From a virus: a stretch of DNA of 46,935 nucleotides. The notes under the pieces were generated by a model, which ran no database searches, had not been told where the DNA came from, and saw only the letters and a program-made list of their open reading frames with translations. This document shows positions 1 to 46,935 of this stretch, one piece after another; positions within the stretch are counted from its first letter, which is position 1; each line of letters opens with the position of its first letter. A program made the translations under genes and the position numbers. Location: positions 1 to 46,935 of the IMG/VR virus record IMGVR_UViG_3300030616_000038, one strand, 5' to 3'.

Positions 1-1
1 A

Positions 2-376
2 GCCGGCACTTCGGACGGAGCGGCTACGGTATCCGGAGCAATCGATCGCACTCGCGGTCTTCATGGTGATAGCGCTGGCACATCGCTGGTCACCGGATCG
101 ATCAATCTTTCGCTTGCACTCTCCGGTCAATCCTTTGGGCAGACCGCGGTCACAGGGCTACTCGGAAAGCAGGTCGATCTTTCTGGAGTGAGTTACGGGC
201 AAGCCACGGTCAGCGGCACACTAGAGTCCGCTGTCTTCTGGGTTCCCGTGGCTTGGTTCGAAGGTGAGATAGCTCAGCCGACCAGACTCGAAGGTGAGGT
301 CATTGGAGACGTGGTCCTTACCGGATCGGTCGTGGATACTTGCGATGTGATCAACGCATGCAAGCTCAGTCGGTAG
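2..376 (+). CDS. Repeat-containing phage protein, C-terminal fragment
   Basis: The reading frame is open from base 2 to a TAG at 374-376, so only the C-terminal 124 residues of a gene starting outside the window are seen. The visible part has about four copies of a roughly 20-residue repeat with a core like GxSxGxxTVSG (for example GQATVSG, GTSLVTG, GQTAVTG), rich in Gly, Ser, Thr and Val, followed by a non-repeat end with WFEGEIAQPTRLEGEV. Such repeats suggest an extended beta-structured virion surface or fibre protein, but I do not recognise a family. Its last 11 bases overlap the convergent gene on the other strand. The function is unknown; that it is a real coding frame is fairly secure because the repeats are in register. 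Confidence 0.65.
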   Translation, partial: AGTSDGAATVSGAIDRTRGLHGDSAGTSLVTGSINLSLALSGQSFGQTAVTGLLGKQVDLSGVSYGQATVSGTLESAVFWVPVAWFEGEIAQPTRLEGEVIGDVVLTGSVVDTCDVINACKLSR

Positions 377-728
377 CAAACGGATCGATCACTTTGATCA
401 AGCGCGCCGGCGCATAGTAGACTTCGCCAAGCGGCCCGTTCAAGATCGGGAAGATTCGGATCGACTCGTTTGCGATTGGTACGTCTGAAGCTTGCAGCAA
501 ATGCTGTAGCCGGAGGAAGGTAGCGCTCTGGCTTCCACCGTCGATCGCAGCGGTCCAGGTTTCGCGCTCGCCACTCTGCCGGCGGATTTCGAATTGAGCA
601 GAGACGATCAAGCTCAGATCGATTAGCGGATCTTCGCTGGTCACGTCGTAGCGGACTGCGTAGGGAGAAACAGCCCCGGCGGGTATTTCAGCGTCTACGG
701 TTGCGAATTCGCTAGAGGTACAGGTCAC
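366..728 (-). CDS. Small hypothetical phage protein (beta-sandwich-like)
   Basis: A 120-residue protein read on the reverse strand from a GTG at 728 (GTG ACC TGT ACC). It contains the segment PLIDLSLIVSAQFEIRR followed by ETWTAAI, a style I associate with small beta-sandwich phage structural proteins near baseplate or terminase genes; this is recall, not a search. No competing forward frame covers 377-773. It converges on and overlaps the end of the upstream forward gene by 11 bases, and diverges from the terminase gene with 45 bases between the two starts. There is no Shine-Dalgarno site, and a TATCCT box ends six bases before the start codon, suggesting its own leaderless promoter. Confidence 0.65.
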   Translation of the reverse strand: MTCTSSEFATVDAEIPAGAVSPYAVRYDVTSEDPLIDLSLIVSAQFEIRRQSGERETWTAAIDGGSQSATFLRLQHLLQASDVPIANESIRIFPILNGPLGEVYYAPARLIKVIDPFATD

Positions 729-734
729 GGCAAG

Positions 735-740
735 AGGATA
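735..740 (-). promoter_or_regulatory. Candidate -10 box, leaderless start of reverse gene
   Basis: On the reverse strand TATCCT ends 6 nt before the GTG start at 728. The 8-mer TATCCTCT is the same as that just upstream of the other reverse-strand leader gene (start 19530). No convincing -35 is seen. Transcription would start at or next to the start codon. Confidence 0.4.
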
Positions 741-761
741 GCGCGAGCCGGCCGGAAGCGA

Positions 762-767
762 TAGGGT
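762..767 (+). promoter_or_regulatory. Candidate -10 box (TAGGGT) before terminase
   Basis: TAGGGT fits the minimal TAnnnT pattern and ends 6 nt before the GTG start at 774. There is no -35 match and no clear Shine-Dalgarno site. Support comes mainly from the same spacing recurring at other unit-leading genes. Confidence 0.3.
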
Positions 768-773
768 TAGCGA

Positions 774-2240
774 GTGGCCGCCGCGGTAGATCCGGGAAAA
801 GCCCCGCTAGGAGTAGTGAAACGGACCGAGGAAGAGTTCCGAGATTGGGTCGCTACTGAAGCGGGTTTCATGAGCGGGTTTGGTAGCTGGAATGATTCGC
901 AAATCAAGTTCGAAAACTACCAGCTCGCGTTCCTGAATAGCCACGCTAGTTTTCGCTGTAGTGAGAAGAGCCGTCAGACCGGCTACTCGTGGATCTTCGC
1001 GGTGGAAGCGTTCGCGCGCTCGCATTTGCGCGATACGCACACCGCGGTTTTCGTTTCGTACAACTTAGCCGATGCGAAAGAGAAGATCGCTTATGCGCGC
1101 CAGCTTCACGAAGAGCTACCGTTAGAGTATCAGCGTCGGCTGGTCGTGGACTCGAAACTCGAGCTAGGCTTTCGATCAAACAGTGGCCACGGTCGAGTTA
1201 GCCGGATCATATCCAACCCTTCGAAGGCTCCACGCGGCAAGCACGGAGACATCTATTTGGACGAGCTGGCGCACTGTGGAAACGATAAAGAGATCTACAA
1301 AGGCTCGACCGCGCTGATCCTTCGCTCGCATGGACAGCTGACGATCTGCTCTTCGCCGCTCGGTCGCCGCGGTGTGTTTTGGGAGATCGCACGCGAAGAG
1401 CTCCGTCCCTATCGCTACTATAAGAGGCAGTGTGTACCGTGGTGGCTCTGCTCTGAGTTTTGCAATGACGTGCAGACCGCTTCACGTGAAGCGCCGGCTT
1501 TGGAAACAGCCGAGCGAGTAGCGCGTTTCGGAAAGCAAGGGATCGTCGAGCAATTCGATTCAATGATCCTCGAAGACTTTCAGCAGGAATACGAAGTTTT
1601 CTACAGCGATGAAACGCTGACCTTCTTTCCCTATGAGCTGATCCTTTCGTGTTGCACTCTGGAAGACGAAGATCTGGTCGATGATTACGCCGGTCTTGCT
1701 AAAGCCAAAGGCAGGTTGCTCGCCGGCTATGACGTGGGACGCCACAAGGATCGGGGAGAGCTCGCGGTCTTCGAGCAATTCGCAGACGGCCGCATGCGTT
1801 GCAGGATGCTAAAGACCTTCGACAAGGTTCCTTTTCACGTGCAGAAGGCAGAGCTGATCGCGCTGCTAACCATCGCACCGATCCGAAGGCTTTCGATCGA
1901 TAGCACGGGTCTCGGAATGAATCTCGGGGAGGATCTCTCCCTTGATTATCCTTCAATCGTGATCCCGGAGAGCTTTGGCAACCTGAATAAAGAGGTCTGG
2001 GCAAACGATTTCAAGATCCACCTTCAGCAAAAGCTTTTGGACCTGCCTCGCATGCGCGAGCTGATAGGTCAGATCCACTCGATTCGGAGGCAGATAACCG
2101 GAGCCGGACGGGTCACTTTCGAAGTGGATCGGAACGCGGAAGGTCACGCGGACAAATTCTGGGCTTGCGCTCTAGCTACTAAGAAAGAGCGCGGAGCGGT
2201 CAAAGAATTGCCAGGGCTTGGCGTTCGGGTGCTTGGATAG
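774..2240 (+). CDS. terL: Terminase large subunit
   Basis: DNA packaging motor, 488 residues, GTG start. The N-terminal ATPase has a deviant Walker A, KSRQTGYS (residues 65-72), in which the lysine sits at the front and the usual GK is GY, as in lambda gpA (KSARVGYS). Walker B is DIYLDE (159-164), with a coupling-motif candidate TICSSP (190-195). The C-terminal RNase H-like nuclease keeps its acidic triad: D320 in LAGYDVG, D376 in LSIDSTG and D460 in GHADKFW. The overall look is of Mu gp28-like or Terminase_6-type large subunits. It cuts and pumps DNA through the portal encoded at 2914. No recognisable small terminase precedes it. The start has no good ribosome-binding site. Confidence 0.93.
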   Translation: MAAAVDPGKAPLGVVKRTEEEFRDWVATEAGFMSGFGSWNDSQIKFENYQLAFLNSHASFRCSEKSRQTGYSWIFAVEAFARSHLRDTHTAVFVSYNLADAKEKIAYARQLHEELPLEYQRRLVVDSKLELGFRSNSGHGRVSRIISNPSKAPRGKHGDIYLDELAHCGNDKEIYKGSTALILRSHGQLTICSSPLGRRGVFWEIAREELRPYRYYKRQCVPWWLCSEFCNDVQTASREAPALETAERVARFGKQGIVEQFDSMILEDFQQEYEVFYSDETLTFFPYELILSCCTLEDEDLVDDYAGLAKAKGRLLAGYDVGRHKDRGELAVFEQFADGRMRCRMLKTFDKVPFHVQKAELIALLTIAPIRRLSIDSTGLGMNLGEDLSLDYPSIVIPESFGNLNKEVWANDFKIHLQQKLLDLPRMRELIGQIHSIRRQITGAGRVTFEVDRNAEGHADKFWACALATKKERGAVKELPGLGVRVLG

Positions 2241-2268
2241 TGTAGGATCGGGCGAGCGAGGTAGCGGA

Positions 2269-2574
2269 ATGGCCAAACAAACAGTAACGGCGGATCGCAA
2301 ACGGTGGGAGGTTTTGGTTTTCGAGCGGAAGCGCTCCCCGGATCTCGGATCTCCACTCGTGAAGCTGGCCAAGCGCCGGGGCTTGGTGCCGCAAGATACC
2401 GTCCCCAAAAAGCTGGAGCCGTTTTTGGTCTACGCGCGAAAGCGCGATCAAGCTCTGAAGGCAGCGCGAGAAGAGCTCGCGAAACGCAAGCGTACAGTGA
2501 GTGCGCTTTCATTCAGTGCCGAAGTGTCCAACCGGCTGATCGCGTATGTGTTTGAAAAGGAGTCCAAGCAATGA
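2269..2574 (+). CDS. Small basic hypothetical protein
   Basis: A 101-residue Lys/Arg-rich protein from the ATG at 2269. An upstream in-frame ATG at 2218 lies inside the terminase gene and would add 17 low-complexity residues, so I prefer 2269, which is preceded by a purine-rich GCGAGGTAGCGGA. The sequence is mostly helical in look, with KAAREELAKRKR in the middle. It sits between the terminase and portal genes, and its TGA overlaps the next start (ATGA at 2571), implying coupled translation. I do not recognise a family. A nucleic-acid-binding packaging accessory role is possible from charge and position only. Confidence 0.65.
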   Translation: MAKQTVTADRKRWEVLVFERKRSPDLGSPLVKLAKRRGLVPQDTVPKKLEPFLVYARKRDQALKAAREELAKRKRTVSALSFSAEVSNRLIAYVFEKESKQ

Positions 2575-2882
2575 GAGGCGAAACCTATTCGATCGCGCTC
2601 ACGGTGGCAGGCGGAGTCGGAGCGGCGCAGAACGTCGAAGACCTGACCGATATGTGGCTACAGCTCGCCACTGTTTCCGGATCACCAACCGGAACCATTC
2701 AGATCGAAGGATCGATCGATGGTGAGCATTTTTTCAACGTGGGGACCGCGCTGACCGCGTCTGGCACTTTGGAAGTATCACCTAAAAAGCTGAAGCGGCT
2801 ACGCGCAAACGTGACCGGAGCGATCAGCGGCGGGGTTTGGGCGCTCACGCTAGGAGCATTCAACGCACGGTCCGCCGAATAG
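2571..2882 (+). CDS. Hypothetical virion protein, Ig-like/beta-rich
   Basis: 103 residues, beginning in an ATGA overlap with the preceding gene. The sequence alternates short hydrophobic strands with Gly/Ser/Thr turns and contains IQIEGSIDGEHFFNVGTALT, a pattern often seen in small beta-sandwich decoration or tail proteins. No catalytic motif is present. Placement between terminase and portal suggests a head-associated part, but the family is not recognised. The gene ends with TAG 31 bases before the portal start. Confidence 0.65.
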   Translation: MRGETYSIALTVAGGVGAAQNVEDLTDMWLQLATVSGSPTGTIQIEGSIDGEHFFNVGTALTASGTLEVSPKKLKRLRANVTGAISGGVWALTLGAFNARSAE

Positions 2883-2913
2883 CGCGGGCTCGAGAGCTCG
2901 GGAGACGAACGCT

Positions 2914-4800
2914 ATGGCTGAAGAGAGCGGAGCCAAAGGCTCTGAAGATCTGTTGCCGTCGGTCAAGGCTCGCCTGATCTCAGGCTCGGCTGAGATACTG
3001 AAGCAGGTCGCGTCGAATCAGGTCACCGAGGAAGACGCGCAAAGCCGGCGCTTCGTAGAGAAGGGGGCACTAGAGCCACCCTATGATCCTGAGTTGCTTT
3101 GCGTGCTCTTCGAGCACAGCTCAGCGCTTCGGCCACCCGTGGACAGCTACTCCACAAACATCGACGGGTTTGGCTACAGGCTAGAACCGATCTTCGACAT
3201 CGAAAGCGAGGAAGACCGCAAGCGGATCACGGCTGCTTTGCGAGCGCGAACGCGGAAGGCGGATGACAATGCAGCGGAAGGGACTCCGGTTCCGGAAGAT
3301 GATGAAATCCGAGCGAAGCTCCAAGAGCTTGCGGACGCAATGCTCGCCGAGAAGGCGAAGCTAGAGACCTTCTTTCGGAATTGTTGCACCGATCATTCGT
3401 TCGTAAAGCTTCGCCGCAAGACCCGTCAAGATCTCGAAGTAATGGGGTTTGGATATTGGGAGATCGTGCGCAACCGCGGGGGTGAAGTTTCCGAGTTGGT
3501 CTATGTGCCGGGCTACACCGTGCGGCTGCTTCCTCGCGACCGAAAGCCGGTCACGATCGAAATGAAGGTCCGGCAGGATGATCTCACTTTCACCACGATC
3601 AAGCGTAGGAAGCGCTTCCGCACTTTCGTCCAGATCGTGGAAGGCGAGACCGTGTTTTTCAAGGAGTTTGGCGACAAGCGGATCGTGAGCTCAGAAACCG
3701 GGCGGCGGTATCCCACGGTCGAAGCGCTGATCACGGAAGAGCCGGAAGCGGTCGAGGCGACTGAGCTGAAACACTTTGCGATCGATAGCCCACGATCACC
3801 GTATGGCGTACCACGCTGGATCGGAACGCTGCTGAGCGTGGTCGGATCGCGAAGCAGTGAAGAGGTCAACTATTCCTACTTCGACAATAAGAGCGTTCCT
3901 CCGCTCGCGATCTTGGTGAGTGGCGGTCGAGTTGCTGAGAGCTCGGTCCAGCGCATCCGAGACTTCGTTCAGAATGAGATCAAGGGAAAGAGCAACTTTC
4001 ATAAGATCTTGATCATCGAAGCGGAGCCGGTAGCCGGCGCAGCAGTGACCGAAAGCTCTTCGCGTATGAAGATCGAGTTGCGACCGCTGACCGGTGCTCA
4101 GCATTCGGACGCGCTTTTCCAAAAGTACGACGAGAGAAACATCGACAAGGTTGGCGGAGCGTTCCGCTTGCCGCGCTTGCTGCGTGGCGATATTCGAGAC
4201 TTCAATCGCTCGACCGCGATGGCGGCGCTCAACTTCGCAGAAATGCAGGTTTTCAATCCTGAGCGCGAAGACTTCGATTGGTTCGTCAATCAAGAGCTCT
4301 TCCGTGATATCGGAGTCCGCTACTGGCGCTTCGTATCGAAGGCACCGGTCACGCGCGATCCGGTTGCGCTCTCCGAAATGATCCGCAACCTGGCAAATGC
4401 CAACGTGCTGATCCCGCGCGAGGGACGCGAGCTTGCTGAAGACGTATTCAATCGCGAGTTCAAGAAGCTCGCGGATGATTGGACCAAGCAACCTATGCCA
4501 ATGACCTTGGCTGGGATCACAGGCGGAGTCGAAGGCTACGCCAACGGCACGAGTCAAGGGGAAGGCAAAGAAGAGAACGCGGAAGAGAATCCAGCCGTCA
4601 AGCTCGCGCTTCAGGCGTTGCGGATCCGTGGAGCTCTGGAAAAATTGGAGGAAGACGCGTTCGTCGCTCAGCTGGGCAAAGCGCTAGGGTGGGAATCAAT
4701 GCCGCGCGAGACGATCGTGGTGAGCCAAGAGAAAATGCGCGAGCTCACCGGAGCCACCGAAGATGCAGGCAGAGAAGATCAGGCTACGCAAGAAGCATAG
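2914..4800 (+). CDS. Portal protein
   Basis: 628 residues, preceded by a good ribosome-binding site (GGGAGACGAACGCT). The protein resembles the PBSX/SPP1-HK97 type of phage portal: the ring of twelve subunits at the capsid vertex through which DNA enters and leaves and to which the terminase and connectors dock. Supporting segments include the LFEHSSALRPPVDSYSTNIDGFGY region near residue 65, GFGYWEIVRNRGGEVSELVY (about 175-194), and a central helix-rich stretch around GTLLSVVGSRSSEEVNYSYF with FDNKSVPPLAILV after it. The long C-terminal tail is acidic. The downstream zinc-ribbon gene starts inside its 3' end. Family assignment is by recall of portal layout and is strong given the gene order. 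Confidence 0.88.
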   Translation: MAEESGAKGSEDLLPSVKARLISGSAEILKQVASNQVTEEDAQSRRFVEKGALEPPYDPELLCVLFEHSSALRPPVDSYSTNIDGFGYRLEPIFDIESEEDRKRITAALRARTRKADDNAAEGTPVPEDDEIRAKLQELADAMLAEKAKLETFFRNCCTDHSFVKLRRKTRQDLEVMGFGYWEIVRNRGGEVSELVYVPGYTVRLLPRDRKPVTIEMKVRQDDLTFTTIKRRKRFRTFVQIVEGETVFFKEFGDKRIVSSETGRRYPTVEALITEEPEAVEATELKHFAIDSPRSPYGVPRWIGTLLSVVGSRSSEEVNYSYFDNKSVPPLAILVSGGRVAESSVQRIRDFVQNEIKGKSNFHKILIIEAEPVAGAAVTESSSRMKIELRPLTGAQHSDALFQKYDERNIDKVGGAFRLPRLLRGDIRDFNRSTAMAALNFAEMQVFNPEREDFDWFVNQELFRDIGVRYWRFVSKAPVTRDPVALSEMIRNLANANVLIPREGRELAEDVFNREFKKLADDWTKQPMPMTLAGITGGVEGYANGTSQGEGKEENAEENPAVKLALQALRIRGALEKLEEDAFVAQLGKALGWESMPRETIVVSQEKMRELTGATEDAGREDQATQEA

Positions 4801-5032
4801 CGGATGCGTTTTGCGCTTGGCTTCCAATGAGTACAAGCGCGTTCCAACCGATAGCTCCTATCCGGCTGTCGGCTACTACATCCGTTGCCACCATTGCGGG
4901 GTTATCACGGTCATACTTGCCAGCGAGAACGGAGCAAGCGATCCGAGCGATGTGCTTTCGGTGGACGCCTTCGAGTGTACCACTTGCCGACGTAAGCAAG
5001 TGATCCGTGACGGGGTGATCTTCGATGCATAA
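4763..5032 (+). CDS. Small zinc-ribbon protein
   Basis: 89 residues with two CxxC pairs, CHHC (C42, C45) and CTTC (C72, C75), the usual four ligands of a zinc ribbon. It overlaps the portal gene by 38 bases in another frame, and its last codons overlap the next start by eight bases. The spacing of 26 residues between pairs and the Tyr/Arg-rich lead (GYYIRCHHCG) are typical of small phage zinc ribbons lying between portal and head morphogenesis genes. Its role is unknown; structural zinc binding is the only thing the sequence supports. The exact start is uncertain because there is no clear ribosome-binding site. Confidence 0.65.
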   Translation: MQAEKIRLRKKHSGCVLRLASNEYKRVPTDSSYPAVGYYIRCHHCGVITVILASENGASDPSDVLSVDAFECTTCRRKQVIRDGVIFDA

Positions 5033-7007
5033 TCGGTGCTTCGACACCAACCACGAGTGCGTTTTGCATTGGGAGCGCTACGCGGACGCAGTGGAAGCGC
5101 TCGACCATCTTCTAGCGAAACACCGGATCGAGATCGCCAAAGCGCTCGACCCGCTCAATCGTGGTGACCTGCTTAAGATCTCACGGCACACGGCGCGAGC
5201 GCTGAAGCGGGCAACCGCCGGCTTCGAAGCAATCGCGGTCCGCGATGCATTGCAAGAGCTCGACGTCGATTGGCCTAAGCTTTCATCGAAGGCCAGGCTA
5301 CGCGCTACGCAAGCGGCAAACCGTCAGATCCGCAAAGTGCTTCCCATGCAAGCGATCCCGGGAGTAAAGCGCGTCCTTACGTTTGCGGTCCCACCGCTGC
5401 TCAAAGATACGAAGCAAAGCGCGATCAAACGTCACCGGCTCGAAATACCTTTTCGCTTCACGGATCAAGATGCGCGGATCGCGGAGTACGCGGTCAATAG
5501 CCAAACCAACTTCGTGACCAATGAGTACGGCAAACGGATCGATACCTTCAGCAAGCGCGTTCGTAGAGTGGTCGGAAAAGGGATCGAGCGTGGAGCCGGC
5601 GGTCATGAGATCGTTCGCGATCTTCGTGAGCAGGTTGGCAACCTTGGCAAGCTTGGGCGCGGGGACTTTTATTGGGAAGTGGTCGCGCTCGCTTTCACCA
5701 ACCGAACGCGTAACGCTGCCCAGCTTGGAGCTTTCTCAGAAGCGGCTTTCGAGCTCTTCCGGTGGGAAAGCATCATGGACGAAGTTACGACCGAACAATG
5801 CCGCTTCATGGACGGAAAAGTGTTTCCGATCGGTGACACGGTTGCAAAGTACGAGCAGGCGGAGCAAGCCAATAACCCGGAGGAAGTGAAGCAGATCCAA
5901 CCGTGGGTCAGCGTAGGTCGCGATCAAGAAGGCAACCGAGTCATGTTTTACCGTGGCGCGGAAGGCCAGAAGAACGTGGTCGCTCAGATTGATCGTCCCG
6001 GCTTCGGTCAGAATGATCGCGTTGGATCCTATTCGCGCGGGCTCAGTAACGATCAGCTCTTGAACGCTGGGATCTCAATGCCACCGCTTCACGGGCTTTG
6101 CAGAAGCACCGTAGTCCCGGAAGTAGGATCGCAGGGTGGAAACCAAAAACCGTTCCCACCGCCACCGCCACCGCCACCGCCACCGAAGCCGAAGCCGAAG
6201 CCGAAGCCGAAGCCGAAGCCGAAACCGAAGCCGCGAGCTCCGGCGCCAGCACCAAAGCCAGAGCCAAAGCCAGAGCCACGACCAGCGGCAGGCTACCCAA
6301 CCAAGGGTGAGCACTTCGAGGATTTCTTTTCTGCCTTCGATAAAGCAACCGAGCAAGACGTTTTGCAGGCGGTCGCTGACGTTGGTTTGCTTCCGTACCT
6401 GAAGAGAAGACCATTAGCGAAGCTCGCGTTGGTCGATAAGGTGATCAGCAAGCACGACAAATTTGCCAACTCGATCAAGCACACCGCTTACGGCGTGTAC
6501 CATAGCGAGTTCAGCTATATAGGCTTCAAACGAGTCGAGGAAGCCGCGGCGCTGAAGGTCAGATCGGATCACGGTTACGGCTATTGCTTCGGCAGGATGA
6601 CGGCGACCAATCCGGCACAGTGGAGCACTTCTCAGATCGCAACCAAGGTACATGGTCAGCGTGCCGGGATACGGACCACCATGATCCACGAGATGGGGCA
6701 TCACGTGCACATGTCTGGTCAAGCGGCAATAGCCGGATCAGAATTGCGCGCGGAGCACGATAAGGTCGACAAGATTGTCCGCAAGGCTTGGCGCAACAGA
6801 AGAAAGGCAGTCAAGGCCGGGGCAATGAAGCTTCTAACCAGATACTCAGACCATGACCGGGAAGAATATTTCGCGGAAGCGTTCGCGGCGCATGCTATGG
6901 ACCCTGAAGTGCTGAAGGCTCGCGACCCATACGCTTTCGAAATGGTAGAGCAAGTTCGAAAGATTCGAGGGCTTGGTCCAGTAACACGGAGCATAGATCG
7001 ACCATGA
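5025..7007 (+). CDS. Minor head protein (Mu gpF/SPP1 gp7-like) fused to zinc metalloprotease-like domain
   Basis: 660 residues in three parts. Residues 1 to about 370 look like a phage head morphogenesis protein: FTNRTRNAAQLGAFSEAA and the end MPPLHGLCRSTVVPE, which matches the usual HPNCRCT-like close of that domain. Residues 378-403 are a linker of ten prolines followed by eight Lys-Pro pairs, then more Pro-rich sequence. From about 425 there is a second domain with HEMGH (H555-H559) inside MIHEMGHHVHM and a downstream EEYFAEAFAAH (E613-E618), the HExxH plus glutamate arrangement of gluzincin/lethal-factor-like metalloproteases. The head part probably sits with the portal inside the capsid; the protease could be packaged or could process virion or host proteins. 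Substrate unknown. Confidence 0.85.
   Translation: MHNRCFDTNHECVLHWERYADAVEALDHLLAKHRIEIAKALDPLNRGDLLKISRHTARALKRATAGFEAIAVRDALQELDVDWPKLSSKARLRATQAANRQIRKVLPMQAIPGVKRVLTFAVPPLLKDTKQSAIKRHRLEIPFRFTDQDARIAEYAVNSQTNFVTNEYGKRIDTFSKRVRRVVGKGIERGAGGHEIVRDLREQVGNLGKLGRGDFYWEVVALAFTNRTRNAAQLGAFSEAAFELFRWESIMDEVTTEQCRFMDGKVFPIGDTVAKYEQAEQANNPEEVKQIQPWVSVGRDQEGNRVMFYRGAEGQKNVVAQIDRPGFGQNDRVGSYSRGLSNDQLLNAGISMPPLHGLCRSTVVPEVGSQGGNQKPFPPPPPPPPPPKPKPKPKPKPKPKPKPRAPAPAPKPEPKPEPRPAAGYPTKGEHFEDFFSAFDKATEQDVLQAVADVGLLPYLKRRPLAKLALVDKVISKHDKFANSIKHTAYGVYHSEFSYIGFKRVEEAAALKVRSDHGYGYCFGRMTATNPAQWSTSQIATKVHGQRAGIRTTMIHEMGHHVHMSGQAAIAGSELRAEHDKVDKIVRKAWRNRRKAVKAGAMKLLTRYSDHDREEYFAEAFAAHAMDPEVLKARDPYAFEMVEQVRKIRGLGPVTRSIDRP
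6156..6233 (+). repeat. Simple repeat coding for Pro10-(Lys-Pro)8 linker
   Basis: Five copies of CCACCG (6156-6185) are followed by eight copies of AAGCCG (6186-6233, one with AAACCG). They encode a rigid, extended, positively charged linker between two domains of the head protein. Near-identical codons suggest recent expansion by slippage. Confidence 0.95.
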
Positions 7008-7267
7008 GCGACGAACCTACAGCGGCGGAGTTAGCCAAACTCGAAAAGCTTTACGCTGCTTCTGACAAGCTGACCAAGCTTACGCAAGAAGCATCCGATC
7101 TCTACGACGCCGGGAAGCTAACGGCCGAGAAGATCGAAGAGCTGCAGAGCAAAGGGGACGCGATTGCGGAGAAGATCGGTCCAGAAAATGTGCCCGATTG
7201 GGACGAGTCTTTGGCGCGGTATCGCGACGAAATTGCGCTAGCACCGAAGCGTCTGGCACTCTACTAA
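7004..7267 (+). CDS. Small coiled-coil-like hypothetical protein
   Basis: 87 residues, starting in an ATGA overlap with the minor head protein gene, so probably translated by coupling. The sequence is mostly helical and strongly charged (KLEKLYAASDKLTKLTQEA), with heptad-like Leu/Ile spacing over residues 9-55 and a Trp near the end (NVPDWDESL). No known motif. Its place directly after the head protein suggests a head assembly accessory, but that is only context. Confidence 0.6.
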   Translation: MSDEPTAAELAKLEKLYAASDKLTKLTQEASDLYDAGKLTAEKIEELQSKGDAIAEKIGPENVPDWDESLARYRDEIALAPKRLALY

Positions 7268-7278
7268 TTCCAAGCCAC

Positions 7279-7307
7279 TCGACGGGGACGGTCCGGCGCG
7301 ATACGCT
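7279..7307 (+). promoter_or_regulatory. Candidate leaderless promoter before 7314
   Basis: TCGACG (7279-7284), 17 nt spacer, TACGCT (7302-7307), ending 6 nt before the GTG start. The -35 matches TTGACA at four of six positions and the -10 fits TAnnnT. There is no Shine-Dalgarno site between it and the start codon. Confidence 0.4.
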
Positions 7308-7313
7308 CCAAGC

Positions 7314-7628
7314 GTGCAGACCTTCGTGCGATCAGGCGGCGGCGCTTACCTGAAGCTGGTTGAGGAAAAACTCCACGGTCGCGTGGTTATGATCTTCGAA
7401 GATGCGATAGCCAAGAGCTTCGAAGATGATCGGTCACGTATGACCAGCAGAGAGGTCAAGCGACGCTTTGAGATCTGCTGTAAGATCTTCGAAGCGCTCC
7501 GCGCCGATTTGCAATGGGGGATCGACCGTATCGCTGATCACCTTGCGGCGTATCTTCGGTGCGAGCTGGACGGTATTGACTGGAAGCCAGATGATCGCAC
7601 GCTCTGGGTTCCACAAGACGGCGGGTGA
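7314..7628 (+). CDS. Hypothetical protein
   Basis: 104 residues from a GTG start. Largely helical, with a central basic/acidic segment (DDRSRMTSREVKRRFEICCKIFEAL) and a Trp-containing end (DGIDWKPDDRTLWVPQDGG). I do not recognise a family. It lies in the head module between two other small genes, and ends four bases before the next ATG. An internal ATG at 7389 is an alternative start. The upstream TACGCT box at a spacing of six bases and the absence of a ribosome-binding site point to a leaderless start at the GTG. Confidence 0.6.
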   Translation: MQTFVRSGGGAYLKLVEEKLHGRVVMIFEDAIAKSFEDDRSRMTSREVKRRFEICCKIFEALRADLQWGIDRIADHLAAYLRCELDGIDWKPDDRTLWVPQDGG

Positions 7629-7631
7629 ATC

Positions 7632-8177
7632 ATGGCGACTCCAAGCTTCGATCCAAATCTTCCGGTCAAGAACATCCCATGGGGCAGCAAGACCGAGATC
7701 GAGAACGCGGTCCTTGGTGATCCTCCCAATTGGGATCGCTATCAGAAGGCGCACCTTTGGTACGATCCTGAAAAGGAAGAGACCAAAGCCGGATACAAAC
7801 TTCCGGTTGCGCGCATGGACGGCGGAACGCTGACCGTGGTGCGCTCACAGTTGAGCGCGGCAATCGCAGCGATCAACGGAGCGCGAGGGGGGACAGATAT
7901 TCCAGCAAGCGATCGGACCGCTGCGTACAAACTCGCGGTTCGATACCTCAAGAAGTACGATCCAAAGATCCAAGCCCCGGAGCTGAAGGCAATGACGAAA
8001 AGCACGGAAGCAGAACGCACGGAAGAGCTCTACAAGCGGTTGGCCGAGCAGCGTGGAGAGCGAGTCGAGAAGAGCAACGCCGAAAGGAATTTGGACGCGG
8101 ACGGTTTCCCTGCCGATCTGAATGATCCGAGCTTCTTGGAGACCGGCGAAGCTACGCCACCGATCTGGAAGGACTAG
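7632..8177 (+). CDS. Head-module protein with protease-associated-like domain
   Basis: 181 residues. The middle section (about 38-108: HLWYDPEKEETKAGYKLPVA, then AAIAAINGARGGTDIPASDR and AVRYLKKYD) resembles a small domain that I recall flanking phage prohead proteases and related head proteins, with the GARGG..IPA pattern. The C-terminal third is charged and ends in an acidic, probably flexible tail. It directly precedes the large methylase-protease fusion gene, supporting a role near capsid maturation. No catalytic residues are evident and the family name is uncertain. The ribosome-binding site is weak. Confidence 0.65.
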   Translation: MATPSFDPNLPVKNIPWGSKTEIENAVLGDPPNWDRYQKAHLWYDPEKEETKAGYKLPVARMDGGTLTVVRSQLSAAIAAINGARGGTDIPASDRTAAYKLAVRYLKKYDPKIQAPELKAMTKSTEAERTEELYKRLAEQRGERVEKSNAERNLDADGFPADLNDPSFLETGEATPPIWKD

Positions 8178-8209
8178 CGGTCGAGCCAAGCACGTCAGGA
8201 GCGCGCCCC

Positions 8210-11155
8210 ATGTTTGAGGAAGAGCTAGAGCTTTGGATCGAAAAGTACGTCTTCGGCTACCCTGCAGGAAAGACGCGCATGAAAAAGGGTCTTGTGCGAA
8301 TGATCCCGTCGCACAAGGTCTATTGTGAGCCGTTCTGCGGCGGCGCTTCGGTCTTCTTTGCAAAGGAGCCAAGCGAAACCGAAGTGCTCGCAGACGCGAA
8401 CGCTGAGATCGTGAAAGCGTTCAAGATGATCCAGTCGCTCACGAAGGCAGAGCTTGCCGAGCTTCGCTCGTGTGAGTGGATGGCACGCAAGAAGCTATTC
8501 GAGCGAATGAAGACCGCGAAGCCAGAAGGGAAGGTTGCGAAGCTGCATCGCTTCTTGTATCTGCGATCCTTTTCGTTCAGCCGGCTCGGCGGAGCTACCG
8601 AAAGCGGCCGAAGCCTGTCCGGTTACGATACAGCCAGCGAGGGACGTGCAACCAAGATCGTGGAGCGCGTAGCAAAGGCGATCCCGCGCCTGAAAGGAGT
8701 CAAGCTGGTCGCAGGCGATTACGAGTCGGTGGTCAAGGAATACGATGGCGCCGACACGGTCTTCTTTTTCGATCCTCCTTACGCCGGCTATAACGTGCAG
8801 AGCGGGATCGGAGAGAAAGGTTTCGACGAAGAGCGCTTCCGCAAAGTGCTGAAGTCGATCAAGGGGAAGTTTATTCTGACCTACGGAGTCAAAGGGAAGC
8901 TCGATCTCTCTGGTTTCAAGGTGCAGCGCGTCGCACAGTGGAGATCGGTCGCGCGCGGAGGCAAGGGAGTCAGCCGCGACCAAAATCTTGCCACGCTGGT
9001 CGTGACCAATTTCAAGGGAGCGGTCTACAAGGCTTTCGAAGAGACGGGGCTTGATCTCGAAGATCTCAGGCTACACGTTGACATGCAGCCGATCGCGAAG
9101 TTTTCGGACGGCGGAATGCATGTGCACACGCTCGATCGAAAACGCAAGGAAACCGATCTCGACGGCATTCACTCGCACGTCTTCATGGCTGAAAGTGACG
9201 GGGGTCGCGAACGCATCTTGCGTACCGTTCACGGTGGACCGCACGTGCACACGCTTGCGAAAGAAGACGCAGAGTCCACGCAAGCTGGAGCCAAGCACAA
9301 GCACAAGGTTTTGGTCTACTCGCTCGACCAATACTACACGCCGTCGGAAGTGCTGGAGACTTCAGAAGAGAGCGGGCACACGCACGAGCTAGGCACTTCG
9401 AACACTGCATTCGACGGCGGTCACGTGCACGATCTGGTCACTGAAACCGGAGCGAAGATCAAGTCGCTTACGCCCGGCAAGATTGCCACCATGCAGGTCA
9501 AGAAGAGCGAAGATCCCTACTTGGAGATCCCGACGCACGCTACGCCGCGACCTGCAGTGCTGAAGCTTTGCGCAAGCGACGGAGGTTTCACGGTCGACCT
9601 TTGGCTCGATAACGGCAACCGTGCGATCGGTTGGGGCTTTGAGATTGCACGCGTTCCGGTGGAAGTGGGAAAGCTGGCAGAGCTAGCGAAACGCTTCACC
9701 GTAGAAGGCGATCGCTACGTGGATTCGCTCACGAAGCTGGTCCCGGCGCGCGAGCTCGGCGCTTCAGATCTGGGAATGCTGAAGCTGGAAGGTGAGATCG
9801 AAGGCGGACGGGTCGAATACGTGGATGCGTGCGCATTCGAACACGGGTTGCATACTGAGGATTCGCACGAGTATTTCGTCAGCAAGGGAGCGGAGCTCTC
9901 CGGAGTGATCGACGTGCTTCGTGACGGCTTCGGAAACTGGCATGCCCGGATCCGCAAAAACGATCTGCTTCCGGCAGTGCTGAGTCCGCGAGCCTGTCTC
10001 GAAAAGTGGATCCCACCGCTTGGTCACTCCGGGTTGCCGCAAGCGCTCGAAGCAGTGATCCCGGAGAGCCTGCAGTTTTGGACCGAGAAGAGCGATCGCA
10101 AGCACGCGATCGAGATCCGTGATTTGCTCGTTGCTTCACGCCTGATCACGAAGGACCGGCTTGCGCTAGTGAATGGCGAGATCCGGTTGATAGAAAAGCA
10201 GATCTCTGGACTGTTCGATCCGGGCGAGCCGACCGATCTCGATCCGCAATGGGCGATCAAGGCGGTAGCCGAACGCTTCGGCGGAAACGTGGTCGAGAAA
10301 TTTGGAACAGAGGAAGCTCACATCGAAGGCGAAGCTTTGGCCTTCTACGATCTAACGGCTAGCGCCGACTCGATCGATAGCGTAGCGAAAGCTCTAGCCA
10401 CCGGTTCGACCGACTTTGCTTTGATGTGCATCGACTCAGAGCAAGCACGCGAAGCGCTGTCCAAGTATGGCCGACCGTTCCGAATCATTCCGAGCGATCC
10501 TCACCATGCGGCGGAGGTCTGCAAACGGATCTTTTTGACCAGCTTCCCGCTACTGAAGACCGCAGACGTGCAATGGCTCGAAAGCGAAGAGCTACGCAAG
10601 GCAAGCACGCCGATCGCAAAACCGTTTGCTGGCTTCGATACCTTCGACGATTGCGTGGCCTCAGTAATGGCTGAGCAAGATCTTAGCGAGGAAGACGCAC
10701 GCAAGGTTTGCGGCAAGCTGCAAACCGAAGCAGAGAAGAGCGAAGAGACAGAAACGGTCGACAAGCTCTTTGCGCCCTATACCGATCAGATCTCTTTGCT
10801 GAAGGCTGAAGACGAACGCTACGTGCTTGGTGTAGTTCTCGAGCCGGAGACCAAAGATTCACAGGGCGACGTCTACAGTGCCGAAGAGATCCGCAAAGCC
10901 GCGCACAACTTCATGGCTGAGTTTCAGAACGTGGGTCTCATGCACAGGCGGCTCGTCAATGGGAAGGTCCAGATCCTCGAATCCTTCCTAGCTCCGGTCG
11001 CTTTCAGTGTAGGAAAGGAAAAAGTCAAGAAGGGTACTTGGCTACTCGGTACGCGCGTTTTGGACGCTGATTTGTGGGCTGCAGTGAAGGATCGCAAGCT
11101 CACGGGATACTCAATCGGCGGGTCTGCAATTCGACGTCCTGAGCGCTCTTCTTGA
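8210..11155 (+). CDS. Fusion: Dam-type adenine methylase, His-rich repeats, XkdF-like capsid protease
   Basis: 981 residues, with a good ribosome-binding site (AGGAGCGCGCCCC). Residues about 10-280 form a class D12 N6-adenine methyltransferase: EPFCGGASVFF for AdoMet binding, VLADANAEIVKAF, and the catalytic DPPY in VFFFDPPYAGYN. The family typically methylates GATC. Residues 300-410 carry six HxH motifs (304, 321, 345, 363, 390, 405), most preceded by Gly-Gly or Gly, a likely metal-binding repeat. A middle region (to about 860) includes FDDCVASVMAEQDLSEEDAR, common in phage protease polyproteins. The C-terminus (about 865-981) looks like XkdF, the serine protease that matures the prohead, with H912 (LMHRR) and S968 (GYSIGG) as catalytic candidates. 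The stop codon lies in the -35 box of the next promoter. Confidence 0.87.
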   Translation: MFEEELELWIEKYVFGYPAGKTRMKKGLVRMIPSHKVYCEPFCGGASVFFAKEPSETEVLADANAEIVKAFKMIQSLTKAELAELRSCEWMARKKLFERMKTAKPEGKVAKLHRFLYLRSFSFSRLGGATESGRSLSGYDTASEGRATKIVERVAKAIPRLKGVKLVAGDYESVVKEYDGADTVFFFDPPYAGYNVQSGIGEKGFDEERFRKVLKSIKGKFILTYGVKGKLDLSGFKVQRVAQWRSVARGGKGVSRDQNLATLVVTNFKGAVYKAFEETGLDLEDLRLHVDMQPIAKFSDGGMHVHTLDRKRKETDLDGIHSHVFMAESDGGRERILRTVHGGPHVHTLAKEDAESTQAGAKHKHKVLVYSLDQYYTPSEVLETSEESGHTHELGTSNTAFDGGHVHDLVTETGAKIKSLTPGKIATMQVKKSEDPYLEIPTHATPRPAVLKLCASDGGFTVDLWLDNGNRAIGWGFEIARVPVEVGKLAELAKRFTVEGDRYVDSLTKLVPARELGASDLGMLKLEGEIEGGRVEYVDACAFEHGLHTEDSHEYFVSKGAELSGVIDVLRDGFGNWHARIRKNDLLPAVLSPRACLEKWIPPLGHSGLPQALEAVIPESLQFWTEKSDRKHAIEIRDLLVASRLITKDRLALVNGEIRLIEKQISGLFDPGEPTDLDPQWAIKAVAERFGGNVVEKFGTEEAHIEGEALAFYDLTASADSIDSVAKALATGSTDFALMCIDSEQAREALSKYGRPFRIIPSDPHHAAEVCKRIFLTSFPLLKTADVQWLESEELRKASTPIAKPFAGFDTFDDCVASVMAEQDLSEEDARKVCGKLQTEAEKSEETETVDKLFAPYTDQISLLKAEDERYVLGVVLEPETKDSQGDVYSAEEIRKAAHNFMAEFQNVGLMHRRLVNGKVQILESFLAPVAFSVGKEKVKKGTWLLGTRVLDADLWAAVKDRKLTGYSIGGSAIRRPERSS

Positions 11156-11179
11156 CAGGCTGACCCGCCCCTGTAAGAT
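11152..11179 (+). promoter_or_regulatory. Strong sigma70-like promoter of the scaffold/capsid unit
   Basis: A perfect TTGACA (11152-11157), 16 nt spacer and TAAGAT (11174-11179). It overlaps the stop codon of the upstream fusion gene. The predicted transcription start is about 11186-11188, at the GTG start codon of the scaffold gene, so the transcript would be leaderless or nearly so. Confidence 0.75.
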
Positions 11180-11187
11180 TTTCCTCG

Positions 11188-11940
11188 GTGGCTACTCCAA
11201 AGCCAAAAGATGAACCCGAAACCACGCGGCTGACCGATATGCGCGTTCACGAGGTTTCGTTCGTCGACCGTGCTGCTAACAAGCGGCGTTTCCTACTCAC
11301 GAAAAGGGACGATGACATGAGCAAGCTCGTAGCTGATGGGCGCGGTGGTTTCGTGCTGAAGGCGGACGGGAAGGAAGACGAGTCCGGCAAGAAGGAAGGC
11401 GAGGAGACCGCCGAGAAGGGGAAGGCCGATCCCAAGAAGGAAGAGAAAGAGGGAGACGGCAAGAAGGAAGGCGAAGAGACCGCCGAGAAGGGGAAGGCCG
11501 ATCCCAAGAAGGAAGGCGAGGAAGAGGAAGGCAAGGAAGAGAAAGCCAAGAAGAGCACGGTCGCAAAGCTCAATGCTACCGCCGAACGGATCCTCGACGT
11601 CGCCAAAGCTGTTTCGGAAGGCAAGGAGATCCCGGAAGGCTTCGCCGACGAGGTTGCGAAGATGGCCGCGGCTTGCTCCGGAGCAGAGGTCAAGAAGAGC
11701 GAGTCCAAGCAAGAGCCAACGGCTGAGCTGGTAGAGCTCACCAAGAAGGTCGGCGAGCTCGCGGAGACCGTGAGCAAGCAAGCGAAGACGATCGAATCGC
11801 AGAGCGAAGAGATCAAGAAGCTCAGTGCCGAGCCTGGCGATTCACGTGCACGCTCTCCCGAGGGAGTAGCGAAGGGCGCCGGCGATCACGTCGCGTGGCC
11901 GTCTGATCTCAACCGGTCGCAGCCGAAGGAAACTTTCTGA
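11188..11940 (+). CDS. Capsid scaffold-like protein
   Basis: 250 residues. The N-terminus has TRLTDMRVHEVSFVDRAANK, a segment typical of proteins made next to XkdF-like proteases, followed by a long Lys/Glu-rich low-complexity section and a C-terminal helical coiled coil (ELVELTKKVGELAETVSKQ). Charged, helical, and placed immediately before the major capsid gene, it fits an internal scaffold that guides prohead assembly and is then removed by the protease. The GTG at 11188 has no ribosome-binding site but sits at the predicted transcription start. A second start at ATG 11317, preceded by AAAGGGACGATGAC, could give a shorter 207-residue form. A 58-bp segment is duplicated (see repeat). Confidence 0.75.
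   Translation: MATPKPKDEPETTRLTDMRVHEVSFVDRAANKRRFLLTKRDDDMSKLVADGRGGFVLKADGKEDESGKKEGEETAEKGKADPKKEEKEGDGKKEGEETAEKGKADPKKEGEEEEGKEEKAKKSTVAKLNATAERILDVAKAVSEGKEIPEGFADEVAKMAAACSGAEVKKSESKQEPTAELVELTKKVGELAETVSKQAKTIESQSEEIKKLSAEPGDSRARSPEGVAKGAGDHVAWPSDLNRSQPKETF
11386..11515 (+). repeat. 72-bp-period duplication in scaffold gene
   Basis: Two 58-bp copies (11386-11443 and 11458-11515) differ at a single base (GAGGAG versus GAAGAG) and encode GKKEGEETAEKGKADPKKE twice. The in-frame, nearly identical copies indicate a recent tandem duplication lengthening the charged section. Confidence 0.95.
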
Positions 11941-11942
11941 GC

Positions 11943-11980
11943 TTCCGAAAGGAGCTCGTCGGATCGGTCCCGAAAGGGGC
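11943..11980 (+). promoter_or_regulatory. Tandem GAAA-tetraloop hairpins in the capsid gene leader
   Basis: TCC-GAAA-GGA (11944-11953) and GTCCC-GAAA-GGGGC (11967-11980) are two short hairpins with GNRA loops, in the 85-nt gap between scaffold and major capsid genes. They lack a following T-run, so they are more likely mRNA-stabilising or translation-tuning elements than terminators. Confidence 0.45.
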
Positions 11981-12025
11981 AGCACCAAGAGGAATCCACT
12001 CCAAGCAAGCAAAGGACCAAGCGCC

Positions 12026-12958
12026 ATGATGGACAATCGTAGCCTTCTGGAGAAGGCCGATCTGCAGCTGAGCGATCTGCTGACCGACGGCGGGCTTCTC
12101 ACCGAAGCACAGGCAATGAAGTTCCTTCGGGTCATGATCGACCAAGCGGTGGTGACGAAGATCGCGACCGTGAAACCGATGAAGTCCCACAAGGAAGAGA
12201 TCGACAAGATCCAGTTCGCGTCGCGCATCTTGCGCGCCGGCTCCGAGGGTATTGCGCTTGCCGAGAGTGACCGCGCGAAGCCGACCACCGACAAGGTCGA
12301 GCTCGACGCTCAGCTCTTCAAGGCTGAAGTGCGGCTCACCAACGAAGTTCTGGAAGACAATATCGAGCGCGGCACGCTTCGCCAAACCGTGATGACCCTC
12401 ATGGCCGAGCGCATCGCTACGGACATGGACGAAGTCGTGGTCAATGGCGATACCACGAGCACCGATCCCTTCCTCGCACAATTCGACGGGATTCTGAAGC
12501 AGAGCACGAGCAACACGGTCGATGCAGCCGGCGCCCGGCTCACCAAGACGGTCCTGAAGGATACGTTCCGCGCAATGCCGAATCCCTTTCGCAAGGGAAA
12601 GCGGTTGCTCCGCTTCCTCACGTCGAGCAATGCAGAGATCGACTACCGTGATTCGCTGAGCGATCGTGCGACCGAGGTCGGCGATCGTGCGCTGATCAAT
12701 GATCAGCCGATCGGCTACTCCGGGATCCCGGTTCTGGACGTGGACGTGATGCCGGAAGATCAGGGCACGGGCGACAAGACTTCCGTGATCCTCACCAACC
12801 CCAAAAACATCAACGTCGGGATCTGGCGGCAGATTCGGATCGAAACGGACAAGCTGATCCGTGAAGGCGTCATGTTGATCGTGGCTTCGCTGCGATTCGA
12901 CTGCAAGTACGCGCACGAACCGGCGACCGTGAAGACCTACAACGTGCTCGCTGCCTAG
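12026..12958 (+). CDS. Major capsid protein (HK97 fold)
   Basis: 310 residues, with the ribosome-binding site AAAGGA 12 nt upstream. The protein shows the features of a compact HK97-fold capsid protein: an N-terminal helix (SLLEKADLQLSDLLTDGG), an extended E-loop-like segment around KIQFASRILRAGSEG, the long spine-helix region LTNEVLEDNIERGTLRQTVM to ERIATDMDEVVVNGD, and a beta-rich A-domain with GYSGIPVLDVDVMP and TNPKNINVGIWRQIRIE. It forms the icosahedral shell. Neighbouring protease, scaffold and decoration-like genes confirm the assignment. The opposite strand also has a long open frame, which I treat as a shadow. Confidence 0.9.
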   Translation: MMDNRSLLEKADLQLSDLLTDGGLLTEAQAMKFLRVMIDQAVVTKIATVKPMKSHKEEIDKIQFASRILRAGSEGIALAESDRAKPTTDKVELDAQLFKAEVRLTNEVLEDNIERGTLRQTVMTLMAERIATDMDEVVVNGDTTSTDPFLAQFDGILKQSTSNTVDAAGARLTKTVLKDTFRAMPNPFRKGKRLLRFLTSSNAEIDYRDSLSDRATEVGDRALINDQPIGYSGIPVLDVDVMPEDQGTGDKTSVILTNPKNINVGIWRQIRIETDKLIREGVMLIVASLRFDCKYAHEPATVKTYNVLAA

Positions 12959-13000
12959 CGGCTGAGCGCAAACGCGCAGGAGTAGACTTCCACTTGTAGC

Positions 13001-13027
13001 GCCCGGCTCCGCTGATAGGAGCCGGGC
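13001..13027 (+). terminator. Perfect 10-bp hairpin after the major capsid gene
   Basis: GCCCGGCTCC, loop GCTGATA, GGAGCCGGGC. The stem is perfect and GC-rich, 42 nt after the capsid stop codon. There is no T-run after it, so it could be a partial terminator that sets capsid to decoration ratios, or a 3' stabiliser of the capsid message. Confidence 0.6.
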
Positions 13028-13072
13028 ACCGACCGACCAAGCCAAGCCAGTTTCACAGGGAGACCGAGATCA

Positions 13073-13384
13073 ATGGCACTTGCAAACCTCAAAGTGAATG
13101 AAGCGGCCGCAGGCGATGGACCGCTTTTCATGGACCGGATCGAGTTCGACGGAGACAGCACCTACGTCGCAGGCGGGACCGCGGATTTCGAAGACGCTTA
13201 CCAAGCGCTCGTCGGCGCGGCTCGCACGATCGTTGCCGTGCTCGACGCAAACATCGGAAACCAAGTTCTTCAGTACGATCACGCCAACGACAAACTCTTG
13301 GTTCGGTTGCTCTCGACCGGTGCCGAAGTGGCCAACGGCGATCTCTCCGGCACCAAGTACCACTGTACGATCGTCTCCAAGTAG
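13073..13384 (+). CDS. Probable head decoration protein
   Basis: 103 residues, preceded by a ribosome-binding site (CAGGGAGACCGAGATCA). The small beta-rich sequence (LFMDRIEFDGDSTYVAGGTADF, then DANIGNQVLQYDHANDKLLVR) immediately after the major capsid gene is the usual size and place of a capsid-stabilising decoration protein. I do not recognise a specific family, so the role is inferred from position. A strong hairpin separates it from the capsid gene. Confidence 0.65.
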   Translation: MALANLKVNEAAAGDGPLFMDRIEFDGDSTYVAGGTADFEDAYQALVGAARTIVAVLDANIGNQVLQYDHANDKLLVRLLSTGAEVANGDLSGTKYHCTIVSK

Positions 13385-13461
13385 ACCGGCGGCGCTTTCG
13401 CTTTTCGATCTCGGCTTCATGCGGTAGCGTGCGGGTGCGTTACCGCGAGGAAGGGTAGGAA

Positions 13462-13698
13462 ATGGCAACCATCAAATCGAGCTTCGGATCAGGCGGCGCA
13501 AACCTCGTGCCGGGCGGATCGGGTGGAGACCCGACGCTCGCCGATGCGCTGCGAGACGTCGCGGATGATCTCGCAGCAATGCGAACGGCGCTCACGACGC
13601 TCACTGCAAAGATCGACGCTGACGCCGGCGATACCGGCGGGGACTCGGATTACGCGAGCACGTGTGATCCAGCGGCGCTACTGACGATCAAGGGCTGA
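13462..13698 (+). CDS. Small hypothetical protein
   Basis: 78 residues after a strong purine-rich ribosome-binding site (GAGGAAGGGTAGGAA). It has a Gly/Ser-rich N-terminus (SSFGSGGANLVPGGSGG), a helical middle (LADALRDVADDLAAMRTALT, heptad-like) and a short end with one Cys. The pattern of a flexible lead plus a trimeric-type coiled coil is common in head-module small proteins of phages. Function unknown. Confidence 0.6.
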   Translation: MATIKSSFGSGGANLVPGGSGGDPTLADALRDVADDLAAMRTALTTLTAKIDADAGDTGGDSDYASTCDPAALLTIKG

Positions 13699-13702
13699 TC
13701 CG

Positions 13703-14236
13703 ATGGCAGCGAGCAAAAAGGCGACGCGCAAACCGCGCGGCAAGAAATCATCGCCTTCCGCTGCCTCGAAGCCACAAGCTCCGGATCCTTTCGATCTGGA
13801 AGACGAAGACGAGGAAAGGGAAGAGAGCGTGTCAAAAGAGCCACCGCGAGAAACCGAAGAGACGGACAGCTGGACCGAAGATCTTGGCGAGCCACTACGG
13901 GAAGCAGCGCCACCGGAGCCAGCAGAAAAGCCGAAGCCAGTAGCGAAGCCGGGACCGAAAGCTGAGCTGTTGGTGAGGATCAGACCCTACAATCCGAAGC
14001 GTGGTCAGACCATGCGCTCTTTCGGATTCAAGGGGAGCCGATTCAAGGTCGAGCAAGGATGGTATCGGGTGCCGCGCGAGATCGGGGAGTATCTCTCCGG
14101 AGTGCGCTGCTCGGATCTCGACCCGGATTCACAGCTTGCGTTCGATGTTTGCTCCGAAGCTGAAGCGCGGAGGATCATCGAAGCAGAGGCAAACGAAGCC
14201 GACCGCGGCACACCGGCAAAGCCGATCCTACCCTAG
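13703..14236 (+). CDS. Hypothetical protein with disordered N-terminus
   Basis: 177 residues. Residues 1-35 are basic (KKATRKPRGKKS), 36-95 acidic and Pro-rich, and both look disordered. The C-terminal part (about 90-177), LLVRIRPYNPKRGQTMRSFGFKGSRFKVEQGWYRVP, reads as a small folded beta domain, followed by a helix. Starts four bases after the preceding stop, so likely co-translated. A similar fold-plus-tail layout occurs in some phage connector accessories, but I make no family claim. Confidence 0.65.
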   Translation: MAASKKATRKPRGKKSSPSAASKPQAPDPFDLEDEDEEREESVSKEPPRETEETDSWTEDLGEPLREAAPPEPAEKPKPVAKPGPKAELLVRIRPYNPKRGQTMRSFGFKGSRFKVEQGWYRVPREIGEYLSGVRCSDLDPDSQLAFDVCSEAEARRIIEAEANEADRGTPAKPILP

Positions 14237-14263
14237 CGGCTACCAGAGCCGGTCCGGGTAGAG

Positions 14264-14269
14264 TACCCT
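14264..14269 (+). promoter_or_regulatory. Candidate -10 box (TACCCT) before 14276
   Basis: TACCCT ends 6 nt before the ATG at 14276, in a 39-nt gap that also has two small hairpins, CGGCT/AGCCG (14237-14251) and GGGTA-GAG-TACCC (14256-14268). No -35 match is seen and no ribosome-binding site is present. Confidence 0.3.
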
Positions 14270-14275
14270 AGCTGC

Positions 14276-14650
14276 ATGGACGGGCCGAAGCGGAACGCGG
14301 AGCTCCCGGTCAGGCTTGCGCCTGAGCTGGTCGCGGATACTCTGGCCGACCGGATCACAGCTGATCTTGAGCGCGAGATTGCCACGCTAAGGGCTTCGGG
14401 CGAGCTCAGGGTGGTAGTGGACCGGGCCGTAGCGAAAGCGGCTGAGCGTGGCGCTCTGCGGGGGGAAGTGCTGGTTTCAGCAATGGCCGGGATCCTAGTG
14501 CTTCACGTGCGGAGATCTCGGAGCCTGATCCGCGCGCGGAGCCTGGAAGTGCTGGAAGCGATCCAGCTCAGCGCAATCCCCGTCCAATTGGTCGACCGAC
14601 CAAGGAAAGGACCGATCGATGGTAGCGCTTGCGAAAGGCGAAGCGAGTAG
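14276..14650 (+). CDS. Hypothetical helical protein
   Basis: 124 residues, Ala/Leu/Arg-rich and predicted helical (LAPELVADTLADRITADLER, then VVVDRAVAKAAERGALRGEV). The C-terminal 11 residues overlap the next gene by 32 bases in another frame. No motif is recognised. It lies just before the head-tail connector. I accept it because the frame is open, the codon style resembles neighbours, and a -10-like box stands at the leaderless spacing, but confidence is moderate. Confidence 0.55.
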   Translation: MDGPKRNAELPVRLAPELVADTLADRITADLEREIATLRASGELRVVVDRAVAKAAERGALRGEVLVSAMAGILVLHVRRSRSLIRARSLEVLEAIQLSAIPVQLVDRPRKGPIDGSACERRSE

Positions 14651-15659
14651 CACGAGCAACCCGAAGCTCTGGCTTGCTCTGCAAGTAGAAGGTCGCTTAA
14701 CCGATCCGGTTTCGCTCACCTTCCAGATCTTCGATCGGACCACGGAAGAGAAACAGATCGCTCCGGTTTCGATTGAAGGTCCGACCGCGGTGGACCTGAA
14801 TACGGATCGGTTGGGGCTTGGTCGCTATGTGGCGAGCTACGTAGCGCCAACCACAACCGGTCTCTATCGCATTCGGTGGACCTGGCAACTCGAAGCCGGT
14901 GGTCCGTCGCGAACGGTGGATCGAGACTTCGAGGTATTGGCCGGAGTGGTTAGCTCTGATCCAATGTACGCGTTGGTTTCTGACCTGCGCGCGGAAGGAG
15001 TAGAGGGAGACAGCGCGAGCGATCTACGCATTCAGACAGCGTTGCTTTTTGCTTCGCGCATGATCGATCGAATCACCGGTCGCTTTTTCTCTCCACGGTA
15101 TAGCACGTACCGGTTCGATGGACGTCACGGCCGCAAGCTGACCATGTGGGATCCGATCATTGCTCTCGAAGAGCTCGAGATTGAAACCGAGTTGATTGAA
15201 CCGATCGGCACGCTGGTCTCAATCAATGACGTCCGGATCTACAATCGGCACCTTTCGCAAAACATGACCAATCCGGATGATCGCAACTCTCCGAAGATCG
15301 AGTTTGTGGAGCTCGAAGGGATCCCGGAAGCTCGCGGTCTACGCTTCCCGAGTGGCGTCCAAAATATCAAGGTGACGGGTCTCTTTGGCTACACCGATTT
15401 CGACGGCTCGCCACTTGGCAAGACGCCTGATCTGATCCGGCATGCAGCGAAGCTGATCACATTGCGCGAGATCCCTACACTGACAGAGAGCGGTTGCCGT
15501 GCGGATGCTCGCGACGGTTGGCGCGTAACGGAAGAGCGCACACGCGATCAGACCGTGAAGTATGGCAGCCAAGCGAAATGGGGGCAGTGGATCGGAGATC
15601 CGGAGATCGATCAGATCCTCGTGATGTTCATGCGACCGCCTGATTTGGGGGCGACGTAA
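14619..15659 (+). CDS. Head-tail connector (gp6-like) with N-terminal Ig-like domain
   Basis: 346 residues with a good ribosome-binding site (AAGGAAAGGACCGATCG). Residues 1-110 look like an Ig-like beta sandwich (LTFQIFDRTTEEKQ, then GRYVASYVAPTTTGLYRIRW). Residues about 115-346 look like a head-tail connector of the gp6/YqbG type: LRIQTALLFASRMIDRITGR, then the beta section ALEELEIETEL and the late helix PDLIRHAAKLITLREIPT. In such proteins a ring docks below the portal. The stop shares a base with the next start (TAATG), so the next connector gene is probably coupled. Confidence 0.75.
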   Translation: MVALAKGEASSTSNPKLWLALQVEGRLTDPVSLTFQIFDRTTEEKQIAPVSIEGPTAVDLNTDRLGLGRYVASYVAPTTTGLYRIRWTWQLEAGGPSRTVDRDFEVLAGVVSSDPMYALVSDLRAEGVEGDSASDLRIQTALLFASRMIDRITGRFFSPRYSTYRFDGRHGRKLTMWDPIIALEELEIETELIEPIGTLVSINDVRIYNRHLSQNMTNPDDRNSPKIEFVELEGIPEARGLRFPSGVQNIKVTGLFGYTDFDGSPLGKTPDLIRHAAKLITLREIPTLTESGCRADARDGWRVTEERTRDQTVKYGSQAKWGQWIGDPEIDQILVMFMRPPDLGAT

Positions 15660-16177
15660 TGTACCGTGGCCGATTGATTTTTCCTTTCCTCGCAGTGATC
15701 GGCAGGCTCGACGTCAATGCGAGCTCGCAAGATCCGGACGGTTCCGGAGAGCTGACCGAAGGCTACGATTCGGTCTTCAGGGAGCCGCATACCTACACCG
15801 ATTCAGCGGAGCAGCGGCAAGACACGCGCAAGGAAAGGTGCGTAATCGTACCGTGCCAGGTCGAAGATCAGGTCTGGGAAGCACAGCGACAGATCCAAGC
15901 CGGAAACAATCCGGATTCTCGTATGGTGTTGGTCTTCCACTTTTCCGATCTCGAAAGGCTCGGTCTAGTGAATCGCACGACCGGGGTTGCAGAGCTTCAC
16001 CCAAACGATCGGCTCGATCGCTTGCTGAACTGCCGGACCAAGAAGCTGGTCCAGAGCTTCCGTAATCCGCCTGGTCTGTTTGCGATCAGCTGCACTCCTG
16101 CAGGCTTCGGTCTTGGTGGATCTCGCAACCTGCTGGTTTGCGTTTTCGAAGAGCGCGAGCAGGGAGTCACCGGGTGA
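15659..16177 (+). CDS. Probable head closure or head-tail joining protein
   Basis: 172 residues starting in a TAATG overlap with the connector gene. The sequence is beta-rich with two Cys regions (VIVPCQVEDQVWEAQ and FAISCTPAGFG). Its place between the gp6-like connector and the gp10-like tail completion protein is the usual slot of a head closure (stopper) protein. Sequence alone does not prove the family. The TGA overlaps the next start in GTGA (16174-16177). Confidence 0.6.
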   Translation: MYRGRLIFPFLAVIGRLDVNASSQDPDGSGELTEGYDSVFREPHTYTDSAEQRQDTRKERCVIVPCQVEDQVWEAQRQIQAGNNPDSRMVLVFHFSDLERLGLVNRTTGVAELHPNDRLDRLLNCRTKKLVQSFRNPPGLFAISCTPAGFGLGGSRNLLVCVFEEREQGVTG

Positions 16178-16782
16178 TCTCGGTCAAGAAGACTGGCCAG
16201 TGGAATCAAGCGGCCGCGATTACCAAATCGATGGTCGGCAACTATCGCAAAGCTCTGGACATTGCCGTCAATAGCGAAGCGCAATTCATACGAACGAAGA
16301 TCCTCGAAGGTTTGAAGAGCCAGGCGCCAGGCGGGAAAGCTTTCCAAGAGCACGCGGAGACTACGACTGCGGTCGACGCGATACGCCAAACACGCAAGCG
16401 CAGAGGCAAGGGAAAGATCTTGCTCGCTAGTGGCGGGCTACGCAATTCGATCCAGGTCAAGAAGATGGGTCACGCTAAAGCGTTCGTTGGTATCCTCCGC
16501 ACGAGCGGAAAAGGCAAAGCCAACGTCGGCGAGATCCACGAGACGGGTCGATCTTTCGTGGTCCCGCTAACGGATCGATCGCGAGCCTTTATCATGATGG
16601 CATTTCGCAAAGCTGGGATCGCAAGAGAGTCGGGGAGCGGAAAAGCGTTTGCGGCGGTAACGATCCCGGCGCGACCATTCATTGCTCCGATTGGTGAGCA
16701 ATACGGGAAGCCGGCGGACGTCCGAAAGCGATTCGAAGCAAACCTAGCGCGAGCTATGGCCTACATATTCGGCAAACCCTAA
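16174..16782 (+). CDS. HK97 gp10-like tail completion / neck protein
   Basis: 202 residues from the GTG at 16174, which overlaps the previous stop as GTGA; an upstream ATG at 16138 is possible but less likely. The protein is basic, with helices near the start (YRKALDIAVNSEAQFIRTKI), a middle GGLRNSIQVKKMGHAKAFVG and the end IPARPFIAPIG, where RPF(I/L) followed by a C-terminal helix is typical of gp10-like tail completion proteins. It would close the head-to-tail interface. Its TAA overlaps the reverse-strand TAG on the four bases CTAA (16779-16782). Confidence 0.75.
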   Translation: MISVKKTGQWNQAAAITKSMVGNYRKALDIAVNSEAQFIRTKILEGLKSQAPGGKAFQEHAETTTAVDAIRQTRKRRGKGKILLASGGLRNSIQVKKMGHAKAFVGILRTSGKGKANVGEIHETGRSFVVPLTDRSRAFIMMAFRKAGIARESGSGKAFAAVTIPARPFIAPIGEQYGKPADVRKRFEANLARAMAYIFGKP

Positions 16783-17396
16783 CGCGCCGTGCGAGCTCGC
16801 TGCAGATCGATCGGGATCTCTACTGCCGGAGCAGACTTCTTTTTCAAGGCCGAAGCTTGCACCGGCGGAAGGATCCGCACGTAAGCCTTGCCGGGGCTCT
16901 TCGAAGGTTTGATCTCGACCCTGGATTCGCTCTGGTCGCGTTCCGCTACGGCGCGGTCGATCTTTTCGACCTTTCGTTTGCTCTGCTCGGTGAGCTTACG
17001 GGTCGCTTGCAGGTCAGCGTGCGAGCTCTTGATCTCAGCTAGCAGAGCGGCTCCGCGTTCGTGCTCTGATCGGCTCTGTTTCTCGTGGCGGTAAAGCAGC
17101 ACTCCAAGCCCGATCGTATTCACCAAGCACGCCACGGTCAGAATACGCGCCCAAGCTATGGCGCTATCCTGACGTTTGGTGCTTCCGCTGAGTTTGCCAA
17201 GCACGAGCCAGAGGATCTTACAGATCCGATCGACCGAGTGCTGCAAGCTCTCGGCAGCTTCAGCGACGTTCGCTTCTGCCCCGGCTTCCTTCTTGGCGTT
17301 TGCGATCAAGCTTTCGCTATCGGTGGAGAGCTCTAGCCGATGCTCTCCAGAATCCGAAGCTTTGCACTTAACTAGTTTGGGCGAGTTCTTGTCCAT
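16779..17396 (-). CDS. Membrane protein of the reverse lysis cassette (spanin-like)
   Basis: 205 residues on the reverse strand. A single transmembrane segment lies at about 80-102 (ILTVACLVNTIGLGVLLY), preceded by a charged cytoplasmic-looking section with a second hydrophobic patch (ICKILWLVLGKL). After it comes a long charged coiled-coil-like region (EIKSSHADLQATRKLTEQSKRKVEKI) and a Pro/Lys-rich end. One membrane anchor plus a periplasmic coiled coil is the layout of an inner-membrane spanin, but the topology is not proven. It is last in a four-gene reverse unit led by the endolysin. Overlap with the preceding gene is 29 bases. Confidence 0.65.
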   Translation of the reverse strand: MDKNSPKLVKCKASDSGEHRLELSTDSESLIANAKKEAGAEANVAEAAESLQHSVDRICKILWLVLGKLSGSTKRQDSAIAWARILTVACLVNTIGLGVLLYRHEKQSRSEHERGAALLAEIKSSHADLQATRKLTEQSKRKVEKIDRAVAERDQSESRVEIKPSKSPGKAYVRILPPVQASALKKKSAPAVEIPIDLQRARTAR

Positions 17397-17583
17397 CGCT
17401 CGGTCTCTCCGCGATCGATTCTACACGATCGCGGAAGCGCCGGCGCGCATCTTCGAGTTTCGAGCGGGCCGCGGCTAGCTCATTGGTGCCGAGATCCAGG
17501 TCTCGGACTGCATCTTCGAAAGCGCGGTCGAGCTCTTTTTCTCGGTTGCTCTTTCGAAACAGGGTCGCAAGCTTACCGATCAT
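17368..17583 (-). CDS. Small helical protein of the lysis cassette
   Basis: 71 residues starting in an ATGA overlap with the holin-like gene. Strongly charged and heptad-like (REKELDRAFEDAVRDLDLGT, then RSKLEDARRRFRDRV), so a coiled coil is likely. No membrane segment or signal is visible. It could partner with one of the two membrane proteins or be a lysis regulator. Unrecognised family. Confidence 0.6.
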   Translation of the reverse strand: MIGKLATLFRKSNREKELDRAFEDAVRDLDLGTNELAAARSKLEDARRRFRDRVESIAERPSDGQELAQTS

Positions 17584-17939
17584 TTTCCCCCCTTGGCTTG
17601 GAAGTAAGCCGCTTTGTCCAGGTCGGTGAGTGCGAGCGCCAGAGCATCGATTTGCTTTCCCAAACCTTGGAGCACTTGGTCTTGACCGTCAATCCTCTTG
17701 ACCAAGCCGTCGACCCATTGCTGCGTTTGCAGAGCCAAAGCGTTAGCTTCGACCGCTTGTTCCTTTAGCACTTTCGCAGCGCGGTCTTTGTCTGCCATGT
17801 GCTGATCCTTAGCTCGAAGCCAACCGCGCACTGAAAGGAAGAGCGCAACCGAAAGGATCACTACCATCGATCCGAGTGCGCCATATTCCAGCAGGTTGCG
17901 CCCGGCATCAATCCCGGCTCCGGCGATTTTCTCAGGCAC
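17580..17939 (-). CDS. Holin-like single-pass membrane protein
   Basis: 119 residues from a GTG start, overlapping the endolysin gene end by eight bases. A transmembrane helix lies at about 20-38 (GALGSMVVILSVALFLSVRG), followed by a charged, helical tail (AKDQHMADKDRAAKVLKEQA and a heptad-like IDALALALTDLDKA). A membrane anchor plus coiled tail next to an amidase endolysin is consistent with a holin or antiholin role, but one-pass proteins of this kind are hard to assign from sequence alone. Confidence 0.65.
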   Translation of the reverse strand: MPEKIAGAGIDAGRNLLEYGALGSMVVILSVALFLSVRGWLRAKDQHMADKDRAAKVLKEQAVEANALALQTQQWVDGLVKRIDGQDQVLQGLGKQIDALALALTDLDKAAYFQAKGGK

Positions 17940-19530
17940 GGTTGAGCCTATCGATCTCGACCTTCACCAAATCGAGGTAGTGATCGATCGGGAAGTGCTT
18001 TCCCGGATCGGTGTGCGTGCTCTTACGGAACGCCCAAGTGACTTCATTGTGCGTGGTGATCCCGCGCTCGTTTCGTTTCAGACCCTCACGATCCACGAAG
18101 ACCGGAGGGACATTGTAGGTCACGCACAAGCGAGCAGTGAGGCAAGCGGATAGCGCGAGCATACGCGAAGAGAAATCATCTAACCATTGCTCGCGCGTTT
18201 GCCGTGCGTATCCGGCATGCTCCAAGTGGATCCCGTTCTTGTTTGCGCCTGGCGCTGCCCAAGCGACGTCCTTGTCAAGCACACATTGAACGATCGAATC
18301 ATCGTCGATGCAGTAGTGAGCGCTTGCCTTTGGCGCACTCGAGCCCGCAAACCAAGATGCGACCGCTTCGGCGGTCGTGCTTGCTTCGCCGGCTTCCATC
18401 GAATGCAGAACGATCAATTCGATCGATCGTCCACTTGCGACCGTGTAGTGCTTGGCTTGCTTGTAATCGATCCGCGTGTCTGCGGGAGAGCTCGGTCGCT
18501 CAATCGGATCGGTCCCGATCATTGCTCGGGTCTGCGAATCGACTTCGCCATTCTTGGGAAGACCGCGTGCGGCCTTCCAACTCACGGTTTGATTGTGCGT
18601 GCACGTGCCGAAGTCTTGATCATCCTTCCACGGATCGAGCGAGTGACCGTCGCGCATCAATTGGCGTTGCCAAGCGCCGACGTCTTGCCCCTTCATTCCC
18701 TTTCGCAATACTTCGCGCCACTCACCAGGAGGAAGATCGATCTCTGCTACCGCTTCCGGCACGGATGCAGATCCGCCAGGGCGAGGATCCGGAACACTCC
18801 AAACCTGTAGTGGCTCGTAATGCATGAGCGCGAAGAGCTCAGCGTCGCGACCGATCTCTTCGATATCGATCAGCATACCGTCCAAGATCACGTCACGGCG
18901 CACGAGCCAGCAGATCTGAGAATAGTCCACATGGTGGACGTTGTGCTTGGTGCTCTCTGGTTGCCACGGATTGAAAGGAGCGGAATGCTTGCGCGCCCAA
19001 CCAAAGTTTGCCGCGGCCGGCGCACCTTCGATCGTGCGGTCCTTCGTGCGATTGGTCAGGACCCAATGCTTCCCCACGTTGCCGGCGACCAGCTCGTGGT
19101 GTGATCGCACTTTGGCGTCCACGTCGCGGCTATGCTGAAGCATGCGCGAAGTGAACGCCATTTTTGCATCCGGGGTTTGTAGTGAGGGAGAGATCCAAAA
19201 CCCTTGTTCCCAAGCGAGCTCGACCAGGCGCGAGGTAGGGAGCACGGCTCCGGAAATCTCGGCGATCCTCTGCTGACCGAAAGCGGTCAGATTGGGGCGG
19301 AAGCTATCACCTTCGATCCCAAGCTGAAGCGCGTCACGCAATACGAAGAAACGCGCCGAGTGATCAGCGTGTGCCGTATCTATTCGAGCGTATAGCTCTA
19401 GCCAGACCAGCGGTAGGTGGTGGCCTTCTGAGAAGGCGCGGACGATCAGATCTTCACGAGTCTTGATTTCGTCCGGTGTGCGGCCTTCAGGCAGAGAAGC
19501 CGCGAGATCGGTCCCGGAGATCGTGGTCAT
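17932..19530 (-). CDS. Endolysin: N-acetylmuramoyl-L-alanine amidase with PG-binding domain
   Basis: 532 residues, longer than most phage amidases. The C-terminal domain (about 355-530) is an Amidase_2-type zinc amidase that cuts the MurNAc to L-Ala bond: H376 (IVLHSME), H494 (GITTHNEV) and D508 (TDPGKHFP) are the probable zinc ligands. A peptidoglycan-binding domain (about 272-345) contains LRKGMKGQDVGAWQRQL. Residues 1-265 are a large unassigned region with Trp-rich stretches and HHELVAGNVGKHW; its function is unknown. It leads the reverse lysis unit. No Shine-Dalgarno site is seen; TATCCT ends seven bases before the ATG, implying a leaderless start. Confidence 0.88.
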   Translation of the reverse strand: MTTISGTDLAASLPEGRTPDEIKTREDLIVRAFSEGHHLPLVWLELYARIDTAHADHSARFFVLRDALQLGIEGDSFRPNLTAFGQQRIAEISGAVLPTSRLVELAWEQGFWISPSLQTPDAKMAFTSRMLQHSRDVDAKVRSHHELVAGNVGKHWVLTNRTKDRTIEGAPAAANFGWARKHSAPFNPWQPESTKHNVHHVDYSQICWLVRRDVILDGMLIDIEEIGRDAELFALMHYEPLQVWSVPDPRPGGSASVPEAVAEIDLPPGEWREVLRKGMKGQDVGAWQRQLMRDGHSLDPWKDDQDFGTCTHNQTVSWKAARGLPKNGEVDSQTRAMIGTDPIERPSSPADTRIDYKQAKHYTVASGRSIELIVLHSMEAGEASTTAEAVASWFAGSSAPKASAHYCIDDDSIVQCVLDKDVAWAAPGANKNGIHLEHAGYARQTREQWLDDFSSRMLALSACLTARLCVTYNVPPVFVDREGLKRNERGITTHNEVTWAFRKSTHTDPGKHFPIDHYLDLVKVEIDRLNRA

Positions 19531-19537
19531 AGTGGAG

Positions 19538-19546
19538 AGGATACCA
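19538..19546 (-). promoter_or_regulatory. Extended -10 promoter of the lysis cassette
   Basis: On the reverse strand TGG-TATCCT is a TGn-extended -10 box that ends 7 nt before the endolysin ATG. TATCCTCT matches the element before the reverse gene at 366-728. Confidence 0.5.
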
Positions 19547-19553
19547 CGAGCGC

Positions 19554-19582
19554 TGGACGGCGAACATTTGGCCCAGTAGACT
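19554..19582 (+). promoter_or_regulatory. Candidate leaderless promoter of the tail sheath unit
   Basis: TGGACG (19554-19559), 17 nt spacer, TAGACT (19577-19582), ending 7 nt before the ATG at 19590. Both boxes match consensus at four of six positions. It is divergent from the lysis promoter, so the 59-bp gap may hold both. Confidence 0.45.
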
Positions 19583-19589
19583 CGGGGAA

Positions 19590-20768
19590 ATGGCCGTTCC
19601 TACGATCTCCGCACTCTCTCCGGTCAAGGGACACACTGCCGGCAGAATGCTGGTCGAGATCACCGGGACCAACTTTCGCTTGCCAGTGATCCAAGCTGAA
19701 GGTGAGACCGACGGGATCCCGCTTCAATCGCTTCACGTATGGTTTGGGGACGAGCCTGCGATTGAAGTATCGGTCGCCACTACAACCAGAGCGTTCGCGG
19801 TTACGCCTATCCACGATCCGGGAAGCGTGGACGTGAGGATCCAGAACGTCGAAAACGATGGCACTCCGATCGTGGGCGAGGAAGCGACCGCGATCGGAGC
19901 TTTCGAGTTTGTGCTTCCACGGATCACGACCGAGGATTCGAATCAAAGCGATCTGCAACGCGTGGTGCGCACGCTAATCGCAGAGCTACAGCGGCAGGTC
20001 GTAACAGAGGTCACGTTATCCACGCACACCGATTACGATCCGGACGGGAATCGGGTCGCAGTCTTCGAGCTGGCGAACCTTCCAGGTATCTCGCTTGCTG
20101 GACCTTTCCTTTCCGAAAACCGCTTCTACTCGCTGAACGAAAACCCGTGCTACGAAGACGGTCTTGAGTACATCGAAACCGAAGTCCCTTATACGGTCGA
20201 TCTTGAATTCGATCTGTTTGGTGTAAGCGACCGCGCTATGGAAATGCTCAATCTCATGACGGCGGTCGTGGGCTTCTTTCGAAAAAACAAAGTGCTACGC
20301 ATGTACCGCATTGCGACCGATCCAAGTGCTGGCCGTGTAGAGTATGAGATCGACTTCACTGAAGGTGGAGAACCGAAGGCGGCGGATACTCCGGCAGGCA
20401 ACTCGAATCTTCACAGCTTTTCGTCTCGAATGATCATCCGTGGGTTTGATATCGAAGACGCCGCAGGGCTACAGCTTGGGCTGATTTCTGGCACTAACGC
20501 GTTGCAAAGCCAGGTCTTCCGGCGCGGTGGTACGCTTGGAGAAAATGGACCGACCCTAGACCCGGTCTATCAGTTGGCGCTAAGCTCTCCCCCGATGCGA
20601 TCGGTTCCGGTTTTGCTACCTATCAGCGGGCTACCTCCGGGCGAGTCTCGGGGGGAAATGATCGGCAGCCCGAACCTTAGCGTGCGATCGATCCCGTCAA
20701 TCGTGAGAGATCTTGAGCGGCGAAGAAAGTCGCTAGTGGTCCGCGCGATCTTCAGTGAAAGCGAGTAA
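19590..20768 (+). CDS. IPT/TIG-domain tail protein
   Basis: 392 residues. The N-terminus (about 1-110) is an IPT/TIG-like immunoglobulin domain: PTISALSPVKGHTAGRMLVEITGTNF is the standard opening strand pattern, with SVDVRIQNVENDG at the close. The middle (about 120-300) has RVVRTLIAELQRQVVTEVTL and a beta section that may match a tail terminator or tail-completion fold. The C-terminus is Pro/Arg-rich. It lies just before the sheath gene and after the lysis cassette, so a tail terminator-like role is my inference. The start is well placed because the IPT fold begins at once. Confidence 0.65.
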   Translation: MAVPTISALSPVKGHTAGRMLVEITGTNFRLPVIQAEGETDGIPLQSLHVWFGDEPAIEVSVATTTRAFAVTPIHDPGSVDVRIQNVENDGTPIVGEEATAIGAFEFVLPRITTEDSNQSDLQRVVRTLIAELQRQVVTEVTLSTHTDYDPDGNRVAVFELANLPGISLAGPFLSENRFYSLNENPCYEDGLEYIETEVPYTVDLEFDLFGVSDRAMEMLNLMTAVVGFFRKNKVLRMYRIATDPSAGRVEYEIDFTEGGEPKAADTPAGNSNLHSFSSRMIIRGFDIEDAAGLQLGLISGTNALQSQVFRRGGTLGENGPTLDPVYQLALSSPPMRSVPVLLPISGLPPGESRGEMIGSPNLSVRSIPSIVRDLERRRKSLVVRAIFSESE

Positions 20769-20779
20769 GGAGACCCGGC

Positions 20780-21190
20780 ATGAAGGAAGCAACCAGGGGC
20801 ACGGTCACGATCGAAAATCTCCAACCGAAAATGACCGTCTACAATCTCGCGCACCCGGCGCATACGCGCGTGCGGAAGATCCCGCAAGTGCAAGAGCTCA
20901 AGAACGGCAAGTCGATCGGCGTGTTCGTCAAGAAGCGACTGCCAACCTCGATCACTTTCCTTGCGCGCGAGCGCAAGAGCTGTCTTCCGGATACGATCCT
21001 GCAGTGCCCGGACATCCAAGCCGGGTTGCGTTCACGTCGCTTGCGCATGATCACCGGTGCAATCGTGGATCGCGCTCCGCGTGCGGTCACTCCGGTACGG
21101 CCAGAGACCAAGCCGGCCAAGCAAAGCAAGAAGCAACCAGCGGCTCCGGCCGCTTCACTCACTGGCCCCGCCAAAACTGACAAGGACTGA
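20780..21190 (+). CDS. Hypothetical tail-region protein
   Basis: 136 residues with a clear ribosome-binding site (AAGGAGACCCGGC). Residues 1-95 look folded (VTIENLQPKMTVYNLAHPAH, then SIGVFVKKRLPTSITFLARER), with two Cys; residues about 96-136 are a Lys/Pro/Ala-rich disordered tail. It sits between the IPT-domain protein and the tail sheath and is likely part of the tail operon. Family not recognised. Confidence 0.6.
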   Translation: MKEATRGTVTIENLQPKMTVYNLAHPAHTRVRKIPQVQELKNGKSIGVFVKKRLPTSITFLARERKSCLPDTILQCPDIQAGLRSRRLRMITGAIVDRAPRAVTPVRPETKPAKQSKKQPAAPAASLTGPAKTDKD

Positions 21191-21193
21191 GCA

Positions 21194-23440
21194 ATGGGAA
21201 ACGAGCTACTGGCATCCAAGGTCGTAATCCAAGAGGAAGAGCCCAAGATCCGTCAGATCCGCGGGGCACCAACCGCGTTCCTCTACGTCGAAGGGACCGC
21301 CGAGAAGGGACCGATCGGCTCCTATCAGGTTTGCACGTCACCGGAGGATTACGACAAATACTTCGGCGGGGTCACGGCGAACGCTTACGATCTCCCGCTG
21401 GCGATCGCTGGCTTTTTCGAGAATGGCGGTCAGCGTGCCTACGTCAACCGCGTGGTCCATTTCTCGGACATCGCCAACGCAAACAGCAAGGTCAGCGCCC
21501 AAGCTTCGGCCACGCACCAGACCAGCGATCTGGTCGCGAGTGCTGGAAGCGTGCTCGGATCGGTTTCGGAAACCTTCGCTTTGGCTGACGGCGATACGCT
21601 CGATCTCTCGGTCGATGGTGGCGCCACGGATACGGCGACGTTCAATGCGGCCGCGGCTGCGCTCACGGCTGGCAATACCGAAACCTACGCGCTCTCAGAT
21701 GGTCAGACGCTCACGGTCAAGATCGATGGTGAAGCTACGGCCCAGACCGTGACCTTCAATACCTCCGAGTTCGTGGCAATCGGTGCAGCAACCGCGGCTG
21801 AGGTTGCGGCGGTCATGAACGCCGAGCTCACCGGGTGCGCGGTTGACGTCAATGCCGGAGCTCCGCGGATCACGAGTGATACACTCGGGACCGATTCCGA
21901 GATCGAAGTCACCGGCGGAACGGCAAACACGGCGCTCGGTTTCAGCACTACGCCAGTCAATGGGACCGGCGATGCAGCCGACGCGGATGTGGTCACGGTT
22001 GCAGAGCTGAAGACTCTGATCGAAGGTGACGTCACCGGAGTGACCGTGAGCAGCGACAGTGGTCGCACCCGGATCACTTCGAACACGACCGGAGCTTCGA
22101 GCTCGGTCCAGGTCGAAGCGAGCAGCACACTGGACACAAAGCTCGGGTTCGACAATGCCACGCACTCCGGCGCGGATGCCGGAGCAGTGAACACGCTTCG
22201 CGTGCGCGGCAAGTACGACGGAGCCTATGCCAACAATCTGGTCACGGAGATCGCGGCGGCTACCAGTGGCGTCACGGCTGAATTCAACTTGCGCGTTTTG
22301 GAAAACGGCGTGCTCGCTGAAGTCTTCCCGAACGTGACGATGGACGATACCGCTTCCAACTTCGTGGAGAATATCGTCAATGACACCACGACCGGAAGCG
22401 AGCTGATCGAAGTGGAAGATCTCGACTCCGGTCTCGCTTCGCCGGACGATCGACCGGTGAACGGGCAGCAATCGCTCACCGGTGGAGACGATGGACTGAC
22501 CGGTCTCGACGATACTGATTACGTGGGAAGCGCGGTCAGCAAGCTCGGTCTTCGCGCTTTCGATCTGGAAACGCTCGGTGCATTGCTCGCAGTGCCCGGT
22601 CGCGCAACCAGCGACGTTCACAATGCGATGCTCACCTATTGCTCGGTGATTCGAAACAAGCGCGTGTTCGCGGTGCTCGATCCGCCGGAAGGCTACACGG
22701 CGGAAGAGATCATCACCTACGTCAAGACCACGGCCGCGATTCAGAATACGGTCGATTCTGAAATGGCAGCGATCTACTGGCCACGGATCACGATCAGCAA
22801 TCCGAACGAGACCATCTTCGGCAAGGTCGACGATATCGTGGTGCCTCCGAGCGGTCACATTTGCGGAATGTACGCACGTGTCGACGGCATGAAGCCGGGC
22901 GGAGTGTACGAAGCGCCAGCCGGGATCGGCTACGGTGAGCTTCGCGGAACCACCGGCCTCGAAACGGAAGAGGTCAACGACGAAGGCAAGCGCGATCTGA
23001 TCTATCCGGAATTGATCAATCCGATCGATACCGCGGTCAGCGCGCGACCAATGTGCGACGGCAACCGCACGCTGAAGGAAGACGGCAACTTCCCAACCAT
23101 CGGCGAGCGGCGCGGTGTCACGTACATCGAAAACAGCGTCTACAATGGGATCCAGTGGGCGCGACACCGCAAGATCAAGGTCTCTCAGCGCAAGCGCTTG
23201 GAGCGCACGGTCAAGAGCTTCCTCTTGATCCAAACGCGCAACGATGCGTTTGCATCCGATGATCCGGCAAAGGCGTTTTTCGTCGACTTCGGCGACGCTC
23301 TCAACCCGGCAAGCGCTGCGTTCGGGCGTCAGATCATCGGAAGGCTCGGCGTCGCCACGGCGAAGCCTGCTGACTTCATCATCGTCCGAGTTTCGCAAGA
23401 CACGCGAGCACTCGATCTCGAGCTGGCCGAAGCGGCGTAA
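21194..23440 (+). CDS. Contractile tail sheath protein with repeat insertion
   Basis: 748 residues. The N-terminus (RGAPTAFLYVEGTAEKGPIG, then YVNRVVHFSD) and the C-terminal sheath core (GVTYIENSVYNGIQWARHRK, then RLERTVKSFLLIQTRNDAFA, FVDFGDALNP) are characteristic of the phage tail sheath family, whose contraction drives the tube into the host. Between about residues 100 and 335 is an insertion made of repeats: DGDTLDLSVDGG (from 126) against DGQTLTVKIDGE (from 163), then a duplicated module with RITSDTLGT..LGF and RITSNTTGA..LGF. These probably form exposed domains on the sheath surface. Ribosome-binding site AAGGA. The long reverse open frame here is a shadow. Confidence 0.93.
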   Translation: MGNELLASKVVIQEEEPKIRQIRGAPTAFLYVEGTAEKGPIGSYQVCTSPEDYDKYFGGVTANAYDLPLAIAGFFENGGQRAYVNRVVHFSDIANANSKVSAQASATHQTSDLVASAGSVLGSVSETFALADGDTLDLSVDGGATDTATFNAAAAALTAGNTETYALSDGQTLTVKIDGEATAQTVTFNTSEFVAIGAATAAEVAAVMNAELTGCAVDVNAGAPRITSDTLGTDSEIEVTGGTANTALGFSTTPVNGTGDAADADVVTVAELKTLIEGDVTGVTVSSDSGRTRITSNTTGASSSVQVEASSTLDTKLGFDNATHSGADAGAVNTLRVRGKYDGAYANNLVTEIAAATSGVTAEFNLRVLENGVLAEVFPNVTMDDTASNFVENIVNDTTTGSELIEVEDLDSGLASPDDRPVNGQQSLTGGDDGLTGLDDTDYVGSAVSKLGLRAFDLETLGALLAVPGRATSDVHNAMLTYCSVIRNKRVFAVLDPPEGYTAEEIITYVKTTAAIQNTVDSEMAAIYWPRITISNPNETIFGKVDDIVVPPSGHICGMYARVDGMKPGGVYEAPAGIGYGELRGTTGLETEEVNDEGKRDLIYPELINPIDTAVSARPMCDGNRTLKEDGNFPTIGERRGVTYIENSVYNGIQWARHRKIKVSQRKRLERTVKSFLLIQTRNDAFASDDPAKAFFVDFGDALNPASAAFGRQIIGRLGVATAKPADFIIVRVSQDTRALDLELAEAA

Positions 23441-23464
23441 GCAAGAGCATAAGGAGCAAGGGAA

Positions 23465-23923
23465 ATGGTCATTGGTACTCCGCGGGTCTATCACAAGAAA
23501 TTCAAGTTCCTGGTCGAGATCGACGAGGTTGCGGTCGCTGCCTTCCGCACGTGCTCAGAGCTCAGCGCTGAGATCGCCAAGATCGAGCAAAGCGAAGGCG
23601 GAGCGCTGATCCCAAACAAGTCGCCAGGCCGTGTGACCTACACGGACATCACCTTGGAGCGCGGCGCGACCGATGACTTCGATCTCTTCGCGTGGTTCAA
23701 GGAGACCGTGAATGCAGCGGCAAACATCGGTCTCGACGAGCCGGAGTTCAAGCGCGATCTCGACATCGTGCAGCTGAGCAGAAGCGGTGCCGAAGTGCGG
23801 CGGTGGAACGTGGTCCAAGCGTGGCCGACGAAATTCATTGCCGGCGAGTGGGACAATGAAGCGGACGAAAACACGATCGAGTCCGTGACCTTGACCTACG
23901 ATTTCTTCGATCTCGCGGCGTAG
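23465..23923 (+). CDS. Tail tube protein (T4 gp19-like)
   Basis: 152 residues, with a strong ribosome-binding site (AAGGAGCAAGGGAA). The pattern [10 protein letters not shown] then [35 protein letters not shown] and the final [10 protein letters not shown] is typical of gp19-family inner tube proteins of contractile tails. The tube forms the channel for DNA beneath the sheath. It lies directly after the sheath gene, as expected. It is the last gene before a structured 297-bp gap. Confidence 0.9.
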
Positions 23924-23963
23924 CTCTTCACGCTCGAAGCTTTCCCGGTCGGCTGACCGAATT

Positions 23964-24021
23964 CCAAAGCCCGCACGCTCAGCGGCCGCGCGCGGGCTTT
24001 GGTCTGCTGGGCCCGCTGAGC
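23964..24021 (+). terminator. 11-bp hairpin with possible pseudoknot
   Basis: CCAAAGCCCGC (23964-23974) pairs perfectly with GCGGGCTTTGG (23992-24002). Inside its loop, GCTCAGCGG (23977-23985) is perfectly complementary to CCGCTGAGC at 24013-24021, so the element can form an H-type pseudoknot or two alternative hairpins. There is no T-run. It starts 41 nt after the tube stop codon. Confidence 0.6.
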
Positions 24022-24033
24022 TCGCGCGAGCTC
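24018..24033. repeat. 16-nt perfect palindrome
   Basis: GAGCTCGCGCGAGCTC is its own reverse complement. It overlaps the 3' arm of the second pairing of the pseudoknot. It could be a protein-binding site on DNA or part of the RNA structure. Confidence 0.7.
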
Positions 24034-24127
24034 CCGGCGGAGCAGAGCTCGGCGGTGGAGTGATCCCGGCCTGAGCGTGGCGCACAGCGTCCGCAATGCG
24101 CGGATCTGCTAGGATTGCCGGCGGCTT

Positions 24128-24171
24128 GGGCGGGGCTCGTAACGATCTGCTCGTTGGGGCGAGCTCCGCCC
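24128..24171 (+). terminator. Long hairpin upstream of the tail chaperone gene
   Basis: GGGCGGGGCTCG (24128-24139) pairs with CGAGCTCCGCCC (24160-24171) with one G-U wobble; inside, AACGA and TCGTT form a further five pairs. No T-run follows. It lies 49 nt before the next start codon. Confidence 0.5.
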
Positions 24172-24205
24172 GGCCGTGTTCCGCTTCCGGTCGATTGACC
24201 GGACG

Positions 24206-24214
24206 TGATACCTT
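24206..24214 (+). promoter_or_regulatory. Extended -10 promoter of the tape-measure unit
   Basis: TGA-TACCTT is a TGn-extended -10 box ending exactly 6 nt before the ATG at 24221, with no Shine-Dalgarno site in between. A -35 is not evident, which is usual for extended -10 promoters. Confidence 0.45.
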
Positions 24215-24220
24215 CGGCCT

Positions 24221-25090
24221 ATGCCGATCATCGATATCGAGTGCCCAACCGGCCTAAAAGGAAAAGTGCGCGGTCTAGAAGGAATCGACGGCCGCTTTCT
24301 CACCAACCGATCGCTCGTAAGGAAGGGTCTACTTTTGGACCACATCCTTTCGAATTGCTGGATCGAAACCATTGATCCCGGGATCTACAAAGCCTCTGCG
24401 GGAGGCGCTCTCAATTGGGGGCAAGTGCTGCAAGGGGATCGAATGTACGCTTTGCTTCAGATCCGGATCGCTGGATCGCAAGGCTCGGATTTCGAGTTTT
24501 CGACCCAGTGCAAGAACCGGGCATGCAGAGAAAAGTTTCCCTGGGAAATCGATCTCGAAGATCTCCCGATCAAGCTACTAGACGAGGAAGTGAAGGCGAA
24601 GCTTGCGGCCGGAGAGAATCGTTTCGAGACCCGCGTTCCGGGCACGGAAGAGCGCAAGCAACTGCAAGCCGGCGATCGCGATTCCCGCGGGATCATCCTG
24701 CGAAAATCAAAGAGCGAGATCATCCCAAACACGGGTCAGCGCATTTGGTTTTCGCTACCGACCGGATCTGACGAAGCGAAGATGGCCAAGATCACGAGGC
24801 AGAACCCGGCACTCAAAGAAAACGAGTTGGTCACTTCGATCGCAATGCGCGTCGCTGAAGTGGAAGGCGTCGAGTTCAAGAAGGGTAAGCGCATCGAAAG
24901 CGCTCTTGAGTATTTGGAAACCGTGGGTCTGCAAGATCTCGCTGTGCTTCTGGACCGCTTCGACGAAGTCGATTGCGGAGTCGATACCGTGATCGAAGTC
25001 GAGTGCCCGCATTGCCAGAACCTAATGGACGTCGATCTCCCTTTCGACGAGAACTTTTTCTTCAAGCGGACCCGGAGAGTGGTCCGGTAG
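24221..25090 (+). CDS. Tail assembly chaperone, zinc-binding (short form)
   Basis: 289 residues. Two CxnC pairs, C97/C102 (CKNRAC) and C262/C265 (CPHC), look like zinc ligands; the end VECPHCQNLMDVDLPFDENF resembles the C-terminal zinc-ribbon of T4 gp26-like baseplate/tail assembly proteins. Its location between the tail tube and the tape measure is that of the tail assembly chaperone, which coats the tape measure during tail growth. In the last 50 bases a slippery heptamer allows a -1 shift into the following frame, making a 372-residue long form. The ATG is leaderless-like, with an extended -10 box six bases upstream. Confidence 0.75.
   Translation: MPIIDIECPTGLKGKVRGLEGIDGRFLTNRSLVRKGLLLDHILSNCWIETIDPGIYKASAGGALNWGQVLQGDRMYALLQIRIAGSQGSDFEFSTQCKNRACREKFPWEIDLEDLPIKLLDEEVKAKLAAGENRFETRVPGTEERKQLQAGDRDSRGIILRKSKSEIIPNTGQRIWFSLPTGSDEAKMAKITRQNPALKENELVTSIAMRVAEVEGVEFKKGKRIESALEYLETVGLQDLAVLLDRFDEVDCGVDTVIEVECPHCQNLMDVDLPFDENFFFKRTRRVVR
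25039..25045 (+). promoter_or_regulatory. -1 ribosomal frameshift site C CCT TTC
   Basis: In the chaperone reading frame the heptamer is CTC CCT TTC, that is X XXY YYZ with X=C, Y=T. A -1 slip re-pairs CCT to CCC and TTC to TTT, both allowed for the same tRNAs. It enters the downstream frame, which is open from 24772 to 25338. A 6-bp hairpin CGGACC/GGTCCG (25067-25086) lies 21 nt downstream, farther than usual. Confidence 0.65.
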
Positions 25091-25338
25091 ACGAAGACGG
25101 GGAGCCGATCGAAATCGATCCGGTCGTGGCCTACCTATTCGGGGTCTACGACCGCGAAACGTACCTAAAAACGCTCTTCGCGCTCACCTACTGTCAGCAC
25201 GGCGGTAGTGGGTTACACTTGAGCTTGTCGGACGTGTATTCTCTCCCGCTAGACGAACTTGAATGGTGGACCGAAGAGCTTCACTCACGGAGACGTGCTG
25301 AAGCAGAAGCGATCAGGAGAGCATCCAAAAAGAAGTGA
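25045..25338 (+). CDS. Tail assembly chaperone extension (frameshift product, GT-like)
   Basis: 97 residues entered by a -1 shift after F275 of the upstream gene, giving RRELFLQADPE at the junction. The body, VVAYLFGVYDRETYLKTLFA then LSDVYSLPLDELEWWTEELH, is a helical domain much like the C-terminal T part of phage tail chaperones, which bind tape measure and tube. No ATG with a ribosome-binding site is present in this frame after the overlap; the nearest independent starts are an ATG at 24973 deep inside the upstream gene or a GTG at 25126. Expression only by frameshift is therefore the best explanation. It ends six bases before the tape measure gene. Confidence 0.7.
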   Translation, partial: RRELFLQADPESGPVDEDGEPIEIDPVVAYLFGVYDRETYLKTLFALTYCQHGGSGLHLSLSDVYSLPLDELEWWTEELHSRRRAEAEAIRRASKKK

Positions 25339-25344
25339 CGGCCA

Positions 25345-28122
25345 ATGGCGCTTAACAACATGGGTCTAGGTTTCCTTTTCACTGCGCGCGATCTCGCGTC
25401 GGGTGTGATGCGCAAGGTACAAGGCAACTTCAACTCGGTCGCTAACCAGAGCGCCAAAGGTGCAATGATGATGCAAGCTGCGTTTGGCGCGGTGGGACCG
25501 GCGCTCGCGATCATGGGCGCCGGTCTCGGGACCATTGCAGCCGGCTTCAGCGCAGCCAACAAGTTTGGTGAATTCGAGCAAGCGCTAGCAGCAGTCAGGG
25601 GTGTCACCAAAGCCACCGAAGCAGAGGTTGCGAAGCTCCGCGATACTGCGATCCAAGCTGGGATCGAAACGCAATTCTCACCAAAGGAAGCGACCGAAGG
25701 TTTGCTTTCGCTGGCCACTGCAGGTCAGACCGCGGAGCAAGCAACGCAGAGTTTGATCCCGGTGCTAGATCTTGCCGCTGGATCACTCGGTCAGCTAGGG
25801 GTCGCTGAAGCAGCAGAAGCGGTGGTCGGTACATTGAACGCGTATGGTAGCGCAGCCGATCAAGCCGCGGACGTGACCGACCGCTTGCTGCGTATCACTC
25901 AGCTCACCAACTTTCAGACCCGGGACTTTTCGATCGGGCTATCGAAGGCGGCCGCGGCAGGCGCTACCTTCAATCAAGACCTGAACGATATTTTGATCAG
26001 TATGGGTCTGCTTCGAAACAGAAACATCGACGCGAGCTCTTCAGCGACCGCGCTTCGTGAATCGCTACGAAGGATCGGATCGGACGAGCGTGCGCAAGAA
26101 GCGATCAAGAAGTACGACGTCGCAATCTTCGACGCAGCCGGTCAAATGCGATCGATCATCGACATCACCAACGACTTCGCAGCGGCGACCAAAGATCTCG
26201 GAGACGAAGAGCGCAACCGTGCTGTGGTGCAAGCGTTTGGAGCTCGCGGTCTGCTAGCCTTCAATGCGATCCAAAAGGCTTCATTCACTCAAGTCAAGAA
26301 CGGCGTCACGACCACTTACCAAGGTGCAGAAGCGATCGCAAAGCTACGCGAGCAGATGGGAGAGGCAACCGGAACGGCCGAAGGCTTCAAAGAAAAGCTT
26401 CTCGAAACCTACGAAGGTCAAAAGACTCTGCTGAAGGGTACGCTTGAGACCTTGGGAATTGTCAGCGGTGAAGGTTTCGCGGCTGCGTTCAAGCCTATCG
26501 TGAGCATTCTAGTCAACGGGCTTAACGCCGTGATCAAGGTGACCAAGGCTACGCCGACACCGATCAAGCAATTGGTCGCAGGCTTGGTCGTGTTCTTGGG
26601 GACCTTCTTGGCTGGCGGCGGAGCGGTCACTTTGCTAGCGGCTACGATCGCTCTGTTGATCCCGGCACTGAAGATCGTCGCAATCATCTTTGCGGTGGTT
26701 GGTGCGGCGCTGCTTCCGCTGATCGCTACCATCGGAGCAGCGATCTTCATGTTCGTAGCCTTCCGAGAAGCCTTCGACCAAAACGTGGGAGGGATCAGGG
26801 ATTCAGCCGGCGGGGTCTTCGATGATATCCGGCTTGCCTTCAATGCGATCCAACAGCTCTTTGCACAGGGTGGATTCTCTGGGGAAGTGCGTAAGGAAAT
26901 GCAGAAGGCGGAGAACCAAGGGATCCGTGCGTTCGCGATCGGCGTCTTCGTTTGGGTGGAGCGCATCAAGAATTTCTTCGCTGGGATCGTTACCGGTTGG
27001 AAGGCTGGGATCGGAGATCTGGGTCCAGTCTTCTCGGAGCTCTTCGATCAGCTTCGCGTGCTTTGGGATACACTGGTCCGTCTCTTTGGCGGAGGGGAAG
27101 TCGATCCAAAAGCAAATCAAGCAAAGTGGGAAAGCTGGGGAGCGACCGGAGTATCGGTTGGCGTAGCGATATCCAAAGCGGTCGGGATCGTGGTGAAGGG
27201 ATTGATCCTAGCTGTGCGCGCTACGCAAGCCACAGTGCGAGCTTTCGAAACGTTCAAGGATACGTTTGATTCTGAAGCTCGACCATCGGTCGATCAGATG
27301 ACCAAGAGCTTGGATGATCTAGCCGATAGCTTCGGCACGGTCGACACGCGCGCCGGCGAGACCGGCGAAAAAATGAGCTCGGTTTTTCGGATCGCGATCT
27401 TTGGCGTGAAGCTTCTGACCAGAGCGATAGCGGTCACGGCTGCGACCTTCAGCATCATTGCGACGGTGGTCACTACTGCACTCGGAATCATTCGGGCGGT
27501 TATGTCCGGGACCGTGGCGTATATCATAGGAGCGTGGAAGACCGGGACCGCTATCCTGACTGCAGTAATCAACGGCGATTGGGCCGCGGTTTGGCAAGGA
27601 CTCAAGATGCAAGTCTTCGGAGTGCTGACCGCGATCCTTGGAGCCATGAACGCTATGGTGCTCGGCATAGCCAAAGCAATCGACGCGATCGGTGCTCTTG
27701 CAGGCAAGGATCTAGGAGCGACCAAGCTAGCTGAAGCAGCGGTCCAGAACGTAGAAGCTAACCTGTCGCGAGTTACCGGAACCGAGATCGTTAGCGGTCA
27801 AGTTCAACTCACTGCAGGAGAGCCACAGCAAGAAGGTCGCGCGCAGTTGCAGAAGAGCTTTGACCTGATCTCTTCTGATCTAGAAACACTTCTCTCCACT
27901 ATGCCGTCAACGGCTGAAGCTGAGTCACGCTCGGATGATCTAGCGAGTCTGGAACGTGAAATTCAAGCAATGTCCAAAGAGCTCGGCACGCTCGGGAAGC
28001 AACCGATCCGCACTTCGGTTTCGGTCAATCTCGACGAGGAAGCGATCGGAAAGGCGATTGCGAAAACCAATCGCAAGGGGGACGCGCTTGGTGGAGAACC
28101 GGGAGCTTCGCCGCAGGAGTGA
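25345..28122 (+). CDS. Tail tape measure protein
   Basis: 925 residues, of the TP901/PhageMin_Tail type. The N-terminal part (about 60-300) contains LAAVRGVTKATEAEVAKLRD and the region with FSPKEATEGLLSLATAGQTA, then LRNRNIDASSSATALRESLRR, familiar landmarks of the family. Residues about 390-460 hold several hydrophobic helices (TLLAATIALLIPALKIVAII and more), thought in other phages to help DNA cross the inner membrane. The C-terminus is charged. Its length sets tail length; at about 0.15 nm per residue the tail tube would be roughly 140 nm. The position after the chaperone pair is canonical. Confidence 0.93.
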   Translation: MALNNMGLGFLFTARDLASGVMRKVQGNFNSVANQSAKGAMMMQAAFGAVGPALAIMGAGLGTIAAGFSAANKFGEFEQALAAVRGVTKATEAEVAKLRDTAIQAGIETQFSPKEATEGLLSLATAGQTAEQATQSLIPVLDLAAGSLGQLGVAEAAEAVVGTLNAYGSAADQAADVTDRLLRITQLTNFQTRDFSIGLSKAAAAGATFNQDLNDILISMGLLRNRNIDASSSATALRESLRRIGSDERAQEAIKKYDVAIFDAAGQMRSIIDITNDFAAATKDLGDEERNRAVVQAFGARGLLAFNAIQKASFTQVKNGVTTTYQGAEAIAKLREQMGEATGTAEGFKEKLLETYEGQKTLLKGTLETLGIVSGEGFAAAFKPIVSILVNGLNAVIKVTKATPTPIKQLVAGLVVFLGTFLAGGGAVTLLAATIALLIPALKIVAIIFAVVGAALLPLIATIGAAIFMFVAFREAFDQNVGGIRDSAGGVFDDIRLAFNAIQQLFAQGGFSGEVRKEMQKAENQGIRAFAIGVFVWVERIKNFFAGIVTGWKAGIGDLGPVFSELFDQLRVLWDTLVRLFGGGEVDPKANQAKWESWGATGVSVGVAISKAVGIVVKGLILAVRATQATVRAFETFKDTFDSEARPSVDQMTKSLDDLADSFGTVDTRAGETGEKMSSVFRIAIFGVKLLTRAIAVTAATFSIIATVVTTALGIIRAVMSGTVAYIIGAWKTGTAILTAVINGDWAAVWQGLKMQVFGVLTAILGAMNAMVLGIAKAIDAIGALAGKDLGATKLAEAAVQNVEANLSRVTGTEIVSGQVQLTAGEPQQEGRAQLQKSFDLISSDLETLLSTMPSTAEAESRSDDLASLEREIQAMSKELGTLGKQPIRTSVSVNLDEEAIGKAIAKTNRKGDALGGEPGASPQE

Positions 28123-28128
28123 TAGGCA

Positions 28129-28761
28129 ATGACCGATCTTGCTGCTAGCCGCAAACCTTCCCGAATGAGTTTGACCAACCTGAATAACGGAAGGTCACTA
28201 GAAGCGCAATTCAACCCGGAAGAGCTGACCGAGCTCTTGGAAGCCAATTGGAACAATCTGGTCATACTTGGAATGAGCCACGAGCCTTCGCAGTATTCGC
28301 ACACTAGCAACCAGAGCTTTGAGTTTACGCTTACCTTTGATGCTCTCGACAATGGCGGCGGCGCTTGCGTGACTCACGACCCAGAGATCAGCACTCAGTC
28401 CGAGTTGGTTGCAGCGTTACGATCGACCGGCACGATCTCGGGGCAAGGTAGAACGCAGAATCGGTTGGCTGATATTTTGCTGGCCAGAAACTACTTGCTC
28501 TCTCTCTTCTACGCTCCGCAAGGCGCGCAAGACGTCAGCGGTGGAGCTCCACCGCGATTCCTTTTCGTGTGGCCAAACCTGATCGTACTGACCTGCAAAA
28601 TCGATCGATGCCGGATAAGGCACCGGCGCTTCAACCTCCAAGCTCAGACCACGCTTTTTCAGGCGGAGATCTCGATCTCTGAGATCCGAGACGTGCGCTT
28701 GCACAGCGACGAAGTCTTTTACGATGGCACGATCAGAAGCCCTGCAGGAGTTAGCTACTAA
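28129..28761 (+). CDS. Baseplate/tube initiator protein (CIS tube / gp53-Afp7-like N-terminal part)
   Basis: 210 residues with ribosome-binding site GGAGTGATAGGCA. It shows LEAQFNPEELTELLEANW then FEFTLTFDAL, the FNP..(beta) pattern of proteins that link tube and baseplate in contractile injection systems. The middle LAARNYLLSLFYAP-like section and PPRFLFVWPNLIVL also match this type. In related systems a LysM domain follows in the same protein; here the LysM-like part is the next gene, which starts in the TAATG overlap. Confidence 0.75.
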   Translation: MTDLAASRKPSRMSLTNLNNGRSLEAQFNPEELTELLEANWNNLVILGMSHEPSQYSHTSNQSFEFTLTFDALDNGGGACVTHDPEISTQSELVAALRSTGTISGQGRTQNRLADILLARNYLLSLFYAPQGAQDVSGGAPPRFLFVWPNLIVLTCKIDRCRIRHRRFNLQAQTTLFQAEISISEIRDVRLHSDEVFYDGTIRSPAGVSY

Positions 28762-29108
28762 TGCCACCGCGCAAGTATTCGCGTCACCTATTCACGCTCG
28801 GAATCAAGAACGCGGATGATTCCAAAGAGCGAGTGTTTCTAACCGACCGCTCGCGCTACTTCTTTCGGGTGCTTCCAGATAACCGTCAGCATGTAGTGAT
28901 CGAAGGCGACTCGCTTTTCAATCTTGCCGGTCGCTACTTCTCTCCGATCTCTAGGGCCTGCGGGATTTGGTGGATCATTGCAGACTTTCAGCCTGAGCCG
29001 ATTCACGATCCCACACTGAAGCTTGCACGTGGTCGGCTAATGATCATTCCGTCGCTTGCTACCGTGCTTGCTGAGATCTTCAGTGTGAGCCGCAGAGAGA
29101 CGGGATGA
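28761..29108 (+). CDS. LysM-like tail protein
   Basis: 115 residues starting in a TAATG overlap. The centre, HVVIEGDSLFNLAGRYF, followed by IWWIIADFQPEPI and a final LARGRLMIIPS, is the pattern of LysM-type domains in tail proteins such as T4 gp53 or P2 gpX, which sit near hub and tube. Here LysM may bind protein partners rather than cell wall. Its stop overlaps the next start (ATGA). Confidence 0.75.
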   Translation: MPPRKYSRHLFTLGIKNADDSKERVFLTDRSRYFFRVLPDNRQHVVIEGDSLFNLAGRYFSPISRACGIWWIIADFQPEPIHDPTLKLARGRLMIIPSLATVLAEIFSVSRRETG

Positions 29109-30343
29109 ACCGTGACGCTCCGATCTTCTACGTCAAGGTCTCCCCAAAAGGAGCACGCGGAGATCCGCAAGAGCGCGTCGATGTGAGTGGTAGGATCCTT
29201 GGCTTCGGCTTCGAGGATGACGAGAAGAAAGCGGACGTCCTGAAGCTCTCGGTCGATAACTTCGACCTGACCCAGATTGACGGCCCTCATTGGAGAAAGG
29301 GTCAAGTGCTGATCGCTGCTTGGGGATATGTGGGGGCAATGACTCCGGAGCGTGAGTGCGTGATCAAGAAGGTCAGCGGATCCAATCCGCTAACCATCGA
29401 AGCGCACGCAAAAAGCGTTTTGATGGACCGCGAGATCAGGTCTCGCACGTGGGATAACAAAACGCGATCCGAAGTGGTAAAGGAGATCGCAGAAGCAAAC
29501 GGCTATCTCGGTGATCGGGTGCACATACAAGCGACCGAGGTCAAATATGAATCGATCACACAAGCTCGGCTTAGCGACGCCCAATTTCTGCGGCATCTTG
29601 CCAACAAGGAAGGGTTCGAATTCTTCGTCGACTTCGATGGGCTGCACTGGCACGAGCGCAAGTTAGGTCAGCGCCCGGTCAAAACGCTGACCTACTACAT
29701 CGATCCGGGTAAAGGCGACATCCAAAAATGGTCCATCGACGGCGATATCACGAAGCGACCTAGCAGCGTTAAGCTTCGCGGTCGTGATCCTTTGCGCAAG
29801 GCAACTTTCGAAGCGAAAGCGGATAACCAAAGCACTAGCAACCGCGACACGCTAGGCGATACTTTGGAAGTGATCGACGCTCAGACCGGAGCTTCGCTAG
29901 GCGATCGATCGATCAATACTTCGCACGATGAAACGCTGCCTACCTCTGAAGCTTCGAAGGAAGGCGCGGAACGTGCGGCCGCAGGTCGCTACAAGCGAGC
30001 GCAAGCCAACACGATCAAGCTTACGGTCGAGATCATCGGAGATCCGGATCTGGTAGCGAAGAGCGTGATCCAGGTTAATGGTATCGGGGAAACCTTGTCC
30101 GGGCGCTACTACATTTCGAGCATAAGCAATGACGTGCAATCGGGAGGCTTCCTCCAAAAGCTCAGGCTGAAGCGTGACGCTTCGAGCTCTAGCGCTTCAG
30201 GCGGAGGGGTTGCGGCCGCAGGCAAGAAGAACGCTCAGCCAGCAAAGCAGAATGGTGGAGACCCAGTGCCAGTGGAAGTGATCGATCCAGTGACCGGAAA
30301 GTCGCGCGGGACGCGTTACGTGGATAACAAGGGACGGGAGTAA
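29105..30343 (+). CDS. Baseplate hub protein (gpD/gp27-like)
   Basis: 412 residues. The order of elements matches late-control D / gp27 hub proteins: an opening beta barrel (PIFYVKVSPKG, then LKLSVDNFDL), the KGQVLIAAWGY segment, VVKEIAEANGYLGD, and the repeated-barrel stretch SITQARLSDAQFLRHLANKE with EFFVDFDGLHWHER. The last 70 residues are Ser/Gly/Pro-rich and end in VIDPVTGKSRGTRYVDNKGR. The hub forms the centre of the baseplate at the tube end, holding the spike encoded next. ATGA overlap at the start and TAATG overlap at the end. Confidence 0.85.
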   Translation: MNRDAPIFYVKVSPKGARGDPQERVDVSGRILGFGFEDDEKKADVLKLSVDNFDLTQIDGPHWRKGQVLIAAWGYVGAMTPERECVIKKVSGSNPLTIEAHAKSVLMDREIRSRTWDNKTRSEVVKEIAEANGYLGDRVHIQATEVKYESITQARLSDAQFLRHLANKEGFEFFVDFDGLHWHERKLGQRPVKTLTYYIDPGKGDIQKWSIDGDITKRPSSVKLRGRDPLRKATFEAKADNQSTSNRDTLGDTLEVIDAQTGASLGDRSINTSHDETLPTSEASKEGAERAAAGRYKRAQANTIKLTVEIIGDPDLVAKSVIQVNGIGETLSGRYYISSISNDVQSGGFLQKLRLKRDASSSSASGGGVAAAGKKNAQPAKQNGGDPVPVEVIDPVTGKSRGTRYVDNKGRE

Positions 30344-30987
30344 TGCCAGGCGATCAAGAGAACTACGATGGGACCGCGCGATACTTCGGGCTGTACTCTG
30401 GAGTTGTGGTCGAGCGTGCAGATCCGCGCAAGCTCGGACGCGTGCGTGTTCAGATCCCAGGGCTGATCGATGATAAGAGCGCTTGGGCTTGGCCGCTTGC
30501 AATGCCAGGCGCGGGAGGCTATCGGCTAGGGTTCAAGATCATTCCGAAGGTCGGCGCGGAAGTGGCCGTTCTATTCATGCAAGGAGACATCGATCGTCCC
30601 TACTACTTCGCTGGCAATTGGGGAGCTCCGGAAGACGATGATCCGGAAGTGCCAGGCGGAGGGAGAGCGGCTCCGATCGAAGATGAAGTCAACGCGGTTG
30701 GCGAAGAGCTAACGGCTGAGGAAGCTCCGGACGTTCACACGCTCGAAACCGATAGCTGGCTCGTGGTCTTCGATGAACGCGAAGATTCTGGAGATCGCAG
30801 AAAGGGTGCACTCTTTTTTCGGCACAAGCTGACCGGTGATGTGATCGAATACGATTCGAAGATCCAAGGTTGGCTGATACGCGGGTCCGCGGTGGTATCG
30901 GTCGAAGCTAAAGCGCTGCTCAATTTCGAAGCTCCGCAGGTCCAGATCAATAAGCGACGCGTGCGAAACTCGGAGGAACCGATCTGA
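30343..30987 (+). CDS. Baseplate spike protein (gpV/gp5-like, OB fold)
   Basis: 214 residues. Residues about 12-100 form an OB-fold spike base: LYSGVVVERADPRKLGRVRV then AWPLAMPGAGG, GAEVAVLFMQGDIDRPYYF, the clear signature of Phage_base_V domains. An acidic linker follows, then a beta-rich segment that probably forms the needle-like spike (GALFFRHKLTGDVIEYDSK, SVEAKALLNFEAPQVQINKR, the latter typical of repeated beta-helix strands). It punctures the outer envelope at contraction. Confidence 0.88.
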   Translation: MPGDQENYDGTARYFGLYSGVVVERADPRKLGRVRVQIPGLIDDKSAWAWPLAMPGAGGYRLGFKIIPKVGAEVAVLFMQGDIDRPYYFAGNWGAPEDDDPEVPGGGRAAPIEDEVNAVGEELTAEEAPDVHTLETDSWLVVFDEREDSGDRRKGALFFRHKLTGDVIEYDSKIQGWLIRGSAVVSVEAKALLNFEAPQVQINKRRVRNSEEPI

Positions 30988-31757
30988 TGCCGCTCAACCG
31001 TGACCTTGCAGAATTTTGCATCCGGCTTCGGACCGCTCCGGACGAGATCTGCTTCACGCTTCCTGGTGGAGCGCAAGCGTGCATCGAGCTGGACGCGAAA
31101 GCTCCGGACGTGGCCGAGCTAGCTAAGAAGGGATTCGCTCAGCTGAACGCGGCGCTCACTCCGCTAAAACCGCTCTTCGATATTATCGACGTGATCGTGG
31201 CGCTAAAGGACTGCATCCAAGCGATCCCGGATTCGATCGGACCGCCACCATCGCCAACGCCGATCATCGAATGCTTGCAAAACCTACTCGCGAAAGTGCA
31301 AGCGCTTTTGCGATTGCTTCCCCAGTATTCGATTCCGCTTCTGATCGCGGAAGTGCTGGACGTGCTGATCATGTTTCTCGAAGGGTACAAGGCGCAAATG
31401 CAGGCCCAGCTTCGCGCGCTTCAGAGGATCGTCGAAGCAGGCACGCGAGCCACCGAGCTCGGCAACGTGGACTTTCAATTGCTGCTTGATTGTGCCGAAG
31501 GAAATATGGGGGTCGAAGCAGCCAACCTGAACGCGAGCGTGAAGCCTCTCAACCGCTTGCTAGGTACGATCAATTTCTTCGCCGACCTTGCGGGGCTCCC
31601 ATGCATCCCGAGTGTTCCGGACCTTAGCGAGCTCAACCAGAGCTCAATCGATCAGATCGATCAGATCATCGAAATTCTGATGCGCATTCGCCGGCTGATC
31701 CCGGTCCCAACGATCGACATGAGCAAGCCGAGCGCCACGTCCAAACCGTGCGAGTAG
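30987..31757 (+). CDS. Baseplate-region helical protein
   Basis: 256 residues in a one-base overlap with the spike gene. Mostly helical, Leu/Ile/Pro-rich, with several paired Cys (C22, C30, C72, C91, C172, C206 by count, and a final CE). Segments such as LKPLFDIIDVIVALKDCIQA and IIECLQNLLAKVQALLRLL repeat a helical hairpin style. Similar helical proteins occur next to gpV-like spikes in contractile tails, but I do not recognise a named family. Confidence 0.65.
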   Translation: MPLNRDLAEFCIRLRTAPDEICFTLPGGAQACIELDAKAPDVAELAKKGFAQLNAALTPLKPLFDIIDVIVALKDCIQAIPDSIGPPPSPTPIIECLQNLLAKVQALLRLLPQYSIPLLIAEVLDVLIMFLEGYKAQMQAQLRALQRIVEAGTRATELGNVDFQLLLDCAEGNMGVEAANLNASVKPLNRLLGTINFFADLAGLPCIPSVPDLSELNQSSIDQIDQIIEILMRIRRLIPVPTIDMSKPSATSKPCE

Positions 31758-31769
31758 GAGGATCGATCG

Positions 31770-32207
31770 ATGGCAGAGCAGATCAATCCAGCCGAAGCCT
31801 TCATAGGGGTTGGAATCATTCGGCCTTTTCAGAGGGACAAGAAGAACGATTATGCAAGCGCCGGCGGTCGGCGCTTGGTGGCAAGCTGTGTCGGTCAGGT
31901 CATTGGAACCGATGCGCAGAGCGAGGTCAGCCGGGGGGAGCTTCCTTGGCGGACCGACTTTGGATCGTGGGTCCACTTACTACGCCACCGCAAAGGACCG
32001 GCTACGGTCGAGCTCTTGCGCGCGTACATTCAAGACGCGGTCAAGCGTTGGGAACCGCGGGTTTCTTTCACCAGGACGATCCCGGTCTTCGATGGACCGC
32101 AAAGGCTCCTATCTGCCAAGGTCAGGTTTGACCTTATCGCTGAGAATCGACCGGGAAATCAGGTCACGCTGAGCGACCAAGAAGTGGAAGTCTCGATCGG
32201 CGGCTAG
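31770..32207 (+). CDS. Baseplate wedge protein (gp25-like)
   Basis: 145 residues with a very strong ribosome-binding site (GGAGGATCGATCG). It contains EVSRGELPWRTDFGSWVHLL and AVKRWEPRVSFTRTI, matching the GELP..pefG..l and W.PRV motifs of gp25/gpW-like wedge proteins (a lysozyme-like fold, not catalytic). In other phages this part binds the J-like wedge subunit and starts sheath assembly. The J-like gene follows 20 bases later. Confidence 0.87.
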   Translation: MAEQINPAEAFIGVGIIRPFQRDKKNDYASAGGRRLVASCVGQVIGTDAQSEVSRGELPWRTDFGSWVHLLRHRKGPATVELLRAYIQDAVKRWEPRVSFTRTIPVFDGPQRLLSAKVRFDLIAENRPGNQVTLSDQEVEVSIGG

Positions 32208-32212
32208 CTCGC

Positions 32213-32221
32213 TGGTATGCT
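32213..32221 (+). promoter_or_regulatory. Extended -10 promoter before the J-like gene
   Basis: TGG-TATGCT ends 6 nt before the ATG at 32228. There is no Shine-Dalgarno site in the 20-nt gap. The pattern matches other leaderless candidates in this window. Confidence 0.45.
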
Positions 32222-32227
32222 GGCGCC

Positions 32228-33775
32228 ATGGCCCTGCTAGCTGAGAACCTGGATTACACCGACAAAGACTTCGATGCGCTCCGATCTCGGCTCTTCAATC
32301 TGATCTCTTCGGTCTATCCTACTTGGAGCGACCGCAACGTAGCCAATTTCGGAAACATGCTGATCGAGTGCTTCGCTTTCGTGGGCGATGTGCTCGGCTT
32401 CTACCAGGACAATCAAGCGGCGGAATCGCGGTGGAGCGTCGCGCGGCAGAGAAAAAACCTGATCGCTCTAGCGAAGCTGATCGGTTTCACTCCGGAAGGT
32501 GCGAAGGCAGCACAGGTCGACGTCACGATCACGGCTCGAGATACAGCAACCGGAAGCTCTCCAATCGGGTCGGTCACAATCCCGGCGGGGACCTTCGTAT
32601 TCACAGCAGAGGTCACGGATCCGGTTCGCTTCCAGCTCTTGAGCGATGCAGTGATCGGAGCCGGAGCGGATCCACCTGAAGACGAAGTCACGGCTGAGAA
32701 TTCTGCTCCTGGTAGCGATGCGTTCACGAGCACTGGTCTACCCAACCAAAGCTTCGCGCTATCATCGGTTCCTTACCTAGACGATTCTCTGATCGTGGTT
32801 GCGGATGACGGCACCTATACCGAAGTCAGTAACCTACTTTCTAGCACGGGCACGGACAAGCATTTCCGCGTGATCGTGGACGAAACCGATCGAGCTACCG
32901 TGATCTTCGGCAACGGAGTCAATGGGAAGATCCCGGTCGGCAATATCGCAATGACCTACAAGACCGGCGGTGGAAGCGCTGGCAGTGTAGAGGAAAACAC
33001 GATCACTCAGATCCCGGGCACCTTCACCGATTCTCTTAGCAATCCGGTCACGGTCACGGTCACGAACGCGGAAGCGAGCGCCGGAGCTCAGGACCGTCAG
33101 GGAGTGGAGCAGATCAGAGAGGCAGCGCCAGAATCGATCCGAGTGCTAGAGCGCTCGGTCACTCGTGAAGATTTCGAGATCGAAGCGCGTGGAGTGGAAG
33201 GCGTAGCGCGTGCTTTGATGCTCACGAGCGACGATGATCTGAGTGTTCCGGAAAATGCCGGCTACTTGTATCTGATACCGGAAGGCGGCGGATCACCTTC
33301 GACCGCAATCAAAAACGAGGTTGCTGCCATCTTCGCAGAAGATGGTGAGAAGCCGGCGCTATTGACCTTCGAAGTGGTAGTGCTCGACCCGGTCTACCTA
33401 ACGATCAATATCCGCGCGGTGGTCTACTTCAATGAAGACGCGGATCTCGATTCGACTTCTAAAACCTACGTCGGCGCAGAGCTCCAAGAAGAGCTAGAGG
33501 CGTTCTTCGCGATCCGAAACACGGACGGCACAATCAACGATCAGATCGACTTTGGCTTCCGCTACAAGGACGAGGAAGGTGATCCCTCCGGAGAGCTACC
33601 GCTAAGCGATATCTACAACGTGATCCGTGACAATGCTTCAGTGAGAAAGATCGGCACGAAGACCAGCGACTTCTTGCTGAATGGCGAGCACGATGACGTC
33701 ACGATTGCGGCGCGCGAATTTCCCAAGCTCGGCACGGTCACGATTATCAACGGAGTCACTTCGGAGATCCTGTAA
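32228..33775 (+). CDS. Baseplate J-like wedge protein
   Basis: 515 residues. Opening LDYTDKDFDALRSRLFNLIS then WSDRNVANFGNMLIECFAF is the common start of large baseplate J / gp6-like proteins, followed by the central SVTREDFEIEARGVEGVARA (T.eDfe..A..vpGVarA) signature and a C-terminal beta domain with VVLDPVYLTINIRAVVYFN. It forms the main wedge ring of the baseplate. The start is supported by the family-like opening even though no ribosome-binding site is seen. Ends in a TAATG overlap with the next gene. Confidence 0.9.
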   Translation: MALLAENLDYTDKDFDALRSRLFNLISSVYPTWSDRNVANFGNMLIECFAFVGDVLGFYQDNQAAESRWSVARQRKNLIALAKLIGFTPEGAKAAQVDVTITARDTATGSSPIGSVTIPAGTFVFTAEVTDPVRFQLLSDAVIGAGADPPEDEVTAENSAPGSDAFTSTGLPNQSFALSSVPYLDDSLIVVADDGTYTEVSNLLSSTGTDKHFRVIVDETDRATVIFGNGVNGKIPVGNIAMTYKTGGGSAGSVEENTITQIPGTFTDSLSNPVTVTVTNAEASAGAQDRQGVEQIREAAPESIRVLERSVTREDFEIEARGVEGVARALMLTSDDDLSVPENAGYLYLIPEGGGSPSTAIKNEVAAIFAEDGEKPALLTFEVVVLDPVYLTINIRAVVYFNEDADLDSTSKTYVGAELQEELEAFFAIRNTDGTINDQIDFGFRYKDEEGDPSGELPLSDIYNVIRDNASVRKIGTKTSDFLLNGEHDDVTIAAREFPKLGTVTIINGVTSEIL

Positions 33776-34728
33776 TGGCGGTCCAGAACCCAAGCTTCGA
33801 AGGCCCGAAAACCGGGTCGCTCTTGAATGAGAAGAGCGAAGCTTTCGAAGCTGAAAACTGGACGCTGGTAGAGGAAAACACCGCGGTCGAATTTGCTGGC
33901 TACCAACTCGGGCTGCAGGTCAACGCGGGGGAAAGCTTCGAAGGTGGTTGGGATTCGAACGAAGACTTCGCCTTCTTTTTCTACGGGCAAGGGTACGATC
34001 TCGAAAAGCTGGTCTTCAACGCTGGACCCGATCCGAGCATAGCGGAGAGCTTCGAGATCAATTGGGACGGAAACGAAGACTTTCAGTTTGTGTTGGTGCG
34101 CACGGAAGAATGCCCATTTGCAAGTGGCGAGACCTTCGATGATTTCGAAAGCGGATGGGATAACGACTCGTTCGTCTATGCTTTCGAAACCAGCGATCTG
34201 GTAGCCGCAAGCTTCAGCCCAGAAGACTTCGAGAGCTCTTGGGGTGTGGACTCTTACCTATTCGAATTCGATGATCCAGGGACTCAACTCGAAGCTTACG
34301 AAATCTACTTTGACGAATCGCTGGAAGGTTACGAGACGTTCGTCGAGCCAGTCGCCTATGAGTACACGGTTCGCGTGCGAGGATCGATCAACACGAACGG
34401 CGCAGATTATATTGTGGTGGTCAATAGCTCGACCGTGAAGTACCAGAACGGATCGAGCGATACGCAGTCGGACATTGCAGCGGCGCTAGCTGATCGCGTG
34501 GACTCGATCCACGGGATCAGCGCAGTACAAGACGGCACCATACCGGCAAGGATCCTGATCGGAATGGAAGATCCGCGCGAGCTCTTGGATCCCGCGTTCG
34601 ACCTGACCGTGAACGCTTACGTGGAAAACAACGAAGGGGTCGACGCTTACCTCGAAACGCAGTGGGTTGGATCGTGGATCACCGGCTGGCCGCAGTCCGG
34701 GATCATGCGCACGATTCCGATCGTGTAG
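33775..34728 (+). CDS. Tail protein with aromatic/acidic FE..W repeats
   Basis: 317 residues. Residues 50-190 carry a tandem motif of about 30-40 residues, E-x-F-E-x-x-W-x-x-N-E-x-F-x-F: ESFEGGWDSNEDFAF (53), ESFEINWDGNEDFQF (91), DFESGWDNDSFVYAF (123), DFESSWGVDSYLFEF (151), and a worn copy near 173. The repeats are very acidic and aromatic. The C-terminal part (about 195-317) looks like a beta-sandwich (EYTVRVRGSINTNGADYIVV). It sits between the J-like baseplate protein and fibre genes, so it may be an attachment adaptor. No family recognised. Confidence 0.7.
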   Translation: MAVQNPSFEGPKTGSLLNEKSEAFEAENWTLVEENTAVEFAGYQLGLQVNAGESFEGGWDSNEDFAFFFYGQGYDLEKLVFNAGPDPSIAESFEINWDGNEDFQFVLVRTEECPFASGETFDDFESGWDNDSFVYAFETSDLVAASFSPEDFESSWGVDSYLFEFDDPGTQLEAYEIYFDESLEGYETFVEPVAYEYTVRVRGSINTNGADYIVVVNSSTVKYQNGSSDTQSDIAAALADRVDSIHGISAVQDGTIPARILIGMEDPRELLDPAFDLTVNAYVENNEGVDAYLETQWVGSWITGWPQSGIMRTIPIV

Positions 34729-34740
34729 GGAGAAAGAAAA

Positions 34741-35439
34741 ATGGCTAGCTCAGATTGGACCGTGTGTACCGACTCACTCAATACCGCTTCGGTAGATCGT
34801 GGAGTCACGAACGGGATCGCTCGACCGGGTGGCGGCGGCTCCTTTCTTTACGGCTTCAATTCACTAGCGGTGGTCACGGGTGCGGTGGCTCTCTTTACCA
34901 ACAAGACCAACTTCGCGCCTAACACCAAAGGCGGTCGGATCTCGGCAGCGATCCAGCGCGGAGTCGGCGGCGGAAATTCTGGCTTCGCTCCGTTCATCTT
35001 CCTTGGTCTGCAAGGACCGAGCGTGGATGACGTGGGCTACTTGCTCGGGCTGAGTGACGAAGAGCCGAGCAAGATCGTTTTGCGCAAAGGAGCTCTGAGC
35101 ACTGGGCTACCTTCAGCCGCGATCGGTGAAGCCGGGATCTTGGCAAAAGGAACGGACACCTATTCGACCGGGGAGTGGGTTCACCTATTGCTGGATATGA
35201 TCGTCAATGAGAACGGCGACGTACTTTTGCAAGCAAAGCAGAGCGATGTGAGCGTTCATGACGTGGACGATCCTACTTGGGCAGCGATCCCGGGCTTGGA
35301 TGATTTCGTGGATGATGCGCTCGGGATCAATAGCGGAAGTCCACCCTACACGACTTCGCGTTTCGGTTTCGGCTTTCAGGTCTCCGACGTCACGCGGCGG
35401 AGCTTCTTCGATTACATCGAAGTCTTGCGGCAACTCTAA
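34741..35439 (+). CDS. Lectin-like tail protein (LamG/concanavalin-like)
   Basis: 232 residues with a ribosome-binding site (GGGAGAAAGAAAA). The alternating beta strands, SAAIQRGVGGGNSGFAPFIF, YLLGLSDEEPSKIVLRKGAL, YSTGEWVHLLLDMIVNENGD and the closing FGFGFQVSDVTRRSFFDYIE, match the general style of concanavalin A/LamG-like jelly-roll domains that phages use for glycan binding or fibre attachment. It precedes the giant spike gene. No catalytic site is evident. Assignment is fold-level only. Confidence 0.6.
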   Translation: MASSDWTVCTDSLNTASVDRGVTNGIARPGGGGSFLYGFNSLAVVTGAVALFTNKTNFAPNTKGGRISAAIQRGVGGGNSGFAPFIFLGLQGPSVDDVGYLLGLSDEEPSKIVLRKGALSTGLPSAAIGEAGILAKGTDTYSTGEWVHLLLDMIVNENGDVLLQAKQSDVSVHDVDDPTWAAIPGLDDFVDDALGINSGSPPYTTSRFGFGFQVSDVTRRSFFDYIEVLRQL

Positions 35440-35455
35440 GTAGGAGCAGAGAGCA

Positions 35456-38428
35456 ATGTCAGCGGTTGCGCTACTCAAATTCTACCAGGCTTCACCAACC
35501 CCGATCACGGGTGACGGTGAAGCTCTGAAGGTGGTCGCAGGGAACGCGGTCAATATCCAGATCAGCGATACCACCGACGTCGATACGTGGTCGCTAGAGT
35601 TGCTCTATGCTCCGCCCGGGAGCACGCACGGACCGATCACTCCCGGGAGTCCTTCGCTACTCGATAGCGGATCCGATCCGACCTTCTTGGACTACAACTT
35701 CACTCCGGACGTTCCCGGAGCGTATCGCTTCCGCTTGACCGTGGCAGATGGTGCCGCTATCAGCGACGTCGATATCCGCTGCATTGCGGTTACGCTTGCA
35801 AACGGAAACATTCCGCACCCGTATCAGCGTGACCCGCTTCCACTTGAATCGAGCGAGAAGCCAAACGAAGAGAATTACGGCGGGCAACCTTGGGGCTGGG
35901 CTGGCGATGAAACCGACAGCGATCACCCAATGGGGAACGCGGTTGCGATCGCGCACGATCGTCTGGACTTCGATTACGGTCGGACGATCTTCGTGGGGAA
36001 GCACGGAGCAGACACGAACGATGGCCTCTCTCCGAGCAAAGCAAAGCTGACCTTTGCTTCAGCGGCTACGGCTGCAAGCGCACTCAGTCCGGCACCTTCA
36101 GCAACCAATCCGGCGTCGATCGTTTGCCAAGACTCAGGAGTCTATGCCGGCTTTACCGTGCCGGCCTATGTCCGGATCTATGCGCCCGAAGCGTTCTTCG
36201 AATCCAGCGTCGTGGTCAGCTCATACGGATCGATCGTGGAGATCGGAACGTGCTACGAAACTGCTAGCGGCAAAGCGATCGACGTCACGGCTGATCGTTG
36301 CAGTATCAAGGTCAAGCAAATCAGGTTGATCGGTGGATCATCGGTTGGGATCTATTGCTCCGGTAGTGACTGCGATTTGGACGTCAGCGTGATCAGCTGT
36401 GAAGGCGCGGCTAGTGTTGGCGTCGAAGGTGACGGAGTTGTGAGCTTGCGAGCTGGCGCAATTCTGCTCGGAGCAAGCAACACCAAAGCGATCAAGGTCG
36501 ATTCCGGTTATCTGACAGGATTGATCAACCTGATCTATGAAACCGGCGCTGTGAGTGGAACGGTCGGAATTGACGCCACTGGAACAGGTGGCGTGGATCT
36601 TTTCGTGGGCTTCGTGCAAGCTGACGCCGCGATCGAAGCAGCGTCAAATGTGGCCGCGGTCTTCGCTGGAGAAGTGGTCGGATCGGTGAGCGGCGGAAAC
36701 GTGCGCTTGGTGGATGCATTCTCTGTTTCCAAAGCGGCCGCGGACTATTCGCAAGCGGTCTTCTTTGGAAAGCATGGGAGCGACTCCAATAGCGGGCTTT
36801 CGCCGGGCAAAGCAAAGCTGACCTATGGTGCTGCAGTAACAGCCGCGGAAGGGCTTTCACCCGGGTCGAGCAACCAGATCGCGATCGTGTGCTTGGACGG
36901 CGGAACCTATACGGGCGGTAGTGCGTTGCCAACCTACTGCCATCTATTCGCACCGCATGCGACGTTCACTTCCGGGATCACGGTTCCTTATGCGGGCTCG
37001 TCAATGAAGATCGGCGAGCTACAGATCGCAAGCGGTCCTGGCATCCACGTCACGAGCGCAGCCGTTGGTGCGCGCGTAGAGGTTGGAGTCGTGCGAGCGC
37101 AGGGCGGAGGTACGAGCGGGATCCAAGTGACCACCGCAACCAACGTTCGCGTGAAAGCTGATCGAGTCATTGTCGAAGGCTCCGGCGCTTACGGTGTGCA
37201 CATGGTAAGCGGAGAAGCATTCTTTGAGGTTGGCGAGATCGCGATCTCTAACAACGGCTCGTTCGGTGTTTGGGTGCAAGCCGGATCCTTAGCAATGCAT
37301 GCCGGTGCGATCCACGAAGTCGGATCGTATGCAGCCGTTCAAGCCGTCATGGTTACTGGCGGATCAGCCAACTTGATCGCTGAGCTGATCTCTGCTGATA
37401 CGGCGATCAGTTGTAGTGCGAATCCAACGAACGTGTTTGCGGCCGAAGTGAACGGCACGGTAGCTGGATCTGGACTCAGCCTGCTAACTTCTGCAGGAGG
37501 CTCGTTCGATTACGCACAAACCATCTTTATTGGCAAGCACGGCAACGATTCAAACGATGGTCTGAATCCTTCACAAGCCAAGCTGACCTATGGCTCAGCT
37601 ATGACAGCCGCAAGCGGTCTGTCCCCAAGCTCTTCGAATCAGATCGCGGTCGTGTGCGTCGACGGTGGATCGTATGGCGGCCTATTCACCGTTCCTAGTT
37701 ATGTGCACGTTATTGCGCCGAGTGCTTCGTTCAACCAAACGATCACCATGAGCAGTAACTCGTCGCTGCGTGCGCGCTCGGTTTCGATGACCTCGGCTAG
37801 TGGCGTGATTCTGTCCGGTGACGAAATCGAAGTCGAGCTTAAAGATCTGCAAGCGGATTACGCTACCGGATCAGGAATCGTCAACTCGGGCAGCAAAAAC
37901 CGAGTGCGGATCGGGTTGCTCAATGTGTCTGCCGGCTCTGGCACATACGGGATCAATTGCGGTACTTCGAGCACACGCGAGATCCTGTTGGAGATCGGCG
38001 AGATCCTTCTATCCGCTGACTCAGCTGTTGCGCTCTACTGTACCGCTGGCACGGTCTCAGGCTTCATTGGGCGGATCATCGAAAACGGATCCCATACTAA
38101 CACGGTCGGGATCCAGGGAGCCGGGAGTTGGAACCTATTCATTGGTCAGCTCTCCGCCGATACGGCTGCAAACACCGGCGCCGGCTACATCGAATTGGTT
38201 GCGGGTTGGGTTACAGGAACACTGACCGGCGATAACCAAAACGTATTGGTCGCTTCGCACGCAAGCAATGCCGCGATCCATGTTTCTTGGCCGCTAGAAA
38301 TGTCAGAGACGAGTGCTCCGGGAACGCCGGATTCCGGCAAAGCCTATCTGTATCTTGATTCAGCGGACGGAGACGCCAAGATCAAATTTGATAACGATCA
38401 AGTGGTCACGATCGCGGACAAGACGTAG
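35456..38428 (+). CDS. Tail spike/fibre with three tandem beta-helix modules
   Basis: 990 residues, ribosome-binding site TAGGAGCAGAGAGCA. Residues 1-165 are a PKD/Ig-like head (GDGEALKVVAGNAVNIQIS, then VPGAYRFRLTVADGA). Three near-equal modules of about 256 residues follow, opening at 172, 429 and 684 with FDYGRTIFVGKHGADTNDGL, ADYSQAVFFGKHGSDSNSGL and FDYAQTIFIGKHGNDSNDGL. Each continues into Gly/Ser/Val-rich rungs of a right-handed beta-helix (DUF1565-like opening). The end, SAPGTPDSGKAYLYLDS, is a common terminal tag of phage fibres. It is probably the main receptor-binding spike; no glycosidase residues can be named. Confidence 0.88.
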   Translation: MSAVALLKFYQASPTPITGDGEALKVVAGNAVNIQISDTTDVDTWSLELLYAPPGSTHGPITPGSPSLLDSGSDPTFLDYNFTPDVPGAYRFRLTVADGAAISDVDIRCIAVTLANGNIPHPYQRDPLPLESSEKPNEENYGGQPWGWAGDETDSDHPMGNAVAIAHDRLDFDYGRTIFVGKHGADTNDGLSPSKAKLTFASAATAASALSPAPSATNPASIVCQDSGVYAGFTVPAYVRIYAPEAFFESSVVVSSYGSIVEIGTCYETASGKAIDVTADRCSIKVKQIRLIGGSSVGIYCSGSDCDLDVSVISCEGAASVGVEGDGVVSLRAGAILLGASNTKAIKVDSGYLTGLINLIYETGAVSGTVGIDATGTGGVDLFVGFVQADAAIEAASNVAAVFAGEVVGSVSGGNVRLVDAFSVSKAAADYSQAVFFGKHGSDSNSGLSPGKAKLTYGAAVTAAEGLSPGSSNQIAIVCLDGGTYTGGSALPTYCHLFAPHATFTSGITVPYAGSSMKIGELQIASGPGIHVTSAAVGARVEVGVVRAQGGGTSGIQVTTATNVRVKADRVIVEGSGAYGVHMVSGEAFFEVGEIAISNNGSFGVWVQAGSLAMHAGAIHEVGSYAAVQAVMVTGGSANLIAELISADTAISCSANPTNVFAAEVNGTVAGSGLSLLTSAGGSFDYAQTIFIGKHGNDSNDGLNPSQAKLTYGSAMTAASGLSPSSSNQIAVVCVDGGSYGGLFTVPSYVHVIAPSASFNQTITMSSNSSLRARSVSMTSASGVILSGDEIEVELKDLQADYATGSGIVNSGSKNRVRIGLLNVSAGSGTYGINCGTSSTREILLEIGEILLSADSAVALYCTAGTVSGFIGRIIENGSHTNTVGIQGAGSWNLFIGQLSADTAANTGAGYIELVAGWVTGTLTGDNQNVLVASHASNAAIHVSWPLEMSETSAPGTPDSGKAYLYLDSADGDAKIKFDNDQVVTIADKT

Positions 38429-38439
38429 GAGCTCACGCA

Positions 38440-38982
38440 ATGGGATACGGGACCACTTGGGGAAGTTCCTGGGGAAGCGGCGGCGGCGTCGCTAGCCTGG
38501 TCGGATCTACCTCAGACTTCGGTCCCTTTCTTGCTGCCATTGCGCGCGGTCACGGAGGAAGGATCCAGCCAGAGAACTGGACCACGCCCGACGCGGATTA
38601 CGTAATGTGCTTGGGTAGTGACGTGCCGGGGCACTTCGGCAAATTCAACCACGAAGATCGGATCGATGTTTCGCAAGAAGTGGACTTCGAAACCGGATTG
38701 ATCGTGCGATGCTCGGCGCGCATCCGGGGACCTTCAGCAATGCCGTCCGGTGCTTCATGGTGGGCCCGGCTTCTGCTGGACGGCGTAGAGTTTGCGCGGC
38801 GCAAGATCGAAGCTGGTCGCACGCGAGACCTGTCCGATATGGGAGCGAATCTCACGCACCTTAACCCGGGAACGCACGTGCTCACCTTCCGGTTGCAGCT
38901 ACAAGGCTCGCCGGCAGCCGGCCCATACCTTGCCGAAATGCCGGCCTTCTATCTCGACTCGATCTCGGTGGACCTGCCATGA
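38440..38982 (+). CDS. Hypothetical fibre-associated protein
   Basis: 180 residues with a ribosome-binding site (TAGGAGCTCACGCA). It opens with a Gly/Trp-rich lead (MGYGTTWGSSWGSGGG) typical of small virion attachment peptides, followed by a beta-rich domain (FETGLIVRCSARIRG, WARLLLDGVEFARRKIEAGR, GTHVLTFRLQLQG) like a carbohydrate-binding jelly roll. It starts 12 bases after the spike gene and its last bases overlap the next start as ATGA. Probably a fibre or baseplate accessory; family unknown. Confidence 0.65.
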   Translation: MGYGTTWGSSWGSGGGVASLVGSTSDFGPFLAAIARGHGGRIQPENWTTPDADYVMCLGSDVPGHFGKFNHEDRIDVSQEVDFETGLIVRCSARIRGPSAMPSGASWWARLLLDGVEFARRKIEAGRTRDLSDMGANLTHLNPGTHVLTFRLQLQGSPAAGPYLAEMPAFYLDSISVDLP

Positions 38983-40259
38983 GCCTTTCGCTTCTCAACC
39001 GATCACCGGAGCCGGGCGAGTATCAGGTCCCGATCGATACTCTGATCGAGCTCGACGTCACGAACACGGAAAGCGGTGGGATCGATGCATCGCAGACCAC
39101 GGTCTACGTAGAAGGCGTCATAGCGTATCAAGCTGGATCCTTTCAGACCGGGTTTGATGGACCCAGCAGCTCAGCAACCACGCTTACGCCGCACACGCTC
39201 CGGATTATCATTGATCCGACTTCTGATTTCGCAAGCCTGCAAGTGGTCACGGTCCGCGTGGTTTCCGAATCCGTGGGCGGCACTTACACGATCGATCAAA
39301 GCTACGACTTCACCATCGAAGATCTGACCGCTTCGGAAGTGCTGAGCGTGGTCGCGATTGATCTCGACCAAATAGAGATCATCTTCGACGAAGAAATGGA
39401 CGAAGACTCGGCGCTCGAGATTTCGAACTACTCGATCGCTCGTACTGCGGCCAGCGCTCCGTCCGTTAGTGCCGAAGTGGAGTCGGTCGAAAAAGTGAAT
39501 GCGTCGACCTTCTTGCTAACCACTGACATCAATCTGACCCACGGCGCGACCTATGAGCTTTCGATCAGCGGTGTAGAAGACGCCTTCGGGAACACGATCG
39601 ATCCGACCACGATCGATTTCACCGGCTACACGCCACCGGTGCCAGAAGATCGAGACTTCAATCTCTGGCAGATGTTTCCGCGCATGAATCGAAACGAAGA
39701 TATCACGCGCGATCTCTGGAAGACCCTAGCAGTGCTGCAAGAGGTCACGGATCAGCTGCTCTTTGGGATCGACGCTTGGACCGAGATCTTGGATCCGGAT
39801 CTAGCTCCCGAGCCTTTCGTGGACGCAATGCTTCACGATATGGGGAACCCTTTCAGCTTCCCGCTAGAGCTGATCGACAAGCGACGGCTCTTGCGAGTGC
39901 TGGTCGAGATCTATCGCCAGAAGGGAACGGCCAAAGGGATCAAGAACGTGGTCCGTTTCTTCCTCGGTTTCGAGATCGAGATCACAGCCTACGAAGCGAT
40001 CGGTCTAGTGCTTGGAGAAAGCGAGCTCGGGATCGATTGGGAGCTCGGGATCGGCGACCAGCGAGCGGCCTATACCTTCCTAGTGACTCTGGCCTTCAAT
40101 CCTACCGAAGAGCAGCGAAAGCGTTTGATCCGTATCGTAGAATACATGAAGCCGGTCAACACGCACCTTGGGGAAGTGGAGGAACCGGAGCAACCTGATA
40201 TATTCGACCATTGGGAGCTCGGAGAAAGCGAGCTCGGCGAGACCACCGATCTGCACTGA
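38979..40259 (+). CDS. Baseplate I-like tail protein with N-terminal Ig-like domains
   Basis: 426 residues. Residues 1-115 and about 118-215 are two Ig-like domains; the second has SVVAIDLDQIEIIFDEEMDE, the SbsA/CopC-like opening strand. The C-terminal part (about 225-400) contains DLWKTLAVLQEVTDQLLFGI and LRVLVEIYRQKGTAKGIKNV with VRFFLG, typical of phage tail protein I (P2 gpI-like), which links baseplate wedge and fibres. The tail repeats GESELG (LGESELGIDWELGIGD and WELGESELGETT). Unlike in P2, the gene is separated from the J-like gene by spike genes. Confidence 0.82.
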   Translation: MSLSLLNRSPEPGEYQVPIDTLIELDVTNTESGGIDASQTTVYVEGVIAYQAGSFQTGFDGPSSSATTLTPHTLRIIIDPTSDFASLQVVTVRVVSESVGGTYTIDQSYDFTIEDLTASEVLSVVAIDLDQIEIIFDEEMDEDSALEISNYSIARTAASAPSVSAEVESVEKVNASTFLLTTDINLTHGATYELSISGVEDAFGNTIDPTTIDFTGYTPPVPEDRDFNLWQMFPRMNRNEDITRDLWKTLAVLQEVTDQLLFGIDAWTEILDPDLAPEPFVDAMLHDMGNPFSFPLELIDKRRLLRVLVEIYRQKGTAKGIKNVVRFFLGFEIEITAYEAIGLVLGESELGIDWELGIGDQRAAYTFLVTLAFNPTEEQRKRLIRIVEYMKPVNTHLGEVEEPEQPDIFDHWELGESELGETTDLH

Positions 40260-40268
40260 GGGTTAATC

Positions 40269-41627
40269 ATGGACCGAAAAGACTTCTACTATCGGCAAAA
40301 GGTGACCGAAGGCGAGCTAGACGAAGCCTTCGATGCAGCGGAAAACGCCGACCACAATCTCATGGTCGATCAATCTTTGGTCGGGCTGCTCTCTGGCAAT
40401 GTGACCGAGAAGTCTACGACTCCGGATATCTCGGTCGATGTTTCCGCAACCGTGGGCTACGACCAAGAAGGTCAGCGGATCAATATCCCGAGCTCAGAGA
40501 ACGTGGACGTGAGTGAGGATTACACGAGCACGAGCACGAGCGTTGCTGGATCCGGAAACGAAAAGATCGTTTCGCTCTTCGTCGAATTCGAGCGTTCGCT
40601 TTCTGATCCGCGCGTGGACGGAAACTCTCAAACCGTATTCTTCGATCGTGACGAAAGCTACGCATACTTCGTGAAGCAAGGCGCGGAGAGTTCTCCACCG
40701 GCAACTCCGCCGGCGCTCGAAGCGGACAAACTCTTGCTCGCGGATATCACGCGAAGCTATGGGCAGACCCAGATCTTCGACGCGGACATCAATGCGATTT
40801 CGCGCCGGCAAAACATGATCGGAAACCGCTACAGTGGCGAAGTCGTGGTCTGCGTTACCTATACCGGGGACGTCAAGCTCGGGACCTATGAGAAGCCATT
40901 CACAAGTCTGTCTTCGGCGGCGACCTACATTGCCGCTCAGATGGCAGCTACCGGTCGCGACGAGTGGTCGATCAAGTTCATTGGTCCAGAATCGACCGAC
41001 TACTCTTCTTTCGCGATCCCGTCCGGAGTGCGCCACTTGAGGATCCAGGGCAACGGTCGACATCAAACCAAGTTGGCTGGACCAATCTCGTGGTCGGTCG
41101 ATGACACCGAAGAGCGCACGTTGGAGTTTGTGGATCTTGAGTTCAATCACACGCTCACGATCAGCGGATCGATTGGCGTGCAAGATCACAAATTGATCTT
41201 CGAGCGTGCAAGCTCGATCGCTACCGCCCCGCTGAGTCTGAGCGGAATCACCACGTCCGGCGGCAAGATCCAGATGTTCGTCAAGGGTGATCTTTTCTCC
41301 ACGCTCTCACAGGAGGGGTTGGAGTTTCAGGGTCACAAAAACTCAGGCGACCAAAGCAAGATCGAGATCGAAGCTTGGGGAGTCGAATTCATGGCCAATC
41401 AATACGCCGACTCGTTTCAGCTGTTTGGTTGTGACCTGAAGGCGTTCGACTTCTACGCCAACAGCCTTTCGCGCATCCGAGAGTGCTGGCTAGCTGGAGG
41501 CTTCTCTTTCATCTTCGGAAGCTCGCAAACTCTCGGGGTGGACGCATTCACAAATTGGTGGCTGAAAAATGTCTCAGTCACTTTGACCAATGTGACCAAA
41601 GTGATCTACGGCGACACCACGGCATAG
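40269..41627 (+). CDS. Second tail fibre/spike-like protein
   Basis: 452 residues with ribosome-binding site GAGGGTTAATC. The N-terminus (about 1-170: RKDFYYRQKVTEGELDEAFD, then a beta section to LEADKLLLADITR) resembles attachment domains that dock fibres to the baseplate. From about 200 there is a DUF1565/pectin-lyase-like opening (GDVKLGTYEKPFTSLSSAAT) and beta-helix rungs with repeated hydrophobic strands. It may form a second receptor-binding spike. No enzyme motif is evident. Confidence 0.75.
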   Translation: MDRKDFYYRQKVTEGELDEAFDAAENADHNLMVDQSLVGLLSGNVTEKSTTPDISVDVSATVGYDQEGQRINIPSSENVDVSEDYTSTSTSVAGSGNEKIVSLFVEFERSLSDPRVDGNSQTVFFDRDESYAYFVKQGAESSPPATPPALEADKLLLADITRSYGQTQIFDADINAISRRQNMIGNRYSGEVVVCVTYTGDVKLGTYEKPFTSLSSAATYIAAQMAATGRDEWSIKFIGPESTDYSSFAIPSGVRHLRIQGNGRHQTKLAGPISWSVDDTEERTLEFVDLEFNHTLTISGSIGVQDHKLIFERASSIATAPLSLSGITTSGGKIQMFVKGDLFSTLSQEGLEFQGHKNSGDQSKIEIEAWGVEFMANQYADSFQLFGCDLKAFDFYANSLSRIRECWLAGGFSFIFGSSQTLGVDAFTNWWLKNVSVTLTNVTKVIYGDTTA

Positions 41628-41644
41628 GGAAGGAAGAGCCACAA

Positions 41645-42064
41645 ATGGAAGAGCTACAAACTCAGATCATGCAGCAAACCCTGACCGTGATCGGGACGCT
41701 GCTCGCGGCGCTGCTCTCATGGGCAAGCGCTGAAGCTATTCGCTGGATCCGGCAAAAGCGAAAGGCCGGCTATGTGCAAGATCTCGCGGTGCGATTCATT
41801 ACGATCGCGGATATCGTGGTCGCGCGCGGAATGCAGAAGCAGGTCAAGAAGGCCCGGCTAGCAGCCGAAGACGGCAAGCTCACCAAAGCGGAGGGAAAGC
41901 GCTTGCTCGACTCTGCTGTGAAGGACGTTCTTGATTACGCAAGCCAGCAGATGGTCCAAGACGCGGAGCGTGTGATCGATCCGGTCACGATCCGAAAGCT
42001 CGCGGAAGATGCGGTCGAAGCCGCGGTCTACCGCTACAAGCAAAAGCAGGGGGGCGAATCATGA
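41645..42064 (+). CDS. Holin-like membrane protein
   Basis: 139 residues from the ATG at 41645, preceded by GGGAAGGAAGAGCCACAA; a longer frame from 41483 would overlap the fibre gene and add unlikely residues. One transmembrane helix lies near residues 8-28 (MQQTLTVIGTLLAALLSWAS), followed by a charged helical body (GYVQDLAVRFITIADIVVAR, KQVKKARLAAEDGKLTKAEG). This is the layout of LLH/Phage_holin_6-type holins. It heads a second lysis-like group that is far from the amidase endolysin. Its TGA overlaps the next start. Confidence 0.65.
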   Translation: MEELQTQIMQQTLTVIGTLLAALLSWASAEAIRWIRQKRKAGYVQDLAVRFITIADIVVARGMQKQVKKARLAAEDGKLTKAEGKRLLDSAVKDVLDYASQQMVQDAERVIDPVTIRKLAEDAVEAAVYRYKQKQGGES

Positions 42065-42468
42065 GGAAGCCGAACGCTATTCATGCTCTGGCCTGGTTTG
42101 CTTTGGCTCTAGTGGTCGGGCTGATCGGTGCCACTCAGCAGTCTTGCGCCACGGTCAAACCGATCCTGCGCACGCTTGACGACGTGGCCCGCTGGCATTG
42201 CGCGCGCTACTACTCAGGCGTCCAAGCGGTGAGCATCGAAGATGCATGGGAAGCCTACTGTAAGACGCGTGAAGCTTGGGCACCTTGGATCGATCCAGTG
42301 ATCCGAGCTCAGCAAGAAGGCGTCGCCATTGCATCAGGAGCCGAGCTGGCTAGCTCCGCTTCTCCCGCTGCTTCCGCAACTCTCGAGCCTCAATGCCCAG
42401 AGCCGGCAAAGCCTCCGGAGCCGGTCGCTCCGCCGGCGCCATCGGCAAGCGCGGGGGTAGAGCAATGA
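42061..42468 (+). CDS. Signal-bearing Pro/Ala-rich protein (spanin-like candidate)
   Basis: 135 residues. Residues 1-29 form an N-terminal signal or membrane segment (LAWFALALVVGLIGA) ending near C29, but the Cys is preceded by QQS and not a canonical lipobox. Residues 30-85 look folded (VARWHCARYYSGVQAVSIED, WEAYCKTREAWAPWIDPVIR). The C-terminus is a Pro/Ala/Ser-rich stretch. It is flanked by ATGA overlaps on both sides, next to a holin-like gene, which suggests an envelope role such as an outer-membrane spanin. Unproven. Confidence 0.55.
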   Translation: MRKPNAIHALAWFALALVVGLIGATQQSCATVKPILRTLDDVARWHCARYYSGVQAVSIEDAWEAYCKTREAWAPWIDPVIRAQQEGVAIASGAELASSASPAASATLEPQCPEPAKPPEPVAPPAPSASAGVEQ

Positions 42469-43253
42469 TCGGGCTCTTCTCTTTCTCGGATCTTTCACGC
42501 CTGATCAATGGCGAGAAGCTACGGCTGAACGGAGCGTTCCCGGATCCTTTCGATTCTCGCGACCGGCTATTTGAGGAATCGGTCGCGCTGCCTTCTGCTC
42601 TTCCGGTATCTGCTGATCTCGATCAGGGGCAAGCACCGAAAAATCAGGATGGGACCGGATCGTGCTGTGGTCAGGGTGCGGCCAACGCGGTCTGGTTGGC
42701 GTATCAGTATCTTGGGATCAAAGCTCCCGAGCTCTCTGCTCTGTTCCCCTACTACAACTCGCGTCTCTACCACCAAGGGAGCAAGGTCAAGGATACTGGC
42801 ACGTCGGTCCGTTACACGCTGAAGGGGGTCAAGCGTTTCGGATTGCCTCCGGAGACGGCGCATCCAATGGTCCCAAGCCGGGTCAATACGAAACCGAGTT
42901 GGAACGCGTATCGGCTCAGCTACGATTATCACGGCGTCCGCGGCTACTACCGGATCGCCAAAGGTGACGTCGCTAGCTGGCGCAAAGCGCTAGCTCTCGG
43001 TTTTCCGATCGTGGCTTGGTGGAAGCTCGACCGACCATTCAAGAGCCGAAAGGGACCGGATGTGATCGGTCCGTGCGATTGGCGAAACGATTTCGCTGGC
43101 AACCATTGCATGTGCTGTCCAACCTACTATCCAGGCGGAGACTTCGGGATCCTCAATTCTTGGGGAGCATGGCGGCGCAATGGACGTCAGCGAGTGACCG
43201 AGGCTTTCATAGCAGAGGCAAATGACGCATGGGCAATGGACGTTCAACGGTAG
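42465..43253 (+). CDS. Papain-like (C1A-type) cysteine protease
   Basis: 262 residues from the ATG in an ATGA overlap (ribosome-binding site GCGGGGGTAGAGCA). The catalytic layout of papain is visible: the oxyanion Q61 and C67 in NQDGTGSCCGQGAANAVWLA, H214 in GNHCMCC, and N231 in ILNSWG. The extra Cys at 68 is in the place of the usual Trp. A papain-like peptidase in the tail-lysis part of a phage genome is uncommon; it could process envelope proteins during entry or exit, or be packaged in the tail. No signal peptide is seen. It overlaps the next gene by 25 bases. Confidence 0.85.
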   Translation: MIGLFSFSDLSRLINGEKLRLNGAFPDPFDSRDRLFEESVALPSALPVSADLDQGQAPKNQDGTGSCCGQGAANAVWLAYQYLGIKAPELSALFPYYNSRLYHQGSKVKDTGTSVRYTLKGVKRFGLPPETAHPMVPSRVNTKPSWNAYRLSYDYHGVRGYYRIAKGDVASWRKALALGFPIVAWWKLDRPFKSRKGPDVIGPCDWRNDFAGNHCMCCPTYYPGGDFGILNSWGAWRRNGRQRVTEAFIAEANDAWAMDVQR

Positions 43254-43555
43254 TCGCGGCGCTCGCGCTTCTCTTCTTGGGTGCGCATTGCGGAAACAAG
43301 CCAGAGCCGAAACCTGATCCGGACCCGGCATCTTGCGCGGATGCATGCGCGCACATGGCAGAGCTCGGCTGCGAGGAAGCAGAGCCAACCCCGGAAGGGG
43401 CAACGTGCGTAGAGGTCTGCGAAAATGTGGAAGGCTCGGGAGTGGTCACGCTCAATCCGGCTTGCGTGATCGGGATCGAATCCTGCGAGCAGGTCGAAGC
43501 GTGCGTCCAAACCGGGGAGCTCGGGGCCGCCGGCAGGGGCGGATCGGCAGGCTAA
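43229..43555 (+). CDS. Cys-rich putative lipoprotein
   Basis: 108 residues. An N-terminal signal (VVAALALLFLGAHC) ends at C21 with a lipobox-like GAHC, then a Pro/Glu/Lys linker. The mature part holds eight Cys (36, 40, 48, 60, 64, 79, 86, 92) with spacing CxxxC-x7-C-x11-CxxxC-x14-C-x6-C-x5-C, which would form four disulfides in the periplasm or on the surface. This Cys pattern with LGC and the TPEG segment recalls secreted proteins of Myxococcota-like bacteria, though that is recall only. Possible role in lysis or superinfection exclusion. Confidence 0.6.
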   Translation: MGNGRSTVVAALALLFLGAHCGNKPEPKPDPDPASCADACAHMAELGCEEAEPTPEGATCVEVCENVEGSGVVTLNPACVIGIESCEQVEACVQTGELGAAGRGGSAG

Positions 43556-43570
43556 TCGCAACCGCCCGTT

Positions 43571-43598
43571 CCGGCGTCTGAGCGCCACGCTCAGCCGG
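43571..43598 (+). terminator. Strong hairpin after the lipoprotein gene
   Basis: CTGAGCG (43578-43584), loop CCA, CGCTCAG (43588-43594), extended by CCGG on both sides with a 3-nt bulge. It starts 16 nt after the stop codon. No T-run follows. Confidence 0.5.
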
Positions 43599-43766
43599 GC
43601 TAGCTCAGAGCTTGGGCGCTAGAGCCTGACCAAGCTCGGGCCGCACAGCGAGGCTCTGCGCGGCCGCTCTGGCTGAGCCGCGAAAGCGGACCCGCGGACC
43701 ATTCTCTGTCAGGGCCCAGCTTGCCTTTTGCGCTTGATTCTGGCGCAACCCTGGTCCGCCGAAAAC

Positions 43767-43796
43767 TTGACTCTTGCACGCTTGCGCGCGTAGTGG
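43767..43796 (+). promoter_or_regulatory. Weak promoter candidate before the HTH gene
   Basis: TTGACT (43767-43772) is five of six for a -35; TAGTGG (43791-43796) at an 18-nt spacing is a poor -10. The start codon at 43814 has AAGG seven bases upstream, so this one would not be leaderless. Confidence 0.3.
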
Positions 43797-43813
43797 ATCA
43801 CTAAGGCGCGGTT

Positions 43814-43993
43814 ATGCAAAAGACCGAAGCTCAGCTAAGAGAGGAAGCGCTAAGGCTCGCAGCGGAGAGCGGAGCAGATCCACGAACGGCGCGTCGCTGG
43901 CTCGAAGGTGAGGCAGTGAAAGGGATCACCGACCAGGCTTTGCGTAGCGCGGCCGAGCTCTTGAATATCGAAGGCCCGAAGGTGAAGCAATGA
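43814..43993 (+). CDS. Small helix-turn-helix-like protein
   Basis: 59 residues (ATG 43814, TGA 43991-43993), with AAGG upstream. The segment AAESGADPRTARRWLEGEAV is the usual look of a small phage HTH: a turn at SGADP followed by a recognition helix RTARRWLEG, then a closing helix (ALRSAAELLNI). It starts the group with the SSB-like protein and the helicase, and its stop overlaps the next ATG (ATGA). It could regulate the early genes or bind DNA in replication. No Zn or acidic motif. Confidence 0.7.
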   Translation: MQKTEAQLREEALRLAAESGADPRTARRWLEGEAVKGITDQALRSAAELLNIEGPKVKQ

Positions 43994-44613
43994 TCTTGGA
44001 AGAGCTGGAAGATCTAGGTCTCGAAGACGAGCCGGCTTTGCAACGCATGGGCTACGCCGATTCGATCGCGCTCGCTTGGGAAGCTTCAGAGCATCCGAGC
44101 GATATGGCTTGGATTCTGTTTCGGATCACCTTGGATGCAGCCAACCGGACGCTCGTAACGATCGCAGCGCTGACCGCGATCGGCACTACGGTCGAGCGTG
44201 ACGATTTCGTGCTCGCGGCTGTGAAGCTGGCGCGCGAGATCTGCGAAGAGCCTGGGGACGAAGCTCTCACAAGGCTAGTGCGGATCCACAATGCGATCCT
44301 CAACGACGGGCTTCAGCGCGGAAAGATCAAACTGCTAGGAGAGGGAGAGGAAGAGCAGCAGATCCTATTTGACGAAAGCGGTCACCCGCACGTGGTCGCG
44401 TGGCAAACTCTCCGCGCGTGCTTGCGGCTTCTGGTAGAAGACGAACCGAAGCGCACGGCTGAGATTGCGCGTTGCGGTTTTGAGATTGTGGACGCTGGTC
44501 CATTTGCAAAATCGATCGCTGACTTCTTTCGTAAAGGACTGCAATTCGGCGAAATTTGGACAGCTTGGAAAGCGTGGGAAAGCATCGGCTCAAACCACGT
44601 TGGTCAAGCGTGA
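43990..44613 (+). CDS. Hypothetical helical protein of the early module
   Basis: 207 residues, in an ATGA overlap with the HTH gene. Mostly helical, acidic at the start (MILEELEDLGLEDEPALQRM), then SIALAWEASEHPSDMAWILF and an amphipathic run IRIHNAILNDGL-like in style. The end includes KSIADFFRKGLQFGEIWTAW. I recognise no domain. Context with a small HTH and SSB-like gene suggests a DNA-metabolism or regulatory role, with no stronger evidence. Confidence 0.65.
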   Translation: MILEELEDLGLEDEPALQRMGYADSIALAWEASEHPSDMAWILFRITLDAANRTLVTIAALTAIGTTVERDDFVLAAVKLAREICEEPGDEALTRLVRIHNAILNDGLQRGKIKLLGEGEEEQQILFDESGHPHVVAWQTLRACLRLLVEDEPKRTAEIARCGFEIVDAGPFAKSIADFFRKGLQFGEIWTAWKAWESIGSNHVGQA

Positions 44614-44625
44614 TATTCTTCGGGT

Positions 44626-44685
44626 GGGCGCGTCGCTCACTCGAACCCGATCGGCAACGGGGAGCGTAACGCGCCCCTTTCTTTT
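44626..44685 (+). terminator. Rho-independent terminator/attenuator before the SSB-like gene
   Basis: GGGCGCGT-CGCTC (44626-44638) pairs with GAGCG (44662-44666) and ACGCGCCC (44669-44676), giving a 13-bp stem with a two-base bulge. CTTTCTTTT follows directly. It is the only element in this window with both a strong stem and a T-rich run. Because the SSB-like ATG is only 15 nt later, it may act as an attenuator. Confidence 0.7.
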
Positions 44686-44699
44686 CAGGAGCGAAGCAA

Positions 44700-45452
44700 A
44701 TGGGAAACATCTGGGATGATACTGACAAGCGTGCAAAGGAAAGTGCGGGCTCTGGGATCTTCGTGAAGCTGGAAGATCACGAAGACAAGTTCGTTGGAGC
44801 CTTCTTGGGTGATCCGTATCCGCAAGAGCTCTTTTGGGATCAGAAGCAGGGCAAGTACGTCCCGTACACTGAAGAGCACGCGAAGGCGGACGAGAAGATG
44901 ACCCTACGGGTGAGCTTGAACGTCTTCGTGACCTCGGAGAACGGCGAAGTGCTGAAGCAGCCGGCGGTCAAAATCTTCGAAATGAACGCGACCACCTTTC
45001 GCGCGATCAACAAGTGCCGCAAGCGCTACGGATTCGAAAAGTGTTACTTCGAAGTCGAGCGCAACGGCAAGAAGAAAGACACCAACACCACCTACACTGT
45101 GCTACCGGACGAAGATATCGATCCGGCTGATCTCAAGAAGCTTCGCGAACTGAAGCTACACGATCTCTCCAAGAAGAGCCGCGGAGGAAGTGAAAGCGAT
45201 CAGCAACCGGAATCGGATGACTACGATCGCAAGCAATCCGGTAGCGATCCGATCAGCAAGGCCGACGCGCAAGAGCTGGTCGAAGTGCTACGCAAGGTCG
45301 ATCGCGATCGGCTCGACGAATTTCTGGCGAAGTTCGGGATCGCCAAGGTCAAGGAGCTGAAGCAGAAAAATCTGAGTGAAGCGCGGAGCTTCCTCGGTCT
45401 GGACAATCAATCCGAAGGCGAGGAAGGCGAATCGGATCCCTTCGAGGATTGA
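44700..45452 (+). CDS. Phage single-stranded DNA-binding protein-like
   Basis: 250 residues with a strong ribosome-binding site (AGGAGCGAAGCAA). Residues about 15-150 match a common phage ssDNA-binding protein type: FVKLEDHEDKFVGAFLGDPY, LFWDQKQGKYVPY, TLRVSLNVFVTSENGE, then KCYFEVERNGKKKDTNTTYT with VLPDE, an OB-like fold with aromatic and basic residues. The tail is acidic and ends GESDPFED, like the partner-binding tip of SSBs. It would protect single strands in replication near the helicase encoded next. Short spacing to the helicase (3 nt). Confidence 0.8.
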   Translation: MGNIWDDTDKRAKESAGSGIFVKLEDHEDKFVGAFLGDPYPQELFWDQKQGKYVPYTEEHAKADEKMTLRVSLNVFVTSENGEVLKQPAVKIFEMNATTFRAINKCRKRYGFEKCYFEVERNGKKKDTNTTYTVLPDEDIDPADLKKLRELKLHDLSKKSRGGSESDQQPESDDYDRKQSGSDPISKADAQELVEVLRKVDRDRLDEFLAKFGIAKVKELKQKNLSEARSFLGLDNQSEGEEGESDPFED

Positions 45453-45455
45453 CCG

Positions 45456-46935
45456 ATGCAGAATCGGGATAGGCGCGACGAGCCTATTCCTTCGGCTGAT
45501 CGGTATTTGCGCGCCGTCTTCGATCATGACGGATACTTGGCCGCGGCTTTCGAAGGCTACAAGCTACGCCGCGGTCAAGTAGCCCTAGCGCGCGCCGTCG
45601 ATCGAGCGATACGAAGGGAAGGCGAGAAAGGTCACTTGATAGCCGAGGGACCGACCGGCACTGGCAAGTCGCTTGCCTATTTGGTGCCGGCTACCTACCA
45701 CGCCGCAACCCAAGGGTCGGCGGTGGTAGTGGCGACCGCAAACATCGCCCTACAGGAACAGCTCACGGAAAAGGATCTTCCACTTCTACAAGAGATCCTA
45801 CCGTGGCCGATCAACTTCGCTTTACTCAAAGGGATCGGAAACTACCTCTGTCTATCCGAGCTCGAAGATTTCGAAGCAATGCGCGGTCAGCTTCGGTTCG
45901 ATTCCTTCAGCGATGATCCGCGCGTGAATGAGATCTTGGACTGGGCGCATGAAACCGGGACCGGCGATCGCAATGAGCTACCGTTCGAACCGGGCGCTCT
46001 CTGGTCGCGATTCTGTATCGCTTCGGACGATTGCATGAAAGACAAGTGCAATCATGCTGACCGATGCTTCGCGCTCGCTGCTCAGCGAAGAGCGAAGAGC
46101 GCCAACGTGATCGTGACCAACTATCACTTGCTCTTTGCGGACATCATGGTCCAGATGAAGACCGAAGGTCACGTGCGGATCCTTCCACAGTATTCGATCG
46201 CGATCTTCGACGAAGCGCACAAGGCGGCCGATATCGCGCGCGACTTCTTTGGCTTCCGCTTCACTGCTCGCGGTATGGCTCAGTGCGTGCGCCGGCGAGT
46301 CACGAAGGGAGAGAAGCCCGGGATCGCTCGCGGTCTATCCGAGGAAGTGGAAGGCAAGGCAAACGCTTTCTTCGCTGAGCTCGGGGAATACTACCGGAGC
46401 AAGAACTACCGGATCAGGCTGAAGCAACCTTGCCCGGTCGAATCCTGGCAAGAGCTGATCGAAGTGCTGAGCTACGCACGTAAGAGCATGCTCGGCGTTG
46501 CTACTAGCCTCGAAGGTGACGTCAGCTTGGAAGCACGCAAGCGTGATCTAGAGCTCGGCGTCCGCAAGCTTGGTGAGTACATCGCAGGCGTTGACGCTGC
46601 GATGCACCTTACCGGCGAACCGGATTACGTCTACTTCTTGGAGGAAGATCGGCGCGGCAACGTGGCGCTGCTTTGCCGTACCGTGGACGTTGCTCCGATT
46701 CTAGCCGAACAGCTATTCGCAAAGATTGATTCGGTCACGCTCACGAGCGCCACGCTTTCGACCGGTGGATCCTTCGACTACATCGCCAAGGAAACCGGAG
46801 CACCGAAAGATCAAACGTGCACGCTGATCGCTGAGTCACCTTTTAGCCACGAGCAGTCATTACTGATCGTTCCGGGCGCGGATGATCTTCCACTACCGAC
46901 CGAGCGTGAGGAATTTTCTTCGGCCGTGCCAGAAG
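45456..46935 (+). CDS. DinG/XPD-like DNA helicase, 5' part (cut by window end)
   Basis: 493 residues are visible; the gene continues past the window. Walker A EGPTGTGKS (64-72), then four possible FeS-cluster ligands (C132 in GNYLC, and C193, C198, C204 in DDCMKDKCNHADRC), and DEAH (252-255) with a late VTLTSATLST motif. These are landmarks of the superfamily 2 XPD/DinG helicases, which unwind DNA 5' to 3' and hold a 4Fe-4S cluster. The ATG at 45456 has GAGG eight bases upstream. The order SSB then helicase suggests a phage replication or repair module. Confidence 0.88.
   Translation, partial: MQNRDRRDEPIPSADRYLRAVFDHDGYLAAAFEGYKLRRGQVALARAVDRAIRREGEKGHLIAEGPTGTGKSLAYLVPATYHAATQGSAVVVATANIALQEQLTEKDLPLLQEILPWPINFALLKGIGNYLCLSELEDFEAMRGQLRFDSFSDDPRVNEILDWAHETGTGDRNELPFEPGALWSRFCIASDDCMKDKCNHADRCFALAAQRRAKSANVIVTNYHLLFADIMVQMKTEGHVRILPQYSIAIFDEAHKAADIARDFFGFRFTARGMAQCVRRRVTKGEKPGIARGLSEEVEGKANAFFAELGEYYRSKNYRIRLKQPCPVESWQELIEVLSYARKSMLGVATSLEGDVSLEARKRDLELGVRKLGEYIAGVDAAMHLTGEPDYVYFLEEDRRGNVALLCRTVDVAPILAEQLFAKIDSVTLTSATLSTGGSFDYIAKETGAPKDQTCTLIAESPFSHEQSLLIVPGADDLPLPTEREEFSSAVPE

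Follow-up and report, generated by a model that had tools for sequence, protein, structure and literature searches.

Described Systems with Similar Components

A few model phages are known to carry proteins in their heads, such as Alt and the IPs of T4, the Dar proteins of P1, and the vRNAP of N4, and the choice of cargo is often unclear. P1 packages anti-restriction proteins (DarB), and its prohead protease cleaves DarA (PMC9024508, PMC12810830). Polyvalent proteins are multi-domain phage proteins that include methylases, InPase, 2H phosphoesterase, and a peptidase domain (Iyer et al. 2017, PMC5512222). Their processing peptidases are mainly MPTases.

Another related group is the XkdF (Peptidase_S78_2) proteases, represented by those of PBSX, Lactococcus 98201, PaP1, HSTV-1, and ICP1. 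They share with the protein described here the protease domain, the catalytic His and Ser, and the position before the major capsid protein (MCP) gene. In canonical XkdF proteins, a median of ~56 aa precedes the protease, and a scaffold-like region lies behind it. The archaeal virus ANMV-1 encodes an "ATP-dependent DNA ligase" (KP703175), in which a ligase is joined to a LigD 3'-phosphoesterase (LigD-PE)-like domain that is also seen here. The gene is located between portal-like and MuF-like genes. Unlike the present class, this chain has no XkdF protease. In the ANMV-1 genome (L002:3200–5800 and 5868–9365), the neighbors of the ligase-PE gene are a portal-like gene annotated as "MutT-like phage hydrolase" and a gene for a 1166-aa cysteine-rich protein that ends in a MuF-like motif.

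The closest described profile is PHROG 13242, annotated as "unknown function". Its 450 positions match the methylase (24–284) and the protease (308–430) of the protein described below. It corresponds to the short form of the fusion and has no counterpart of the HxH block, the PE domain, or the second-methylase part.

Organization of the Fusion Gene

The window (the whole 46,935-nt stretch of viral DNA analyzed) contains a gene of a single open frame at positions 8210–11155, encoding a protein of 981 aa. This gene and the features described below are on the plus strand unless stated otherwise. Pfam detects two domains above the curated cut-offs: MethyltransfD12 (PF02086) at residues 18–224 (1.5e-19) and Peptidase_S78_2/XkdF (PF14550) at residues 866–973 (9.4e-28). 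The initial annotation described three parts, a D12 methylase, six HxH motifs, and an XkdF-like protease. All three are present, but this layout is incomplete, because it omits residues ~430–800, where a LigD-PE-like domain is followed by the likely remains of a second methylase.

In the AlphaFold2 model, most of the methylase is predicted confidently (pLDDT mostly 80–96), the middle and the protease are fair, and residues 278–438, including the HxH region, give nothing. The overall pTM is low (0.38), and thus the arrangement of the domains is not predicted.

A full-length orthologue of 972 aa is encoded in another IMG/VR contig (L246). It has the identical order of parts and all six HxH motifs, with 41–69% identity per domain. 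Scans with protease and methylase profiles reveal a methylase and a protease in one frame in at least ~43 non-redundant IMG/VR proteins; these counts come from best-80 lists and one methylase-directed scan and are therefore lower bounds with ascertainment bias.

Methyltransferase Domain and GATC Sites

The D12-class DNA methyltransferase occupies residues 10–270 (positions 8237–9019), as indicated by Pfam, phrog_56, phrog_13242, Foldseek, and pLDDT. The PF02086 score is 71.2 bits, against a gathering threshold of 22. The SAM-binding motif I, EPFCGG, is at residues 40–45 (8327–8344), and the catalytic motif IV, DPPY, is at residues 188–191 (8771–8782), as read originally from the N-terminus. 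The protein thus has both motif I and the [DNS]PP[YF] form of motif IV that mark the D12 class. EPF[AVCS]G[SGA] is kept in the fused relatives, and DPPY in most of them. Motif IV is gone in some relatives: L036, which has APPY, and L206.

Foldseek matches are Mcbe1 (7m6b), E. coli Dam, DpnM, and T4Dam, with TMt of 0.60–0.80. The fold and the motif order are common to all of them, and the top match is 7m6b, not E. coli Dam. The score against the NCBIfam dam model (TIGR00571) is 73 bits, below the cut-off of 114.85. The original label "Dam-type" is therefore too strong.

GATC was considered as the methylase target. The window contains 831 GATC sites, against 174 expected by base composition (4.8x), although the excess is 1.25x over a second-order model. 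CGATCG is seen 105 times against 14 expected. Among fusion-bearing loci, however, GATC is depleted in L172, L174, and L175 (0.07x in L175), while loci without the fusion are often enriched. The GATC counts were rejected on these grounds as evidence of the target.

HxH Block and Middle Modules

Six HxH motifs are clustered at residues 304–407 (9119–9430), in a region with pLDDT below 50. They start at residues 304, 321, 345, 363, 390, and 405, and no others are seen in the whole protein. They were described as regularly spaced; the number is correct, but the intervals vary from 15 to 27 residues, and the motifs are clustered rather than strictly regular. The block shows weak similarity to YmaF, below the cut-off (E = 0.021). 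It recurs in L246, L177, L258, and L260. Short fusions lack it, indicating that it is not a required hinge. It is plausible that the block is a metal-binding linker.

Residues 431–655 (9500–10174) correspond to a LigD-PE-like domain, based on Foldseek and on the alignment to relatives. Foldseek matches are the LigD 3'-phosphoesterases 3p43, 3p4h, 3n9b, and 5dmp (probability 1.00, TMt 0.52–0.77). The fold is common to 3p43, 3n9b, and 5dmp, but the catalytic histidines and arginine are lost: the window protein has C...TxDxW where relatives have H...HxDxR. Most relatives with a complete PE domain keep H...H-x-D-x-R, and it is lost in the window and in L246. The window copy is thus probably non-catalytic. 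An alignment of two PE sequences yielded nothing.

Residues ~660–795 (10187–10594) align with the C-terminal third of the second D12 copies of relatives (hhalign 97.9%, E = 3.4e-13; hmmsearch 8.7e-20) and contain neither motif I nor DPPY. They show no match to the first methylase of the same protein. Given this pattern of similarity, the segment is most likely what is left of another D12 methylase. It is followed by a helical element, PFAGFDTFDDCV...CGKLQ, at residues 804–842 (10619–10735), which is also found at the start of the stand-alone HSTV-1 protease.

All these enzyme-derived parts are maintained under purifying selection. In close pairs, dN/dS is 0.13–0.29 for the methylase domain and 0.05–0.22 for the protease. 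For the decayed PE and second-methylase parts it is 0.23, from one pair only.

Protease and Head Module

The XkdF/S78_2 prohead protease occupies residues 866–976 (10805–11137), as detected by Pfam (97.2 bits against a gathering threshold of 24) and by phrog_3017, a head maturation protease. Only 5 aa separate its end from the stop. The reported residues H912 (10943–10945) and S968 (11111–11113) are both present, and they are conserved in 100/100 and 99/100 aligned proteases, respectively, of the class with a C-terminal protease. Lys865 was considered as a marker of self-cleavage. It is conserved in one alignment (A6), but K is seen at this site in 33/100 of the wider class, and the candidate was rejected.

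The head module contains genes for a terminase (774), a portal protein (2914–4800; phrog_12), a MuF-type minor head protein (5025–7007; phrog_241/115), the fusion (8210), a probable scaffold (11188–11940), and a major capsid or virion structural protein (12026–12958; phrog_1623, 4.7e-94). It is followed by a contractile-tail module with a sheath at 21194, a tape measure, and a baseplate. An endolysin-like gene is located on the minus strand (17932–19530) within the plus-strand structural module. The fusion thus lies where a head maturation protease is expected, between the portal/MuF and MCP genes. The order portal-MuF-[fusion]-scaffold-MCP is unchanged in relatives, including those without a methylase.

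The putative scaffold gene has the N-terminus VSFVDRAANKRRFLLTK, corresponds there to phrog_3017 positions 4–33, and is at the same place in relatives. In canonical XkdF proteins, this stretch lies ahead of the protease; here it opens a separate scaffold-like gene. No scaffold is joined behind the protease, which forms the end of the chain and has a long enzyme cargo in front of it. The canonical XkdF gene looks split and rearranged in the window, judging from these similarities. In two other loci (L194 and L215), an XkdF protease domain is encoded twice within one head module, by separate ORFs.

Distribution of the Fusion and Exchange of Its N-Terminal Part

In the first 245 loci, no separate gene for a methylase similar to that of the window was found. 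Among the matches listed, the complete nearest relatives of the methylase are all fused, except L268, where two overlapping ORFs share the chain between them. Stand-alone proteins of the ordinary Dam-like kind are met only at greater distance among the methylase relatives listed. Scans of viral and genome contigs for close relatives of the whole protein gave no match, although family alignments did find relatives. In the GenBank phage and PLSDB sets, there is no record in which one place covers most of the short fusion. The joining of a methylase to a prohead protease had been called unusual. This holds for named phages, in none of which the fusion was found, but not for uncultured phages, in which it is widespread.

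Among the matches listed, proteins with a C-terminal XkdF protease have 37–2195 aa in front of it (median 378). This front part contains one or two D12 methylases, Methyltransf_11 (a SAM methyltransferase), ATP-dependent DNA ligase, LigD-PE, nucleotidyltransferase-like domains, UDG, GNAT, a metallo-beta-lactamase fold, 2H phosphoesterase (L243), or almost nothing. A recognized cargo is seen in 49/74 complete non-redundant proteins of this class among the matches listed, all collected by protease-directed scans only. In contrast, each cargo type is found in at most one of the 66 canonical XkdF proteins among the matches listed. The largest chain seen is a 2310-aa frame (L224:413–7342) composed of a metallo-beta-lactamase fold, PE, DNA ligase, and XkdF protease. 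At the other extreme are short members with 37–140 aa in front of the protease, and short fusions (L174 and L175) with ~25 aa from the methylase to the protease. Three IMG/VR contigs with the short fusion (2897483882_000002, 2833795578_000001, and 650716065_000003) bear names apparently of the kind given to isolate genomes.

At least 16 changes in the occurrence of the D12 methylase are counted on the protease tree, a soft number because the tree (116 columns) is short and poorly resolved. In two loci, the chain continues beyond the XkdF protease with InPase (Pfam PF18823; L195:4118–7795) or an InPase-like sequence (L250:3480–7436).

Comparison with Polyvalent Proteins and Database Labels

All parts of the window protein belong to known families, and virion-carried multi-enzyme proteins are already known. 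Like polyvalent proteins, the window protein has several enzymatic or conflict domains in one polypeptide. InPase and 2H phosphoesterase, which are seen in its relatives, are among the listed domain types of virion-carried polyvalent proteins (PMC5512222). A text search of that paper finds no XkdF or ligase fusion, and the general Pfam output for the window protein contains none of the hub domains MPTase, ArdC, MuF, DdrB-ParB, and SNF ATPase. The hub of this class is instead the prohead protease. Packaging was predicted or demonstrated for polyvalent proteins and P1 DarB/DarA. No description of the fusion was found among open-licence papers, and those searched do not appear to describe a prohead protease as the hub to which exchangeable DNA enzymes are fused.

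Stand-alone XkdF proteases of ~140–156 aa in Pseudomonas phages (L004, L006, and L008) are annotated as "DNA methyltransferase", and phrog_1530 has the same label. PaP1-like proteins with this label were considered as additional fusions and rejected, since the translated PaP1 protein is a 156-aa protease without a methylase. The label on short XkdF proteases is probably an annotation spill-over from fusions, and many such proteins in databases are probably mislabeled in this way.

Possible Function and Alternative Explanations

The head maturation protease probably takes exchangeable N-terminal DNA enzymes into the prohead, where they would act on packaged or ejected DNA. This reading is based on the position in the head module, the strictly conserved His and Ser, the recurrence of nucleic-acid enzymes as cargo, and the precedents of P1 and polyvalent proteins. 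It is also based on the conservation of the fusion, the fixed order of neighbors, the exchange of cargo with the protease kept, and the purifying selection on the methylase. The C-terminal protease would enter the prohead with the scaffold and bring the methylase inside, and proteolysis during maturation may trim or free the cargo. The methylase could modify phage DNA during packaging, or after ejection on entry, and the methylation could protect it from host restriction or a similar defense, like P1 DarB. The decayed phosphoesterase and second-methylase modules, being under selection in relatives, probably serve as DNA-binding or structural parts. The original suggestion of localization by the prohead gains support, as far as the methylase itself is concerned, from the position typical of a head maturation protease and from the other DNA enzymes in the same slot.

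Three observations weigh against this cargo reading. The existence of short members indicates that assembly does not need the cargo. The scaffold, part of the protease chain in canonical proteins, is a separate gene here, so the way in which the fusion would enter the prohead is presumed. GATC is depleted in L172, L174, and L175 and enriched in the window, leaving no simple target-site signature for protection.

The fusion might instead serve only the late co-expression of the methylase, which would act in the cytoplasm on replicating DNA before assembly. The protease would cut itself free, and the link to the head would be incidental. This is unlikely, though it has the most weight among the alternatives. 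Stand-alone D12 methylases, presumably active within the cell, are found in many phages (hundreds of D12-or-protease records), and one cut in the ~25-aa linker of L174 or L175 would release both enzymes. However, incidental co-expression does not predict that the slot, varied as it is, contains mostly nucleic-acid enzymes (ligase, PE, UDG, and methylases), and the nearest complete methylase relatives among the matches listed are fused. Rather less probable is a structural or DNA-binding role of the N-terminal modules within the prohead core, where they would provide scaffold-like mass or DNA anchoring near the portal, with their enzymatic use lost. Such a role would fit the loss of the PE active site in the window and the remnant state of the second methylase, both under purifying selection in relatives, as well as the loss of motif IV in L036 and L206. 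Yet nearly all first methylase copies retain EPFAGS and DPPY, and most relatives retain the PE motif H-x-D-x-R.

The P1 pac site is controlled by Dam methylation, and the fusion sits in the packaging/head module. The methylase could by analogy mark sites near the packaging start to time the terminase or protease. This is quite improbable, because the ligase, UDG, and GNAT in the same slot are left unexplained and relatives without the methylase have identical neighbors. The probability of an assembly artefact or a merged frame of two genes, which the initial annotation named as its refutation, is negligible. The split chain of L268 is in its favor, but the 972-aa orthologue, the at least ~43 independent non-redundant fusion contigs, and the absence of a separate methylase similar to that of the window in the first 245 loci indicate that the fusion is genuine.

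Implications

It can be speculated further, with more doubt than for the loading of DNA enzymes itself, that in a whole lineage of tailed phages the C-terminal prohead protease works as an adaptor for cargo in general. Exchangeable enzymes of DNA modification and repair would enter the prohead as protease fusions and be released by the protease itself. They would then either stay enclosed with the genome or leave the head together with it, and repair or mark it. If this is true, the conserved slot of the maturation protease would be a simple loading rule, by which the cargo of uncultured phages could be predicted from sequence. It would explain why DNA ligase, UDG, and methylases are encoded in head modules, and it would represent a natural protease-released loading tag.
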